The translations under genes and the position numbers were made by a program. The notes beneath the pieces are model-generated. The model did not search any database. It was given only the letters and a program-made list of their open reading frames with translations, and was not told the DNA's origin. Below are positions 1 through 57,074 of a DNA stretch of 57,074 nt, one piece after another (the stretch's first letter is position 1; the number at the start of each line of letters is the position of its first letter). Source of the DNA: an uncultured Eubacteriales bacterium (GTDB lineage Bacteria; Bacillota; Clostridia; Oscillospirales; Acutalibacteraceae); contig OMWP01000034.1 in NCBI GenBank assembly GCA_900314795.1, positions 7,888 to 64,961 of the forward strand, in the 5' to 3' direction.

Positions 1-122
1 TCTCCCTCAGTCGCCTTAACGGCGACAGCTCCCTCGTCAGAGGGAGCCTCGGAAACGTCCTGCGTTTTATATGATATACTTTTTCGACAAACTGAAAGCT
101 CCCCTTACAGGAAGGGGAGCTT
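1..122. repeat. Palindromic repeats and terminator-like hairpin downstream of the amylase
   Basis: Three inverted repeats stand in a row. GTCGCC pairs with GGCGAC near base 13, GCTCCCTC pairs with GAGGGAGC near base 30, and an 11-bp perfect stem AAGCTCCCCTT/AAGGGGAGCTT lies at 96-122. The last may end the amylase transcript (minus strand), although no strong U-run follows. The CTCCC/GGGAG plus GTCGC/GCGAC pattern recurs at 5865-5984, 28324-28380 and 34727-34782, so this is a dispersed family. No gene is seen in bases 1-189. Confidence 0.6.
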
Positions 123-189
123 GATCGTTATTCGTTTAAGATCAGACACTAATGGAGAGTGGTTTTCTCTCAATCACTCGATGATCCCA

Positions 190-2562
190 TTATTTGAGGT
201 AAGTCTGACCGGAGGGCCCTACAGCGCCGGTAACGGTAGAGGAGCTGTTCTGCAGGACGTAGACGCGCATGTTGCCCTTACCGGTGGATTCTACGCTCAG
301 CGTACCGTTGGTAACGGTCTTCTTAGCACCGCTGACAGCGTCGACATAGGTACCGTTGGGGATATTCTTGAAGGTAGCGCCGTCGGTGACGGATACACAG
401 GCGAGGGAGTCGACATTCTTGCCGTTGTAGTTGCCGGTATAACGTCTGATGTACGCCATGTTACCGCTGACATAGTTGCTGTTGGTGGTGTACTGACCCA
501 TCTGCAGAGCGGGTACAGCGCGACGGATCGCGTTGAGCTTCTGGAGATGCTTAGACAGCGTGCTGTTCAGGGTCGTCGCCATCTTACCGGTCGCATTGTT
601 ATACTGCGAGAAGCCGGTGGTGTTGACGGAGCCCTCGAGATAATCACCAAAGTACGCACGGCCGGAGTTCGCCAGAGAGATGTTGGGGCCTTCGTCGATG
701 CGGCAGCCCTTCTGGAACTCTACCTCACCGCCGTAATACAGACACGGAATACCGCGGAAGGTGAACATCAGGTCGAGGTTCTCTGCCCATGTCTGGGTAC
801 CGCCGGTAAAGCGCTGGGTCTGGTTCTGGTCGGGAGAATAGTCGTGAGATTCCACATAGGTGACGTTCCAGGTAGCGTCGTTGTTGTACTGATCCTGACC
901 GAGTGCCGCGCCGAACGCGCCGGAAGCGGAGTCGAACTGCCAGTGCATGGTGAAGTCGATGACGCCCATGCCGGAGCTCTTGGAATAGTCGGGAGTACGG
1001 TAGTTGATGCCGTTGAGGAACGCGTTCTGAGAGGTCGGCTGACCGGAGGTGCTGACGTGGTTCTCACTGTAGGTGATGGTGTTCTCAAGATTCTTCTTGA
1101 TGGTAGCGGGATCGGTGCCGTCGGAGAGCTTCGCGAGGTCGGCAGCGGAATCATCCCAGGTGTAGAACTGGACGGATTCAGCGGCGTTGTCACGGTACCA
1201 TGTCTGGCTGAAGCGGCAGCAAACCTCACCGAACATATAGAAGTTGTTGTTGCCTGCCGCCTTCGCCGCGGCGTTGATCTGATCGTTGTACCACTTGTTC
1301 AGCGAGAGTCTGGGGATGTGGCGGACGGTGTCGACACGGAAAGCGTCAACGCCCATGTCGATGTAGTTCGCGTACGCGTCTACGGTGTAATCCGCAACAG
1401 CCTTGTTCTCGGTGTTCAGGTCAACGCAGTCGCCCGCGATCTGGCAGAACTTACAGGTCCAGTCATCCCAGTTCAGGCTGGCAAAGTGACCGTTGTGGTA
1501 GTAGTTGTTGGGGTTCGATACCTTGTCATAAGAGACCATGTCGGTAAAGCCCTGGGTCTGCTTCATCAGCTGCAGACGGGAATCATACTGCTGCTGGGGC
1601 TTGAGGTTGTAATACTCCTGAGCGGTCTTGACATTGTTGTAGTCGAGCAGTTCCTTAGACGGAACCATGCACGCCTCGATGTCGGACAGATCGGCGTCGT
1701 AGTTCTTGGTGAAGAGCGGAGCCATGTGAGCCTCACCGAAGTTAGAGGTGTGGTTCCATACAACGTCCTGTACGATCTTCATATCCTTTTCGTGAGCGGC
1801 GGCGATCAGATCCTCATAGGTGAAATCGTCGCTCTCGTATCTGGGGTCGACCTTAGAGAAGTCGAGCGCGTGATAGCCGTGATAGTCATAGCCGGACGCG
1901 TTCTCGACAACGGGGGTGATCCAGACGGCGGAGAAGCCCAGCGCCTTGATGTAGTCGAGCTTATCGGCAAGACCCTTGAAGTCGCCGCGCCATGCGGGGT
2001 CGGAATCGGGGTTGTTCGCCTTCTGGTCATCCCAGCAGTGAACATTGTTGCCGGTGTCGCCGTCATAGAAACGGGTGGTGATGACAAAGTAGATGGTATC
2101 CTGACGCATATCAACAGCGGTGTAATCATCCGCAATATACGGATTCTTCTTGCTGAAGCGTCCGTTTCTGTACCACCACTCACCGGTCGTGCGAGTGAGC
2201 TCCTTGCTGATCTGACCGGACAGCTCGGATGTACCGTCGGTCAGCTGGAAGTTGATTTTGGTTGTATTCTCGAAAGTATAGGTGTACCATGTGGAGCCGG
2301 TCTGGGTCGCATCCCTGTTCATCTTGACGCCGGGATAAGCGCATTCCTTGTTGGTCGGAAGCGCATTCCAGTAATAGATGTAGGGAACCTTATCGGGGCT
2401 GTCTACATGGATGATGATGCTGTCGGCGCCGGTATCTGCAATATCGGATTGAGCCGCAACATCGGCGATCTCTTCATCTGCCGCCTGTGCAGAGATAACA
2501 GCAGCAGAAACGATCAGCGCAAGGCACAAGAGCAGTGCCAGAATACGTGAAAAATTCTTCAT
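190..2562 (-). CDS. Secreted GH13 alpha-amylase with N-terminal starch-binding-like region
   Basis: An endo-acting starch hydrolase of family GH13, 790 aa, exported by a signal peptide (residues 1-28). Residues 48-120 look like a CBM26-type starch-binding module (YYW, then YPG). The catalytic barrel runs from about 150 to 690. It shows conserved region I DVVWNH (266-271), the nucleophile D411 in FRVD, the acid/base E446 in GEVC and D574 in ESHD. A small C-terminal beta domain follows. No dockerin and no sorting signal are present, so the enzyme itself is probably free or held by other means. It lies 16 bp downstream of the CBM26/dockerin gene on the same strand with its own AAGGAGGT site, so the two are probably co-transcribed. 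Function is secure; the exact GH13 subfamily and product pattern are not. Confidence 0.93.
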   Translation of the reverse strand: MKNFSRILALLLCLALIVSAAVISAQAADEEIADVAAQSDIADTGADSIIIHVDSPDKVPYIYYWNALPTNKECAYPGVKMNRDATQTGSTWYTYTFENTTKINFQLTDGTSELSGQISKELTRTTGEWWYRNGRFSKKNPYIADDYTAVDMRQDTIYFVITTRFYDGDTGNNVHCWDDQKANNPDSDPAWRGDFKGLADKLDYIKALGFSAVWITPVVENASGYDYHGYHALDFSKVDPRYESDDFTYEDLIAAAHEKDMKIVQDVVWNHTSNFGEAHMAPLFTKNYDADLSDIEACMVPSKELLDYNNVKTAQEYYNLKPQQQYDSRLQLMKQTQGFTDMVSYDKVSNPNNYYHNGHFASLNWDDWTCKFCQIAGDCVDLNTENKAVADYTVDAYANYIDMGVDAFRVDTVRHIPRLSLNKWYNDQINAAAKAAGNNNFYMFGEVCCRFSQTWYRDNAAESVQFYTWDDSAADLAKLSDGTDPATIKKNLENTITYSENHVSTSGQPTSQNAFLNGINYRTPDYSKSSGMGVIDFTMHWQFDSASGAFGAALGQDQYNNDATWNVTYVESHDYSPDQNQTQRFTGGTQTWAENLDLMFTFRGIPCLYYGGEVEFQKGCRIDEGPNISLANSGRAYFGDYLEGSVNTTGFSQYNNATGKMATTLNSTLSKHLQKLNAIRRAVPALQMGQYTTNSNYVSGNMAYIRRYTGNYNGKNVDSLACVSVTDGATFKNIPNGTYVDAVSGAKKTVTNGTLSVESTGKGNMRVYVLQNSSSTVTGAVGPSGQTYLK

Positions 2563-2578
2563 AATCTGTTACCTCCTT

Positions 2579-4318
2579 TTAATCTTCTACGGGGAATTTG
2601 CTGATAAGACCCACCATGAAACGCTGGATCAAGGTCGCGTCAATGATCGTAACATCGCCGTCACCGTCAACATCGGCATTGCGCTCGTTGAACTCTTTCG
2701 ACAGCGGAACGTCTGCCATAAAGCGCTGGATGTAGGTGACGTCAAGGATCGTGACATCGCCATCACCGTCAGCGTCACCGTAAGCAACCGGTACGGATGA
2801 TTCCGTAGGAGCCTGCGTCGGTGCGGGCGAAGCATCTGTGGGCTGGACAACGGGCTGTGTCTCGGGAGGCGTGGTCGGTGTGACAGAGCCAACGCTGCTG
2901 AAGACATAAGAGCGCTCGATGGTCTTGTTATCGGAGCCCTGTACGTTGAGGGTCAGCGTATACAATCCGAGTTCGGTCGGCTTGAAGGTATAGCTCGTGT
3001 TGCGTGTGTAGTACGGAACATTCGCGATATTGCCGGACGGATTCTTGATGGTGTACTTGTAGAAGAGCAGGTTGGTGCCGGTATTACCGCCGCCTGCCGT
3101 CACCTTGATCTGAACATTCGAGTTGTTCTGAATATCACCGCTGTTCGGGGTGACGATCTTGATGTAAGGAGCGACCACGGAGCTGCCGTCCTCGATGACA
3201 TAGCTCTTGGTACGCCGGTTGGTGTTGCCCTTGGCGTCCTTGAAGTCGTAGGTCAAGGTGTAGGTACCTGCTGCCTGCGGTGTCCACAGCACCTTGTTGG
3301 AGGTGCTGAAATCGGACAGAACTGCCGTGCTGCTGCCGTTGGAGACAGAGAACTTGTAGTAAACCGTTCCCTCGCCCTCAGCACTTGCCGAAAGGGTGAT
3401 GCCTACGCCGTTGTACTGAGGTGCTTCCAGATCGGTCGTAAAGGAAGACACCTGCAGGGGCGAAGTATCATAGATGCTCCACTCATTGGTCTTGTTATTC
3501 CAGATGTAACCGTCACCGGGGTAGGTGAGGTCGGTCGTCTGAGAAGCGCCGTTGTTGCTGAAGATGATGTTCTTGAAGGTCTTCGGCAGCTCATAACGCC
3601 AGATGTTGCCGCCGATGTTGGTCATCGCGGCGCCCGGCCAAGCCTTGTTGCTGTCGCTCGAGCTGTTCCACAGATACGCGGTGACCGATGACCAGCCTGC
3701 CTCGTTCTCACAGTAGACATATTTCTTGTCGGTGGTGGAACCGCCCTGCGTGGGCTGAGGAGTGGTCGGAGTGGTACCGCCGCCCTGAGTGGGCTTGGGC
3801 GTAGTGGGTGTCGGTGCCGTGGTAGGCGCCTGAGTCGCCGCTTCACTGCCTGCTTTTACCGCGGTAAGACCGGCGGTCTCGGAAGTAAAGCTGATGCGGA
3901 TGGTGTCGCCGCTCGGATTCCACAGATGGAGACAATTGAAGCCGTGGTAGTTACCCGAGGACAGGTAGTACGAACCTGCGCTGGCGATCTTCTGCACTGC
4001 GGGCGTCTTGACTGCCGAGTTGGCGGAGTTCGAGATCTTCGACACGACAAAGCAGTAGTCGCCGCTTGACCCTTTCAGGTCATAGTAGTAGTAGCCTTTC
4101 GAGCTATCATAAGTAAATGTACCTGTCGGGGTGGTGCCGCTGAAGTTCGGAGAATTGGAATTCTCGCCCCACAGATAATAGGTGTCAGCGCCTGTAGCCG
4201 CGATGTCACCGGTTTCTGCCGCGCGAACGGAGACAGCCAGTGCCAGCATGGATACAAGCAGCGTCAGACACAGCAATAGGGAGATCGCGCGCTTGGTCTG
4301 TTTACCTTTCATTCCCAT
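2579..4318 (-). CDS. Secreted CBM26 starch-binding protein with type I dockerin, no catalytic domain
   Basis: 579 aa with a signal peptide (1-33). An N-terminal beta domain (45-150) is followed by a Thr/Pro linker (160-197), a CBM26-like module (198-285, with AYLWN and AWPGA), two Ig-like domains (about 290-375 and 382-475), a second Pro/Thr linker and a type I dockerin (513-572). The dockerin has two Ca-binding repeats, DADGDGDVTILD and DVDGDGDVTIID, each followed by QRFM. No glycosidase motif is present, so the likely role is to hold starch and dock onto a cohesin, as in the amylosome of Ruminococcus bromii; that role is inferred. The ATG at 4318 is preceded by AAGGAGGG at 7-nt spacing. It is the first gene of the pair with the amylase. 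Confidence 0.9.
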   Translation of the reverse strand: MGMKGKQTKRAISLLLCLTLLVSMLALAVSVRAAETGDIAATGADTYYLWGENSNSPNFSGTTPTGTFTYDSSKGYYYYDLKGSSGDYCFVVSKISNSANSAVKTPAVQKIASAGSYYLSSGNYHGFNCLHLWNPSGDTIRISFTSETAGLTAVKAGSEAATQAPTTAPTPTTPKPTQGGGTTPTTPQPTQGGSTTDKKYVYCENEAGWSSVTAYLWNSSSDSNKAWPGAAMTNIGGNIWRYELPKTFKNIIFSNNGASQTTDLTYPGDGYIWNNKTNEWSIYDTSPLQVSSFTTDLEAPQYNGVGITLSASAEGEGTVYYKFSVSNGSSTAVLSDFSTSNKVLWTPQAAGTYTLTYDFKDAKGNTNRRTKSYVIEDGSSVVAPYIKIVTPNSGDIQNNSNVQIKVTAGGGNTGTNLLFYKYTIKNPSGNIANVPYYTRNTSYTFKPTELGLYTLTLNVQGSDNKTIERSYVFSSVGSVTPTTPPETQPVVQPTDASPAPTQAPTESSVPVAYGDADGDGDVTILDVTYIQRFMADVPLSKEFNERNADVDGDGDVTIIDATLIQRFMVGLISKFPVED

Positions 4319-4579
4319 GATAGTTCCCTCCTTTTCATGTTAATTTAACCAGATCCTAATTCTAGTTATTGATATTATAACTAAAAATGTCAATTTTAAT
4401 TTTCCAATACAGAAATATGCTTTTGCTTAACCTGTAAAATTTTTGTCGTGATTTTTAGTGATAGTGCACTAAGCGTAATTGGGTAAAAAATAGCCGTGGT
4501 AAACACATAAGTTTACCACGGTACAATCCTTTGGTATTGTTGTATAAAAAAGCCGTTGATCCATGTGCATTTTCACCAA
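4319..4579. other. AT-rich intergenic region: amylase-operon promoter side and rarA terminator
   Basis: No gene is seen. Bases 4350-4440 are very AT-rich and contain, on the minus strand, a TTGACA and a TATAAT, but these are only 8 nt apart, so they do not form one standard promoter. The rest is taken up by the terminator at 4480-4521. Confidence 0.5.
4480..4521 (-). terminator. Intrinsic terminator of rarA
   Basis: An 11-bp perfect stem CCGTGGTAAAC/GTTTACCACGG at 4494-4521 has a 6-nt loop and, on the minus strand, is followed by CTATTTTTTACC. It ends the transcript coming from rarA. Confidence 0.85.
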
Positions 4580-5842
4580 TCAGCGGTTCTTGATCTTGTC
4601 CCAATACGCTTTATACGCCTGTTCGGTTTTATTGTCACCGAATTCGTAATAAATATGCTCGCGCACATCGTCGGGCAGATACTGCTGATCGATCCAGTGG
4701 TTGGGGTAGCTGTGGGGGTACAGATAATGCTGTCCCTTCACGTCGCGTTCCTCGCCGTCGGCGTGGACGTTCTGTAATTGCCGCGGCACGACCTGTCCCA
4801 TGCCCTTGCGCACATCCTCCTGCGCGGCGGAGATCGCGTTTACGCCGGAATTGGACTTGGGCGCTAAGCACACCATGATCACCGCGTCGGCGAGCGGGAT
4901 CCGTGCCTCGGGGAAGCCGACCTGCATCGCGATATCAACGCAGGACTTGACGATCGGGATGATCTGCGGATACGCCAATCCGACGTCCTCACACGCGCAC
5001 ACGACCAATCTGCGGCAGGCGGAGATCAGATCGCCCGCCTCCACCAGACGCGCCAGATAGAACAGCGCCGCATCCACATCCGAGCCGCGCATGCTCTTTT
5101 GGTAGGCGGAGATCACATCGTAGTGTGAGTCGCCGTCGCGATCATAGCGAGCGCCGGAGCGCTGGGTCAGCGACTTTGCGAGCTCCTCATCCACACGGAT
5201 GACCTCATCCTCCTCCCCCGCCAGCACGCAAAGCTCCACGGCGTTGAGCGACTTTCTCACGTCGCCGCCGCAGGCGGAGCAGATATGCGCCTTGGCTTCG
5301 GCGGAGAATTCGATCTCTTTGCCCTTCTCCTCACTCAGCACGCGGATGGCTCTGTTGATGGCTTTGAGGACTTCGTCCGGCTCAACGGGACGGAACTCGA
5401 ACACCGTCGAGCGCGAGAGGATCGCGTTATAGATGTAGAAATACGGGTTCTCGGTCGTGGAAGCAATCAGGGTGATAGAGCCGTTCTCGATGAACTCAAG
5501 CAGGGTCTGCTGCTGCTTTTTGTTGAGATACTGGATCTCGTCGAGATAGAGCAGCACGCCGTTGATGCCCTCAAAGGTATTTAACGAAGACACGATCTCC
5601 TTGATATCGGCGGTCGAGGCGGTGGTGCCGTTGAGCTTTTTGAAGCTGCGGTTGGTGATCCGCGCGATATAGGAGGCGAGGGTCGTTTTCCCCACGCCCG
5701 ACGGGCCGTAGAATATTAGGTTGGGGATATTGCCGCTTTCGATGATCTTTCTCAGCGGTCGTCCGGGAGCTAAGAGCTCCTTTTGTCCCACGATATCATC
5801 AAGGGATTCGGGACGCAGTCTGTCGGCAAGGGGCGTGTTCAT
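4580..5842 (-). CDS. rarA: Replication-associated recombination protein A (AAA+ ATPase)
   Basis: 420 aa, the usual length of RarA/MgsA, a clamp-loader-like AAA+ protein that acts at stalled replication forks. Residues 1-200 hold the ATPase: Walker A GPSGVGKT (46-53), Walker B LLYLDE (97-102) and the sensor-1 region STTENP. The C-terminal half has the family's tetramerisation and lid regions, with SGARYDRDGDSHYDVISA and YPHSYPNHW as typical blocks. Start ATG follows a CCGGAGG site. It is separated from glyA by an inverted pair of palindromic repeats and ends at a strong terminator, so it is probably transcribed alone or by read-through from glyA. Confidence 0.93.
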   Translation of the reverse strand: MNTPLADRLRPESLDDIVGQKELLAPGRPLRKIIESGNIPNLIFYGPSGVGKTTLASYIARITNRSFKKLNGTTASTADIKEIVSSLNTFEGINGVLLYLDEIQYLNKKQQQTLLEFIENGSITLIASTTENPYFYIYNAILSRSTVFEFRPVEPDEVLKAINRAIRVLSEEKGKEIEFSAEAKAHICSACGGDVRKSLNAVELCVLAGEEDEVIRVDEELAKSLTQRSGARYDRDGDSHYDVISAYQKSMRGSDVDAALFYLARLVEAGDLISACRRLVVCACEDVGLAYPQIIPIVKSCVDIAMQVGFPEARIPLADAVIMVCLAPKSNSGVNAISAAQEDVRKGMGQVVPRQLQNVHADGEERDVKGQHYLYPHSYPNHWIDQQYLPDDVREHIYYEFGDNKTEQAYKAYWDKIKNR

Positions 5843-5864
5843 GGTTTTTCCTCCGGAATGTAAA

Positions 5865-5984
5865 AGCCTCCCTTTCCTAAGGGAGGTGGCACTGACACTT
5901 GTGTCAGTGACGGAGGGTTGCCAAAGAAAAGAAGAAGCAACCCCCGGTCGCTGACGCGACAGCCCCCTTAGGAAAGGGGGCCTT
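5865..5984. repeat. Facing pair of palindromic repeats between glyA and rarA
   Basis: Two copies of the CTCCCTTTCCTAAGGGAG family face each other: copy one at 5865-5922 (ending GGAGGGTTGC) and copy two at about 5936-5984 (starting GCAACCCCC). Each has its own internal stem (CACTGACAC/GTGTCAGTG; GTCGC/GCGAC). Together they can fold into one large hairpin and probably end the glyA transcript. Confidence 0.75.
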
Positions 5985-5992
5985 TCATTCTC

Positions 5993-7246
5993 TTACTCGT
6001 ACAGCGGATACTTCTCGCACAGTGCCGCTACCATCTCGTCGACCTTCGCTTTGTTGCCTTCAAAGTCCTTGATCACGAGGCTGATGCACTCGGCGATGAC
6101 GTCCATATCCTCTTCCTTGAGACCGCGGGTGGTCACGGCAGCGGTACCGATACGGATACCGGAGGTGACGAACGGAGAGAGCGGCTCGCCGGGGATGGTG
6201 TTCTTGTTGACGGTGATATGTACCTCGTCGAGGTTGTGCTCCAGATCCTTGCCGGTCACGCCGTCCTCGCGCAGATCCATCAGCATGACATGGTTGTCGG
6301 TGCCGCCGGATACGAGCTTGTGACCGCGCTTTACAAGACCTTCAGCCAGCGCCTTGCAGTTCTTGACGATCTGCTCGGCATACGCCTTGAACTCAGGCTG
6401 CATGGCTTCCTTAAAGCAAACCGCCTTCGCCGCGATGATGTGCATCAAGGGACCGCCCTGCATGCCGGGGAACAGCGCCTTGTCGATCGCCTTAGCATAT
6501 TTCTCCTTGCAGAGGATCATACCGCCGCGGGGACCGCGAAGGGTCTTATGGGTAGTGGTGGTGACAAAATCGGAATACGGTACGGGGTTCTCATGCTGAC
6601 CGCCTGCTACCAAGCCCGCGATATGCGCCATATCGACCATCAGCAGTGCGCCGACCTCGTCACAGATCTCACGGAACTTCTTGAAATCGATCGCGCGCGG
6701 ATAAGCGGAAGCGCCGCAGACGATCATCTTCGGCTTGCATTCCTTGGCGATCTCCAGCACCTTATCGTAGTCGATGCGGTGGGTCACGGGGTCAACACCG
6801 TAGCTGACAAAGTTGAAGTACTTACCGCTGAGATTGACGGGTGAACCGTGGGTCAGATGACCGCCCTCGGAAAGGCTCATGCCCATGACGGTATCGCCCG
6901 GCTCGAGCATCGCGAAATAGACGGTCTGGTTCGCCTGAGAACCGGAGTGGGGCTGGACGTTGGCATGCTCCGCGCCGAACAGCTTGCAGGCACGGTCACG
7001 CGCGATATCCTCAACGATATCGACCGCGTAGCAGCCGCCGTAGTAGCGCTTGGAGGGGTAGCCCTCGGCGTACTTGTTGGTGAGCACGGAACCCATCGCC
7101 GCCATGACAGCGGGAGAAACGATGTTCTCGCTGGCGATCAGCTCGAGGTTTTGGCGTTGACGGGCAAGCTCCTTGTCCATCGCCGCGGCGATCTCTTCAT
7201 CATACTGTTTGACAAAACCGTTAGAATCCATTAAGTCCTTGTACAT
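5993..7246 (-). CDS. glyA: Serine hydroxymethyltransferase
   Basis: A 417-aa PLP enzyme that interconverts serine and glycine and charges tetrahydrofolate with a one-carbon unit in the cytosol. The family block [14 protein letters not shown] places the PLP lysine at K234. The N-terminal ELIASEN and [10 protein letters not shown] and the PHSGSQAN substrate/cofactor blocks are all present. Length is normal. Start ATG follows GGAGGT at 6 nt. It lies 64 bp downstream of the dihydrouridine synthase gene. No glycine riboswitch is visible in front of it. Confidence 0.97.
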
Positions 7247-7310
7247 TTTGTACCTCCAAATAGTTTTTCATATACGGGTCTTCCATTTATTGCCATTTAT
7301 ATCAACGCAA

Positions 7311-8279
7311 TCAGTGAAGATTGCTGTTTTTGATCTCTCTTATAAGGTTGTTGAGATCCTCTTTCGTTTCCATCGAGAAGGCGAGGTTGCGCAACTTTGC
7401 GGCATTCTTGAAGCCCTTGAGGTAATACGCCGTGTGCTTGCGCGCTTCTCTCATGCCGACAAATTCGCCCTTGTATGCGACAACGGCGCTGATGTGCCGT
7501 AACAAAACATCGCATTTTTCTTCGAGGGTCGGCGGCGGGATAATAATTCCTTTATCGAAATATTCGTTGATCTCACGAAATACCCACGGATTGCCTAAAG
7601 CACCGCGTCCGACCATCAGATAATCACAGCCGGTGTACTCAAGCACATGTTGCGCCGACTTTGCGTCACAAACATCGCCGTTGCCGATTACGGGGATCGA
7701 CAGCGCCCTTTTGACCTCGCGGATAATATCGTAATTCACGGGAGGAGCATAGAACTGCTCCTTTGTCCTGCCGTGGACGGTCACCGCCTGCGCACCGTTT
7801 TTTTCGACGATTTTCGCGACCTCGACCGCATTGATGTGCGCGCCGTCAAAGCCCGAACGGATCTTGACGGTAACGGGGATCTCGACCGCACGACTGACCG
7901 CCTGTACGATTCTGCCACACAGCTCCGGGTCGCGCATCAAAGCCGCTCCCGAACCGCTGCCCGCGATCTTGGGGGCGGGACATCCCATGTTGATATCGAT
8001 GACCTCGGGGCGGTATTGCATCGCAAACCGCGCCGCATCCGCCATGGTATCGGGCTCCGTGCCGAAGATCTGCACCGCGCAGGGGCGTTCGCTGTCGGAG
8101 ATCTCCATCAGCTCAGCGCTCTTCTTGGAGTGGTAGGCGATACCCTTGGAGCTGACCATCTCGCTGACGCAGTAGCCCGCGCCGAAATCCATACACAGCT
8201 CGCGAAAGGCTCTGTCCGCCACGCCTGCCATCGGCGCAAGAGCAGCATAGCCGCTGAGCTTCACATTTCCTATCTGCAT
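7311..8279 (-). CDS. tRNA-dihydrouridine synthase (DusB-like)
   Basis: An FMN enzyme that reduces specific uridines in tRNA to dihydrouridine. The protein is 322 aa when started at the ATG at 8279 (MQIGNVKL); an upstream in-frame extension to 8357 is basic, low-complexity and overlaps the preceding gene, so it is rejected. Markers are APMAGVADRAFR, the catalytic-cysteine block NMGCPAPKIAGSGSG, the FMN-binding VTVHGRT and IGNGDV, and MVGRGALGNPW. The start is 5 nt after the stop of the preceding gene and has no strong ribosome-binding site, which suggests coupled translation. Confidence 0.93.
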   Translation of the reverse strand: MQIGNVKLSGYAALAPMAGVADRAFRELCMDFGAGYCVSEMVSSKGIAYHSKKSAELMEISDSERPCAVQIFGTEPDTMADAARFAMQYRPEVIDINMGCPAPKIAGSGSGAALMRDPELCGRIVQAVSRAVEIPVTVKIRSGFDGAHINAVEVAKIVEKNGAQAVTVHGRTKEQFYAPPVNYDIIREVKRALSIPVIGNGDVCDAKSAQHVLEYTGCDYLMVGRGALGNPWVFREINEYFDKGIIIPPPTLEEKCDVLLRHISAVVAYKGEFVGMREARKHTAYYLKGFKNAAKLRNLAFSMETKEDLNNLIREIKNSNLH

Positions 8280-8284
8280 CACGA

Positions 8285-8773
8285 TCAACCGCGTCGGGTG
8301 CGTCTGCTGACCAGTACGCCGACGACGACCGCGATACCCAGTGCGACGCACAGCCACATCACAATGCCCGAGAACAGCGAGGCGTCGGACACCGCGACCA
8401 CGGGGATCGCGACCGAGGTAGCCTCCTGCACCTGAGAAGGACTCACGGCGGGAAGCTCGGCAAGATGTTCGGGCTCTACATAGGGTGAGGTTGCGTCCTC
8501 TTCATAGGTGTAGATCGGATCATACCACTGATTCTGCTGTTGTTGAGGCTGTTCCTGTTGAGGTGTTTCCTGCTGAGGACTTTGCTCCTGTACCGGAGCC
8601 TGATGTTCCTGCTGATTCTGCTGTTCCTGCTGATTTTGCTGATTGTCGATTTGACTGTTGCTTTGATTTTCAGTTCCCGGTACGGCAAGCGCACTCATAC
8701 AGCCGACAGCCGCAAGCATGCTCAGCGCCAGCAGTAAGGATATCAGGTGTTGCAAAAGTCGATGATGCTTCAT
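8285..8773 (-). CDS. Gln-rich membrane-anchored extracellular protein of unknown function
   Basis: 162 aa from the ATG at 8773 (GAGGT lies 5 nt upstream); the longer reading to 8887 adds an unlikely hydrophilic leader before the signal sequence. Residues 1-30 form a signal peptide, possibly lipoprotein-like (AAVGC). Residues 32-85 are a low-complexity Gln/Glu/Pro linker. About 20 hydrophobic residues (SGIVMWLCVALGIAVVVGVL) then form a C-terminal transmembrane segment ending in RRTRRG. It therefore looks like a surface spacer held in the membrane. No domain is recognised. It ends 5 nt before the dihydrouridine synthase start. Confidence 0.7.
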   Translation of the reverse strand: MKHHRLLQHLISLLLALSMLAAVGCMSALAVPGTENQSNSQIDNQQNQQEQQNQQEHQAPVQEQSPQQETPQQEQPQQQQNQWYDPIYTYEEDATSPYVEPEHLAELPAVSPSQVQEATSVAIPVVAVSDASLFSGIVMWLCVALGIAVVVGVLVSRRTRRG

Positions 8774-8983
8774 AATAACCTCAACTCGATCAAACGGAAA
8801 ATGTGTCTTTTTCAACGTGCATATTATAGCAAAGCCCCGATCTTTTTTCAAGACCGGGGCAGTGAATTCGACATTATGACTAATCACCGGGGAGATCGAA
8901 TCGACTTTTCTTTTGACAATGAATAAATAATCATTCTACGAGCGAAATATACGCGGTGCAGCTGAACTGCCGCATTGGTACGA

Positions 8984-10048
8984 TCACCGCATTAACAGCT
9001 CCGACATAGCCTGCGCCAGACAATCGCCGCTGCGGCAGGCTTCATCGACGGTATTCGCGTCGGTGCCCACCTCGATCAGCAAAGAGCCGTTATTGAAATT
9101 CATGTTATAAGTATACTCGCCGAAGTTCAGCGGACGGGTCATGCCGGGGTATTTGTCCTCGCACATCTTTTGCAGCTGCATGGCAAAGATCAGGTTATCG
9201 TGCCAAAAGTCAAAACCGCCCTCGGTATCGTGACCCGCCATGATCATGATCTGTGCCGCTTTGCCGCCGTCAAATTCAAAGGTCGGTTTATACTTGGTGC
9301 CGTCATCGGCGGTCATCGCGTCGCGGTGCAGATCAATGGTGACCTTGATAGACGGATACTTCTCCTTATACGCCGAGATCGTTTCCCACGAGCGCGCGTA
9401 GGAGCCTTCGTAGGAGGGATAGTCGTGGAGGGTGGTATCATGGACGGCGCCGATGCCGTTTTTCTTCAGCGTTTCGACGAGCCTCTCCCCTACCGCGACA
9501 ACACCCAGATCGCCGTCAGTGGAGCGCGGATAATAGTCCTCGTAGTATTCGCCGTTATCCTCGGTCAGGTACCGCTCACAGGTATGGGTGTGGTAGATCA
9601 GCACCTGCACCTCATGATTATCCTCAAGGGAAAACGGCAGATCTGCCGACAACAGCGACTCCACATCGAGGTCATCATCCGTCGTGTTGCGGATGGTGAT
9701 ATTATCATAGCTCATATTGCCGTTGCTGACCTTGATCTCCTTGACGGGATAGGTCGCGCCGCTGTGGGGTGTATCCTGCGGCTTTTCGGGTACCGATCCG
9801 GCATCGGTCGGCTGCTCGGCAAGCGGCCGAACCTCGGGCTGTTGTGTCGGCGATTCATCCGCTGTGGCAACCGCACTGTCAGCGCTCGAGTCACCGTTGA
9901 CAAAGCTCAGCTTTCCGGACAGGAGCGCCGCTTCATCTTCGAGCTTCACGCAGGAGTGCACACGATACGCCACCATGCACAGGCATACCGTCATCACCAG
10001 CACCAGCGCCGTGATCGTCAAAGCCGGTTTCCAATGTCGTTTCATCAT
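8984..10048 (-). CDS. spoIIP: Stage II sporulation protein P (peptidoglycan amidase/endopeptidase)
   Basis: SpoIIP cuts septal peptidoglycan during engulfment, together with SpoIID and SpoIIM. The protein is 354 aa from the ATG at 10048 (AAAGGTGAG upstream); 42 extra codons further upstream are not needed. Residues 8-28 form an N-terminal membrane anchor, followed by a Ser/Thr/Pro-rich spacer and the catalytic domain. The domain shows LIYHTHTCERY (zinc-binding His), the IDLHRDA block and the C-terminal LLIEVGTDANT with its catalytic Glu. The neighbour upstream on the same strand is gpr, the usual gpr-spoIIP order in Clostridia, although here 334 bp of repeats separate them. Confidence 0.93.
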   Translation of the reverse strand: MMKRHWKPALTITALVLVMTVCLCMVAYRVHSCVKLEDEAALLSGKLSFVNGDSSADSAVATADESPTQQPEVRPLAEQPTDAGSVPEKPQDTPHSGATYPVKEIKVSNGNMSYDNITIRNTTDDDLDVESLLSADLPFSLEDNHEVQVLIYHTHTCERYLTEDNGEYYEDYYPRSTDGDLGVVAVGERLVETLKKNGIGAVHDTTLHDYPSYEGSYARSWETISAYKEKYPSIKVTIDLHRDAMTADDGTKYKPTFEFDGGKAAQIMIMAGHDTEGGFDFWHDNLIFAMQLQKMCEDKYPGMTRPLNFGEYTYNMNFNNGSLLIEVGTDANTVDEACRSGDCLAQAMSELLMR

Positions 10049-10382
10049 TCTCTCACCTTTTATACGAATTGCTATAATATATGCAACCGAAGGACGAGAT
10101 ATGACTGTTTCAACGGAAAAAGTTACGGCGGGAGCATTCCTCGGCGGAAACGTCCGGCATTCTCGGTACGTCATAAATGCCGTACCCTATAGAGGAATTG
10201 ATCTGCTCCGCATTTGGATGGCGCTTGACGGAAAGGGTTCGGGAGGAGCATTCCTCGGCGGAGACGCCTTTCTCTAAGCGAGAACGGCAACCCTTTTGTC
10301 CGCTTTGCGGACATTTCCCCTAACAGGGGAATCTCCTATGTTTCGGGAGGAGCAAGCCCCGCCCTCCAAAAGGGGAATCCGG
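10049..10382. repeat. Repeat-filled spacer between gpr and spoIIP
   Basis: No gene is seen. A direct repeat GGAGCATTCCTCGGCGGA occurs at about 10133 and 10246. Downstream are short stems GTCCGC/GCGGAC, TTCCCCT/AGGGGAA and the AAAAGGGGAAT end. The block looks like several degraded palindromic elements accumulated in the spacer. Confidence 0.6.
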
Positions 10383-11267
10383 TTATAGTAGATTCAACAG
10401 GTCCTCGGTGTCGATGTCCGTTTGCAGCGCCATATTGACCGACAGAGAGATCAAATGCGCGGCACGGTCGATCAGCAGATCCACCTCTTTGGGCGTGACC
10501 ACCATGCTCCTGCCCTGCGGAGAAACACTTTGTGAGAGCTCCATGCTCTGCTTTTCATCCTCGATCTCCAAGAGATCGTATGCGAGCGTCACCGCATCGA
10601 CCACCGTGGGCACGCCGATGGCGATCACAGGGATGCCCATGGTCTCGGAGTCGATCCGCACCCTTCGGTTACCGACTCCCGCACCGGGCGAGATGCCGGT
10701 ATCAGAGATCTGCACCGTACACCCGAGGCGCTCGAGCCGTCGTGACGCGAGCGCGTCCACCGCGATCATCGCGGAGGGACGGATGTTTTTGATGATACCC
10801 TGCAACAGCTCGCCTGTCTCGATGCCTGTCTGACCGGTCACACCGGTGTTGACGACCGCGACCGCCCTGAGCCTGTCCAGTCCGGTCGATCGGGCGACCT
10901 CACCGCGGATATGCCGCGTCGCCAGCACCTTGGAAGCCGCCTTCGGCCCCAGCGCGTCGGGGGTGATCTCCACATTGCCCAGACCGGCTACCAATACCAA
11001 TCCGTTCACGGGAAGCAGACGTCGGATCTCATCGGATAACGCCCGCACACGGCTGTCGGTGTCGCGTATGCTGTCCGTCAGCGGCGGGAGCTCCACGGTC
11101 ACATAATGCCCCACCGGTTTCTTTAATAACTGACCGGCGCGCTTTGTCACGATATGGAGCCGCTCGATCGGGAGCCCCTCTACCTTATCCGAACTATAAT
11201 CGATCCCTTTGATATCCTCGCCCAGCAACTCGCGCTCTTCTACGGCGAGATCCGTCCTGCGTTCCAT
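10383..11267 (-). CDS. gpr: Germination protease (GPR)
   Basis: The aspartic-type protease that degrades small acid-soluble spore proteins when a spore germinates. The protein is 294 aa, somewhat shorter than the better-known homologues. The N-terminal propeptide region (MERRTDLAVEERE) is followed by the family blocks GLVLVAGLGNVEITPDALGP, the GVTGQTG turn, MIAVDALASR and SDTGISPGAGVGNRR. Start ATG has AAAGGA upstream. Its presence with spoIIP shows that the organism is, or recently was, a spore former. Confidence 0.95.
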   Translation of the reverse strand: MERRTDLAVEERELLGEDIKGIDYSSDKVEGLPIERLHIVTKRAGQLLKKPVGHYVTVELPPLTDSIRDTDSRVRALSDEIRRLLPVNGLVLVAGLGNVEITPDALGPKAASKVLATRHIRGEVARSTGLDRLRAVAVVNTGVTGQTGIETGELLQGIIKNIRPSAMIAVDALASRRLERLGCTVQISDTGISPGAGVGNRRVRIDSETMGIPVIAIGVPTVVDAVTLAYDLLEIEDEKQSMELSQSVSPQGRSMVVTPKEVDLLIDRAAHLISLSVNMALQTDIDTEDLLNLL

Positions 11268-11319
11268 CTCTTTTAATCCTTTCCGAAAAAATCTACCATT
11301 ATTATATGTCGACAGATTG

Positions 11320-11348
11320 TTTACATTCAGGAAAAAATGTGTTAATAT
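11320..11348 (+). promoter_or_regulatory. Sigma-A type promoter of the dockerin protease gene
   Basis: TTTACA (11320-11325), a 17-bp spacer and TAATAT (11343-11348) stand about 60 bp before the protease start. Confidence 0.6.
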
Positions 11349-11407
11349 GATGCTGATTATTTATGATATATTAGAATGGATAAAACATCCCAAACGGAGG
11401 TATGGCA

Positions 11408-13042
11408 ATGCTACGCAAACTGATCACCATACTGTTGACCGCCGCGATGATCGGCACAACGACCCTGCCTGCCTCGGCAGCGCAGATCGACACCGCCGAC
11501 ACGGGAGCACAGCTCGACGCGGCGATCGTCGCCGCGGATTACGCTGAGGTCGGCGGTACACTGGAACCGGAAGAACCGCTGCCGAACGCGTACAGCTCGG
11601 CAGAACAAGGCCTGACTACACCGGTACGTCAACAACAATATAACACCTGCTGGGCATACAGCTCCACCGCTACGCTGGAATCCCTGCTCCTCAAGAACAA
11701 GGAGCAGTCGTTCCACCTCTCGACCATGCACATGAACTACTGGGGCACTGCTCTCGAAAACGGCAAGGGCTGGCAGCGCGAGTATTACGCGGCAGGTTAT
11801 CCCTACATCGCGCTGGGATATCTGACCTCCTTCGGATGTATCGACAACGAGCTTTTTGATGAGAGCAAAACCGTCGACGATTATCATACGACGGATAACC
11901 TCTACCCCTATCAGGCGGTCAACTCCATTATCTATCTTGATACCGACGACCGCGACACCGTCAAATCCGCCATTTATCAGTACGGCGGCGTCATCGGCAA
12001 CTTCCACTACAACGCAAAATACCTGCAAAGCAGAACCAACGCCTATTATTTTGACACGCCCAACCTTACGACCGCTGAGTTGAACGGTCACGCGATCGAG
12101 ATCGTCGGTTGGGACGACAGCTACGACGTCGACAATTTTGTCAGCGATCACCGACCCTCTTCCCCCGGCGCATGGTTATGCAAAAACAGCTGGGGAGAAA
12201 GATGGGGTAACAACGGATATTTTTGGATCTCTTACGAGGATCTGTATCTCTTTGAATCCCGATTCGGTCCGAGCTACGCCATCACAGGAGCCTCCGCCAT
12301 CAATGCGAACAGTAAGATACAGCAGAATGAGATATTCGGCGCGACCTACGAATTTAACTATATTCAGCAGCTGCGCCCCAAGCTGAATAAGATGACCTAC
12401 GCGAATGTTTTCGATTTTTCGGACGGCTATCATCACATCGACAAGGTCGTGTTTGAGTCTACCTCCGAGGGGTCAACATACACCGTCAACTACATCCCCG
12501 TCGATGCAAGCGGCGCGCCGCTCACCGACTCGAGCCAATGGATGCTGCTCGCGCAGGGCACCATCGAGCATCAGGGTTACACCTGCGCCGAGATCTACGG
12601 CTTTAACGCTCCCAAGACAAAGGGTGCGATCGGTGTCACGATCGAGAAAAACAGCGATACCGACATCGCGATCGGCGTTGACGAATGGCTCACAACGGGA
12701 GGCAATTATCTTTTCACGCCCGAGTCCGAACACGGACAAAGCTATCTGATCGGTTATTCCAATTCAGCGATAGACATCATGGACTTCTATCAGACCAAGC
12801 TCAAGGATGATATCGGCGGCACCTTCGTCATCAAAGCGCTTTGTACCAACGATGAAAAGAACGGTGACGTTGACCGCGACGGCGATTTCACGATCATGGA
12901 CGTCACTGTCCTCCAACGCGGTTTGGCGAATATTGCGCAGCTCGATGACGAACAGCGACGATTTGCTGACATCGATAACAACGGCGTTTCCGATATCCTT
13001 GACGCGACCAGGATGGGTCGCATCCTCGCTCAAATCAATTGA
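11408..13042 (+). CDS. Secreted papain-family (C1) cysteine protease with type I dockerin
   Basis: 544 aa from the ATG at 11408. The earlier ATG at 11402 lies only 1 nt after GGAGG, whereas the chosen one has 7-nt spacing. Counting from 11402, the signal peptide is residues 1-27. The catalytic Cys83 lies in YNTCWAYSS, His230 in LNGHAIEIVGWDDSY and Asn262 in KNSWGERWG, so the triad is complete. A beta-rich region (about 300-480) resembles the lectin-like domain of bacterial C1 proteases. A type I dockerin follows (about 486-546) with DVDRDGDFTIMD and a weaker second repeat DIDNNGVSDILD. The protease thus probably docks on a cohesin scaffold. It is monocistronic, with its own promoter and terminator. 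Confidence 0.93.
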   Translation: MLRKLITILLTAAMIGTTTLPASAAQIDTADTGAQLDAAIVAADYAEVGGTLEPEEPLPNAYSSAEQGLTTPVRQQQYNTCWAYSSTATLESLLLKNKEQSFHLSTMHMNYWGTALENGKGWQREYYAAGYPYIALGYLTSFGCIDNELFDESKTVDDYHTTDNLYPYQAVNSIIYLDTDDRDTVKSAIYQYGGVIGNFHYNAKYLQSRTNAYYFDTPNLTTAELNGHAIEIVGWDDSYDVDNFVSDHRPSSPGAWLCKNSWGERWGNNGYFWISYEDLYLFESRFGPSYAITGASAINANSKIQQNEIFGATYEFNYIQQLRPKLNKMTYANVFDFSDGYHHIDKVVFESTSEGSTYTVNYIPVDASGAPLTDSSQWMLLAQGTIEHQGYTCAEIYGFNAPKTKGAIGVTIEKNSDTDIAIGVDEWLTTGGNYLFTPESEHGQSYLIGYSNSAIDIMDFYQTKLKDDIGGTFVIKALCTNDEKNGDVDRDGDFTIMDVTVLQRGLANIAQLDDEQRRFADIDNNGVSDILDATRMGRILAQIN

Positions 13043-13066
13043 TCACCGAAACTGATCCTAATAGAT

Positions 13067-13101
13067 AAACCGGAACTGTCCATTGACAGCTCCGGTTTTT
13101 C
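13067..13101 (+). terminator. Terminator of the dockerin protease gene
   Basis: A 14-bp stem with one mismatch (AAACCGGAACTGTC/GACAGCTCCGGTTT) has loop CATT and is followed by TTTTTC. It may also serve the converging CHAP gene. Confidence 0.85.
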
Positions 13102-13103
13102 AT

Positions 13104-13760
13104 TTACTCCGTCTTGTTACCGGGATAGATATATCCCTGAAAGATCCAGTTCTCTCTGCCTGCGGAGGGATCATCGACAGGTACGGTATCCATATAGAAT
13201 TCCGCGCCGCTGTAGGCGGAATTAGACAGCAGTACCATATCACCGTCAACCTGCTCGACAACGGCAACATGACCCGGTCCGCCGTCGGCATATGCCCAGC
13301 ACGCGATCGCGCCCTGTTCGGGCTGATCACCGTAATCATAGATCTGATTCTCGGCGTTGTAGTCATACCATGTGCATGCGTCATACGGTGACAGCTCGGG
13401 ACGCTCGCCGCTGATCTCATACGCCCTGCCCCAGGCGTAACAGGTGCAGTTCGGCATCCCGTAGCCTGCGGCATAAAACGGATTCTCTCCTGAATAATAC
13501 CGCGTGTTATCGGCATCGGGAGAGGTCAGCCGTGGCTTGTATTCATCCTCGTTTTGCAGATGCTCCGGCACCTCGGGGAGCTTCTTTTCAGTCGCGGGCG
13601 GCAGGGTCGCCGCTTCCGTCGGCGACTGAGTTTCGACAGTCGTTTCCTCTATTGCCCGCTCAGGCTCCTCATACATGGCGGCGGAGATCGCGGTGATCGT
13701 GCACGCCAGCAGTAAAAATGCTGTCAAAAACGATACGGCCCTGATCAGTATTTTCATCAC
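13104..13760 (-). CDS. Secreted CHAP-domain peptidoglycan hydrolase
   Basis: 218 aa. A signal peptide (1-28) is followed by a Thr/Glu/Pro-rich linker (30-75) and a CHAP domain (about 90-215). The likely catalytic Cys lies in NCTCYAWGRAYE and the His in GPGHVAVVEQV, with NPFYAAGYG in front, the usual start of the fold. CHAP proteins are amidases or endopeptidases that cut the peptide part of the cell wall, and a short single-domain form like this could act in cell separation or remodelling. It converges on the dockerin protease gene and shares the intergenic terminator. Confidence 0.88.
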   Translation of the reverse strand: MMKILIRAVSFLTAFLLLACTITAISAAMYEEPERAIEETTVETQSPTEAATLPPATEKKLPEVPEHLQNEDEYKPRLTSPDADNTRYYSGENPFYAAGYGMPNCTCYAWGRAYEISGERPELSPYDACTWYDYNAENQIYDYGDQPEQGAIACWAYADGGPGHVAVVEQVDGDMVLLSNSAYSGAEFYMDTVPVDDPSAGRENWIFQGYIYPGNKTE

Positions 13761-13894
13761 ATCCCCTGTTTCCTTTTATCTTATCCTAATACTAAAGCCC
13801 AACAAAGCTATACGAAATATAGCGCAATAGATGATAAAGGTTTTTATTAAGGATTAGTATAAACCTATGAAAGAAAATGAGCGGATATGACAAA

Positions 13895-13920
13895 AGCTCC
13901 CCCGTCGCCGAGGGAGCTTA
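13895..13920 (-). terminator. Terminator of the degV-hemolysin III pair
   Basis: The stem AAGCTCCC/GGGAGCTT is followed on the minus strand by TTTTG. It lies 18 bp after the last codon of the hemolysin III gene. Confidence 0.6.
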
Positions 13921-13937
13921 ACCTATTTGTATCGATA

Positions 13938-14645
13938 TTACATCACATAGAGCAAGATCGCCAAGAATTGCAATACGCTGCCGATCAGGACGAACACATG
14001 GAACACCGAGTGGATATAGCGCACCTTCTTGCCGATGCCGTACAGCACGGCGCCAATGGTATAGGCGATACCGCCCGCAAGCAGCAGGATGAAGCCGGGC
14101 ATCGTCATCGCGTCGATCGTCAGCTTCAGCACAGCGATCACACACCAGCCCATGCCGATGTAGCAAACCATACTCACCTTCTCAAAGCGCTTGAGGTCGA
14201 TCGCGTTCAGCGTCACGGCGATGGCTGTCAGCGCCCATTCCACGCCGAAGATCGACCATGCCAGCGCGGGGTTCAGCGGTCGGATCCCCACAAGCAGGAT
14301 CGGCGTATAGGTGCCCGCGATCAAAAAGTAGATGTCGCAGTGATCGATGATCCGCATCACACGCTTGGCGTTGCCGGCGGGCAGTCCGTGATAGACGCTG
14401 GATACGGTGAACATGATAAGCAGGGTCGCGCCATAGATCGCACCGGTCACGATCGCCCACGGGTTGCGGTGCATCGCCGCCATAACGACCAACAGCGGTA
14501 TCGCCGCTACGGCAAAGATCGCACCGATAACATGGGTCACGGTGTTACAGATTTCTTCCCCCCGCGTGTAATCGGGCAACTGTGTTTTCGGTTTTCTCGA
14601 TTTTTTCGCGATATCACGGTTCATCGCTTGAACGGCGTTCATCAT
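13938..14645 (-). CDS. Hemolysin III family (PAQR-like) membrane protein
   Basis: 235 aa with about seven transmembrane helices. The family's conserved polar residues are present: SSVYHG after helix 2, DHCDIYFLIAGTYTP with the Asp/His cluster, and HSVFHVFVL in the last helix. Family members are metal-dependent membrane hydrolase-like proteins, and the 'hemolysin' label comes from one Bacillus protein; the true role here is unknown (some homologues influence membrane lipid state). The start overlaps the degV stop by 4 bp (ATGA), so the two are translationally coupled. Confidence 0.9.
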   Translation of the reverse strand: MMNAVQAMNRDIAKKSRKPKTQLPDYTRGEEICNTVTHVIGAIFAVAAIPLLVVMAAMHRNPWAIVTGAIYGATLLIMFTVSSVYHGLPAGNAKRVMRIIDHCDIYFLIAGTYTPILLVGIRPLNPALAWSIFGVEWALTAIAVTLNAIDLKRFEKVSMVCYIGMGWCVIAVLKLTIDAMTMPGFILLLAGGIAYTIGAVLYGIGKKVRYIHSVFHVFVLIGSVLQFLAILLYVM

Positions 14646-15529
14646 GAATCCTCTCTTTGCTCATCACCGACGAAGAAGAGCGCCACGGTGCCCGTACCCG
14701 TATGGCAGCCGATGGTGGTACCGACATCGAAGATCGGAATCTCCCTGACGTTCCTGAAGCGCTCCAGGATCTGGTCGCGCACGGACTCGGCATCCTCCAA
14801 ACAATCCGAGTGGGAAATGTAGCATAAGCCGCTGTAATCTCTGCCACCCAAGGCGTGCTGTTCCATCTTATCGACCAGCGAGGTCAACACCTTCTTCTTG
14901 GTTCTGACCTTGGCGATCGGCTTGAGCTTACCCTCGGGGTTGACGCACAGCAGCGGACAGATCTCAAAGATACCGCCCAGCACGCCGCTGATCTTTGACA
15001 CACGACCGCCCTTGATATAATAGGTCAGGTCGGTGGAGCAGAACCAGTGCTGTACCGTCTGCTGATGATCCAGCGCCCACTGACAGAGCGCATCGATATC
15101 CATACCCTCGTCACGCTTTTGCGCAAGCAGGGTCATATACAGACCTACACCCGAGGACGCACAGAGAGAATCGACGATATAGATCTTGCGGTCGGGGAAC
15201 TCCGAACGGAGCATATCCGCCGCGGCATTGGCACTTTGTACCGTATTCGAGATACCCGACGACAGGCAGACATGCAGGATATCCTTGCCCTCGCTGAGCA
15301 TCTCACGAAAATAATCGACATACTCGCCGACGGAGACCTGAGAGGTCGAGGTATCGGCGCCGTCGCGGATATAGCCGTAGAACTCCTTAGCGCTCATGTT
15401 TTCATACAGGTCGTCGGTATAGGATCTGCCGTTGACCATAAAATGGAAGCCGATATAGCGGACGTCGAGCTTCTCAAACATCTCCTTGGTCATATCGGCG
15501 GTTGTACACGTACTCAAAATATAGCTCAT
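14642..15529 (-). CDS. DegV family fatty-acid-binding protein
   Basis: 295 aa from the ATG at 15529, which has AAGGAG at 8-nt spacing; the 25 upstream in-frame codons are discarded. DegV/FakB proteins hold a fatty acid and present it to the kinase FakA for phospholipid synthesis. Family features are the N-terminal STCTTADMT loop, the SSGISNTVQSA ligand loop, IVDSLCASSG and TGTGTVALFF near the end. No fakA gene is visible nearby. It is coupled to the downstream hemolysin III gene. Confidence 0.9.
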   Translation of the reverse strand: MSYILSTCTTADMTKEMFEKLDVRYIGFHFMVNGRSYTDDLYENMSAKEFYGYIRDGADTSTSQVSVGEYVDYFREMLSEGKDILHVCLSSGISNTVQSANAAADMLRSEFPDRKIYIVDSLCASSGVGLYMTLLAQKRDEGMDIDALCQWALDHQQTVQHWFCSTDLTYYIKGGRVSKISGVLGGIFEICPLLCVNPEGKLKPIAKVRTKKKVLTSLVDKMEQHALGGRDYSGLCYISHSDCLEDAESVRDQILERFRNVREIPIFDVGTTIGCHTGTGTVALFFVGDEQREDS

Positions 15530-15738
15530 CGCAAACACTCCTTCATGATCGGAATCACGCAAAGCTTCCGCGCATTGCTCGGCAATACACAAATAAAGCA
15601 TCACAAAGCCCTCGGTGCTTCAACCGTATTCCGATCCTTCCACTACCATTTTACCCCCTTTGCGTCAAATTGCAATCTATTCGACTTTTTTCAACATCTA
15701 CTATTGACCGACTTTCATTCTACATACAAAAAGAAAGG

Positions 15739-15766
15739 AGTAGAATGCTTCAATAAGCACTCTACT
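15739..15766 (-). terminator. Hairpin downstream of the XRE regulator
   Basis: The arms AGTAGA-A-TGCTT and AAGCA-C-TCTACT have one internal mismatch and loop CAAT. The U-tract on the minus strand is interrupted (CCTTTCTTTTTG). Confidence 0.6.
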
Positions 15767-15794
15767 CACAGTAGAAACACGCAAAGAATCTGGA

Positions 15795-16385
15795 TTATTT
15801 CGCCTTTGGCTTTCTCTTGATCGAAAAAGCAAAGATGATAATGATCTGCGCCGGAATACCCAGCAAAAACAGCTGCCACCAATTATATTTGAGCGCAGTC
15901 AGGTAGACGGAGCAGATGATGCCCCATACCAAGCCCGAGATGATATAGAGGTTCCATGAGCGGTCGCCCCATACGGAATTGAGCACCAACAGCGTGATCA
16001 GCGAAACGGGAATCGCATAGACGAAGATCAGCCAGTTGACGATGCCTGCGATCCAAAGGATGACGAACAGCAGTACCGCCAGCGCCCAGATACCCGCCAA
16101 AACCGTCAGCGTAATGAAGCGGCGGCTGTATCGGCGGCCTTCGGTTTTATTCGGTTGTATCTCCTCGTCATCCGAATGAGGGTTAATGATATAATCAACC
16201 GTGACACCCGCAAGATCGGCAATCTTCTTGAGCACAAAAACATCAGGGATCGATTCGCCGCGCTCCCACTTGGAAATGCTCTTGTCGGAATAATTGAGCT
16301 TTTCGCCAAGCTGCGCCTGTGTCAGGTTCATCGAGGTACGCAGGCGGGTGATATTCCCCGCTACGACCTTCTTAAATTCATCCAT
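15795..16385 (-). CDS. XRE-family regulator with C-terminal membrane domain
   Basis: 196 aa. Residues 8-65 form a helix-turn-helix of the Cro/CI type (LTQAQLGEKLNYSDKSISKWERG is the recognition part). After a short polar hinge come four predicted transmembrane segments (about 90-110, 118-138, 145-165, 172-190) and a basic tail. Such membrane-tethered XRE proteins are common in Firmicutes and probably sense envelope or metabolite signals; the target is unknown. GGAGATTGAG precedes the ATG. It is a single-gene unit. Confidence 0.85.
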   Translation of the reverse strand: MDEFKKVVAGNITRLRTSMNLTQAQLGEKLNYSDKSISKWERGESIPDVFVLKKIADLAGVTVDYIINPHSDDEEIQPNKTEGRRYSRRFITLTVLAGIWALAVLLFVILWIAGIVNWLIFVYAIPVSLITLLVLNSVWGDRSWNLYIISGLVWGIICSVYLTALKYNWWQLFLLGIPAQIIIIFAFSIKRKPKAK

Positions 16386-16491
16386 TTATCTCAATCTCCA
16401 AATAATGTCAACAATTACATAGCAAGGAAAAGTATATCATAAGCGAAAGAATAAATCAAGTGGACAGATTGACAGAGAATACATGGAAGGT

Positions 16492-16520
16492 ACAAAAGAA
16501 ACCCCACGGTTTCCCGTGGG
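16492..16520 (-). terminator. Terminator of the first amino acid ABC operon
   Basis: The 7-bp stem CCCACGG/CCGTGGG with a short loop is followed on the minus strand by GTTTCTTTTGT. Confidence 0.75.
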
Positions 16521-16540
16521 CAGTTTCATTTATTATTCTT

Positions 16541-17290
16541 TTACAGAACTTTCGCCAAGAAGTTCTTGAGTCGGTCGCTCTGCGGATGGTCGAAGATCTC
16601 CTCGGGCGTACCCTCCTCAACGATCTTGCCGCTGTCCATAAAGACGACGCGGGAACCGACCTCGCGGGCAAAGCCCATCTCATGGGTGACGACGACCATC
16701 GTTGCACCTGCTTTTGCCAGCTCCTTCATGACATCCAGTACCTCGCCGACCATCTCGGGGTCGAGCGCGGAGGTAGGCTCGTCAAAGAGCATCACCTCGG
16801 GCTCCATGCACAGTGCGCGGACAATGGCGATACGCTGCTTCTGTCCGCCGGACAGCTGAGAGGGATAGGCGTCCGCTCTGTCGGAGAGTCCGACGCGCTT
16901 GAGCAGCTCGCGCGCCTTTTCCTCTGCCTCGGACTTGGATTTGTGCAACAGCTTCTGCGGACCGATGGTCATATTGCGCAGCACCGTCATATTCGGGAAG
17001 AGGTTGAAGTGCTGGAACACCATGCCCATCTTCTGGCGGTGCTTATTGATATTGACATGCGGCGCGTTGATATCCACACCGTCAAAAACGATCTCACCGG
17101 AGGTGGGCAGCTCCAACAGATTCAGCGAGCGCAGAAAGGTGGATTTACCCGAGCCGGAGGGGCCGACGATGACGATGACCTCGCCGCGGCAGATATCCAT
17201 GCTGACGCCATCCAGCGCGTGGATCGTACCCTCACGGTAATGCTTTTTCAGATCATGGACTTCGATCAAAACATTCTGATTATCGCTCAT
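16541..17290 (-). CDS. Polar amino acid ABC transporter, ATP-binding protein (GlnQ type)
   Basis: The 249-aa ATPase of an amino acid importer. Walker A is GPSGSGKS (43-50), the Q-loop is VFQHFNLFP, the signature is LSGGQKQR and Walker B is [12 protein letters not shown], with the H-loop in VVTHEMGF. It overlaps the permease gene by 11 bp and is the last gene of the order binding protein, permease, ATPase. The substrate cannot be told from sequence; the family carries Gln, Glu, His, Arg, Lys or cystine. Confidence 0.95.
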
Positions 17291-18131
17291 TCTTACGCAG
17301 CCTCCTCTCGATAATGCTGACGATCCATGTCAGCAGCATAACGATCGCCAGATAGATCAACGCTACGGCGATCAGCGGCATAAACGCCGAGAAGGTAGCG
17401 CCGCGGATCGCGTTACCGGCACGGGTAAGGTCGACAACGCCGACATAACCCGCGACTGATGTCTCCTTCAAGAGCGCGATAAACTCGTTGAGCAGGGTGG
17501 GCAGTACGTTCTTCAACACCTGCGGGATGATGACATAGACCATCGTCTGCACATAGTTGAAGCCCAGCGACCGACCCGCCTCGAACTGTCCCTTATCAAT
17601 GGACATGATGCCGCCGCGCAGGATCTCAGCGACATACGCGCCGGAATTGATACCGAACGCCAGCGACGCGATCATAATATCCTTTGTAGAAGACGCAAAG
17701 ATGATAAAGTAGATGATCAACAACTGTACCACAACAGGTGTACCGCGGATCACAGTCAGATAGATCTTGCATATCGCGTTGAAAAAGCCCAGCACATAGT
17801 AGCCGATGCTCTTGCTGTGCTTCATATTCTCTTTGTTATTATCAAATGTGGTGCGGATCGCAGCGATCACGATACCGATCGCAATACCCAGCAGTGCCGC
17901 AAACAACGTGATCTTCAGCGTATTGCCCAAACCCTCGAGCAAGGATCTCCATCGATCCTTTTCGATGAAATTCAGTACAAACTGCGCCTTGATATCATCC
18001 CACCATGAACCGCTTCCGCCTTCGGAAGCCGTCTGGGCAGCGCTTGCCGAAACGCTAAATAAAGAGGCAGCACCCAAAGTAGCCGCGAAACAAATCGACG
18101 GGTTCATTATTTTTTTCTTTCTCATACTCAT
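17280..18131 (-). CDS. Polar amino acid ABC transporter, permease with signal-like N-terminus
   Basis: 283 aa. The His/Glu/Gln/Arg-type permease core runs from about residue 60 to 280, with five or so membrane helices and the EAA loop [21 protein letters not shown] that contacts the ATPase. The first 35 residues look like an extra signal peptide ([16 protein letters not shown]), followed by a short outside linker, which is longer than the minimal permease. It is separated from the binding-protein gene by a hairpin that may reduce read-through. Confidence 0.92.
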
Positions 18132-18150
18132 CCTACCATATACACAGAAA

Positions 18151-18172
18151 CAGGGCGGAGGATTCCGCCCTG
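18151..18172 (-). terminator. Intra-operon hairpin between binding protein and permease
   Basis: The perfect 8-bp stem CAGGGCGG/CCGCCCTG with a 6-nt loop is followed on the minus strand by TTTCTGTG. It probably acts as a partial terminator, giving more binding protein than membrane subunits. Confidence 0.6.
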
Positions 18173-18202
18173 AGTCGGTTCATTATCGTGTTGCCTTTAT
18201 TA

Positions 18203-19000
18203 TCAGTTCGCCTTGATGTACTTGTCGATGATGTTCTTGACAGTACCGTCGGCGATCAGTTCCTTCAGTGCGCCGTTGACCTTGTCCTTGAGCTCGGTGT
18301 TGTTCTTTGCAAAGCAGATCGCATAGTCCTCTTCTGCATACTTGCTGTCGAGGATCTGCAGACCCTTGGTAGAAGCAACATAGCTCTTTGCGGGTTCGTT
18401 GTCGATAACGACCGCGTCGACCTTACCGGAAGCAAGCGCGGTAACAGCGTCATTACCGGACTGGAATCTGGTGATTAAAGACTCGTCCTTGCCTGCCTTC
18501 TCATAGTCGTCACCGATATAAATATCACCGGTGGTGGAGAGCTGTACACCGACCTTGTAGGAGGTGTCCTTCGCGAGCAGATCGTCAGCCGTCTTAATCT
18601 CGCTGCCTTCCTTGACGATGACCGCCTGGATACCGGTCGCATAGCTGTCGGAGAAATCGACGGACTGCTTTCTCTCATCGGTCACGGACATACCAGCCAT
18701 ACCCATGTCATACTTGCCGGTCTGTACGCCGGTGATGATGGAATCAAACTCGATGTCAGCGATCTCAAGCTCCATACCGAGCTTATCGGCGATCGCCTTC
18801 GCGATCTCTACATCGATACCGACAAACTCTTCGCCTTCCTTATACTCATAGGGAGGGAAGGTCGCGTTGGTAGCCATGGTGAGCTTTTCTTTAGTGCTGC
18901 CGCCGCCGGACTGTTTACTGTTGCTGTTACCACAGCCTGCAAGCATTGCGACAGAAGCGATCATGGCAACTGCCAGTACAAGTGCAATTATCTTTTTCAT
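18203..19000 (-). CDS. Amino acid ABC transporter substrate-binding lipoprotein
   Basis: 265 aa. A lipoprotein signal peptide ends in the lipobox AMLAGC with the lipidated Cys23, then a short Ser/Gly linker and an SBP_bac_3 domain. Family landmarks are TFPPYEYKEGEEFVGIDVEIA and FDSIITGVQTGKYDMGMAGM. It captures a polar amino acid at the cell surface. It is the first gene of the unit and has a good promoter at 19042-19070. Confidence 0.94.
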   Translation of the reverse strand: MKKIIALVLAVAMIASVAMLAGCGNSNSKQSGGGSTKEKLTMATNATFPPYEYKEGEEFVGIDVEIAKAIADKLGMELEIADIEFDSIITGVQTGKYDMGMAGMSVTDERKQSVDFSDSYATGIQAVIVKEGSEIKTADDLLAKDTSYKVGVQLSTTGDIYIGDDYEKAGKDESLITRFQSGNDAVTALASGKVDAVVIDNEPAKSYVASTKGLQILDSKYAEEDYAICFAKNNTELKDKVNGALKELIADGTVKNIIDKYIKAN

Positions 19001-19041
19001 TTTCTTAACCTCATTTCATTGAATTTTTTGGGTCTTGTTTA

Positions 19042-19070
19042 ACTATACAACAAAACAAACAATTAAGCAA
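19042..19070 (-). promoter_or_regulatory. Promoter of the first amino acid ABC operon
   Basis: Read on the minus strand: TTGCTT (19065-19070), a 17-bp spacer and TATAGT (19042-19047). Confidence 0.65.
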
Positions 19071-19196
19071 GTAAAATTTGCATAAACATGCTATTTTCAG
19101 TGGTTTTAACAACCGAGATTATTTATCAACCGTAAAAAATGAGCTATTCGATAACCAATCGTCCCCATTATGCAAGCATGCAGAGAAACATGCATC

Positions 19197-19332
19197 ATAC
19201 TAAGTATCATTAAAACACTTTAACATTTATTGCGTTAAATTCCGCATAGCGGTGTTGTCGTCCTTGACATACGCCAGTATGCCTGCGTCCTCCGCAACAA
19301 ATTTGTTAAAGCGTTTAATGGATACTTAGTAT
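19197..19332. repeat. 136-bp MITE-like inverted-repeat element
   Basis: The left end ATACTAAGTATC-ATTAAA (from 19197) matches the reverse complement of the right end (to 19332), and the match continues imperfectly for about 35 bp (CACTTTAACA against CGCTTTAACA). A small hairpin CATAC/GTATG sits in the middle. There is no coding potential. The right end abuts the stop codon of the second ABC ATPase gene. The rest of 19001-19331 holds only the promoter at 19042 and AT-rich DNA. Confidence 0.6.
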
Positions 19333-20075
19333 CAGAATGACGTCAGGAACGCCTGTAATCTCTCGCTCTTCGGATGATCCAAAATATCGGGAGAGCCGTG
19401 CTCCGCGATCACACCGCCGTCCATAAAGATGATCTGGTCAGACACATCGTGCGCGAAGGTCATCTCATGGGTAACGATGATCATCGTCATATTTTTTTCC
19501 GCCAAAGAACGGATGACCTTGAGCACCTCGCCGGTCAACTCAGGATCAAGCGCCGAGGTCGGCTCATCAAAGCAGAGGATATTCGGCTTCATCGCCAGCG
19601 CTCTCGCGATCGCCACACGCTGCTGCTGTCCGCCCGAAAGCTCGCAGGGGTAGTTGTTGACCTTTTCCTTCAAGCCGACGCTGTCGATCAGCTCGAGAGC
19701 GTCTTTCTCGATCTCTTCTTTACTGCCTTTGCCCAACAGCTTCGGTGCGAGGGTGACGTTCTCGAGCACGCTGTACTGCGGGAAAAGGTTGAAGTTCTGG
19801 AACACCAGACCAAAATGCAGCCGCTTTTGTCTTAACTCAGCCTCGGAGGGGCGCTTGTTGATCGATGCGTCAAAGATCGTCTCACCATTGACGACGATCT
19901 GTCCCTCGTCAGCGAACTCGAGCGAATTGAGACACCGAAGCAGGGTCGTCTTGCCGGAGCCGGAGGAGCCGATGATGGACAGCACCTCGCCCTTTTCCAA
20001 ATCAAAGTCGATACCGCGAAGCACATGGTTACGACCGAAGCTCTTACAAATATTTTTTACTTCCAAAATCGCCAT
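19332..20075 (-). CDS. Polar amino acid ABC transporter, ATP-binding protein (second system)
   Basis: 247 aa. Walker A is GSSGSGKT, the Q-loop [10 protein letters not shown], the signature LSGGQQQR and Walker [13 protein letters not shown], with the H-loop VTHEMTF. It is the last gene of the second importer, 13 bp downstream of its permease. The stop codon sits at the edge of the inverted-repeat element at 19197-19332, which may double as its terminator. Confidence 0.95.
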
Positions 20076-20088
20076 AACGATGTCCCCC

Positions 20089-20778
20089 TTACGCCTTAAA
20101 GTAGCTCAGCTTCTTCTCGACCCAGCCGAACAGCAGGGTGAGGATGCCGGAGAATGCGAGATAATATACGCCTGTAAAGAACAGCGGCCAGATCGCGCCG
20201 GAAATGCCCTCGCTGCCCTTGAGGAATGCCTGACCTGCCCAGATGACCTCCTGCAGCGCGATGATACGTGCCAGAGAGGTATCCTTGACCAGCGTGATGA
20301 TCTCGTTCGCCATCGGCGGCACGATACGCTTGATCATCTGCAGCAGGGTGATCTTGAAAAAGATCTGGCTCTTTGACAGACCGAGCACCTGACCGGCTTC
20401 CTGCTGTCCGTGAGGAACACCCTGGATGCCGCCGCGGTAGATCTCGGAGAAGTAGCACGCGTAGTTGATGATGAACGCGATAGCAGAGGCAAAAAATCTG
20501 CCGCCCTCACCGCCGCCCCAGATCTGTTGTCCGAACACGAGACCGGGGAAATAGAAAATGATGAGCAGCTGGAGCATCAGGGGTGTGCCGCGGACGATCC
20601 AGACGATGAACCTGACCACCATCGAAAGCGGCTTGAACTTGCTCATGGAGCCGAAGGAGATGATCAATCCCAGCGGGATCGCGCCCAACAGGGTCACGGC
20701 GAATAACTTGAGCGTCTGCAAAAAGCCGACGTTCAAAGCGTGAAATACAATAGGAAATTGTTGAAAAAATGTGTCCAT
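20089..20778 (-). CDS. Polar amino acid ABC transporter, permease (second system)
   Basis: 229 aa from the ATG at 20778 (GAGGTTATCC upstream); an upstream in-frame extension to 20841 runs into a palindromic element and is not credible. Five predicted membrane helices and the EAA-type loop [21 protein letters not shown] are present. It lies downstream of its binding-protein gene with a terminator-like hairpin and a palindrome in between. Confidence 0.93.
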
Positions 20779-20814
20779 TTGGATAACCTCATCTGAATAG
20801 TTCTCGAAACAGCA

Positions 20815-20862
20815 TAGGCAATCGAGAATAAATCCGAGCACGGGTTTGTTCTCGGTTGCCTA
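20815..20862. repeat. 48-bp palindrome of the TTAAGCAACCG terminal-repeat family
   Basis: Both arms (TAGGCAATCGAGAATAAATC and its imperfect complement ending TTGTTCTCGGTTGCCTA) resemble the terminal repeats of the 374-bp element at 37503-37876, joined end to end with about 2 bp between. It looks like a deletion derivative. It sits in the leader of the permease gene. Confidence 0.6.
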
Positions 20863-20928
20863 AAGTAAAGCCTGTTTGTACTTGTCTTGCTCGCCCACAG
20901 GATAATCACAACAAATGCCTAACCCGCC

Positions 20929-20962
20929 AAAAGACAGAGAGCGAATGTGCCCTCTGTCTTTT
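20929..20962 (-). terminator. Hairpin after the second substrate-binding protein gene
   Basis: The 11-bp perfect stem AAAAGACAGAG/CTCTGTCTTTT lies 27 bp after the stop and ends in TTTT on the minus strand. It is probably a partial terminator within the operon, as at 18151. Confidence 0.7.
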
Positions 20963-20988
20963 GAAAGGATGTCTTATTGATTTGGTGA

Positions 20989-21864
20989 TCAGCCCTCGAT
21001 CAGCGCGGTCTGAACCTTGTACTGCTCAGCGGTAGCCTTCAAAGTGCCGTCAGCCTTTGCAGCAGCCAGGAACTCGTTACACTTTGCAGTCAGATCGGAG
21101 CCCTGACGGAAGCCTACGCCGTACTCCTCGGAGTTCAGAGCAACCGTATAGGTGAGCTGCTCGTAACCGGTGCCCTCGCCAACCATAGCGGAAGCCATCA
21201 GCGAGTCGATGATCGCAGCGTCACAGGTGCCGGAAGCAACCTCCATCAGCGCGGTAGCCTGATCCTTGACCTCGGTGAACTTGAAGCCGTTTGCCGTAGC
21301 CTGCTCCTGACCCGCGGAACCGCTCTCAACAGCGAAGCTCAGGGTCTTGCAGGACTCAGCGTCAGCATACTTATCGGCAACATTCTTGTTGACAACAACG
21401 ACCTGCGCGTTGTTCAGATAAGCGTTGGTGCAGGACATGGCGGAGGTGACCTCGGGAGTGAGGGTCATGCCGTTCCATACGCAGTCGATGGAACCGCCCT
21501 TGAGCTCGAGCGCCTTGTTATCCCAGTCGATCTCTACGAATTCGACCTTTACACCGAGGCTCTCGGCAAATTTGGTAGCCATATCAGCGTCAAAGCCGAT
21601 CCACTGACCGTTCTCCTGGTAATCCATGGGCTTGAAATCAGTGATACCGACGATCAGCTTGCCTGCCTTCTGAACCTTGTCAAGGTCAGCAACGGTAGCC
21701 GCGGAATCAGCGGTAGCCGAATCAGCGGTTGCGGAATCAACAGTAGCAGCTGCTTCTGTAACTGCAGGCTTGTCATCGGTTTTCTTTTGCTCGGTCTTGC
21801 CGCAGGCAGCCAGAACAGCGCCAACCATCAGCAAAACCAATAATAAAGCAATAATCTTTTTCAT
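20989..21864 (-). CDS. Amino acid ABC transporter substrate-binding lipoprotein (second system)
   Basis: 291 aa. A lipoprotein signal peptide ends in AVLAACG with Cys21 lipidated. A linker with the repeated unit DSATADSATADSA follows and lifts the domain from the membrane. The SBP_bac_3 domain has ITDFKPMDYQENGQWIGFDAD, the Trp-Asn-Gly-Met ligand loop VWNGMTLTPE and AVESGSAGQEQA. The promoter is at 21920-21948. It is only distantly like the first binding protein, so the two systems probably differ in substrate. Confidence 0.94.
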   Translation of the reverse strand: MKKIIALLLVLLMVGAVLAACGKTEQKKTDDKPAVTEAAATVDSATADSATADSAATVADLDKVQKAGKLIVGITDFKPMDYQENGQWIGFDADMATKFAESLGVKVEFVEIDWDNKALELKGGSIDCVWNGMTLTPEVTSAMSCTNAYLNNAQVVVVNKNVADKYADAESCKTLSFAVESGSAGQEQATANGFKFTEVKDQATALMEVASGTCDAAIIDSLMASAMVGEGTGYEQLTYTVALNSEEYGVGFRQGSDLTAKCNEFLAAAKADGTLKATAEQYKVQTALIEG

Positions 21865-22190
21865 TATTTTCCTCCATCAAAATAGTTTCTGTCGCATGTT
21901 CTACAGTACAACGATATCTATTTTAACGTATTAGCACATTAAAATCAATATCTATATTGCACAAAGAATCACAAAAGGCGTCTGAAAGGAATAGCATAAT
22001 TCACCACTGCATTGTGATAAAGTGCTTTTACGGAAAATATACTGACAAATATCCCACCGAACGATCCGATATATCAACCCGTGTTCCAATCAATTAGCAA
22101 CGTACAGCTCTTTGTTGAACGCCGACATCGACAATGCTTTTGAGCGCAAAAAAGCGGCAACCTCGCGGTTGCCGCCAAATATTGCTTTGA
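21865..22190. other. Intergenic region: ABC promoter and terminator of the small surface protein
   Basis: The promoter for the second ABC operon is TTGATT (21943-21948), a 17-bp spacer and TAAAAT (21920-21925), read on the minus strand. A perfect 9-bp stem GCGGCAACC/GGTTGCCGC at 22154-22175, followed by TTTTTT on the minus strand, ends the small surface-protein gene's region or read-through from it. Nothing else is seen between 21950 and 22150. Confidence 0.7.
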
Positions 22191-22430
22191 TTATTCTTTG
22201 ATCTTCTTCACTGCTACAGCGCCTGCGCCGAGAGCGAGGATAGACAGACCGACTACGATCCACAGCGGATCACCGGTCTTGGGAGAGCTCTTATCAGGAT
22301 TACCAGGGGTAGTCGCAGGGGGAGCCGTAGGGTGCTCGGTAGCAACAGGGCTTATCAACGCTGCAGCATTCGCTGTCAAAGCAAAAATCATAACTAACGC
22401 CAAAGCGATAGAAACTAACTTTTTCATCAT
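22191..22430 (-). CDS. Tiny sorted surface protein (SPKTGD signal)
   Basis: 79 aa from the ATG at 22430, the third in-frame ATG, placed 6 nt after GGAG. A signal peptide (about 1-23) is followed by only about 25 residues of Pro/Thr/Ala linker, then SPKTGD, a membrane helix (WIVVGLSILALGAGAVAV) and a KKIKE tail. This is the layout of a sortase substrate with almost no mature domain. The promoter is TTGACA (22495-22500), 18 bp, TATCAT (22471-22476), which is close to consensus, so it may be strongly expressed. Function is unknown. Confidence 0.75.
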   Translation of the reverse strand: MMKKLVSIALALVMIFALTANAAALISPVATEHPTAPPATTPGNPDKSSPKTGDPLWIVVGLSILALGAGAVAVKKIKE

Positions 22431-22572
22431 AATCATCTCCATGAAAAAATACTAACTCAATGTTAGGTCTATGATAGCATTAAACCTTATGATTTGTCAA
22501 TAGATTTTCACAAATTAATCCGCCAAATTTTACAGTTTTGTCATTATTCTTTGTCACGATTTGATAAAAAAA

Positions 22573-22611
22573 GCCGCGGTATCTCGTGCATTACGCACGA
22601 AATACCGCGGT
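22573..22611 (-). terminator. Terminator of the phage-type lysin gene
   Basis: A long hairpin CCGCGGTAT-C-TCGTGC/GCACGA-A-ATACCGCGG is followed on the minus strand by CTTTTTTT. Confidence 0.9.
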
Positions 22612-22624
22612 TCTCTTTCAAAGG

Positions 22625-23560
22625 TCAATCGGCTAATGTCATCTGAAACCAGTCGATTTTTCTGCCGAATTCCCCGGCGTAGCCGTCCTGGCCGCCGGAG
22701 GTCTCATCGTCGTACTGCCACGGAAAATAGTAGTTTCCAATCGGTGCGACACGGTACTTAGCTTTGAGCCAGCCGCACTTTTTGACGACCGAAGAAGGTG
22801 TATCATAATACACCTCAACAGCGTCGATCGGTCTTCTGTCGCCGGCATAACCGTTGACATCATCATTGATATCACAACCGGTCACATACGGGAGCCAGCC
22901 GCCGCCCTTGATGTGGACGCGGTACTTTACCGCGCCCTCGGAGACCCTGATCGCCACATCGGTGATTGCCTCTCCGGTGATACCTGCGTAATCGGAAAGA
23001 TCCGTGACCGTCGGAAGCCATCTGCCGCCGCTGCGGACACGATAGCTCACCTTAGGAAAGCTGCCCGAGCTGTCAGATCCGTCATAAGCAGGTCTGCCGG
23101 CGCAGGATACCGTTGAGAGCGAACGTACACGCCGCATGACCTCGCCGTTGGAGGAAGAACCGGTGTTGCCCTCGATGGTCGTGATGGTATTGTCCCCGTT
23201 GACGCTCTCGATGATACCGACATGGTCGCTGACATAGGTGCCGGGCACTAAGGTGGAGCGCTCGTTTGTCCAGTGGAAGAACACTACGTCGCCGCGCTGA
23301 AAGCCCGACATCTTGAGCCTGCCGTGATCCTGAAACGCCTTTGCGGCATAGCCGCAGTTAGCGGTTTTGGTATAGAGCAATGAGGAAGCGCCCGCCTGAT
23401 GGAACACCCACTGTACAAAGGTCTCGCACCAGTCGTAGCCGCTGCCCGATACGGTCGTACCGTAGTACCAGTTATTATATTTGCACTTCTTGATATTGGT
23501 CGCCTTGGTGCCGATCTCGGCACGCGCGATACTGATAATCTTATCCGCATTGATCGCCAT
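22625..23560 (-). CDS. Phage-type endolysin with CHAP/NlpC-like domain
   Basis: 311 aa with no signal peptide. Residues 1-160 form a cysteine amidase/endopeptidase domain: GYDWCETFVQWVFHQAG carries the likely catalytic Cys and SDHVGIIESV the His. Residues 170-305 hold repeated SYRVRSGGRWLPTVTDL- and KYRVHIKGGGWLPYVTG-type units that look like cell-wall-binding modules of clostridial phage lysins. It lies 68 bp downstream of a phage tail-like gene. Without a signal peptide or holin nearby, export is unexplained. Confidence 0.85.
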   Translation of the reverse strand: MAINADKIISIARAEIGTKATNIKKCKYNNWYYGTTVSGSGYDWCETFVQWVFHQAGASSLLYTKTANCGYAAKAFQDHGRLKMSGFQRGDVVFFHWTNERSTLVPGTYVSDHVGIIESVNGDNTITTIEGNTGSSSNGEVMRRVRSLSTVSCAGRPAYDGSDSSGSFPKVSYRVRSGGRWLPTVTDLSDYAGITGEAITDVAIRVSEGAVKYRVHIKGGGWLPYVTGCDINDDVNGYAGDRRPIDAVEVYYDTPSSVVKKCGWLKAKYRVAPIGNYYFPWQYDDETSGGQDGYAGEFGRKIDWFQMTLAD

Positions 23561-23628
23561 TTCATCACCTTCCTGTACGGCGCCTTCGATATATCGACCG
23601 AAGGCGCCTTTTTCATCTCTTACTCCGT

Positions 23629-24699
23629 TTATAACTCAGCAAGACGATCTTTGATCTCATCGATCATGGCGTCGATCTGTGCCTTTGTATAAACATCATT
23701 TGACCTTGCGAGAGCGATTGACTCTCCGTTGAGTTTGACATACGGCACATCGTCACAGAAGAACATGTTGCCGTCAAAAACATCTTCGACCTCAGATGCG
23801 TCCACCTCTGTCACGAGATCCATCTTATCATTCAGCTCCATATAGTCGGCGAACCGAATCCAATGATCAGTCGCGTTGCAGAAGAAGACCTCGCCGCTCA
23901 TTCCGATACCGAGCTGTCCCTTTATACCGCCGACGTTAGGTGTGACGTTGCTTTTGTAAGTGTAGGGACGCAATGCCGCCATCAGATCGGGCGCTTTGAT
24001 ATCTGCTGTGAGCGGCAGCCCGGCGATTTTGCGCGTATTCGACACCTTGTCGGCAGCTTTAGCGTCGACATAAGAGACGGTAAAGGTATTGCCGTCCGCC
24101 GACTTCGTATCGACATAGCGCTTGATCACCCTGTTAGATACGGCATTGTTACTGGAGTCGCTCATAGCGCTGTCGGGAGCGATGCCGCTGACATGATACT
24201 CGGTGCGGACATACTCGCCCCGATCGGGATCATAGATGCACCAGTAGCCGTCGTCATCGACATACGGCGCGGTGGCGGTAACGGTCTCTAGCGCCTGATT
24301 TATACTATTCCGCAACTGAGAGGGTGTGACATACTCCATCTCGCTGCCGTCGTCGTCGAGCTCAACCGCCGAACCGATGAGGAAAAAGTCCTTGGTCGTA
24401 TGCTCGATTCCGCCGTCGCTGTCGGCGGTTCTCACCTGTACCTGCACCACACCGGATGAGCAGAGATCCTCCTTACGGATCTCCCATGTCAGCACGGTAT
24501 TGCCGTGATCCGTCTGAGATGAAAGCGGCACCGTGCGCACGGTCTCATCATCGAAGCGCATGCACAGGGTAAAGGTGCAATTCTCCTCCGTGAAATCGAT
24601 CACGGTGAACTGCTTTGTGTTCACCGTATTGTCGCCTGCGAATCCGACAAAACGGTCACTGTCCGGGATCATTAATTTCCCGTTTTGGATAGTAATCAA
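23629..24699 (-). CDS. Phage tail/baseplate upper-protein-like gene
   Basis: 356 aa. The N-terminal about 120 residues (start MITIQNGKLMIPDSDRFVGF, then repeated beta strands ending KDFFLIGSAVE) resemble the BppU-like N-terminal domain of Gram-positive phage baseplate or tail-fibre proteins. The C-terminal part ends in a short helical stretch (YTKAQIDAMIDEIKDRLAEL) common in phage tail fibres. GGTGGAGGTGATG lies at the start. Together with the lysin it is a two-gene phage remnant; no capsid, tail-tube, terminase or integrase gene is near. Confidence 0.7.
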   Translation of the reverse strand: MITIQNGKLMIPDSDRFVGFAGDNTVNTKQFTVIDFTEENCTFTLCMRFDDETVRTVPLSSQTDHGNTVLTWEIRKEDLCSSGVVQVQVRTADSDGGIEHTTKDFFLIGSAVELDDDGSEMEYVTPSQLRNSINQALETVTATAPYVDDDGYWCIYDPDRGEYVRTEYHVSGIAPDSAMSDSSNNAVSNRVIKRYVDTKSADGNTFTVSYVDAKAADKVSNTRKIAGLPLTADIKAPDLMAALRPYTYKSNVTPNVGGIKGQLGIGMSGEVFFCNATDHWIRFADYMELNDKMDLVTEVDASEVEDVFDGNMFFCDDVPYVKLNGESIALARSNDVYTKAQIDAMIDEIKDRLAEL

Positions 24700-24728
24700 A
24701 TCATCACCTCCACCTATGCCGATTTAAC

Positions 24729-24755
24729 AAAAAAAGTTGCATAAAACTATGCAAC
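24729..24755 (-). terminator. Orphan terminator just upstream of the phage tail-like gene
   Basis: The perfect 8-bp stem GTTGCATA/TATGCAAC with loop AAAC is followed on the minus strand by TTTTTTTG. No minus-strand gene lies upstream of it in the window, so it is either left over from a lost gene or a leader attenuator for the tail-lysin pair, whose start is only 30 bp away. Confidence 0.75.
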
Positions 24756-24863
24756 CGGAAGAAAAATCATTCACTTTTTTGATTCGCGTTTTCCACGGTG
24801 ATAATGCACAAAAACAACCGCTGTTTTTCTACATCAAAGCAATAAAAAGTTTCGCAAAAAATC

Positions 24864-24891
24864 TTGCTTATTTTTTTGATATACTTATACT
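24864..24891 (+). promoter_or_regulatory. Promoter of the small dockerin protein gene
   Basis: TTGCTT (24864-24869), a 16-bp spacer and TATACT (24886-24891). Confidence 0.5.
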
Positions 24892-24928
24892 GTAAAGTTA
24901 TATACAATCCCAGCCAAGGAGGCATACC

Positions 24929-25648
24929 ATGAAACGAGTCATATCACTGTTATTAGCGCTCATCCTGACCGTCGCGATCTTTGCCGTTCCCGTCTATGCG
25001 GACAGCACTGCCGAGCAACCGGACGAAAACAGCACCCGCTATCTCAGCAAGCTCGTCGATTATATGAACAGCAAGTATCCCGGGCTTTTTTCTGAATCCA
25101 ACCGCTCCAACATCAATGTCTATCGAGAGGTTTACTACCATTATGATAACACAGATGAAATCGACTGGGCATTGATCCAAGCGGAAACTCCATACAACTT
25201 TTATGATTATTGGTTGTTCGATATCATCGGTCTTCGCGTGATCTCCGATCCCAACTGTCGCTGGCCGTTCCCATCCAGAATGGGCATCTATGACGCCAAA
25301 AAGGATACCTTTATCGACATGGGCGCCGTTGATCTTGACGCGTACGATGACTTGGAAGAGATCTATAACGAAAAGGGCTACAACGGCGGATACGGCGGTC
25401 TGTTAGGCGACATCGATAAGGATAATGCTATTACCGTTGCCGACGCTACCCTGTTGCAAAGATGCTTGATCGGAACAAAAGACTTTCCGCAATCCGATCA
25501 CATCATGTATCAATTTTATGATGATACGATTTGGTCTTATTCCGATTTCAACCGTGACAGATCGCGTGATATCCTTGATGTGACTTGCATCCAGCGTTAT
25601 CTCGCAAAGCAGCCCTATCCGATCAGCGAGTATAAAACACACGACTAA
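24929..25648 (+). CDS. Secreted type I dockerin protein of unknown function
   Basis: 239 aa. A signal peptide (1-25) is followed by a unique domain of about 130 residues with no recognised motif, rich in Tyr and Asp (VYREVYYHYDNTDE). A type I dockerin then occupies about 158-232, with GDIDKDNAITVADATLLQRCL and DFNRDRSRDILDVTCIQRYL as the two repeats. GGAGG lies 6 nt before the ATG. It is transcribed alone and is presumably attached to the same cohesin system as the other dockerin proteins here. Its activity is unknown. Confidence 0.88.
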   Translation: MKRVISLLLALILTVAIFAVPVYADSTAEQPDENSTRYLSKLVDYMNSKYPGLFSESNRSNINVYREVYYHYDNTDEIDWALIQAETPYNFYDYWLFDIIGLRVISDPNCRWPFPSRMGIYDAKKDTFIDMGAVDLDAYDDLEEIYNEKGYNGGYGGLLGDIDKDNAITVADATLLQRCLIGTKDFPQSDHIMYQFYDDTIWSYSDFNRDRSRDILDVTCIQRYLAKQPYPISEYKTHD

Positions 25649-25665
25649 CCGAACACACAATATTA

Positions 25666-25700
25666 AATCCCCACACCGAGCCGGTGTGGGGATTGTTTTA
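25666..25700 (+). terminator. Terminator between the dockerin gene and the aro operon
   Basis: A 13-bp perfect stem (AATCCCCACACCG/CGGTGTGGGGATT) with a 3-nt loop is followed by GTTTTA on the plus strand. It faces the end of the aro operon as well and may be used from both sides. Confidence 0.85.
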
Positions 25701-25711
25701 TGCAGTATTAT

Positions 25712-26752
25712 TTAAATCATATCCGCGAGGTCGAGGATCATCCGCTCGGTCTTGTCCCAGCCAAGACACGGGTCGGTGATACTCTTGCCGTAGCAGCCGC
25801 CGTCGACCGCCTGATTACCGTCCTCGATGTAGCTCTCGATCATGAAGCCCTTGACCATGCGCTGTAATTCGGCATTATAGCGACGCGCCGCCATGACTTC
25901 CTTGACGATACGCGGCTGTTCAAAGGGGTTCTTGCCGGAATTACTATGGTTAGTATCGATGATACACGCGGGGTTCTTGAACATGCCCGAGGTGTACAGG
26001 CGCAGCAGATGCGTCATATCCTCATAATGATAGTTTGGCAGGCTCTCACCGTGCTTGTTCATATAACCGCGCAGGATCGCGTGCGCATAGGGGTTGCCGT
26101 GCGACTGCACCTCCCAGCCGCGATAGATAAAGGTATGACCGTGCTGCGCCGCGGTAATGGAATTCATCATGACCGACAGGTCGCCGCCGGTGGGGTTCTT
26201 CATGCCGACAGGGATATTCAGACCCGAGGATACCAGACGATGCTGCTGGTTCTCGACCGATCTTGCGCCGACCGCGACATAGCAGAGGATGTCATCCAGA
26301 TAGCGGTGGTTCTCGGGATAGAGCATTTCATCCGCGCAGGAAAAGCCGGTTTCCTTCAAGGCACGGATGTGCATGGAGCGGATCGCGACGATGCCCTTGA
26401 ACATATCGGGCTTCTTTTCGGGATCGGGCTGATGGAGCATGCCCTTATAGCCCGCGCCCGTGGTGCGGGGCTTGTTGGTGTAAATACGCGGGATGATGAA
26501 GATCTTGTCCTCCACCTTATCCTGCACCTTTCTCAGACGGCTGATATAATCCAGCACGCTGTCCTCTCTGTCGGCGGAGCAGGGGCCGATGATCAAAACA
26601 ATGCGGTCATCCTTGCCTGCAAAGATATCCTGCACCTGCTTCTCGCGATCGGCGACGATCCCTCTGAGCTCGTCGTCGAGGGGATACATCTTCTTGACCT
26701 CCATCGGGATGGTCAGCTTGCGCTCAAATTCCATATTCATATTCGTAATCAC
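25712..26752 (-). CDS. aroF: DAHP synthase (3-deoxy-7-phosphoheptulonate synthase), class I
   Basis: 346 aa; joins phosphoenolpyruvate and erythrose-4-phosphate, the first step of the shikimate pathway. Landmarks are IIGPCSADR, YTNKPRTTGAGYKG, GARSVENQQHR, GMKNPTGGDL and DTNHSNSGK. Compared with Escherichia coli AroF/G/H, several blocks are altered (SVENQ for TTESQ, KNPTGG for KNGTDG), which is typical of a clostridial branch. The start is GTG at 26752 with GGAAGGTG 7 nt upstream. It is the last gene of the aromatic amino acid operon, 140 bp after tyrA. The symbol is by function, and aroG would be equally fair. Confidence 0.93.
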   Translation of the reverse strand: MITNMNMEFERKLTIPMEVKKMYPLDDELRGIVADREKQVQDIFAGKDDRIVLIIGPCSADREDSVLDYISRLRKVQDKVEDKIFIIPRIYTNKPRTTGAGYKGMLHQPDPEKKPDMFKGIVAIRSMHIRALKETGFSCADEMLYPENHRYLDDILCYVAVGARSVENQQHRLVSSGLNIPVGMKNPTGGDLSVMMNSITAAQHGHTFIYRGWEVQSHGNPYAHAILRGYMNKHGESLPNYHYEDMTHLLRLYTSGMFKNPACIIDTNHSNSGKNPFEQPRIVKEVMAARRYNAELQRMVKGFMIESYIEDGNQAVDGGCYGKSITDPCLGWDKTERMILDLADMI

Positions 26753-26775
26753 AATGATACACCTTCCTTATTTAT

Positions 26776-26890
26776 AGTGAGGAGTGAGGAGTTAGGAGTG
26801 AGGAGTAACGTAAAACAAACAGTTTACTCATAGAATAACGCGAATGCGTTCCCGCAACCATTCACCATTCACTATTCACCATTCACCAAT
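26776..26890. repeat. Short tandem repeats between tyrA and aroF
   Basis: A GAGGAGT-type array (GTGAGGAGTGAGGAGTTAGG...) at 26776-26808 and a CATTCACC/TATTCACC array at 26858-26890 lie in the 140-bp spacer. A second CTATTCAC array lies at 30797-30832 between the aroE-aroK fusion and aroC. Confidence 0.7.
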
Positions 26891-26892
26891 AC

Positions 26893-27747
26893 TTATTTAT
26901 TAAAATACGCTCTTCTTTTGGTGCTCAGCCGCATCTTCTCTCTGAGCTCCTCGACCCTGCCGTCGCGGATCATATCGCGCAGGGCGGCAAACTCGCCGAG
27001 AAAGATATCCATGTACTTCAACAGCGGTTCACGGTTGAGCATAAACAGCTCGCTCCACATCAGGTCATTGATGTTGGCGATACGGGTCAGATCGCGGAAG
27101 CTGTCGCCGGTGTAATCCACCAGATGCTCGTTGTCGGAGCAGGTCATCAGCGATACCGCGATACAGTGGGTCAGCTGTGACAGATAGCCGATCATCTCGT
27201 CATGCTCCTCGGGCGAGAGCACCGAGATACGCGAGAAGCCGATGATCCTCGCCAGACCGCCGACCCAGCGGATCGACTCGGGGGTGTTCTTGTCCGTCGG
27301 CACGATGATGAAGTTCGCGTCACGAAAGATCTTGTCATCGGCATTCTCCACGCCGTAGACCTCACGACCCGCCATCGGGTGGGAGGCGATGAACTCCACA
27401 TCATCTCTGAGCATATTCTGGATATCATAGACGATACAGCTCTTCACGCCGGTCACGTCGGTGATCATCGCGCCGGGCTTGAGATAATCCTGATACTGCG
27501 CGATCCATTCCTTGAACACGTTCGGATACAGACCGAAAATCACCGCGTCGGCTGAGCCGACGATCTCGCGATCCACGGTGACAGAACCGTCGTCGATGAT
27601 GTGATGCTCGAGCGCGTAGTCGATCGCCGACTGCCGCTTTTCGATGGCGGTGATATGATAGCCGAGGCGTTTGAGCGCCTTGGCGTAGCTGCCGCCGATC
27701 AAACCGAGACCGACGATGAGTATTCTTGAATTACTGATCCATTCCAT
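26893..27747 (-). CDS. tyrA: Prephenate dehydrogenase
   Basis: 284 aa; oxidises prephenate to 4-hydroxyphenylpyruvate, the committed step to tyrosine. The NAD-binding motif GLGLIGGS lies at the N-terminus, with DVTGVK, the substrate block SHPMAGRE and the helical C-terminal dimerisation region. There is no ACT domain and no fused chorismate mutase, so feedback by tyrosine, if any, is not through an ACT domain. It overlaps the end of aroA by 17 bp, with its GAGGTG site inside aroA. Confidence 0.95.
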   Translation of the reverse strand: MEWISNSRILIVGLGLIGGSYAKALKRLGYHITAIEKRQSAIDYALEHHIIDDGSVTVDREIVGSADAVIFGLYPNVFKEWIAQYQDYLKPGAMITDVTGVKSCIVYDIQNMLRDDVEFIASHPMAGREVYGVENADDKIFRDANFIIVPTDKNTPESIRWVGGLARIIGFSRISVLSPEEHDEMIGYLSQLTHCIAVSLMTCSDNEHLVDYTGDSFRDLTRIANINDLMWSELFMLNREPLLKYMDIFLGEFAALRDMIRDGRVEELREKMRLSTKRRAYFNK

Positions 27748-29008
27748 TTATTTGCACCTCTGCACCTAAGTTTTGTAGTTTTTCAAAGAAGTCGGGGAAG
27801 CTCTTGTTCACCGCTTCTGCGCCGTCGATCATGCCGCCTGTCACGGTCAGCAGTACACTCAGCGCCATCACGATCCGATGGTCGCCGTGAGCGCTGAGCA
27901 CCTCGGTCGGCTGTCGAAGCGTACCGCCAAGGACGATCACTTCGTTCTCCCCTATCGCGACGTCGATACCGAATTTTGCCAGTTCCTGCCGCATCGCGTC
28001 CGCGCGGTCACTTTCTTTGATCCGCAGGCGGCGGGTTCCGATGAACCTCGCCCCGCCGCATAATGCCGCTACAGCGAACAATATCGGCCCCAGATCGGGA
28101 CAATCAGCGATATCGATCGGATCGATCCCGCTTTTAATATTCTTAAAAAGAATTTTATATACACTGTCACCCTGCAGGGTATCTTCCCGCAAGCCGTTGA
28201 TCTTGACCGATGAACCTGCATAGTTGAGCGCCTCAAAGAACGCCGCGTTGGAATAATCGCCCTCGACGGTCACATCCGCAGGATGGTAGTGCTGATTGCC
28301 TTTGATCCGATAGATTATCGATAGGCTCCCTTTCCTAAGGGAGCTGTCGCGGACACTTGTGTCACGCGACTGAGGGTTGCTATACTCTATTTGAATACCG
28401 AACTCTTGCAGCGCCGCAACCGTCATATCGATATACGGCTTGCTCTCCACGGGCGGAAGGATGCGGATCTCGCTGTCGCCGCCGAGCAGGGGCAGTGTGA
28501 ACAACAACCCTGAAATGAACTGGGAGCTGATATTGCCTGCTACCTCATAGACGCCGCTTCGCAAAGTTCCCTGTACAGTAAGACGATCTTCTGCTTTCTC
28601 AAAGCAGATGCCCTGATCGCGGGCGATCTTCTCATACACATCCATCGGGCGGGTCATCAGGTAGGGACTGCCCGTGAGCACCCTTGTTTCCCCGCTGAGC
28701 ATACAAAGCGGTGTGAAAAAGCGCAGCGTACTGCCGCATTCGTTGCAGCGGAGCACGGCGGTTGTTCCGATGGCTTTACGCACATCTGTCCCTTTGACAA
28801 ACGCTGTATCGCCGTCGAGCTTGATCTCAGCGCCCAACGCCCCCAGGCAATCGATCGTCGCCTTGACGTCCTCCGAGAACGCTAACCGCCTGACGATACT
28901 CTCGCCCTCGCTCAGTCCCGCGCCGATCAACAAGCGATGCGCCATGCTCTTTGACGGCGGCGCTATGACCGTGCCTTTGAGCGCGGACGGCTTGATCTCA
29001 ACCCGCAT
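27731..29008 (-). CDS. aroA: EPSP synthase (3-phosphoshikimate 1-carboxyvinyltransferase) with in-frame palindrome insert
   Basis: 425 aa; transfers the enolpyruvyl group of PEP to shikimate-3-phosphate. Markers are the N-terminal KSMAHRLLIGAGLS, the NECGSTLRFF block, ISSQFISGLLF, the DCPDLGP block and LRIKESDRADAM. A stretch of 19 codons (28324-28380 in the DNA) inside the region after FGIQIEYS reads NPQSRDTSVRDSSLRKGSL. At DNA level it is a copy of the palindromic repeat found between other genes. It lies in what should be a surface loop, and the reading frame is intact. The gene overlaps aroQ by 11 bp and tyrA by 17 bp. Confidence 0.95.
   Translation of the reverse strand: MRVEIKPSALKGTVIAPPSKSMAHRLLIGAGLSEGESIVRRLAFSEDVKATIDCLGALGAEIKLDGDTAFVKGTDVRKAIGTTAVLRCNECGSTLRFFTPLCMLSGETRVLTGSPYLMTRPMDVYEKIARDQGICFEKAEDRLTVQGTLRSGVYEVAGNISSQFISGLLFTLPLLGGDSEIRILPPVESKPYIDMTVAALQEFGIQIEYSNPQSRDTSVRDSSLRKGSLSIIYRIKGNQHYHPADVTVEGDYSNAAFFEALNYAGSSVKINGLREDTLQGDSVYKILFKNIKSGIDPIDIADCPDLGPILFAVAALCGGARFIGTRRLRIKESDRADAMRQELAKFGIDVAIGENEVIVLGGTLRQPTEVLSAHGDHRIVMALSVLLTVTGGMIDGAEAVNKSFPDFFEKLQNLGAEVQINGMDQ
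28324..28380. repeat. Palindromic repeat translated in frame within aroA
   Basis: 57 bp, exactly 19 codons. The GGCTCCCTTTCCTAAGGGAG arm, the GTCGCG...CGCGAC stem and the GAGGGTTGC end match the copy at 5865-5922 almost base for base in the conserved parts. Confidence 0.85.
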
Positions 29009-29432
29009 TGCGTTCCCTCAAAAGATCCATCGCTTCCAAGTAACCATTCACGCCGTGACCCGTGATCGTCGCAAAACACGCGAGCCGCACATAGCTGATC
29101 TGACGGAATTCTTCGCGTTTGTCCACCTCGGAAACATGCACCTCCACCGCGGGGATCGACACCGCCTTGAGCGCGTCGAGGATGGCGACGCTGGTGTGGG
29201 TATACGCGCCGGGGTTGATGACGATACCGTCGATCCTGTTATACGCTTTTTGTATGTGATCGACCAGATCGCCTTCGTGATTGCTCTGGTACAGCTCGAC
29301 GTCCACACCGATCTTCTCCGCATGATCCTCGATCAACGCACAAAGAACGGCATAGGTCGTCCTGCCGTAGATATTCGGCTCACGAATCCCGAGCATATTC
29401 AGATTTGGTCCGTTGATTACCAATATATTCAT
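28998..29432 (-). CDS. aroQ: 3-dehydroquinate dehydratase, type II
   Basis: 144 aa from the ATG at 29432, 5 nt after AAGGAG; the 16 upstream in-frame codons read through a palindromic repeat and are rejected. The dodecameric type II enzyme dehydrates 3-dehydroquinate. Markers are VINGPNLNMLGIREPNIYG with the catalytic Tyr, the QSNHEGDLVDHIQ block, INPGAYTHTSVAI and the EVHVSEVDKREEFR loop with its catalytic His. It sits between aroE-aroK and aroA, with an 11-bp overlap to aroA. Confidence 0.96.
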   Translation of the reverse strand: MNILVINGPNLNMLGIREPNIYGRTTYAVLCALIEDHAEKIGVDVELYQSNHEGDLVDHIQKAYNRIDGIVINPGAYTHTSVAILDALKAVSIPAVEVHVSEVDKREEFRQISYVRLACFATITGHGVNGYLEAMDLLRERNAG

Positions 29433-29450
29433 ATATTCTCCTTCTGCATT

Positions 29451-29500
29451 GTCATTGCGAGGATGAACACGCGTGTTCATCCCGCGGCAATCTCAACCGA
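29451..29500. repeat. TCATTGCGAGG...GCAATCTCAACCG repeat
   Basis: The copy lies between the aroE-aroK fusion and aroQ and contains the stem GAACACGCGTGTTC. Similar copies lie at 33140-33186, 37426-37502 (interrupted) and 38650-38690, in either orientation. Confidence 0.75.
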
Positions 29501-29514
29501 TTTACCGGCTGAAA

Positions 29515-30747
29515 CTATTCCCCATGGATCACTGAATCCGCGACGTCCTCGGGGTCGCAGTCGCCGTCGATGATAAAGTCGGCGGTACTCATATAAGTAT
29601 CGATGCGCTTTTTATACAAGCGCAGGAGCTTTTCCTTTTTATCCGCGAGCGGTCGGTCGTCGGTCGGGATCAGATACTCGGGCGATCGGTCGATGAAGAA
29701 GATCGCGCCGTTATGCTGCAGCGCCTCGACATTCTCGGGACGCATCACCGCGCCGCCGCCGAGGGAGATCACCTTGCCGCTGAGCGCGGATACCTCCTTG
29801 ATGACCGAGGTCTCCAGATCACGGAAGTATTGTTCGCCCTTTTCCTTGAAAATAGTCGGGATATGCCCCTCGCGCTCCACGATCAGGCGGTCGGTATCGA
29901 TCAACTCTCTGCCGAGTTGATCGGCAACGAGCTTGCCGACGGTCGACTTGCCCGAAGCGGGCATACCGCTCAGCACAATATTTCTTTTATCGAAATATAT
30001 CTCCTCATAAATCTTGTTGGTCAGCTTGACGACATCGAGCTCTCGACCGAGGAATTTCTCAGCCGCCAGCACCGCCTGCGCGACCAGCATATACAAGCCG
30101 CCCTCGGTATCGATCCCGCGTTTTTTTGCCGACAACACCAACGTCGTTTGTAGGGGGTTGTAGATCACGTCGATCACGCCGCTGAGCCGCGGGAATCTGT
30201 CAAGTTCGATCGGGCTGTCAAAGATGTTCGGGAACATCCCGCAGGGGGTCGCGTTGATGATGACGTCGGCGTCGGTATGGGCGGCATATGCGTCTTCATA
30301 GGTGATCGCGCCCTCGCACTCACGACGGCTGACACGCAAGATCTCCTTTGCGCCCATGCGATCACAGACCGCCTTTGCTGTCAGCGAAGTGCCGCCCGTG
30401 CCGAGGATCAGCACTTTTTTGTACTTCATCACCACGCCCGCGCGCTCGACCAGCGCCTTCATGCCGCCGAAATCGGTGTTGTAACCGCAGAGGATGCCGT
30501 CACGGTTGACGATGGTATTCACCGCGCCGATCGCCCGCGAGTCGGGGTCGATCTCATCGAGCAGCGGGATCACATCCTGCTTATAGGGGATGGTGACGTT
30601 GATTGCTTTAAAATTCTTTTGCAGAATAAAGTCTTGCAATTCTTCTCTTTTTAGTTCTTTCAGAGAATATTGGTAATATCCTAATTTCTCATGTATCTCT
30701 TTGGAAAAGCTGTGCGGCAGCTTCTCTCCGATCAATCCGTAGTCCAT
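29515..30747 (-). CDS. aroEK: Fused shikimate dehydrogenase - shikimate kinase
   Basis: 410 aa carrying two consecutive steps. Residues 1-250 are shikimate dehydrogenase: substrate loop SHSFSK-like (PHSFSKEIH), catalytic K56 in TIPYKQDV, D92 in NTDFGG and nucleotide-binding GTGGTSLTAK. Residues 255-410 are shikimate kinase: P-loop GMPASGKST (261-269), Asp pair in DTDRLI (284-286), the FRDLE block and GGG at about 330-332. Both halves keep their key residues, so both are probably active. Start ATG follows AAGGAT. Such fusions occur in some Firmicutes but are not the common arrangement. Confidence 0.94.
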   Translation of the reverse strand: MDYGLIGEKLPHSFSKEIHEKLGYYQYSLKELKREELQDFILQKNFKAINVTIPYKQDVIPLLDEIDPDSRAIGAVNTIVNRDGILCGYNTDFGGMKALVERAGVVMKYKKVLILGTGGTSLTAKAVCDRMGAKEILRVSRRECEGAITYEDAYAAHTDADVIINATPCGMFPNIFDSPIELDRFPRLSGVIDVIYNPLQTTLVLSAKKRGIDTEGGLYMLVAQAVLAAEKFLGRELDVVKLTNKIYEEIYFDKRNIVLSGMPASGKSTVGKLVADQLGRELIDTDRLIVEREGHIPTIFKEKGEQYFRDLETSVIKEVSALSGKVISLGGGAVMRPENVEALQHNGAIFFIDRSPEYLIPTDDRPLADKKEKLLRLYKKRIDTYMSTADFIIDGDCDPEDVADSVIHGE

Positions 30748-30823
30748 GTTTTCTATCCTTTATACAAAATAGGAATCGGGTGAGGACGGAGTCCTCCCTC
30801 AACTATTCACTATTCATTATTCA

Positions 30824-31930
30824 CTATTCACCGTCGCAACGCGACACAAGCCAATCCGTGCCATAACGCAGCGCCAGCAGATCTGCCAGCGCCAAGGCGG
30901 TCACGCTGTCCACCACCACTCTTGCGCGATGGATCACGGCGGGATCATGCCGTCCTTTTAATTCTAATACAGAATTTTCGCGCTTGATGAAATCGACCGT
31001 CTCCTGCGCCTTGAAGATGGACGGCGTCGGCTTGACGGCACAGCGAAACACGATCGGCATACCGTTGGTGATGCCGCCGTTCACACCTCCGTTGTGATTG
31101 GTCGTTGTTTTTATTTCATTTTCAGAAATATAATAACTGTCGTTGTAATCGGAGCCTCTGCCGTTCACCATTGCAAACGCGTCGCCGAACTCCACGCCCT
31201 TGACGGCGGGTACGGAGAACAGCGCATGACTGAGCACGCCCTCGACGGTATCGAACCACGGCTCACCGACGCCCGTGGGCATTCCGATGACAGCCGTCTC
31301 CAGCACGCCGCCGACGCTGTCGCCGTCCTTAGCCGCCGCTTCGATCGCCGCTTTCATCTGATCGCCTTTTGCGCTATCCAGCACGGCAAAATCGAGCGCA
31401 TTGAGCCTTGCGATATCCGTCTTGATATCGTCGAAATCTGCGTCCGCAACGCCGCCGCAGGAGCGGATATGCGTACCGATCTCGATCCCCTTATTGCGCA
31501 GGGCAGATAAAACGATCGCACCCGCTGCTACCAGCGCCGCGGTGATACGTCCCGAGAAGTGACCGCCGCCGCGATAATCCTCAAAGCCATGGTACTTTGC
31601 GTAAGCGGTATAGTCCGCATGACCGGGGCGCGCCAGTGAACGCGTCGCGGCATAATCTTTGCTGTGCTGAGCGGTGTTGGGGATCAGGATCGTGAGCGGC
31701 GTACCGGTCGTTTTGCCCTCAAAAACACCACTGACGATCTGATATTCATCCGTCTCGTGACGCTGTGTGCCGATCTTTCCGACAGGTCGGCGTTTATCGA
31801 GCTGAGCGCGGATAAAGTCATCATCGATCTTGATGCCGGGCGCTAAGCCGTCCAGCACCGCGCCGATCTGCGCGCCGTGGCTCTCGCCGAACAGTGTGAT
31901 GGCTATGCTTTTTCCGAATGTATTTTTCAT
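30824..31930 (-). CDS. aroC: Chorismate synthase
   Basis: 368 aa; the FMN-dependent last step to chorismate. Signatures are LFGESHGAQIG near the start, RPGHADYTAYAKYHG, EDYRGGGHFSGR and the GGVNGGITNGMPI block. Length is normal. It lies in the operon between aroB and the aroE-aroK fusion, with spacers filled by repeats on both sides. Confidence 0.97.
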   Translation of the reverse strand: MKNTFGKSIAITLFGESHGAQIGAVLDGLAPGIKIDDDFIRAQLDKRRPVGKIGTQRHETDEYQIVSGVFEGKTTGTPLTILIPNTAQHSKDYAATRSLARPGHADYTAYAKYHGFEDYRGGGHFSGRITAALVAAGAIVLSALRNKGIEIGTHIRSCGGVADADFDDIKTDIARLNALDFAVLDSAKGDQMKAAIEAAAKDGDSVGGVLETAVIGMPTGVGEPWFDTVEGVLSHALFSVPAVKGVEFGDAFAMVNGRGSDYNDSYYISENEIKTTTNHNGGVNGGITNGMPIVFRCAVKPTPSIFKAQETVDFIKRENSVLELKGRHDPAVIHRARVVVDSVTALALADLLALRYGTDWLVSRCDGE

Positions 31931-32002
31931 AATGATTTACCTTACAATTTGGTGGGCTCTGCCCACACTCGATTGATAAGCGGGAGGAGCACAGTGGCGC
32001 TT

Positions 32003-32085
32003 AGCCAATCACGGATGAATCCGCTCTTGGAGCGCTGTTGCATGGGAGTTGTAAACCAAATCACAGATTTGGACAACTCCTCAAA
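32003..32085. repeat. AGCCAATCA...CCAAATCACAGATTTGGACAAC repeat, copy 1
   Basis: An intergenic element between aroB and aroC containing the stem CCAAATC/GATTTGG. A second copy lies at 34446-34546 between the leader terminator and pheA. The core CAAATCACAGATTTGGACAA is identical in both. Confidence 0.7.
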
Positions 32086-32105
32086 GCCCCTCCCCTACAA
32101 AGGGG

Positions 32106-33119
32106 TTATTTTGTGATCTTTTCGATCATCGGGTACAATTCCTTGAACCGCACCTTGTTCATCTCATATTTGCCGGGCGCGGGGACGGTGATGACTGTCA
32201 CATATTCTCCCTCGCCCTTTTTGTCGTGGGTCATCGCTTCATAAATCTCATCGGCGCTCAGATCGACCGCCGTCGGGAGCCGCAGACTCTCCAAGATCCG
32301 GATCAACCGCGGACGCAAATCGTCGCTGATCATCGGGATCATCCCGATTGCGACACACTCGCCGTGGTACAGTCCGTGGCGCTCCTCATACGCCTCAATG
32401 CCGTGTCCGATGGTATGACCGAAGTTGAGGATCTTTCTGAGCCCCTGCTCCTTTTCATCCTGCTCCACGACGGTCTTTTTGATCATCAAGGAGCGTGTGA
32501 TGATCTCGTCCATATTCTCGTTTATATTTCTTTTTTCGAATAATTCAAACAACTCCGCATCGGAGGTCAAGCCCATTTTCAGCGCCTCGGCTAATCCCTC
32601 GCTGATCAGTCGGCTGTCCAGTGTCGCGAGCAGATCGAGATCGACCAGCACCTTCTTCGGCTGATAGAACGCGCCGACGATGTTTTTGATGCCGTCCATA
32701 TTCACCGCCGTTTTGCCGCCGATGGAGGAATCCACCTGACTGAGCACCGTTGTCGGGATGTTGTAGAAATCGACGCCGCGCATATAGCTTGCCGCGACAA
32801 AGCCCGCCAGATCGCCGACTACGCCGCCGCCGACCGCGACGACCGCGTCCTTACGCGAAAAGCCCTCTTTGAGCATCCGCGAGAGGATCGCCGAGAATGT
32901 CGCAATACTCTTGCTGTCCTCACCCTGCGGCACGGTCACGATGATACCGTCCTTTGCCATAGCCGCCACCGTCTGCGCGTACTGCTTCGGCACGCCGTCA
33001 TCGGTCACGACCAACACCTTGCGGTCGAGGTCGAGGTATTCTCCTGCTTTTTGCAGAGCGCCGCGCTCGATCACGATATCGTAGCTGTCCGCGCCCAGAT
33101 CCATATGTAAAACTTTCAT
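32106..33119 (-). CDS. aroB: 3-dehydroquinate synthase
   Basis: 337 aa from the ATG at 33119 (AGGATG upstream); the 11 earlier codons come from the adjoining repeat. The NAD- and metal-dependent enzyme cyclises DAHP. Markers are the PQGEDSKS loop, GGGVVGDLAGFVAASYMRG, IPTTVLSQVDSSIGGKTAVN, a metal-binding Glu in EGLAEALKMG and the His of NFGHTIGHGIE. It is second in the operon, after pheA. Confidence 0.96.
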   Translation of the reverse strand: MKVLHMDLGADSYDIVIERGALQKAGEYLDLDRKVLVVTDDGVPKQYAQTVAAMAKDGIIVTVPQGEDSKSIATFSAILSRMLKEGFSRKDAVVAVGGGVVGDLAGFVAASYMRGVDFYNIPTTVLSQVDSSIGGKTAVNMDGIKNIVGAFYQPKKVLVDLDLLATLDSRLISEGLAEALKMGLTSDAELFELFEKRNINENMDEIITRSLMIKKTVVEQDEKEQGLRKILNFGHTIGHGIEAYEERHGLYHGECVAIGMIPMISDDLRPRLIRILESLRLPTAVDLSADEIYEAMTHDKKGEGEYVTVITVPAPGKYEMNKVRFKELYPMIEKITK

Positions 33120-33139
33120 TGGAATCATCCTATCATCAG

Positions 33140-33186
33140 TTGAGATTGCCACGGGCTGACACGCGTGTCGAGCCCTCGCAATGACA
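33140..33186. repeat. GTTGAGATTGCC...CTCGCAATGAC repeat between pheA and aroB
   Basis: Same family as 29451-29500, in the opposite orientation, with an internal GACACGCGTGTC palindrome. Confidence 0.75.
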
Positions 33187-33191
33187 AATTG

Positions 33192-34295
33192 TTAATCCTC
33201 TTGTAAAATCACTTCGTCAAAGAAATGTCCGACCACCTTGAGCATATCGCAGTGCAGTCCGAGGTGCCGCAGCATATCGGCGCCGTTCTGCCCCGTTTCG
33301 TCACCCTCTGCCTCAATGTAGAAGTAATACTCCCACGCCAGATCCTTCATCGGGCGTGAACGCAGGGCGCGCATATTGAAGCCGTAGGAGCTCAATACAT
33401 TCAGCGCCTGAGCCAGTGCGCCCGCCTCATTCTTAACAGTGAACATCAGCATGAAGCGGCTGTCGCCCGAGGTGTTCACCGTTTTATTCTCTACGCGTGA
33501 GAACACAGCGAATCGGGTGGAATTCAACGCGCTCTCGTTGATGTCATGGTCGAGCTGTTCGAGACCGTACAGCCGTGCTGTCTCAGCGGACGCGATCGCC
33601 GCGATACTCTTGTCACAAGCGTCCTTGACTGCCTTCGCCGCCTTTGCGGTGTTGGCATACTCCGTTGTTTCATAGCCGTGCTCACGGATATACTCCGCAC
33701 ACTGCGCCAATGCCTGTGGATGGCTGACGACCGTTTTGATATCCTTGATACTCGCTCCCGGAACCCCCAACAGATGGTGGGTGATCCTGAGGGTGTAGAG
33801 TCCGTTGACATAGAGCGACCCTTGGAACATCAGATCCATCACCTGACCGACCTCGCCGGCATAGCTGTTCTCGATCGGCAGCACACAGCAGTCGCATTCT
33901 CCCCTCTCCACCGCCTCATACGCGGCTCTGAAATCACGGTAAGAGATCAGCTTGCCGTAGGGGAAGATCTGCTTGGCGGCGATGTTGGCATAAGCGCCCT
34001 CGATGCCGCTGTAGGCGACCTTCACGCCGCTGATGATATGCTCCTGATACTGCTTGGAAACCGCCATCTCGTCCTGCAAAAACCGCACATAATACGAGCG
34101 GATGTCGGGGTCCTTGATCAAGGCGGCGTTTTTCTCGATCACTGCCTGCTCACGCTTTGCGTCATAGATCTGCAAGCCGCGTTCCTTCTTATACTCGGCG
34201 ATCACCTTCGCCGCCTGCATACGGCGTTCAAACAGCGCCGCCATCTCTTTGTCGACCTCATTGATCTGCAGCCGCGCCTCCTGTAGCTTATCCAT
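33192..34295 (-). CDS. pheA: Bifunctional chorismate mutase / prephenate dehydratase (P-protein)
   Basis: 367 aa; takes chorismate to prephenate and on to phenylpyruvate. Residues 1-85 form an AroQ-type mutase helix bundle (INEVDKEMAALFERRM). Residues 92-270 form the dehydratase, with YSGIEGAYA, IENSYAGEV and NSTRFAVFSR. Residues 280-360 are an ACT domain with GALAQALN and an RSRP motif in the place of the usual ESRP Phe-binding motif. The ACT domain suggests feedback by phenylalanine, and the gene is also the first behind a Phe/Tyr-rich leader. GGAAGGTG precedes the ATG. Confidence 0.96.
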   Translation of the reverse strand: MDKLQEARLQINEVDKEMAALFERRMQAAKVIAEYKKERGLQIYDAKREQAVIEKNAALIKDPDIRSYYVRFLQDEMAVSKQYQEHIISGVKVAYSGIEGAYANIAAKQIFPYGKLISYRDFRAAYEAVERGECDCCVLPIENSYAGEVGQVMDLMFQGSLYVNGLYTLRITHHLLGVPGASIKDIKTVVSHPQALAQCAEYIREHGYETTEYANTAKAAKAVKDACDKSIAAIASAETARLYGLEQLDHDINESALNSTRFAVFSRVENKTVNTSGDSRFMLMFTVKNEAGALAQALNVLSSYGFNMRALRSRPMKDLAWEYYFYIEAEGDETGQNGADMLRHLGLHCDMLKVVGHFFDEVILQED

Positions 34296-34445
34296 CCTGT
34301 CACCTTCCGAAATATTTCATACGTTTATTGTAGGGTACGGCGCTTGCGACGTACCACTTGATTTCCTGGTGTGAGCATTGCCTTCCCATAATTCTTCATT
34401 CTTCAATTTTAAGTCTTTCGATTTCGGTGTTTCGCAGTAGCTCTC

Positions 34446-34546
34446 AGCCAATCATCGTTCGCCTGTCGCAAGCGACAGCTCCGATTCTTGGGAGAGCCTT
34501 GCGTGGATGTTGTAACCCAAATCACAGATTTGGACAACACCTCAAA
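34446..34546. repeat. AGCCAATCA...CCAAATCACAGATTTGGACAAC repeat, copy 2
   Basis: The partner of 32003-32085. It lies in the untranslated leader between the attenuator terminator and pheA, and also carries a GTCGC/GCGAC stem. The rest of 34296-34445 shows no gene. Confidence 0.65.
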
Positions 34547-34577
34547 AAAGCGGCTCTGCCCGAAAACAGAACCGCTT
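34544..34577 (-). terminator. Leader terminator (attenuator) of the aromatic operon
   Basis: On the minus strand an 11-bp stem AAGCGGTTCTG/CAGAGCCGCTT (one G-U pair) with an 8-nt loop is followed by TTTTTT. It begins 37 nt after the leader-peptide stop and lies 249 bp before pheA. The segment CTGCTCGAA (34605-34613), just after the leader stop, can pair with TTCGGGCAG (34556-34564) in the loop and 3' arm, which would give a competing antiterminator. Confidence 0.85.
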
Positions 34578-34614
34578 ACCATTCATCTAAAGCACCTGTT
34601 ACCGTTCGAGCAGC

Positions 34615-34710
34615 TTACTCATTCTTTGCAAAGCAATAAAAGCCCGCATAAAAGCGCGCGTAGGTAAAGGTAAAGTAGTTATTGAATTTTTCGGTGTTAT
34701 GAACAGTCAT
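34615..34710 (-). CDS. Phe/Tyr-rich leader peptide of the aromatic amino acid operon
   Basis: 31 codons, ATG at 34710, TAA at 34615-34617. AAGGAG (34719-34724) stands 8 nt upstream, an ideal ribosome-binding site. Ten of 31 residues are Phe (6) or Tyr (4), packed in the runs FNNYFTFTY, RFYAGFY and CFAKNE, so ribosome progress depends on charged tRNA-Phe and tRNA-Tyr. It lies between a near-consensus promoter (34796-34824) and an intrinsic terminator (34544-34577), with pheA next. This is the layout of transcription attenuation as in the enterobacterial pheL-pheA leader. No T-box features were found. The function is inferred from layout and composition. Confidence 0.85.
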   Translation of the reverse strand: MTVHNTEKFNNYFTFTYARFYAGFYCFAKNE

Positions 34711-34726
34711 CACAATAACTCCTTAA

Positions 34727-34782
34727 GTCTCCCTTAAAAAGGAAGGTGGATCGGCTCTCCGAGCCGACTCGGAGGGTTCAAC
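34727..34782. repeat. Palindromic repeat in the 5' leader of the aromatic operon
   Basis: A copy of the CTCCCTT...GGAGGGTT family with a perfect inner stem TCGGCTC/GAGCCGA. It lies between the promoter and the leader peptide, so it is transcribed. Confidence 0.7.
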
Positions 34783-34795
34783 CTTAACACGGTTG

Positions 34796-34824
34796 ATGAT
34801 AACACATTAAAGCGCAAAAGTCAA
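34796..34824 (-). promoter_or_regulatory. Promoter of the aromatic amino acid operon
   Basis: Read on the minus strand: TTGACT (34819-34824), a 17-bp spacer and TATCAT (34796-34801). It is the best promoter match near the operon. Confidence 0.8.
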
Positions 34825-34857
34825 TAATCTACCGTTATTTTTTTGACATGAAAAGGA

Positions 34858-34887
34858 AAGGCGCCGCAGCCACAGCCGCAGCGCCTT
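34858..34887 (-). terminator. Terminator of the 332-aa dockerin protein gene
   Basis: The stem AAGGCGC/GCGCCTT with a GC-rich inner part is followed on the minus strand by TCCTTTTC. It lies 22 bp after the stop and just upstream of the aro promoter. Confidence 0.6.
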
Positions 34888-34909
34888 ATAAGGGGATGAA
34901 AAAATGGGG

Positions 34910-35908
34910 TTATTCGATTGTATAAATACCGGCTTGGTTTCTCTGGATCAAAGTCGCGTCGATGACATTGGCTTCACTATCGTCGTTCACATCCGCGAGC
35001 GGTTGAAAGAAAGAGGTAGTAGCGATATTCGCCTCATGCCGCTGGATCATGGTCGCGTCAACAATCGTACACTCCCCGTCACCATCCGCGTCACCTTTGA
35101 TATAGCGGGTCAAAAGCGGCAGAACATAATCGCCCTTAAAAGAAGATCCGGCGAGCTCTTCGAGCATATCGTCTGTCATCAACCCCGCGTCATATGCCTC
35201 TTTGAAGCTGTACAGATGATCGTTCACAAAGAGAAACGGCTCAGGGTGGGAACATTCGAGCAACCAGTCGCCGATGCGCTCCTCGATCATGACATCGATA
35301 TATCCCAAATTCCTCACATAAAAGTGAACCGCATAAGCGTCCGAATCACAGAACTGATAATAATCTCTGAGATTGATATCTCTCGCGGTGATGGAATGAC
35401 GCGGGTCATAATACCGTTCATTCGCAGCGGGAGCGATCATTTCGGTGAGTGCCGTAGGCGTACTGTATGAGCCATACGTATCCATATCCTTTACGATATC
35501 CAACTGTGCCAACTTGGGAACATTATCCTTCGATACTTCCGCGATGATAAACTCTGCGGCATCGGTCTGACAGATGACCTTATATAACAAATCGGCGTTG
35601 TCATCGATAAAACCTTGAACATATGCACCGATGATCGCCGACATTTCCTTGCGGTAGTACATCAGGTGCTCCTGCTGATTCGTCCATGTATATTTCTGAC
35701 TGATGATCTCCTCAACATGCTGTGCCTCGGGACAATTTCTCAAAAAGATATATACCTGGATCATAACGTCGGTAGGACTGTTGATCTCTTGGATCAACGC
35801 AGGGGTCAGCTTCTTCAAATAGTCATCATTGCTTTCAGCCGACGCCGCTGTGATGCCGCAACTGAACAGCATGATCAACACTAAACATAATGCCACTGCT
35901 TTTTTCAT
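34910..35908 (-). CDS. Secreted type I dockerin protein of unknown function
   Basis: 332 aa. A signal peptide (1-24) is followed by about 240 residues of unrecognised, Asp/Tyr-rich sequence. It starts LKKLTPALIQEINS and contains a stretch with Cys, YTWTNQQEHLMYYRKEM. A type I dockerin occupies about 270-330: DADGDGECTIVDATMIQRHEAN, then DVNDDSEANVIDATLIQRNQAG. GGAGG lies 6 nt before the ATG. It is transcribed alone. The dockerin implies display on a cohesin scaffold, and the enzymatic or binding role cannot be named. Confidence 0.88.
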   Translation of the reverse strand: MKKAVALCLVLIMLFSCGITAASAESNDDYLKKLTPALIQEINSPTDVMIQVYIFLRNCPEAQHVEEIISQKYTWTNQQEHLMYYRKEMSAIIGAYVQGFIDDNADLLYKVICQTDAAEFIIAEVSKDNVPKLAQLDIVKDMDTYGSYSTPTALTEMIAPAANERYYDPRHSITARDINLRDYYQFCDSDAYAVHFYVRNLGYIDVMIEERIGDWLLECSHPEPFLFVNDHLYSFKEAYDAGLMTDDMLEELAGSSFKGDYVLPLLTRYIKGDADGDGECTIVDATMIQRHEANIATTSFFQPLADVNDDSEANVIDATLIQRNQAGIYTIE

Positions 35909-36000
35909 GTGAATTCCTCCTTTTAGATTAATTTAACCGCTTATCTGTAGGGAAATGATTGCTCCTCCCCTACATCTCTCATTTAACATATCGATTTACC

Positions 36001-36840
36001 CTACACCGTCAGTGTGCCACGTGCGAGCACAGCGCTGTCGGTGTAAAACAGATACTCAAAGGTCACTGTATCTTCTTCAACTATCTGTATACCCGGTTCA
36101 TACATGGCGTACACCATGCCGTTATCCATCACGGTATACTGTACCTCTGCGTCGGTCTCGATTGCGGGGAAAGCATACCCTTGCACCGAATACATACAGC
36201 GGACTGTTTCTCCTTCTTTGATCAGTGAAGCGGGAAAGGTCGCGGTAAAGCAGATTTCGCCCATGACAACTTCACCGTGATCCTCGGTCGGAGTCGGCGG
36301 CTTAGGCGGTTCTGTCGGAAGCGGGGGATCGGTCGGCTCAGGTGCTTGCGTTGACGGCGTTCCCTGCGGCTCTGTCGCGATCTTGGTCGGGCTTACGGTC
36401 ACTCCGCCCGAACGTCCCTTTTCCGTCGGTTGTGCGGCGGATGGTTTTTCTCTTGTCGCTTTTGACTGTGCGGGTGTTTCGATCACCGGATTGCCTGCCG
36501 CGTCGGTCGGGTAGACGCGCGGTAACGTCGGGAATATCGTATCGAGGCGCGGAGCATCTCCATCATCGGGGAATGATCCATCCCCCGCAGCATCGGTCGA
36601 CGATACATTATCAACGGCGTTGTCACGCAATTCGATCGGCGCATGGTTTCCGAAGGACAAAAACGTCAGCAGACCGATCACGCTCACCAGTACGATACTT
36701 GCCGCGGCGGCGATACGATAGTGCGGAAAACCACGCTTTTTCACGGAAGTCTCGGGGATGGCGACGGCGTTTTTGATCCATTGCTCGGGAGCTTTGATGT
36801 TGTTCAAACTATCAAAATTCAGCTTATTCATCCTCGTCAC
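36001..36840 (-). CDS. Membrane protein, probable anti-sigma factor partner of the ECF sigma gene
   Basis: 279 aa. A short cytoplasmic N-terminus (about 42 residues, with APEQWIKNAV) precedes one membrane helix (IAAAASIVLVSVIGLLTF). Outside lie a long Pro/Thr/Glu-rich spacer (about 75-190) and a C-terminal beta domain (190-279). The gene overlaps the ECF sigma gene by 17 bp. This position and topology are those of anti-sigma factors, although no zinc-binding HxxxCxxC motif is present. The outer domain may sense envelope state. Role inferred. Confidence 0.65.
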   Translation of the reverse strand: MTRMNKLNFDSLNNIKAPEQWIKNAVAIPETSVKKRGFPHYRIAAAASIVLVSVIGLLTFLSFGNHAPIELRDNAVDNVSSTDAAGDGSFPDDGDAPRLDTIFPTLPRVYPTDAAGNPVIETPAQSKATREKPSAAQPTEKGRSGGVTVSPTKIATEPQGTPSTQAPEPTDPPLPTEPPKPPTPTEDHGEVVMGEICFTATFPASLIKEGETVRCMYSVQGYAFPAIETDAEVQYTVMDNGMVYAMYEPGIQIVEEDTVTFEYLFYTDSAVLARGTLTV

Positions 36841-37324
36841 CTCCGTAGATTTGTTTGAGCTTCTCTCTGCCGCGCTTGAGCAGGGTTTTCACGGTGTTGG
36901 GCTTTTTGCTTAGAATTTCGGCGATCTCCGCTACCTTGTACTGCTCACAGTAATGCAGATACAGCACCTCGCGATACTTCGGCTCCGTGCGCATGAGCGC
37001 CCAAGATATGTCGCGCTCGTTGTCGTGCCATTCCGACGACTCAACGGTGGTTGATCGATGTGCCGCGTCGAGGGAGAGAAAACGGCGATTTTTGGCGATA
37101 TAATTGCGACATTCGTTAACGGCGACGCGGATCAGCCATGCTTTCAGATGGATTTCGGATCGGAAGTCGGGAGACTTTTGAAAGAGTTTGATAAAGGTAT
37201 TCTGAAAGCAATCCTCGGCGTCAGCCCAGTTTTGCAGCCGCATCACACATACGCCCGCGACCGTATCGGCATATTTTGCCAGTACCGCGTCGTAGCTCAG
37301 TCCTGCATACAATCCGTCAGCCAT
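36824..37324 (-). CDS. ECF-family RNA polymerase sigma factor
   Basis: 166 aa. Region 2 includes NWADAEDCFQNTFIKLFQ with the following AWLIRVAVNECRNY, and region 4 includes REVLYLHYCEQYKVAEIAEILSKKPNTVKTLLKRGREKLK. GGAGGGAG lies before the ATG. It overlaps the membrane partner gene. Upstream (37347-37373, minus strand) TGAAAC and TGTA are 17 bp apart, which could be an autoregulated ECF promoter. Target genes are unknown. Confidence 0.92.
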   Translation of the reverse strand: MADGLYAGLSYDAVLAKYADTVAGVCVMRLQNWADAEDCFQNTFIKLFQKSPDFRSEIHLKAWLIRVAVNECRNYIAKNRRFLSLDAAHRSTTVESSEWHDNERDISWALMRTEPKYREVLYLHYCEQYKVAEIAEILSKKPNTVKTLLKRGREKLKQIYGGDEDE

Positions 37325-37346
37325 TATCTCCCTCCTTCATAAGTAA

Positions 37347-37373
37347 TACAACCCAAACGCCGTTTTGGTTTCA
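37347..37373 (-). promoter_or_regulatory. Possible autoregulated ECF promoter
   Basis: TGAAAC (37368-37373), a 17-bp spacer and TGTA (37347-37350), read on the minus strand. It resembles SigW-type promoters (TGAAAC, 16 bp, CGTA) but is not exact. Confidence 0.3.
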
Positions 37374-37425
37374 ACAAACCAGAATAATTTTTTTGCAGGC
37401 AGTGGGTATTAGACCCTCTTTTTTC

Positions 37426-37902
37426 GGTTGAGATTGCCACGGGGCGCATTCAAAAATAGTCATTGCGAGGAGGAACTTTGTTCCGATGTGACAATTTCAA
37501 CCTTAAGCAACCGAGAATAAAACCGAACACGCTATAAATGACAATATTTCGGAATAATTCGGCTTATCAATCTTGGCAGGCGCCAGCGCGTCATCGCGCG
37601 CTCCGCTATATCGCCGCCCCAAGTATGGGACGGCTTGATCGCTACGCGGCTCTTCCTTTCCCAAAAATGCAGGCTTTTTGGGGACCCCAATCAACTTTCT
37701 GCACCGAATTCTTCTCGAAATCTTGCACATTTTCAGTCCTTCGGAGTTTTGGCGGAGCAGATTTTCGTCTGATTGTGGCAAAACCACAACCCTGACGGGT
37801 TCGCGAGGATTTTAACAAAGAGCGGGCGGAAATATGCCAGTCAAAACCGGGTTCGGATTTGTTCTCGGTTGCTTAACCATTGCGCCCCTCGCAATGACAA
37901 TT
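37426..37902. repeat. GAGATTGCC repeat interrupted by a 374-bp TTAA-flanked element
   Basis: A copy of the GAGATTGCC/TCATTGCGAGG family (37426-37502 and 37879-37902) is split by an element at 37503-37876. The element begins and ends with TTAA and has 28-bp terminal inverted repeats (TTAAGCAACCGAGAA..., 25 of 28 matching). It has no convincing gene; a 94-codon minus-strand frame inside it lacks a ribosome-binding site and reads through the terminal repeat. The 645 bp between the sigma factor and the HdeD-like gene therefore holds only repeats and a terminator. Confidence 0.7.
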
Positions 37903-37917
37903 CTAAGATATAATGAA

Positions 37918-37952
37918 AAAACCTCCGAATGCCAAGGACACTCGGAGGTTTT
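37918..37952 (-). terminator. Terminator of the HdeD-like gene
   Basis: The 11-bp perfect stem AAAACCTCCGA/TCGGAGGTTTT is followed by TTTTTT on the minus strand. Confidence 0.9.
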
Positions 37953-37969
37953 GTAAAGTCATTGAATGA

Positions 37970-38491
37970 TTATGCAGGTCTCATGCGGTTGCCGCCGATA
38001 CAGCCGGCAACGATCAGGTCGATGCCTTCTACGATGAAGTAGACGCTCGCCATGATGCCGATCGCACCCGCGAAGACAGCCGGATTGATGAATGAATAGA
38101 TACCGGCACAGATCACGAGGATCGAAACGATCAGCCCCAGCACGAATAATCCGACGCCGATGAACTTCTTCATGCGGATCACGTTGACCAGGCCGAAGAT
38201 ACCACGGACAACAAACCAACCCGCCATGATGTACAGCATGATCGTTTCTGTCATAAATGACATGCTCGGAGAGAAAACGATGAAGCCGCCCGCGATCAGG
38301 GAAAGGATTCCCAGAACGATACCCGGAACAACACGAAATCTGATGCTATCGATCAGGAACGTGATACCGGTCACAAACAGCAGGATCATGAAAAAGTGCA
38401 TCAGGCCAAAGGTGGTCGCGATCGGTGTTGCTACACAAGCGATACCGCAGATCACCAGCAGGACACCCATAATGATCATAAATACTGACAT
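37970..38491 (-). CDS. HdeD/DUF308-family membrane protein
   Basis: 173 aa from the ATG at 38491 (AAAGGAG 7 nt upstream); an upstream in-frame extension lacks a ribosome-binding site. Six predicted membrane helices in three hairpins form an internally repeated pattern (FMIIMGVLLVICGIACVATP; LGILSLIAGGFIVFSP; FVLGLIVSILVICAGIYSFINP), as in the HdeD acid-resistance family. The biochemical role in Firmicutes is unknown. It is a single-gene unit with its own terminator. Confidence 0.85.
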   Translation of the reverse strand: MSVFMIIMGVLLVICGIACVATPIATTFGLMHFFMILLFVTGITFLIDSIRFRVVPGIVLGILSLIAGGFIVFSPSMSFMTETIMLYIMAGWFVVRGIFGLVNVIRMKKFIGVGLFVLGLIVSILVICAGIYSFINPAVFAGAIGIMASVYFIVEGIDLIVAGCIGGNRMRPA

Positions 38492-38594
38492 AGAATTACT
38501 CCTTTCTTCATAATTTGTCACTTCTATTATAATGGCAGATGAAAATACTGTCAATGAAAAATCAAATGATCTTTGGTTTTTTCCGAGACGCAAA

Positions 38595-38623
38595 AAGCGC
38601 CGTGACCGGGGTCACAGCGCCTT
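38595..38623 (-). terminator. Terminator after the first serine recombinase
   Basis: The stem AGCGC-C-GTGACC/GGTCAC-A-GCGC is followed on the minus strand by TTTTTGCG. It lies 74 bp after the recombinase stop, near the likely left edge of the mobile region. Confidence 0.75.
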
Positions 38624-38696
38624 GTGATTTGGTTAAACTATAGTCGATCGTCATTGCAAAGCCTGCAAAGGCTATGGCAATCTCAACCGATTTCTG

Positions 38697-40418
38697 TCAA
38701 CTCTTACTTGTTGCTGATCGCAGCCTGCGCAACACGTTACAAGTGGGAGAAATTTTTGCGCTTTTTTGGCGATTTCCGCTTATTTCGAGCGTCGCGGGCG
38801 ACATTTCGGGCACAAATCGCAAATGCCAGTCAAATGAGCTCTCATGCACGATAATTTTCGAAACGAAGGCTCTGATGATGTCTTCCGGGATATTTCCGTC
38901 ATCAGATGGATAGATACTTTGCATCAGAAAGTATTTGAAGAGCGCGATCCTCTCGTCAAGGTCGCATGGCTTCGTCTCTTTCTGCTCTTGAGGTTTGAGC
39001 TTCGCAAGCTCGTCTTCTATCGTTTTCAGCCTTGCTTCGATCTCGGTCGTTTTGTTCAGAAAGTAGTCTTTGGTGATTTCACCATCGGCTCGCATCTCGA
39101 TCAGATTATCCAAGCGCTTTTGCAGCTTGGTTTTTTCGTCATCATACTGCCGGATCAGCGCGGTATTGTCCTGACTGGGTTCTTCATCATCCTTGTGTTT
39201 ATTGATAATAGAAAGGGCAAGGTCAATGATCCCCTCCGTTTCCCGGGAATAGCGATCAAAGATATACTTTGCCATCATTTCCATCTTCCACTGAGGGATC
39301 ATCGGAACACGACAAATCCCTTTTGTCGGCATACCCTTTTTCTTTCGTGCCGAAAATGTTCCTGTTTTAATTGTCGCGGCACATTGAAAGGCATAACTTG
39401 TCTTCCCCTTATACTTGAGCCATTTCTTTTTGTGGATGTTATGACCGCATTCACATTTCATCAATTCCGACCAAACAGACGAAGGTCTCGTACAACCAAC
39501 GACGCGTTCGGTATGATTATTAGGATCGATAATCACTTTGCGCTTGCTTTGCATGATTCGCTGTACTGCCTCGAATTCTTCCACAGTTACGATCGGTTCA
39601 TGTGTTCCCTGCACAACAGTGTATTCGATTTCGCCGTGATTGCGGATCATTTTCTGTTCCAAATAATCCGGCGTCCATTGCTTGTGATAGGTGATGATAC
39701 CGCAGTAAAATGTATTTTTCAAGACAGCTGAAATAGAGTGCGTTTTCCACTCTGTTTTACCGGTAGCAGTCAATCGACCTGCCTGCTCCAGCTTGGAATG
39801 AATCGTGCGGACTCCGTCTCCTGCCAGATACCAGTCAAAGATCATTCTGACTGTTTTAGCTTGTTCGGGGTTGATGATCATTTCCTTCCCGACTTTGTCA
39901 TAGCCCAAAATGTTGCCGTTTCCATAGATAACGCCGTTTTCCATCGAGGTCTGCTGTCCGGCTTTGACTCGAATAGAAGTCTTGCGGCTTTCATCCTGGG
40001 CGAGCGTCGCCATGATCGTCAGTCGCAGCTCGCCGTCACCGTCAAAGGTTCTGATGTTGTCGTTGATGAAATACACTTCAACGCCCTTCGCTTTCAAACT
40101 GCGAGTGTACTGTAGCGTATCGACGGTGTTTCTGGCAAATCTCGACACCTCACGGGTCAGGATCAGATCGAATTTTCCTTTCTCGGCATCTGAGATCATC
40201 TTCATGAACTGTTTTCTCTTTTTCGCCGATGTTCCGGTGATACCTTCGTCGACATACATCTTCACAACCTCCCATTCGGGATGCTGCGCTAAGATCGGCT
40301 TGTACCAATCCTTCTGATTCTCCAGAGCAGATAGCTGTTCTTCATGCTCCGTAGACACACGGGCGTAGATCACAACTTTTCTGTTTTCGTTTAATCTGTT
40401 GGTATAGTATCCGTACAT
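38697..40418 (-). CDS. Large serine recombinase 1
   Basis: 573 aa. The resolvase-type catalytic domain (about 14-160) has the nucleophile Ser in YARVSTEHEEQ and the conserved Arg cluster in TREVSRFARNT. A recombinase domain (about 165-290), a zinc-ribbon-like region (CECGH...C) and a C-terminal coiled coil (about 430-500, rich in Lys/Glu) follow. Such enzymes integrate and excise ICEs and phages at short att sites. AAAGGAGG precedes the ATG. It is closely similar to the next recombinase, especially over the first 290 residues; the C-terminal tails differ. It is the gene closest to the chromosomal flank. Confidence 0.93.
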   Translation of the reverse strand: MYGYYTNRLNENRKVVIYARVSTEHEEQLSALENQKDWYKPILAQHPEWEVVKMYVDEGITGTSAKKRKQFMKMISDAEKGKFDLILTREVSRFARNTVDTLQYTRSLKAKGVEVYFINDNIRTFDGDGELRLTIMATLAQDESRKTSIRVKAGQQTSMENGVIYGNGNILGYDKVGKEMIINPEQAKTVRMIFDWYLAGDGVRTIHSKLEQAGRLTATGKTEWKTHSISAVLKNTFYCGIITYHKQWTPDYLEQKMIRNHGEIEYTVVQGTHEPIVTVEEFEAVQRIMQSKRKVIIDPNNHTERVVGCTRPSSVWSELMKCECGHNIHKKKWLKYKGKTSYAFQCAATIKTGTFSARKKKGMPTKGICRVPMIPQWKMEMMAKYIFDRYSRETEGIIDLALSIINKHKDDEEPSQDNTALIRQYDDEKTKLQKRLDNLIEMRADGEITKDYFLNKTTEIEARLKTIEDELAKLKPQEQKETKPCDLDERIALFKYFLMQSIYPSDDGNIPEDIIRAFVSKIIVHESSFDWHLRFVPEMSPATLEISGNRQKSAKISPTCNVLRRLRSATSKS

Positions 40419-40458
40419 ATTCTTCCTCCTTTCGGTTTGATTTCGTTATATAACAAAA

Positions 40459-40513
40459 CCGAGAATCCATCAACGATGCGATTTCGTCAATCGCATACCG
40501 GATTCTCGGTTGA
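40459..40513. repeat. Nested hairpin H1, upstream of serine recombinase 1
   Basis: The outer stem AACCGAGAATCC (40459-40470) pairs with GGATTCTCGGTT (40502-40513), and the inner stem GCGATT (40480-40485) pairs with AATCGC (40491-40496). On the minus strand it is followed by TTTGTTATATAA and the ribosome-binding site of the recombinase. It is 88% or more like H2 (42311-42365) and shares its core with H3 (45301-45349). Confidence 0.8.
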
Positions 40514-40525
40514 TTATTCAGTATA

Positions 40526-42271
40526 TTAGATATAAACAGTTGCTACTATATCGCTCCACTTCAACACACGGCGTTGAGGCGAAAATGAGTAGAGATACTT
40601 TTTCGCATCTTCCTTAGTAAACGTATACTCAGCGACCTTTTGCGGTTCAGCCACCGATGCTTTGTCGGGGCGAAAACGAAGATACCAGTCAAAGGAATCC
40701 TCATGTACGACTATCTTCGTCACAAATGTGTGTAACAGTCCTTCGGAAACATCATCATCGTCGCTCAGACAAACCATCTGTTGAATCTGCTGCTTCAACA
40801 GCGCTGTCTTTCCATCGGGAGAAGTACCGCTGGTTTCTGCTGTTTGTTCGAGCTTTTTCATATTATCTTCAAGCTCTTTCAATCCGGCTTTGATCTCAGT
40901 CGCTTTTGCTTGGAACATCTCTTTTGTGATCTCGCCATCAGCGCGCATTTCGATGAGATTATCCAACCGCTTTTGCAACCTTGCGCGTTCATCCTCATAC
41001 TGCCGAAGCATATCGGTATTATCGATCTGTTTTTTCTTATCATTCTTATGCATATCTATAATAGAAAGAGCGAGATCGGCGATCGGTGAAATATCCTTTG
41101 AATACTCCTTAATGATGCGTTTTGCCATCATCGCCAGCTTCCAGCTCGGGATCATCGGAACCGGACAGACACCCTCGATCGGCAAGCCCTTGTTCAGGCG
41201 TGTTCTTACTGTTCCGGTTTTGATCGAGCTGTAGCACTGATAGCTATACAAGTTATGACCGCTTTCGCGGTGCCATATACGGCGGTTAAAATGATGACCG
41301 CACTCACATATGAGCAGCTCCGTCCAGATATCGATCGGTTTTCTGTTTCCAAAAACTCTTTTTTGATCGGTACCCGATTCGGACGTCTCCCTTTGGTGGC
41401 TTTTCATGATCTCTTGCACCTTCTCAAATTCTTCAACGGTCACAATCGGCTCATGCGTACCCTGAACAAGGGTGCGTTCAACCTCGCCATGGTTGTTGAT
41501 CTTCTTCTGTTCAAGATAGTCGGGCGTCCACTGCTTATGGTAGGTAATGATTCCGCAGTAAAACGTGTTTTTCAGGATTTTTGAAATATTCGTCATATGC
41601 CATGCGGTTTTGCCCATAGCAGTCAACCGACCTGCCTGCTCCAGCTTGAACTGTATAGAACGGATACCTTCACCGGCGAGATACCAATCATAAATCATTC
41701 TGACGGTTTCGGCTTGTTCGGGATTGATGATCATTTCCTTGCCGACTCTGTCATAGCCCAGAATGTTACCGTTGCCGTAGATAACGCCGTTCTCCATCGA
41801 GGTCTGTTGTCCTGCTTTTACACGAACGGAAGTCTTTCGGCTTTCGTCCTGGGCGAGCGTCGCCATGATTGTCAACCTGAGTTCGCCGTCACCGTCAAAG
41901 GTTTTGATGTTGTCGTTGATAAAATACACTTCAACGCCCTTTGCTTTCAAGCTGCGGGTGTACTGTAACGTGTCGACAGTATTTCTGGCAAATCTCGATA
42001 CCTCGCGGGTCAGGATTAAATCGAACTTACCGCGCTCCGCATCGGCAATCATCCTCATAAAGTTTTTTCTCTTCTTAGCTGAGGTACCGGTGACGCCCTC
42101 ATCAACGTACATTTCCACAATATCCCATTCGGGGTGTTGTTCAAGGATTGGCTTATACCAGTCCTTCTGGTTCTCCAAAGCCGATAACTGTTCTTCATGC
42201 TCCGTTGACACACGCGCATAAATCGCTGCTTTCCTGTACTCGTTCAATCTGTTGGTGTAATATCCGTACAT
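40526..42271 (-). CDS. Large serine recombinase 2
   Basis: 581 aa from the ATG at 42271, chosen because MYGYYTNRLNE matches the start of recombinase 1; an adjacent ATG at 42274 is equally possible. GGAAGGGAG lies upstream. It has the same domains as recombinase 1: catalytic Ser in YARVSTEHEEQ, TREVSRFARNT, the recombinase domain, zinc-ribbon cysteines (CECGHHF) and a coiled coil. The C-terminus is different and longer. Tandem paralogues suggest either a duplicated integrase or a pair acting at different sites. Confidence 0.93.
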   Translation of the reverse strand: MYGYYTNRLNEYRKAAIYARVSTEHEEQLSALENQKDWYKPILEQHPEWDIVEMYVDEGVTGTSAKKRKNFMRMIADAERGKFDLILTREVSRFARNTVDTLQYTRSLKAKGVEVYFINDNIKTFDGDGELRLTIMATLAQDESRKTSVRVKAGQQTSMENGVIYGNGNILGYDRVGKEMIINPEQAETVRMIYDWYLAGEGIRSIQFKLEQAGRLTAMGKTAWHMTNISKILKNTFYCGIITYHKQWTPDYLEQKKINNHGEVERTLVQGTHEPIVTVEEFEKVQEIMKSHQRETSESGTDQKRVFGNRKPIDIWTELLICECGHHFNRRIWHRESGHNLYSYQCYSSIKTGTVRTRLNKGLPIEGVCPVPMIPSWKLAMMAKRIIKEYSKDISPIADLALSIIDMHKNDKKKQIDNTDMLRQYEDERARLQKRLDNLIEMRADGEITKEMFQAKATEIKAGLKELEDNMKKLEQTAETSGTSPDGKTALLKQQIQQMVCLSDDDDVSEGLLHTFVTKIVVHEDSFDWYLRFRPDKASVAEPQKVAEYTFTKEDAKKYLYSFSPQRRVLKWSDIVATVYI

Positions 42272-42310
42272 CATCTTCACTCCCTTCCAGTTTATTTCTT
42301 TATATAACAA

Positions 42311-42365
42311 AACCGAGAATCCATCAATGATGCGATTTCGTCAATCGCACATCGGATTCTCGGTT
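42311..42365. repeat. Nested hairpin H2, upstream of serine recombinase 2
   Basis: The outer stem AACCGAGAATCC (42311-42322) pairs with GGATTCTCGGTT (42354-42365), and the inner stem GCGATT pairs with AATCGC (42332-42337/42343-42348). TTTTGTTATATAA follows on the minus strand. Confidence 0.8.
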
Positions 42366-42426
42366 AATGTATTAGCTATTTATGATATGTTTAGTGTTTA
42401 TGTTACTACTACTAGAGTCTCAAAAA

Positions 42427-43446
42427 CTATTTCAAGATTTCACGCCAAAAGAACTTATAGTTGGCAACAATAAAAATAGAAGTATTTATTACCCAAATGA
42501 ACCCATTAGCTGCATTTCGGCTGTCATTATTCTGTTTCGACAGAATATCCAAATAGCACAGATTATCATAATAGAAATCTTTCAAGTCCTCAATACCCAT
42601 GCTGTAGTCTCGACCTTGAAGTTTAGATGCTTTACGAATATTCGCAATTATAATAGTGAAGAACACACTTCTTAGGTAAGAAAAGTAATTCTCTTCAGAA
42701 TTGTTAAAACCTAAAGAACTCAACAAGGCAGAGTATTGATAAGATAAAGTCCGCGCATCTTTCACGTTCATATATCCGGATAACTTGCTGAAAAATGATT
42801 GTTGCAGTTCCAAGCGATCTCCAATTTCTTTTAGTATTTTCATGGTTATAATTTGGGACAGTTGTTTATTATGCAAATAATCGTCAATATGATCTATCAG
42901 CTTATTATACACGTGAAAAATACGATGTGTTTCTCGAGCTTTAACTTTATTCTTGTATTCAGAGCCTTTCAAAATATTAGCACAAACGCATAGATTCTCG
43001 AATTCGCAGGTATTGCATAGATCGATATCTCTATAGGATTCAACCATGGGATAATTGATTAAAAGTTGTCCGTTATCATTTATATCTGAAAAGTATTCTT
43101 GTAGCTCCTGTATTACAGTCTCAGAAAAGTTTGGATCATGGCGTTCATAATCAAAAATCAATATAACATTTGTGAAGTTCCTTTTTTCCAGCTCCGGGGT
43201 AATCGATTTCCAATGAGAAACACATTTAGGCAAATCGATATCTTGTTCACTCCAATCAGTTCCATACTCACTTACAATTTTATTATATAACACATAAATG
43301 TTGGTTTCATACATAAGGATGTTTTCTTCTATAATAGGAATTTCCGGAAAGGATGTTAATATTAACTTTAACAAAAGGTTTTTCTCGTGATTTCCTTCTG
43401 TAATCACCAGTGTTTGATTTCTGATACGTCTATATGAATTATTCAT
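42427..43446 (-). CDS. TOPRIM-like nuclease subunit of a putative ATPase/TOPRIM defence pair
   Basis: 339 aa from the ATG at 43446, which overlaps the ATPase stop by 8 bp; GGAG lies within the ATPase end. The N-terminus has a TOPRIM-type signature: E17 in LVITEGNHEKN, and the acidic triad region LIFDYERHD (D99, E101, D104). A Cys cluster CNTCEFENLCVC in the middle could bind metal. The rest is helical and unrecognised. Paired AAA ATPase plus TOPRIM proteins occur in the PARIS, AbiL and RloAB-like systems and in OLD-family nucleases. Assignment to any one of these is not possible by eye. Base composition is clearly more AT-rich than in flanking genes. Confidence 0.65.
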   Translation of the reverse strand: MNNSYRRIRNQTLVITEGNHEKNLLLKLILTSFPEIPIIEENILMYETNIYVLYNKIVSEYGTDWSEQDIDLPKCVSHWKSITPELEKRNFTNVILIFDYERHDPNFSETVIQELQEYFSDINDNGQLLINYPMVESYRDIDLCNTCEFENLCVCANILKGSEYKNKVKARETHRIFHVYNKLIDHIDDYLHNKQLSQIITMKILKEIGDRLELQQSFFSKLSGYMNVKDARTLSYQYSALLSSLGFNNSEENYFSYLRSVFFTIIIANIRKASKLQGRDYSMGIEDLKDFYYDNLCYLDILSKQNNDSRNAANGFIWVINTSIFIVANYKFFWREILK

Positions 43447-44581
43447 AATCTTCAAATTCTCCGCTGATATATAGTTTTTCCAGATTATGTCCTTCCCGCA
43501 ATTCTCTTTCAGTTGCATTGTTTAGAGAAGTGAGCCTTCCGTCTTGTGAGATAATAAATAAGCAATCCGGACGTAATAATCTATTTGTCATCAGATTTGT
43601 ATTATGTGTTGTAAATGCAATTTGCGTTGTAGGGTAGTGCTCTTTAAAAAAGCAGAAAAGATTCTCTGCCATTTCGTAATGATAAAAAGCGTCGAATTCA
43701 TCAAGGAACAAAAATGACGTTCCTTTTGAAGGATGAACAATGTTCCAAAATAAGTTAAACAACGCCAGTGTTCCGCTAGAAGCCGTCTCAAAAAAAGGAA
43801 CAGGTATTCGATGATCAAAATACAGCTTTTTATCGCCTTCGGGCAACCTTCTTAATACGAGTTTACAATCAATACCCATATTCCCGAAGAATTCTTCGAG
43901 TTCGCGTAAATACAGCGAGTCTATATTTCTAAGCATTCTACCACGAAAAATAGGGTGCATAGGTTCTATCGAACTGCCGACAGAAACAAAACGCATCCGG
44001 TTGATATACTCCACCAAAGCAACGATAATGGAGTCCTTTTTTAATGCACTATTAGCAACAATCCATCGAAGAAAAGAAACATTACGAATCGTGCTGTTAT
44101 TATCATCAATCATATCGTTCAAGGAGTCAAAGAACCTGTCTACTATTAGTGTTTCTGCTGAAACAAGGGATAGGTCTAAATCATAAATCTGTTTGTTTCG
44201 ATAATCAATGGTAAACACTTTGTTTTTTCCGATTGAAAGTGATTCGAATGCGAATACCTGTTCGTCTTTCTTCTCATAATAGTATTCAACCTCGATATCA
44301 TAAAAGAGAAAACAATACTTGAAACGCGCAATATCATCAGGCGAATCCGCATTAGTAAAGATCTGCTCCATCCGTCTATATGGTTTATAATCAGTAATAT
44401 CCATCAGGGCATTTCCTAAATTGGTTTTGCCGGATGCGTTCCTACCATATATTAAGGCTTTAGATATAATTCCTTCATTCAAACAATTTTGATTATACTT
44501 ATATCCACCGGATTGATTCAAAGCAAATACAATCTTATTTTTAAAGTTTTTATAATTCTCGACTTCAAATCTAGTAAGCAT
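43439..44581 (-). CDS. AAA/ABC-type ATPase subunit of a putative ATPase/TOPRIM defence pair
   Basis: 380 aa. Walker A is YGRNASGKT (45-53), the signature-like segment TASSGT (266-271), Walker B FLFLDEFD (290-297) and the switch His TTHN (324-327). The start MLTRFEVENYKNFKNK is typical of the SMC/RecF-like ATPases found in abortive-infection systems (COG1106/AAA_15/AAA_21 type). The start codon follows GAGGTGAT, and a strong promoter (TTGCTT, 17 bp, TATAAT) lies at 44612-44640. Together with the overlapping TOPRIM gene it forms a two-gene operon. It is AT-rich, so it was probably acquired separately. Confidence 0.85.
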   Translation of the reverse strand: MLTRFEVENYKNFKNKIVFALNQSGGYKYNQNCLNEGIISKALIYGRNASGKTNLGNALMDITDYKPYRRMEQIFTNADSPDDIARFKYCFLFYDIEVEYYYEKKDEQVFAFESLSIGKNKVFTIDYRNKQIYDLDLSLVSAETLIVDRFFDSLNDMIDDNNSTIRNVSFLRWIVANSALKKDSIIVALVEYINRMRFVSVGSSIEPMHPIFRGRMLRNIDSLYLRELEEFFGNMGIDCKLVLRRLPEGDKKLYFDHRIPVPFFETASSGTLALFNLFWNIVHPSKGTSFLFLDEFDAFYHYEMAENLFCFFKEHYPTTQIAFTTHNTNLMTNRLLRPDCLFIISQDGRLTSLNNATERELREGHNLEKLYISGEFEDYE

Positions 44582-45108
44582 TCATATCACCTCATATTGT
44601 TTGATATTATTATTATAACCAAAACTATTTATAAAAGCAATACTTACCGTAAAAAAATTACGGTGTATTCATTGCTGTAGTTAATCAATGATGGGTAATA
44701 TACGGATAATATACTCACCTGTTTCCTGTGACAGTTGAATCTATCAAAATACCCACCTCGTATTTATGGTGAGTACTTAATTCTTGTGAACTCAAGTGTC
44801 TTTCTTTTGAAAAGCTAACTTGAAATATCTTGCAAATTATATCGCAATATCATTTCTAAGCAGCAAGAAGTTTCGTGTTATTTATTATCTCTTTACGCCC
44901 TTTTTGCCTCTATAATCGAAATCGCAAAATTGAATATTATCGATTGTTTTGCGGTTATAACCCAAAAAACTTTTACTGTTGGTTTTCAACCGGTTTCGTT
45001 TCATAAGATTCATAAGTAAATATTTTTTTTGAGAATCTGTTTATTATCTCATAAACAGTAGAATTACAAAAATCTTCTCGAATAATGATGAATATGGCGA
45101 TGGCTGAT
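44582..45108. other. Gene-free AT-rich region with the ATPase promoter
   Basis: On the minus strand TTGCTT (44635-44640), a 17-bp spacer and TATAAT (44612-44617) form a very good promoter for the ATPase/TOPRIM operon. A small perfect hairpin ACCGTAA/TTACGGT (44646-44664) abuts the -35 side and could be an operator. Nothing else is recognised up to 45108. Confidence 0.65.
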
Positions 45109-45270
45109 TCACTGCTGAAACTGACTGATATCAACGCGGTCGGCGTACTCGTTCAAGATGTTTCGGAATACATGTTTCTCAATCATACCGCAGTGGTATA
45201 TGTACTCGATCAGCTTCAACGCTGCAAATAATCTGTTGTTGTCATTTGAATAATCAATACTGGCTTTCAT
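45109..45270 (-). CDS. Small SHOCT-like protein of mobile elements
   Basis: 53 aa from the ATG at 45270 with AAGGAGAG 6 nt upstream; the longer in-frame reading has no ribosome-binding site and runs through hairpin H3. The pattern LFAALKLIEYIYHCGMIEKH, then FRNILNEYAD, resembles the short helical SHOCT-like proteins that sit next to serine recombinases in clostridial ICEs. Function is unknown. Hairpin H3 lies 30 bp before the start, in the same relation as H1 and H2 to the recombinases. Confidence 0.6.
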   Translation of the reverse strand: MKASIDYSNDNNRLFAALKLIEYIYHCGMIEKHVFRNILNEYADRVDISQFQQ

Positions 45271-45300
45271 ATCAAGCTCTCCTTTGTTATATATAAATAA

Positions 45301-45349
45301 CGATGATCTGACAATGATGCGATTTTGTCCATCGCACACTTGATCATCG
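45301..45349. repeat. Nested hairpin H3, upstream of the 53-aa gene
   Basis: The outer stem CGATGATC (45301-45308) pairs with GATCATCG (45342-45349), and the inner stem GCGAT (45319-45323) with ATCGC (45331-45335). The core from TGATGCGATTT to ATCGCAC matches H1/H2, but the outer stem has a different sequence that still pairs. The stop codon of the 84-aa gene lies in one arm. Confidence 0.7.
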
Positions 45350-45598
45350 GCTATAATCTTTTTTCTCTATAAGAATAAAGTCAAATCCTAAACGACCGCA
45401 TTTATCACACTTATCAAGTGTAGCTCGTCCATAGTTGAACCGTTTTAAAATGTAGCTGCCTGAGTTAATATACTCGGCAGCGTGTTTTTTGCAAAAGCAG
45501 CGGATATCCTCTGAATCGTTTTCATTACTACGTTCCGTATTGCTTTTTATGTTATAAATGGGTGATTGATTCAAAGTTGCAATGTTTTGTAAAACCAC
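45344..45598 (-). CDS. Small Cys-rich (zinc-ribbon-like) protein
   Basis: 84 aa starting at GTG (45598); the start overlaps an AGGAGG and has GAAGGAG 10 nt upstream, so an alternative start a few codons later is possible. Four cysteines, in CFCKKH and CDKCGR, suggest a zinc-binding fold, with basic residues between. It is part of the small-gene cluster that includes the 53-aa and DUF3789-like genes. No function is known. The first 57 bp of this gene's 5' region are duplicated at 46940-46996. Confidence 0.6.
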   Translation of the reverse strand: MVLQNIATLNQSPIYNIKSNTERSNENDSEDIRCFCKKHAAEYINSGSYILKRFNYGRATLDKCDKCGRLGFDFILIEKKDYSR

Positions 45599-45615
45599 CT
45601 CCTGTTCACTCCTTC
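45558..45615. repeat. Direct repeat left of the nucleotidyltransferase cassette
   Basis: 58 bp, starting ATGGGTGATTGATTCAAA and ending CTGTTCACTCCTTC. It matches 46940-46996 with two substitutions and one 1-nt gap. It carries the ribosome-binding site and first codons of the 84-aa gene. Confidence 0.85.
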
Positions 45616-45706
45616 CATTTCAGAATTTCCTTGTTATATCCAGGCTGATAAAATAACTTGCTATTTAATGTCAGAGTTAGATTAGCGTGTACATCGATAT
45701 CGTTAC

Positions 45707-45735
45707 TTGCATTTTAGAATTCGGTATGATACTAT
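45707..45735 (+). promoter_or_regulatory. Promoter of the nucleotidyltransferase-fold gene
   Basis: TTGCAT (45707-45712), a 17-bp spacer and TACTAT (45730-45735), placed 35 bp before the start codon. Confidence 0.6.
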
Positions 45736-45770
45736 TATGCTATTACAGAGTTTGTTGAAGGAGGTCGCTC

Positions 45771-46922
45771 ATGATCAATACCAATCAACAAGCGCTCCTT
45801 GAACTGCTCAAGGCGTCGCTATTTGATACCGAACCGTCATTTCCCGAAGGAGTTGACTGGGATGCCGTGCTACAGGAAGCGAAGGATCAGACAGTCGTTG
45901 CACTGGCAGCGCCCTATGTTCCCTCGCAGGAGTCGGGAAAATGGCAAGTACCCGTCAAACAGAATACAGCGACTTTTCTAAATCTTCTCAATGAGCAGAC
46001 AAATCTTATTCAGCTTTTTCAGGCTTCCAGTATTCCTCTCGTGATCCTCAAAGGCTTTGCCGCCGCTATGTACTATCCCGCCCCGTTGAGGCGCTCAATG
46101 GGCGACGTTGACTTTTTGGTGCCGCCCGAGTATTTTGAAAAAGCGCGTAAGCTCATGGAAGAAAACGAATATGAGTTTTCTTCCGATCACGGTACCGATC
46201 GGGATTACAGCTACACAAAGCGCGGCGCTGTATTGGAGCTTCACCATCGTTACAGCGACGAGAAATGGGATATCGACCCCCTGATCCTCAAGAGCTTTCC
46301 CGACATCAGCACCCGTGAACTGTTCAACCACCGGTTTCCGGTTTTGCCCGAGATGGTCAACGGGCTGATCCTTCTGGATCACGTGCGTCACCATTTACAG
46401 GGCGGCCTCGGCATCCGCCAGATCATCGACTGGATGATGTTTGTCCACGCGAATCTGAGTGACGAAAGATGGAAAAGCAGTTTTTCAGATCTTGCGCTAC
46501 AAGCGGGTCTGGAAACCCTTGCCATTACTATGACAAGTATGTGCAAGCAGTATTTCGGACTGCCCGATCCTATCACATGGTGCGATTCTGCCGAAGAAGC
46601 TACGACGCAAGAATTGCTCGAAGCCGTATTCAATTACGGTAACTTCGGCAGCAAACTGACGGAAGAAATACACCCTTCGGAATACATCACCATCAGTGCC
46701 CGTCGAATGGGACTGTTTCGCTTTTTACAAACAAGAGGCGAGCAGAACTGGGAAAATAGCCAAAAGCACCCCTTCCTGCGGCACTTTGCATGGCTGTATC
46801 AGATTTTCCGCTATTTCACGCGCGGAACCGCTGCCCTTTTGCGCGGCGAAAAAATCGCAAAGGGCATGTCGTCGGGTACGGAAAAGTTTGATTTATTAGA
46901 ACGACTCGGGCTGAACCGTTAA
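45771..46922 (+). CDS. Nucleotidyltransferase-fold protein (NTP_transf_5 family)
   Basis: 383 aa. The core ILKGFAAAMYYPAPLRRSMGDVDFLVPPEYFEKA carries the Gly and the DVD pair of the uncharacterised nucleotidyltransferase family PF14907; LELHHRYSDEKWDIDP follows. The C-terminal half is helical (LLDHVRHHL, GIRQIIDWMMF). Relatives are found near polysaccharide and peptide-modification genes, but the substrate is unknown. GAAGGAGG stands 7 nt before the ATG. It is the only plus-strand gene in the mobile region and lies between direct repeats (45558-45615 and 46940-46996), so it looks like a separate insertion. Its higher GC than the ATPase pair also fits this. Confidence 0.8.
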   Translation: MINTNQQALLELLKASLFDTEPSFPEGVDWDAVLQEAKDQTVVALAAPYVPSQESGKWQVPVKQNTATFLNLLNEQTNLIQLFQASSIPLVILKGFAAAMYYPAPLRRSMGDVDFLVPPEYFEKARKLMEENEYEFSSDHGTDRDYSYTKRGAVLELHHRYSDEKWDIDPLILKSFPDISTRELFNHRFPVLPEMVNGLILLDHVRHHLQGGLGIRQIIDWMMFVHANLSDERWKSSFSDLALQAGLETLAITMTSMCKQYFGLPDPITWCDSAEEATTQELLEAVFNYGNFGSKLTEEIHPSEYITISARRMGLFRFLQTRGEQNWENSQKHPFLRHFAWLYQIFRYFTRGTAALLRGEKIAKGMSSGTEKFDLLERLGLNR

Positions 46923-46939
46923 ACTAAAGGTAGTGTATG

Positions 46940-46996
46940 ATGGGTGATTGATTCAAAATTGCAATGTTTTGTAAACCACCTCTTGTTCACTCCTTC
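46940..46996. repeat. Direct repeat right of the nucleotidyltransferase cassette
   Basis: 57 bp, the second copy of 45558-45615. On the minus strand it contains a degenerate ribosome-binding site and start of the 84-aa gene; a 1-nt deletion shifts the frame, so it is not functional. Confidence 0.85.
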
Positions 46997-47004
46997 TTTA
47001 GAAA

Positions 47005-47109
47005 TTAATGATGATTATGTTTGTCTGAATCACCGGCGACCGCCATAAGGCACATCACGGTAACTCCAATAAAGCCTCCGACAAAGAGACCGATGAAAAA
47101 GCCTAACAT
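47005..47109 (-). CDS. DUF3789-like 34-aa membrane peptide
   Basis: 34 aa, ATG at 47109, TAA at 47005-47007, with AGGAGA 6 nt upstream. It reads MLGFFIGLFVGGFIGVTVMC, a single membrane helix, then a short polar tail ending KHNHH. The start and length match the DUF3789 family found in clostridial conjugative elements. No function is known. Its stop lies 9 bp from the direct repeat at 46940-46996, so it probably once stood directly upstream of the 84-aa gene. Confidence 0.7.
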   Translation of the reverse strand: MLGFFIGLFVGGFIGVTVMCLMAVAGDSDKHNHH

Positions 47110-47148
47110 CTATGTTCTCCTATCTTAAATAGTTCTATATTTACCAAA

Positions 47149-47181
47149 TTTCCCTTAAAATCACTGTGTTTTTAAGGGAAA
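47149..47181. terminator. 12-bp hairpin between the pilus operon and the DUF3789-like gene
   Basis: TTTCCCTTAAAA pairs with TTTTAAGGGAAA (47149-47160/47170-47181). It has a U-rich arm but no clean U-run after it. Confidence 0.5.
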
Positions 47182-47283
47182 GAGAAAGCCAATAAGGGAA
47201 TGTTCATTTGTCACTTGTCATTACTCATGATATTGATAATTACGTTCGGGTAGTTAAATAATTAAATCGTAATTAAGTGAATT

Positions 47284-47347
47284 GAGATTATATAATCTCG
47301 ATTTTGAATTTGAATTTCGGGGGTGCTGATGATTTCGTCAGCACCCC
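47284..47347. terminator. Hairpin ending the pilus operon and a 16-bp palindrome
   Basis: The perfect 10-bp stem GGGGTGCTGA/TCAGCACCCC (47320-47347) lies 5 bp after the last sortase stop, without a U-run. Beside it, GAGATTATATAATCTC (47284-47299) is a perfect 16-bp palindrome that could be an operator. Confidence 0.6.
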
Positions 47348-47351
47348 AAAT

Positions 47352-48122
47352 TTATACTCTCTCGCACGTTACCTGATAGCGTTTTTTGCCCATACTTGCG
47401 CAGGTGAGCAGTGTGAGCAGGTCTTTGCCTTTAACAACATAGATATCGTTGGTTTCGGTTGATAATATTTCCTTTTTGGAAATAACACGATAATTCAGTG
47501 TACCGAAATAGGTCGTGATACTCACATTGTCCCCTTCATTGAGATATGGAATATTATCAAACACGATCCTGCCAAAATAACCGGTGTGACCGGCTAACGC
47601 TACATTCGTGCTCTCACCGCCTGTCGGGAGCGAGGTGTTCATCAAATGTGCCGCTCCCCAAGCCATATTGTCCTCACTTGCGCCTAAGTAGATCGGCGTG
47701 TTCAGATCAATCGACGGAGCGGTGATATATCCGTAAACGCCGTCATAGATTCCGTAGTCGGATAGATCCAGCGCTTCATCGGCAAAGTCGGTATGATCCA
47801 TATCCTGATGTTCTTTCAGGCGTTCGTTATAGGCGATGCTGTCTGCATATAACCTGTCGATATCCGCCTGATACACCACGGGATACTCGGAGATAATAAC
47901 GCCGTTGTCGTCGATCAGATAACCGTCCTTATTAACTTCACCGTTATCCTCCGCTTCTTCCCAGCTGCCATCCTGCACATCATCAGCAACATGATCGAAC
48001 CGTTCGGTTATCTCATCGTTTTTCTTCTGATTCTCTGTTTTGCTGATATCGGGATAAGCAAACACAACAAGGCTTGCAATGATCAGGATGAGGGAAATAA
48101 CGGCACATATCTTACGTTTCAT
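47352..48122 (-). CDS. Sortase (second of the pilus operon)
   Basis: 256 aa. An N-terminal membrane anchor (about 5-25) is followed by an acidic spacer and the sortase barrel. The catalytic His lies in ALAGHTGYFG and the Cys in TLLTCASMG, with the Arg in KKRYQVTCERV. It lacks the C-terminal membrane helix of typical class C sortases and so might be the enzyme that links finished pili to the wall or a class B/C variant. The gene overlaps the first sortase by 11 bp and is last in the operon. Confidence 0.9.
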   Translation of the reverse strand: MKRKICAVISLILIIASLVVFAYPDISKTENQKKNDEITERFDHVADDVQDGSWEEAEDNGEVNKDGYLIDDNGVIISEYPVVYQADIDRLYADSIAYNERLKEHQDMDHTDFADEALDLSDYGIYDGVYGYITAPSIDLNTPIYLGASEDNMAWGAAHLMNTSLPTGGESTNVALAGHTGYFGRIVFDNIPYLNEGDNVSITTYFGTLNYRVISKKEILSTETNDIYVVKGKDLLTLLTCASMGKKRYQVTCERV

Positions 48123-48945
48123 GGCGCTTCCTCCGTTTCCGTATCAGGATAACCGTTACGAATATGATCGCCGCCGCGATTGGTACCGCGCTCCAAACCA
48201 ACGAAGAATTCACATTGAATTGTTTTATTTCGGGTATTGCTTCAATCATTTCGGATGGTGAGTTGTCACGCTCGCCCGTCACCAAGAGTCGGTGCGTATT
48301 CACCGAGTACGGCGTACAGGTTACAAGCGTGACCAAATCTCTACCCTTCTGCACCTCGAAATACTGTGTTTCCGAGGGCAGAACAACCTTTATATCCACA
48401 ACTTTGTAGTTGAGTGTTTCTCCAAGGACGGTGACGGAAAAACGATCGCCGATCTCAACCTCTGTCAGCCTGTCAAAGAAACGCTTTCCCGGATATGCCG
48501 TATGAGCGGAGATTACAGAGTGGGATGATACGCCGCCGACGGGAAAAGAGGTGAATGCCATATGAACGGCACCTTTGGTCAGCGTTTCTTTACTGTTGCC
48601 GTGAAAGATGGGAAGATGGCAGTCAATTGACGGAATACTCACCGTCCCGATCTGACCGTCGCCCGTCACATTCAAGATACTGTTATACCGTTCGTCAGTC
48701 ATGAAAGAGTCCGCGTCAAAGCTGTCCGAAAACACATTTGACACCTCACGGTTATACTCCCTCGCCTCTGCGAGCTGCTCTGATCTTTCGGTCTGTGACA
48801 GGGTATCCACCGTATTATTATACTGTGTGATGGCGCTATCCGATAACATTTGGTTGATCCATACGGATACCGTCGGATAGAGCAATAAGCCCACAGCAGC
48901 AATCAGGATGATCATCGAGATGATCGGTAATACTTTGTTTTCCAT
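48112..48945 (-). CDS. Class C (pilin-polymerising) sortase
   Basis: 277 aa from the ATG at 48945 (GGTGA just upstream; an in-frame GTG at 48960 is the alternative). The N-terminal helix and C-terminal helix (WSAVPIAAAIIFVTVILI) with the RKRRKRH tail give the class C topology. The catalytic His lies in VISAHTAYPG, the Cys in TLVTCTPYSVNTHR and the Arg in HRLLVTGER. It would join pilin subunits through lysine isopeptide bonds. It lies 30 bp after the major pilin gene. Confidence 0.93.
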   Translation of the reverse strand: MENKVLPIISMIILIAAVGLLLYPTVSVWINQMLSDSAITQYNNTVDTLSQTERSEQLAEAREYNREVSNVFSDSFDADSFMTDERYNSILNVTGDGQIGTVSIPSIDCHLPIFHGNSKETLTKGAVHMAFTSFPVGGVSSHSVISAHTAYPGKRFFDRLTEVEIGDRFSVTVLGETLNYKVVDIKVVLPSETQYFEVQKGRDLVTLVTCTPYSVNTHRLLVTGERDNSPSEMIEAIPEIKQFNVNSSLVWSAVPIAAAIIFVTVILIRKRRKRHET

Positions 48946-48975
48946 ATCGTCACCGTCCACGGAAAAGGAGAACGA

Positions 48976-50502
48976 TTACGCCGCCTTATCACGGGACTTC
49001 TTCTTGCGTCTGCTGATGAAGAAGACAGTACCGCCTGCGGCTAATAAGATGAATGCGATGGAATAAGCGATGATGTTGCCGTTACCGCCGGTCTGCGGCA
49101 GTACGGTCTTAGAGTTCTTCACATCAACGCTTGTTAGACCGAGCTCGGGAGCGGATACGATATAGGTACCGTTCGTCAGAGTATCGCCGTAAGTGACCTT
49201 GATCTCAATGGGAATGACGTCGGTATACTTGTTGAAGCCGCTCGGAGCTTTGGTTTCTTTTACATAATAGGTGCCGCTCTCAAGGAGCATTTCTGCGTTA
49301 TCCGCGTTACGGAACACTACCACACCGTCGTTGTCGGAAGTGCCGGATGCAAGGGCGTTCTTTTCTTCCTTTGCGTCAGCTTCAGTCTTGTAAACGGAGA
49401 AGTCGGCGCCGCTCAGCGGATTGCCCTTCTCATCGACTTTGTTGACCTGAACCTTGAAGGTGTAGACATATACGGTGTTACCCTCGACCTTGCCCTCAAC
49501 ATCATTCTTGTTGGTGTATTTCAGCTCAACAGCTTCGTTGGGGTTACCGGTGATCTTGGTGGTCGCGTACTTGTTTAGAACAGCAGAATAGGTCGTCACA
49601 ACATTCTCTGCGGCATAGAAATCATCCTTCTGGAGAAATTCCTTATTCAGAGATACGGTGAAGTTGGTATCCTTGCCTTCCTCAGCGGTCACATTAACGG
49701 TATAGTCCTTCGGATCGAGCGTAGCAAGCGTCTTGTCATCCGCGTCTACCAATGCTACAACAAAGCTGTTCTGATTCAGGGTCAAGCCCTTGGACATCAG
49801 GTCGGTGATCACATAAGAGTTCAGCTTGAACTCATGCTCAGGAACCTCATCAACTACGCCGAGAACGGAAGTGGTGATCTTGAAATCAACGGTATCGCCG
49901 ATAGAAACATCGGAAAAGTTTTCGTTGCCGCGTGTAGAGTTTGTAATAACCTTGTGGATCTCGGGCTGTTCGTCCTCTACCTTTGCCGCCAGATTAATGG
50001 CGTCGATGGTAAAAGTCCAACCATCCTCGGAGTAGTAAGGCAACGCAAAACAAGAGTTAGTAACTGTCTTAACACCTGCCGGAAAGTTGACGGCACGGAC
50101 ATAGTAGATGCCCTGTGCAAGATCAGACATAGTCTTCGTGTTACCGTCGGTATCGACGCTGTATTTACCTACAGAAGTCGCGCCGGTGAGCTCCGCGTCC
50201 TTATCCAGTGCGTTGAGGATCTTACCTCTGTCCGCCTCTTCAAAGTTGCCGTCAGCAACTGCCGCCTTCACAGCAGCATCATCGACCTTTACATCGTATT
50301 TGACGGTATAGGGATTAGTCGCGGTCACAAGGTCGGCGATCTTGAACACTTCAAATTCGTAGCCTGCCTTGTCGCAGTTCATGGTAATCGACACCTTCTT
50401 TGTGGTGTCGAGGGTGTTATCACCCGCGGCGTTCACCGCAGGGATCGCGATAGCGGCGATCATAAAAATAGCCATAAGAATAGAAATCAAACGTTTTGTC
50501 AT
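48976..50502 (-). CDS. Major pilin (isopeptide-type, LPQTG)
   Basis: 508 aa. A signal peptide (1-25) precedes an N-terminal domain, a central isopeptide-domain region (about 175-360) and a Cna_B/SpaA-like domain (about 365-460) with the E-box SGTYYVKETKAPSGF. The sorting signal LPQTGG (468-473), a membrane helix and RRKKKSRDKAA end the protein. This is the layout of the shaft subunit of sortase-built pili. It overlaps the adhesin stop by 4 bp (ATGA), and AGAGAGGT precedes the ATG. Confidence 0.9.
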   Translation of the reverse strand: MTKRLISILMAIFMIAAIAIPAVNAAGDNTLDTTKKVSITMNCDKAGYEFEVFKIADLVTATNPYTVKYDVKVDDAAVKAAVADGNFEEADRGKILNALDKDAELTGATSVGKYSVDTDGNTKTMSDLAQGIYYVRAVNFPAGVKTVTNSCFALPYYSEDGWTFTIDAINLAAKVEDEQPEIHKVITNSTRGNENFSDVSIGDTVDFKITTSVLGVVDEVPEHEFKLNSYVITDLMSKGLTLNQNSFVVALVDADDKTLATLDPKDYTVNVTAEEGKDTNFTVSLNKEFLQKDDFYAAENVVTTYSAVLNKYATTKITGNPNEAVELKYTNKNDVEGKVEGNTVYVYTFKVQVNKVDEKGNPLSGADFSVYKTEADAKEEKNALASGTSDNDGVVVFRNADNAEMLLESGTYYVKETKAPSGFNKYTDVIPIEIKVTYGDTLTNGTYIVSAPELGLTSVDVKNSKTVLPQTGGNGNIIAYSIAFILLAAGGTVFFISRRKKKSRDKAA

Positions 50503-53500
50503 GATAAATTACCTCTCTTTGATTTAGATTTTTTGATGCAGAGCATCGTTACTGCGAGCCCTGCCAGTGTGATAGAAATGATATAGAACATCATAGAACC
50601 TGATCCGCCTGTTTCGGGCATAACAATCTTGGCATTCTCGACTTCGGCAGAAATGTCAAGTGTTTCCTCGCTGCCTTCTTTGATCTCGAACGGTATCTTC
50701 TCACCGTAAGGGATGAAGCCGAGCAAGGTCTCGGTTTCCTCAAAGTAATACTTGCCGATCGGCAGTTCCTCAATATGGATGGTGCCCTCATCGCCGGTTA
50801 CATAGGTCGCCTTTTCTTCATCATCGGTCAGTTTCCAGAATTTGTAGGTGTTATCCTTGGAGATTGCTCCTACAGGCTTACCTTTTTCTGTATAGAGCCT
50901 GAAAGAAACACCCTTCATCGGGTTGTCATCTGAATCCGTCTTGATGAGATTGATCGATCCGGTTGCCAGCGTATTTTTCAGATTATAGCCGTCGACTTTG
51001 ACGGAATAACCGGGAATAGGTTCCTCGCCGATGGTATAGGTGTACTCCTTGCCGCCGTCATGATATTGGTAAAGATTCTTGAAGCTGTACGACCAATCCT
51101 GATCCTTACCGGTTTCAACTTCATCGACCTTTGTGCCGTCGCGGTGCAGATAGACCTTGATCTTTTCGGGACGATACCCCATGATGTTTTCATAGTCCTT
51201 CCAAGTTTTAGTACCGTCGACCGATACCTTGGCAGGAACATAGTGATTCAAGAAATCGCAAATCAAATGATTAGCATCTTCGGGATCAGCCGCCATGCCG
51301 CCGGTGCTGCTCTCGTAGTATTCGACAGCGCCCTCTTTGACCTCGTACTGATACTCATGGAAATGGTTTTCGATATTGATGTCAGCATATCCTTTGTCAA
51401 GGTCAGTGAATTCATACTGCCAACCGGTGTCCTCGCTCATGGTATAGGAATCGAACAACTCGTTATCCCGATAGAGCTCGATGGTCACGCTCTTGGGGCG
51501 CTTGCCGTCGCGGTCGTTATCATCGTCCCATGTCTTTGTACCGGATATCGTCACCGATTCGATGGATTCTTCATTTGATACTGGATAGTTATACATCACG
51601 GTATTGGTACTGCTGTCAAGGGTGATCTGACTGAGATATATCTGTTCATCCAGATAGAACTTCTCCGGGGCTTTCGTCTCCTGAATGGTCACTGTACCGA
51701 GAGGAAGACCGTAAGCGTTGTTGATCGAATCATAGAACAGTTCATCACCGGACGAACGGTAATCAGAATCATAGGCAATCTTGCCGTTTTTATCGGTTCC
51801 AAACACCCATGATCTTGTCGGGGTAACTCCCGCAAGGTCTTCGACGGACTCGTACCGATCGTTATAATAGTTGACCGTGTACTCAGCGCCGCCGATTCCG
51901 CGTCCTTCACCGCCGTTAGCCGCCTGCTTTTTCAGCAGAACAGAAATCGGCGTGATGATGGGCTTGTCCTCAAACTCCACTTCATAGGCTTCCTCCTGCA
52001 ATTCATCAGCTTTCAGCTCCTTGATCTCGTCGGAAAGCTCGAAGCCGTAGGGAGCCTTAGTTTCTTTGATATAATAGGTGCCCAGCTCGATATCGCTGAT
52101 GAAAGAAACACCGTTTTCATCAGTCACGACGGTAGTATAAGCATTGGTGCCGTTTTCTGCGTCGGCTCTTGTCTTATAGACGGTAAATTCAGCACCTTCG
52201 AGGGTGTAAAGCGGATTACTGTCTGAGATAGCAGGCATAGACGACTTTTTGATGATCTTTGCACTGGACGAGCCCTCCGGCTCGTCTTTGACATTCAAAA
52301 CCTTCAAATGGTTTTTATCATTGCTAAACGTAAAAGACATCGTATAAACGGTTTTATCCAGTTTGTACTTACAACCAGAAGGAATATAAGATTCTTTCAC
52401 ATAATAAGTACCGGGACCGAGTTCACGAAGCGTCGCGCGACTGCCGTTAGCGGTGTAGCCAACGCCGTTTTCATCCAGTTCAACATATCCGATGTAGTTA
52501 CTGCCGCTCGGTGAAAAATCAGTTGAGCTTGTTGAGAACGAGTACCGAATCCCTTTGAAGGAATACTCCGGTTTGCCATCAGTCCATTCAGGCTTAGCGG
52601 ATGACTTTTCGATTTTGCCGTACACGGTTTTAGGCTCATCGCTTACACTCAGCACAACCGGCTGAGTAGTCGTGTGATTGCTTGTTACCTTTACCGTATA
52701 CACCGTATCGTTCTTCTTGTAACTGCAATTTTTCGGGAGCCAGCCCTCTTTCACATAGTAGGTACCGGGTGGCAAGAACCGAAGCGTTGCGCGGCTGCCA
52801 TCCTTTGAATGACCTTCACCGGCAGCATTCAGCTTGATGTAGCCGAGATAATTGTTGCCGTTCGTATCGAAGTCGGTCTTGCTCTTGGAAACATAATACT
52901 CAATATCCTTAAATGAGTAGTTAGCGTTTCCATCAGTAAGCTGCTTATTAGTAGAAGCCTTGACGATCTTGATATATCCGTGTGGAGCGCCCTCGTAAGA
53001 CATCAGGGACTGTGATGCTGTTCCTTCCGGATAGAAATAGAAGATTTCATATTCTGCCGGAACATTTGGATAATAATCGGTTTTAGCAGCAAATGCCTTT
53101 ACTGCATCGTTCCAATCATCCAAACAGTATGGATTCACCTCACCCTGCTGCAGGTAATCAATGACACTGTGTACAAAAGCATAAGCGCCGCCAACATTTC
53201 CGCTATCATCGAGTGCGCTTTGAATATCATCCCAATAAGTCTTTGACGACTTATCATATTTTGCGCTTGACGAAGGTATGGTAGCGTCATTATCCAGATA
53301 CAACCAGTAAAACGCCTTTGCTCTCATGGCAGACTTGGACAAATAATACTTGGTAGCATTTTTGTATGTACCTTTTGAAGGAGTATTATTTGTAGACCAA
53401 GAACAGGTTGCGATTTTACCGTTGACCGTAAAGCGATGTGTATAGGTATAATACTCATTGACCCATATCGAATCGCCGTAGTCTACGGTACAGTCGCCTT

Positions 53501-53624
53501 TTTCTGCGTAAGAATAGCTCACACCCTGAACACCGTCGTTTGCCGCAAACGCAGTCAACACGCTTGAAGTTACGACCATCAGCATCATGATGATTGCGAT
53601 AGGTATTTTGATTATTCTTTTCAA
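50499..53624 (-). CDS. Large pilus tip/adhesin protein with repeated SpaA and Cna_B domains
   Basis: 1041 aa starting at a TTG codon (53624) with AGGGAG 8 nt upstream. A signal peptide (1-28) precedes an N-terminal domain (about 30-235) with Cys residues in TVNGKIATCSWS and NPYCLDDW that recalls thioester adhesin heads, though no TQxA motif is seen. Two near-identical repeats (about 215-330 and 335-460) share the NGSRATLRELGPGTYYVKE pattern. Further SpaA domains (APYGFEL; APEKFYL), two Cna_B domains starting GTKTWDD and GTKTWKD, and a last SpaA-like domain follow. The sorting signal is MPETGG (1002-1007), then a helix and KKSKSKRG. It is the first pilus gene. The tip/adhesin role is inferred. 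Confidence 0.85.
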   Translation of the reverse strand: MKRIIKIPIAIIMMLMVVTSSVLTAFAANDGVQGVSYSYAEKGDCTVDYGDSIWVNEYYTYTHRFTVNGKIATCSWSTNNTPSKGTYKNATKYYLSKSAMRAKAFYWLYLDNDATIPSSSAKYDKSSKTYWDDIQSALDDSGNVGGAYAFVHSVIDYLQQGEVNPYCLDDWNDAVKAFAAKTDYYPNVPAEYEIFYFYPEGTASQSLMSYEGAPHGYIKIVKASTNKQLTDGNANYSFKDIEYYVSKSKTDFDTNGNNYLGYIKLNAAGEGHSKDGSRATLRFLPPGTYYVKEGWLPKNCSYKKNDTVYTVKVTSNHTTTQPVVLSVSDEPKTVYGKIEKSSAKPEWTDGKPEYSFKGIRYSFSTSSTDFSPSGSNYIGYVELDENGVGYTANGSRATLRELGPGTYYVKESYIPSGCKYKLDKTVYTMSFTFSNDKNHLKVLNVKDEPEGSSSAKIIKKSSMPAISDSNPLYTLEGAEFTVYKTRADAENGTNAYTTVVTDENGVSFISDIELGTYYIKETKAPYGFELSDEIKELKADELQEEAYEVEFEDKPIITPISVLLKKQAANGGEGRGIGGAEYTVNYYNDRYESVEDLAGVTPTRSWVFGTDKNGKIAYDSDYRSSGDELFYDSINNAYGLPLGTVTIQETKAPEKFYLDEQIYLSQITLDSSTNTVMYNYPVSNEESIESVTISGTKTWDDDNDRDGKRPKSVTIELYRDNELFDSYTMSEDTGWQYEFTDLDKGYADINIENHFHEYQYEVKEGAVEYYESSTGGMAADPEDANHLICDFLNHYVPAKVSVDGTKTWKDYENIMGYRPEKIKVYLHRDGTKVDEVETGKDQDWSYSFKNLYQYHDGGKEYTYTIGEEPIPGYSVKVDGYNLKNTLATGSINLIKTDSDDNPMKGVSFRLYTEKGKPVGAISKDNTYKFWKLTDDEEKATYVTGDEGTIHIEELPIGKYYFEETETLLGFIPYGEKIPFEIKEGSEETLDISAEVENAKIVMPETGGSGSMMFYIISITLAGLAVTMLCIKKSKSKRGNLS

Positions 53625-53654
53625 TTGTTTCTCTCCCTTCTGAAATTTGGTGTT

Positions 53655-53687
53655 GAGCAGCGCCGCAGAAAAAGTACGACGCTGCTC
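53655..53687 (-). terminator. Hairpin between the MobC-like gene and the pilus operon
   Basis: The 8-bp stem GAGCAGCG/CGCTGCTC has a 17-nt loop and weak downstream U content. It might limit read-through into the pilus genes. Confidence 0.4.
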
Positions 53688-53698
53688 ATTTTGTGTGA

Positions 53699-54001
53699 TC
53701 AGTCGTCATCAAACTCGGTAGCCCGACGATAGCGGGAGATCAACCTGAAAAAGTCTTCAAGGATCTCAACACTGTCATCCATAAAGGTATCCGCAAACGG
53801 TCTTTCGGTGAGCTTGTGGATTCTTTCGCACAACAGCAGGAAATCTGCATGAAGCTTTTCGCTATCGTCACACTCCTCGTCAAAACACAACGCAACATGA
53901 CGGAGATACTCGCTTCTGGTCATACCGTAAGCACGAGCATTCTGATCGATGATCTCTTTTTCGTCATCTGTGACATAGATGTTCATACGTTCGTTTCTCA
54001 T
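53699..54001 (-). CDS. MobC-like relaxosome accessory protein
   Basis: 100 aa. The N-terminal ribbon-helix-helix pattern (RMNIYVTDDEKEIIDQNARAYGMTRSEYLRHVALC) is that of MobC/TraY-like proteins that bind oriT and help a relaxase. The acidic C-terminal part is unrecognised. AAAGGAGG lies 13 nt upstream, longer than usual. No relaxase gene is in the window, so the function would need one elsewhere. It neighbours a hairpin-dense noncoding stretch, as expected for oriT. Confidence 0.65.
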   Translation of the reverse strand: MRNERMNIYVTDDEKEIIDQNARAYGMTRSEYLRHVALCFDEECDDSEKLHADFLLLCERIHKLTERPFADTFMDDSVEILEDFFRLISRYRRATEFDDD

Positions 54002-54084
54002 AACGCTTTCTAAACCTCCTTTCGCATAGATTCAGACATTATCTTTATCAAAACTGTGTTAATCACGGTTTACTGATCCGGTAA

Positions 54085-54500
54085 TGTCCTAAAGCAATAC
54101 CGCACAATTCGTTTTATACACAGATTTCCTGCGGTATTGCCTTAAGACATATCATGTCAGCGCTCTGCCGCCTGTCCTCATACATCTCTCACCTGTACGG
54201 AACAGGCGGCAAAGGCTTTGCTCATATTTATCCTCGATTTCCCTGAGCAAGGGAACAAATCTTCCAGGTACTATACATCATTGACCTCATTGGACTTTCA
54301 CCATCGCGGGGTCGCCGCGACCTGTATCCTCATTGCCTGTGACGGTTGCTAACACGCTCGGACTGTGACTGGATGGAAGATTTCCCTATAGCTTTTCGTC
54401 GCCTCACTCGGTGATGAAATCCGAGCGTCTGAGAATCTGAAACAATTTGGTTGGGATGGGGAACCCCATTCGTTTCTGTCTCAAGCAGCTTATGTGGTTC
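54085..54500. other. Hairpin-dense noncoding region: candidate oriT or structured RNA
   Basis: No gene lies between 54002 and 54641. At least seven inverted repeats stand in 380 bp: GCAATACCGCA/TGCGGTATTGC (54094-54140), TGCCGCCTGT/ACAGGCGGCA (54166-54211), TTCCCT/AGGGAA (54239-54255), AAATCTTCCA/TGGAAGATTT (54257-54383) enclosing TCGCGG/CCGCGA (54304-54320), CGCTCGGA/TCCGAGCG (54355-54427), and a short ATGGG/CCCAT hairpin near 54460. This density, next to a MobC-like gene, fits an origin of transfer or a large structured RNA. Confidence 0.4.
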
Positions 54501-54641
54501 TCATGTTTCACACACTATAGAAAAAGAAGAAGATTTGTTGTGTATTTGATTTAGAAAGGACGGTCAAGCTATACCGTTTCAAAGTCCTCTCACTAAATAG
54601 CCGGTGAGAGAGCCTAATAATTCGAAGATTTGTAAAATTTC

Positions 54642-55109
54642 TTAAAGTTTTTTCATTTCGTGTTTGATTTTATTGAATCGATAGCTTAGTGTTGACGGGG
54701 ATAATCCTACTTTCTTAGCTGCTTCTTTCTGTTTGTATCCTTCATAAATACACAATGTGAGAATCTCAACATCGATCTTGGATAGCTTTCTTATATACGC
54801 TAAGATATGGGGATCATCAATTTCTTCAATCCACCAATACCGTGAAAGAGCAGGATACAATTCATCTGATACTGCAATTTCGGGTTCATCAATAGTTTCA
54901 CCCTCTTCTTCATCGGAATAGCCATTATATGTATCAAACGAAACATGAAGACGTTCAAAATAAGCCCTATCGCGATTGAATTCTTCTTTGTCGAAGAGAT
55001 ACATCTTCTCTATTGCTTCCTCTGTCATTCCGGCTTCTCTATACTCCTTCCTCAGCTTTTTCCATTTTTGTTCAAAGATTCTTTCTTCTTTTCCGTGGTT
55101 GTAACTCAT
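54642..55109 (-). CDS. Sigma-70 region 4-like / helix-turn-helix regulator of the mobile region
   Basis: 155 aa from the ATG at 55109 (AAAGGAAAAG upstream); 37 in-frame codons upstream read through a terminator-like hairpin and are dropped. The N-terminal half is charged and helical (KEERIFEQKWKKLRKEYREAGM). The C-terminus has a region-4-type helix-turn-helix: LTLCIYEGYKQKEAAKKVGLSPSTLSYRFNKIK. Such proteins are common in Tn1549-like ICEs, where they are thought to regulate transfer genes. Target unknown. Confidence 0.75.
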   Translation of the reverse strand: MSYNHGKEERIFEQKWKKLRKEYREAGMTEEAIEKMYLFDKEEFNRDRAYFERLHVSFDTYNGYSDEEEGETIDEPEIAVSDELYPALSRYWWIEEIDDPHILAYIRKLSKIDVEILTLCIYEGYKQKEAAKKVGLSPSTLSYRFNKIKHEMKKL

Positions 55110-55498
55110 GTTCTTTTCCTTTCCGCCGGGGTGCAATAAGGGCAAGAACACAAAAAGAGGTCTGACTACTTGCGTAACCAGACCTCTGAAAAATGAGCGC
55201 ACAAAGGTTAGGCTACACATTCATGCTTTCCTCCTCCTTTCGGAGTAGTCAAACATATATGTATCCTCGCCCTGATGTACACTCAGGCAATAGATATTTT
55301 GTTGTATGCAATCCGAGCTTTCACTCGACTACATATATATATAAGGTTAAAAAATACCTGTAGAGAGAAATCAATTTCACAAAATATACAGGCATTATTT
55401 TCTTCGTTTTTATCGTAACCGCTTAATAACCACCCCGTAAACACTAAACCCTCCGTCAGAAAACGGAGGGTTTGACACATTTATCTCAATGGCTTCAA
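55110..55498. other. Intergenic region with leader hairpin of the sigma-like gene and hairpin after IS66
   Basis: The 9-bp stem AGAGGTCTG/CAGACCTCT (55156-55187) is followed by TTTTTGTG on the minus strand. It lies about 47 bp before the sigma-like start, as an attenuator would, or ends read-through from IS66. The 11-bp stem AAACCCTCCGT/ACGGAGGGTTT (55446-55473) lies just after the transposase stop. No gene is seen. Confidence 0.6.
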
Positions 55499-57074
55499 TT
55501 ATTCTGTTACGGATTTTGTTCTGCTTATGATGGACTGCTTCATCTCTTCGCTCCAGGGCATAAGGCTTTCGAGTTCTTCGTTGGAGAATGGCTTGCCCAT
55601 GTATTGCATATCTGTCAACACCAACGCAAGATACGCATACGGCTCGACGCCGTTTGCTTTCGCAGTTTCGATCAGGCTGTACACGATCGCGCTGGACTTG
55701 GCGCCCTTGACTGTGTCGGAAAATAGCCAGTTCTTTCTTCCGATCACAAACGGACGGATCGCGTTCTCGGCAAAGTTGTTGGATATTTCGACTTCACCGT
55801 TATTCAAGAACGCTTTGAGGTATTTCTCCTGGTTCAGCGCGTATTTCACCGCATCCTCAAGCTTGCTTCCGCTGACAGGGTCGACACTACGCACCCAGAG
55901 GAAGTATTCGTCCACCAGCTTTTCCGCCTGGTTGCGGCGATTCTCTTCTCTCTGAGCGTTATTCAGGGTTTTCCATTTTCTTTCGAGTGCGAACAGCTTG
56001 TTGCAGTAATTGTAGCCGACTGCCGCTTTGGAGTTCTCTATTGTCGCACCCTTCGGCATCGCGTCGCGCCACGCTCTGCGCATATGCGCCCAGCAGCCAC
56101 ACCGGGTGACGTTCTCAACGGCATTGTATCCGGTATATCCGTCTGTCACCAGACAGCCCGTAAAACTGCTCAGGAATCTCTTGCAGCGTTCGCCGCTCCT
56201 GTCCGGCTGGTACTCGAAGATCCGTATCGCCTTGCCGGAGCGTCCGTCGCTGCCGTAGACCCACATCCTCGATTCACTCTGCGGAGCCTTACCTTCTTCC
56301 TTGAGCACCTGTACGACCGTTTCATCGGCATAGATGACGTTGCTCGCGAGAAGCTGTTTCTTCATCATCTTGTACAGCGGCTTGAGCCATTTCTCAGCCA
56401 CCTTGATGATCCAGTTTGCCATTGTCGCTCTTGAGAGCGCGAAGCCGTCCCGCTGCCATATCTTCTCCTGCCGAGCCAAAGGAATACCGTCCACATACTT
56501 CTGCGTCATCACATCGGCTACTAAAGAGGGCGACGCATAGCTGTGCTTGATCAGCGGTTCGGGAGCTTGAACGCTGTATATCCTCGAAACACCTTTCTCT
56601 TTTTCACAGTAATCGCAGGTGTAGGTATATGCGTAGTAACGGATGACTCTTATGGATTTTTGAATGACCTCTATTTCTGTGCGCAGGAATTTCTTTCCCA
56701 TTCTTCTCAAAGGCTTTCCGCAGGCGGTACAGAATTTTTCATCTTCCGGAATGTCGAGAAAAACGTCTTCCGACGGAAGCTCCTTGATCCTGTCTTCAAG
56801 AGGCTTCTTTGGTTTACGCTTGTGTTCGGGAACGATAATCGTCTTTTCGTCCGGCTCCGGAGCCTTGGGATCTTGCTCCAGCTCTGCCTCGTTGAACACG
56901 CTGAGCTGATCGAGAGATACATACTTCTGCTTCTCGCTCGACTGTCCGAAGCGCGCTCTCTGCATATTCAGGAGAATCTCATTCATATGCTCGAGCTTTT
57001 GTCTGAGGTTATTAATTTCTTCCTTTTGGCTGTCATTCTCAGCTATGAGCATGCTGATCTGATGCTCTAATTCA
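55499..57074 (-). CDS. IS66-family transposase (TnpC), cut by the window edge
   Basis: At least 517 aa are visible from an internal ATG at 57052, and the frame stays open to the edge (57074), so the true start probably lies outside. The N-terminal leucine-zipper-like helix (EEINNLRQKLEHMNE) is followed by a zinc finger (CTACGKPL and CDYCEKE) and the DDE core: Asp in YADETVVQV, Asp in LVTDGYTGYN and Glu in NNFAENAIRPFVIGRKNWLFS. The helper genes tnpA/tnpB of a complete IS66 would be upstream, outside the window. No frameshift is seen. Confidence 0.93.
   Translation of the reverse strand, partial: ELEHQISMLIAENDSQKEEINNLRQKLEHMNEILLNMQRARFGQSSEKQKYVSLDQLSVFNEAELEQDPKAPEPDEKTIIVPEHKRKPKKPLEDRIKELPSEDVFLDIPEDEKFCTACGKPLRRMGKKFLRTEIEVIQKSIRVIRYYAYTYTCDYCEKEKGVSRIYSVQAPEPLIKHSYASPSLVADVMTQKYVDGIPLARQEKIWQRDGFALSRATMANWIIKVAEKWLKPLYKMMKKQLLASNVIYADETVVQVLKEEGKAPQSESRMWVYGSDGRSGKAIRIFEYQPDRSGERCKRFLSSFTGCLVTDGYTGYNAVENVTRCGCWAHMRRAWRDAMPKGATIENSKAAVGYNYCNKLFALERKWKTLNNAQREENRRNQAEKLVDEYFLWVRSVDPVSGSKLEDAVKYALNQEKYLKAFLNNGEVEISNNFAENAIRPFVIGRKNWLFSDTVKGAKSSAIVYSLIETAKANGVEPYAYLALVLTDMQYMGKPFSNEELESLMPWSEEMKQSIISRTKSVTE

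Follow-up and report, generated by a model that had tools for sequence, protein, structure and literature searches.

In Escherichia coli, the pheL-pheA and trpL leaders encode peptides rich in the amino acids that are the end products of the downstream pathway, and their RNA can adopt the alternative pairings 1:2, 2:3 and 3:4. In Firmicutes, passages of two papers place attenuators with a histidine leader peptide in Peptostreptococcaceae, Erysipelotrichales and the B. cereus group (PMC9413887, PMC2965389), and the ilv-leu operon of S. aureus is presented in part of PMC5794164 with a Leu-rich attenuator peptide, a terminator, an antiterminator and genetic support. In Acholeplasma, the motif uORFC-13-1 upstream of aroF, encoding at least one Phe, was proposed as a Phe leader in the relevant passage of PMC8632094. 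A 2010 survey by Lopatovskaya and colleagues, cited in a passage of PMC4833913, may hold related predictions. The preliminary description of our locus had called a leader-peptide attenuator unusual in Firmicutes; this needs tempering, as the published histidine, leucine and proposed phenylalanine leaders mean that the kind of system is already known. In the open-licence papers searched, no description was found of a Phe/Tyr leader-peptide attenuator in these Clostridia, and the portion of PMC8040213 covered, supplements aside, held no passage matching the searched subject.

Judged from its sequence and from comparison with relatives, the leader analysed here, in a clostridium of gut or rumen type, is very probably a transcription attenuator that responds to Phe and Tyr through a translating ribosome and stands in front of an aro operon. 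It lies on the minus strand of the window (the whole stretch of 57,074 nucleotides that was analysed). The proposed gene order pheA-aroB-aroC-aroEK-aroQ-aroA-tyrA-aroF was borne out by model matches, several of which (e.g. pheA, aroE, aroA and tyrA) were below the curated cut-offs of the models. The operon consists, all on the minus strand, of pheA (chorismate mutase-prephenate dehydratase, 33192-34295), aroB (32106-33152), aroC (30824-31930), an aroE-aroK fusion (29515-30747), aroQ (type II dehydroquinase, start codon uncertain, 28998-29480), aroA (27731-29008), tyrA (prephenate dehydrogenase, 26893-27747) and an aroF-type DAHP synthase gene (25712-26752), and an intrinsic terminator precedes the first structural gene. 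It is flanked by secreted-looking proteins with repeats that appear dockerin-like by eye (34910-35908 and 24929-25648), for which NCBIfam gave no match. Palindrome-rich inserts are located between the promoter and the ribosome-binding site (34735-34790) and between the terminator and pheA (34297-34543). These are absent or different in most relatives, and parts of them recur elsewhere in the genome, including one 45-bp piece that is also present at 32038-32082, between aroB and aroC.

The leader ORF was found as previously noted: it runs from an ATG at 34710 to 34615 on the minus strand, has 31 codons plus a stop, 10 of them for Phe or Tyr (peptide MTVHNTEKFNNYFTFTYARFYAGFYCFAKNE), and is preceded by the ribosome-binding site AAGGAG (34719-34724). 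Its Phe+Tyr content was the highest among 101 RBS-preceded ORFs of 15-60 codons in the window, counted on both strands with alternative starts taken apart, so that the leader itself was included twice, from two starts. The sequence AAGG[AG]G stands ahead of the leader start in 18/18 sequences. For comparison of the peptides, frames were found by patterns requiring Arg and Gly, which 37 of 39 rows passed; L229 and L233 were dropped from the 37 peptides before counting, and two 76-residue readings (L230 and L231) were left out of the 31 distinct peptides. L229 has the leader, with a core that is one codon shorter. At each of seven positions flanking the Arg, 27-31 of the 31 distinct peptides carry an aromatic residue (Phe, Tyr or Trp), the changes being mostly exchanges between Phe and Tyr, while the N-terminal part drifts among relatives. 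This resembles the pattern that had been put forward as a check, with Phe/Tyr codons conserved and the others drifting. Homologous leaders without the ORF or its Phe/Tyr enrichment had been named as a refuting case, and the homologous leaders keep both. Leaders from several families share a core of Arg-aromatic-aromatic-Ala-Gly; 31/31 peptides have the Arg and the Gly, partly by construction, since the search and alignment patterns required them.

Folding of leader parts gave three alternatives, 1:2, 2:3 and 3:4. Segment 1 (GCGCTTTTATGCGGGC, 34642-34657, minus strand), for which the evidence is folding and pair counts, lies within the codons Arg-Phe-Tyr-Ala-Gly and can pair with segment 2. Based on folding and covariation, segment 2 (CTGCTCGAA-CGGT-AACAG-GT-GCTT, 34590-34613, minus strand) pairs with either segment 1 or segment 3, and segment 3 (AAGCGGTTCTGTTTTCGGGCAG, 34556-34577, minus strand) pairs with segment 2, forming the antiterminator, or through its 5' part with segment 4. 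The 3:4 pairing is the intrinsic terminator at 34544-34577 (minus strand), recognised from sequence and folding, with a hairpin at 34577-34548, a T run at 34549-34544 and a folding energy of -19.0 kcal/mol on its own; its 11-bp stem and six U were located where they had been reported. The antiterminator had been drawn as a 9-nt pairing. Its CTGCTCGAA segment at 34613-34605 was exact, but nine pairs were too few: the full 2:3 helix consists of CTGCTCGAA/TTCGGGCAG, AACAG/CTGTT and GCTT/AAGC, 9+5+4 = 18 pairs. This helix takes 7 of the 11 nucleotides of the 5' arm of the terminator and disrupts 7/11 pairs, not the three stated before, and so mutual exclusion is fuller than had been held and the earlier doubt over a 3-pair overlap dissolves. 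Segment 1 (34657-34642), a competing segment that was absent from the preliminary description, completes the layout of a classical 1-2-3-4 attenuator. As it lies in the Arg-Phe-Tyr-Ala-Gly codons, its pairing may also explain why these codons are nearly invariant.

Compensatory changes support the antiterminator, as far as alignments tested against shuffles that ignore the relatedness of the sequences can tell, with three of five measures beyond all shuffles. Across 17 distinct rows, 94.1% of the 2:3 cells were paired, compared with 37-52% when slid; covariation was 0.112 against 0.068 in shuffled alignments (0/500) and 6 cells had changed on both sides (0/500). The number of pairs changed on both sides (2; 152/500 shuffles) and of pair types (49/500) were not significant in these rows. 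The same held for 36 distinct rows whose alignment model lacked 2:3, in which 87.5% of the cells were paired (31-50% when slid), 18 cells had changed on both sides against a shuffle mean of 6.2 (0/500) and covariation was 0.163 against 0.125 (0/500), with pairs changed on both sides (202/500) and pair types (300/500) again not significant. Examples include U-A for C-G at one pair in five sequences, and G-C for A-U at another in two. For 1:2 together with 3:4, the narrow alignment A2 contained zero compensatory changes, and a wide alignment fitted to that structure had 92.8% of cells paired and 10 pairs changed on both sides (0/500). The suggestion that both stems would show compensatory changes is thus supported for 2:3, and for 1:2 and 3:4 only in the alignment that had been fitted to them.

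The proposed switch could work as follows. RNA polymerase would start at the promoter at 34796-34824 and a ribosome would load on the leader. Under a shortage of charged tRNA-Phe or tRNA-Tyr, the ribosome would stall in the cluster of Phe/Tyr codons, covering segment 1 and leaving segment 2 free; 2:3 would then form ahead of the synthesis of segment 4, and transcription would continue into the operon. When both tRNAs are charged, the ribosome would reach the stop codon with its footprint over the CTGCTCGAA part of segment 2; with segment 2 masked, segment 3 would pair with segment 4 and transcription would stop near 34544. Ribosome coupling, tRNA sensing, the kinetic order and the amount of regulation are the parts of this scheme that we infer.

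Folding with and without a ribosome, as had been suggested, agreed with the switch in truncated RNA and less so in the full RNA, which at equilibrium is mostly terminator. We assumed a footprint extending 13 nt past the A site, folded 18 sequences and took upstream pairing of segment 3 as 2:3. In RNA up to segment 3, a ribosome stalled with one of codons -6 to +11 (numbered around the Ala-Arg core) in its A site left segment 3 paired upstream with a mean probability of 0.92-0.95, compared with 0.20-0.64 for a ribosome at the stop codon. Once the terminator was complete, a ribosome at the stop gave a terminator probability of 0.99-1.00 in 18/18 sequences. Equilibrium folding with the full terminator was of little help as a test of the switch, as the terminator dominates, and truncated-RNA folding was therefore added: with segment 4 present, most of the 18 sequences favoured the terminator for the majority of stall positions, and in L040, L045 and L047 its probability was 0.99-1.00 whatever the stalled codon. 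The switch must therefore be kinetic, with 2:3 formed before segment 4 is transcribed, and in classical attenuators the antiterminator is likewise assumed to form before that point. Without a ribosome, segment 3 of RNA lacking segment 4 paired upstream with a probability of 0.46-0.98; the 1:2 state is thus not clearly favoured, making segment 1 the least secure part of the layout. The stop codon is placed so that, given the assumed footprint, a terminating ribosome would mask segment 2, and in 10/37 leaders the ORF extends through segment 2, which would put the terminating ribosome on it.

A PheA scan of genome contigs gave 45 loci, 19 of them with PheA at least 80% identical, mostly from MAGs named Ruminococcus sp., Clostridiales or Clostridia. 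After L038 and L041 had been left out, as their upstream regions are missing, a homologous leader was present before pheA in 17/17 assessable relatives, followed by pheA-aroB-aroC in 16 (the L067 locus stops after pheA). A covariance model of 18 leaders (R1), the E-values of which are rough, matched 33 of 161 genus genomes at E 0.01 or better, leaving 128 without a match; 30 of the 33 reached 1e-15 or better, each at a single strong place, and the other three 0.002-0.005. The distance from the end of the model to pheA is 19-251 nt within the genus. In 36 genus genomes (G000-G035), most PheA proteins are only 33-38% identical, and Rfam gave nothing in L011-L030, 20 loci that have PheA of this kind and one of which comes from another family of the order. 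Another 16 pheA loci are more distant: a leader lies directly upstream in one (L010), a coding gene is directly upstream of pheA in nine (L006, L008, L009, L051, L053, L054, L056, L058 and L066) and no convincing leader was seen upstream of pheA in six (L007, L052, L055, L064, L065 and L068). Homologous aro operons that appear to have no recognisable leader tell against the attenuator reading, as do the 128 genus genomes without an R1 match.

The sigma-70-like promoter TTGACT-N17-TATCAT was found where it had been placed, on the minus strand at 34824-34796. Exactly one match to TTGA[CT]T-N17-TAT..T is present 90-260 nt 5' of the terminator in 30/30 genus loci, with the same outcome whether or not CTTTA was required. 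Mean column identity over 29 distinct loci was 0.92 for the 17-bp spacer, 0.99 for the -35 box and 0.89 for the -10 box, and the 29 bp on either side had 0.54 and 0.50. A spacer that is about as conserved as the -10 box suggests a repressor site, and it is a candidate operator overlapping the promoter. When 39 genomes were searched with the spacer, 3 pheA promoters and 5 other places were found, the latter with two mismatches each. One of the five is the promoter of a TrpR-family (HisR/YerC-like) gene in G019, the element of which, GACTTTAGCACTTTAATGTG, is 19/20 identical to the pheA promoter of L045, having been found by searching with the pheA spacer; the remaining four precede genes without an evident link by eye. 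The operator of the HisR/TrpR family is given, in the passage concerned of PMC9413887, as a 20-bp palindrome, cacTTTAnnnnnnTAAAgtg. Under a matrix of hisR-promoter sites, the promoter site in the window scored 7.7, compared with 27.8-32.8 for the sites that built the matrix, and ranked 17 among 114110 20-mers counted on both strands of the window, while the pheA promoter of L046 (GACTTTATCGCGGTAAAGTG) scored 28.4. A TrpR-family repressor that may also act at the pheA promoter is a candidate reading and a lead. A second TrpR-family gene of the genome under study (C27) gave no hint at the repressor, as it adjoins ORFs that look rpoD-like and methyltransferase-like by eye. In two homologous aro operons without a leader (L055 and L007), a GTTAACA-n-TGTTAAC palindrome was seen by eye 3' of the promoter, and it looks as if a repressor had taken the place of the attenuator.

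The conserved spacer could mean that the terminator is constitutive and that the operon is controlled mainly by a repressor at the promoter, with the leader merely tuning basal readthrough. The gap in conservation between the spacer and its flanks and the near identity of the G019 promoter would fit this explanation, which gives no reason to keep mutually exclusive structures, compensatory changes and Phe/Tyr codons, and the leader persists where promoter spacers differ (L227 and L239); we consider it improbable. It is more improbable still that a TnaC-like nascent-peptide arrest is at work, in which the leader peptide with its conserved Arg and Gly, and not slow decoding, halts the ribosome in response to free Phe or Tyr. 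The recurrence of the Arg-aromatic-aromatic-Ala-Gly core across several families, partly by construction, is what such an arrest would call for, but segment 1 encodes these residues, and its pairing as RNA can account for their conservation. Phe/Tyr-rich leaders without the motif also exist, before pheA in L010 (peptide MFFESCYFYFYFTRRCPYSF, 10/20 Phe/Tyr, with a PheA of 52% identity) and L048, and before transporter genes in L240 and L265, the last being less rich (7/50). Of the two leaders in L239, one has Cys in place of Arg and in the second the motif is interrupted by an additional codon. The existence of leaders without the Arg/Gly motif speaks for decoding of Phe/Tyr codons rather than for an arrest peptide.

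An alternative in which the signal is sensed by a T-box or some other aptamer, and the short ORF plays no part, has next to no likelihood in our view and is largely refuted, even though the genome does use T-boxes: eight matches were found at E 0.001 or better, two of them above the cut-off. By Pfam they precede pheS, trpE, a LeuA-type synthase gene, alaS and thrS; the genes behind the others were recognised by eye as one for a serine acetyltransferase and two starting with an XRE-like domain. No Rfam family (4227 searched, with the T-box, RF00230, among them) reached its gathering score in the window, and the best match of any family in 34250-34900 was a microRNA model at E 0.29; the refuting case of an aptamer in the leader, raised beforehand, thus did not arise. 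Nothing was found with Rfam in 10 related loci except a neighbouring T-box in L239. The features that are conserved are an ORF with Phe/Tyr codons and the attenuator stems, and the Phe/Tyr operon is an exception within a T-box-using genome. A T-box in the leader or in the interval from the terminator to pheA was also considered and rejected: a stretch that looked T-box-like by eye (GTGGTACGTCGCAAGCGCCGTACCCT) was matched by no Rfam model and is part of sequence that differs among relatives. Elsewhere, the palindrome CGCTTTATTGACTTAAAGTG was observed at G000 C28:54923 (L188), before a gene that is ProB-like by eye; it is exact in G012 and G071 and has one mismatch in G004, G093 and G164.

Attenuators related to this one are present in further families and in one other order as well. 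In a sample drawn from the order (394 genomes), 13 had an R1 match at E 0.01 or better. The six weakest R1 matches (L233-L238) were not counted; L233, the sole one inspected, was without the leader core and was kept in alignment A3, from which a second model (R2, 39 rows including seven outside matches) was built. R2 matched 44 of the same 394 genomes, 8 (including G000) at 4.2e-9 or better, of which only G261 was not in the alignment of R2 itself. In 391 genomes of the class it matched 21, the only strong one beside G000 being G590, with two tandem copies (9.3e-20 and 3.3e-13). Weak covariance matches were unreliable, as L253, L256, L257 and L264 had no leader among nine loci inspected. Inspection placed leaders before pheA in L228 and L232, and in L227 with a DUF554 gene in between. 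Leaders also precede genes for PF04392 ABC substrate-binding proteins (L229, L252, L255, L265 and L240), while L230 and L231 were placed before substrate-binding genes by sequence likeness only; leaders in this position predict an aromatic substrate for the transporters. In L239, two tandem Phe/Tyr leader attenuators (1501-1880) are located before the gene of an AMP-binding enzyme that resembles phenylacetate-CoA ligase by eye, and the T-box is on the opposite strand, about 180 bp upstream of them. Phe-rich short ORFs with strong terminators were also seen before a PheA-like gene in two Treponema MAGs (L062 and L063) and a Spirochaetia MAG (L050).

From these matches, the leader looks like a member of one homologous family, as yet absent from Rfam, that is found in several taxonomic families and in two or more orders of the class. 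A further possibility, which we would hold only tentatively and with more doubt than belief, is that homologous Phe/Tyr attenuators form a class-wide family not described so far, which has been passed from gene to gene (pheA operons, PF04392 transporter genes and an aryl-CoA-ligase-like gene with tandem copies), and that in this genus it is combined with a TrpR-family repressor site in the promoter spacer, allowing the operon to read both free amino acid and tRNA charging. The conserved motif makes annotation easy, and PF04392 transporters and other genes that follow such a leader are predicted from it to be specific for Phe/Tyr. With T-boxes for pheS and trpE and a leader peptide for Phe/Tyr synthesis in one genome, the choice of sensor could be studied within one cell.

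To summarise, aromatic amino acids would join the few leader-peptide attenuators known in Firmicutes. The leader resembles the E. coli attenuators in its peptide rich in end-product amino acids and in the alternatives 1:2, 2:3 and 3:4, placed upstream of pheA as in pheL-pheA, and is unlike pheL-pheA and trpL in preceding a whole shikimate-Phe-Tyr operon, in using Phe and Tyr codons together and in belonging to another bacterial class. As uORFC-13-1 is described in the Acholeplasma passage of PMC8632094, both have a uORF with Phe codons and a terminator before a shikimate gene, and that description sets the two apart by host group and gene. The histidine attenuators, compared by their description in parts of PMC9413887 and PMC2965389, share the proposed mechanism and occur in Firmicutes, some of which also use T-boxes, whereas they concern histidine, his genes and runs of His codons. 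With S. aureus ilv-leu, as outlined in the section concerned of PMC5794164, the leader shares a leader peptide, a terminator and an antiterminator in a Firmicute, and it differs from that system in that the latter serves Leu and a branched-chain operon. Compared with all of these, the mechanism is already known, and its carrier and targets are apparently new.
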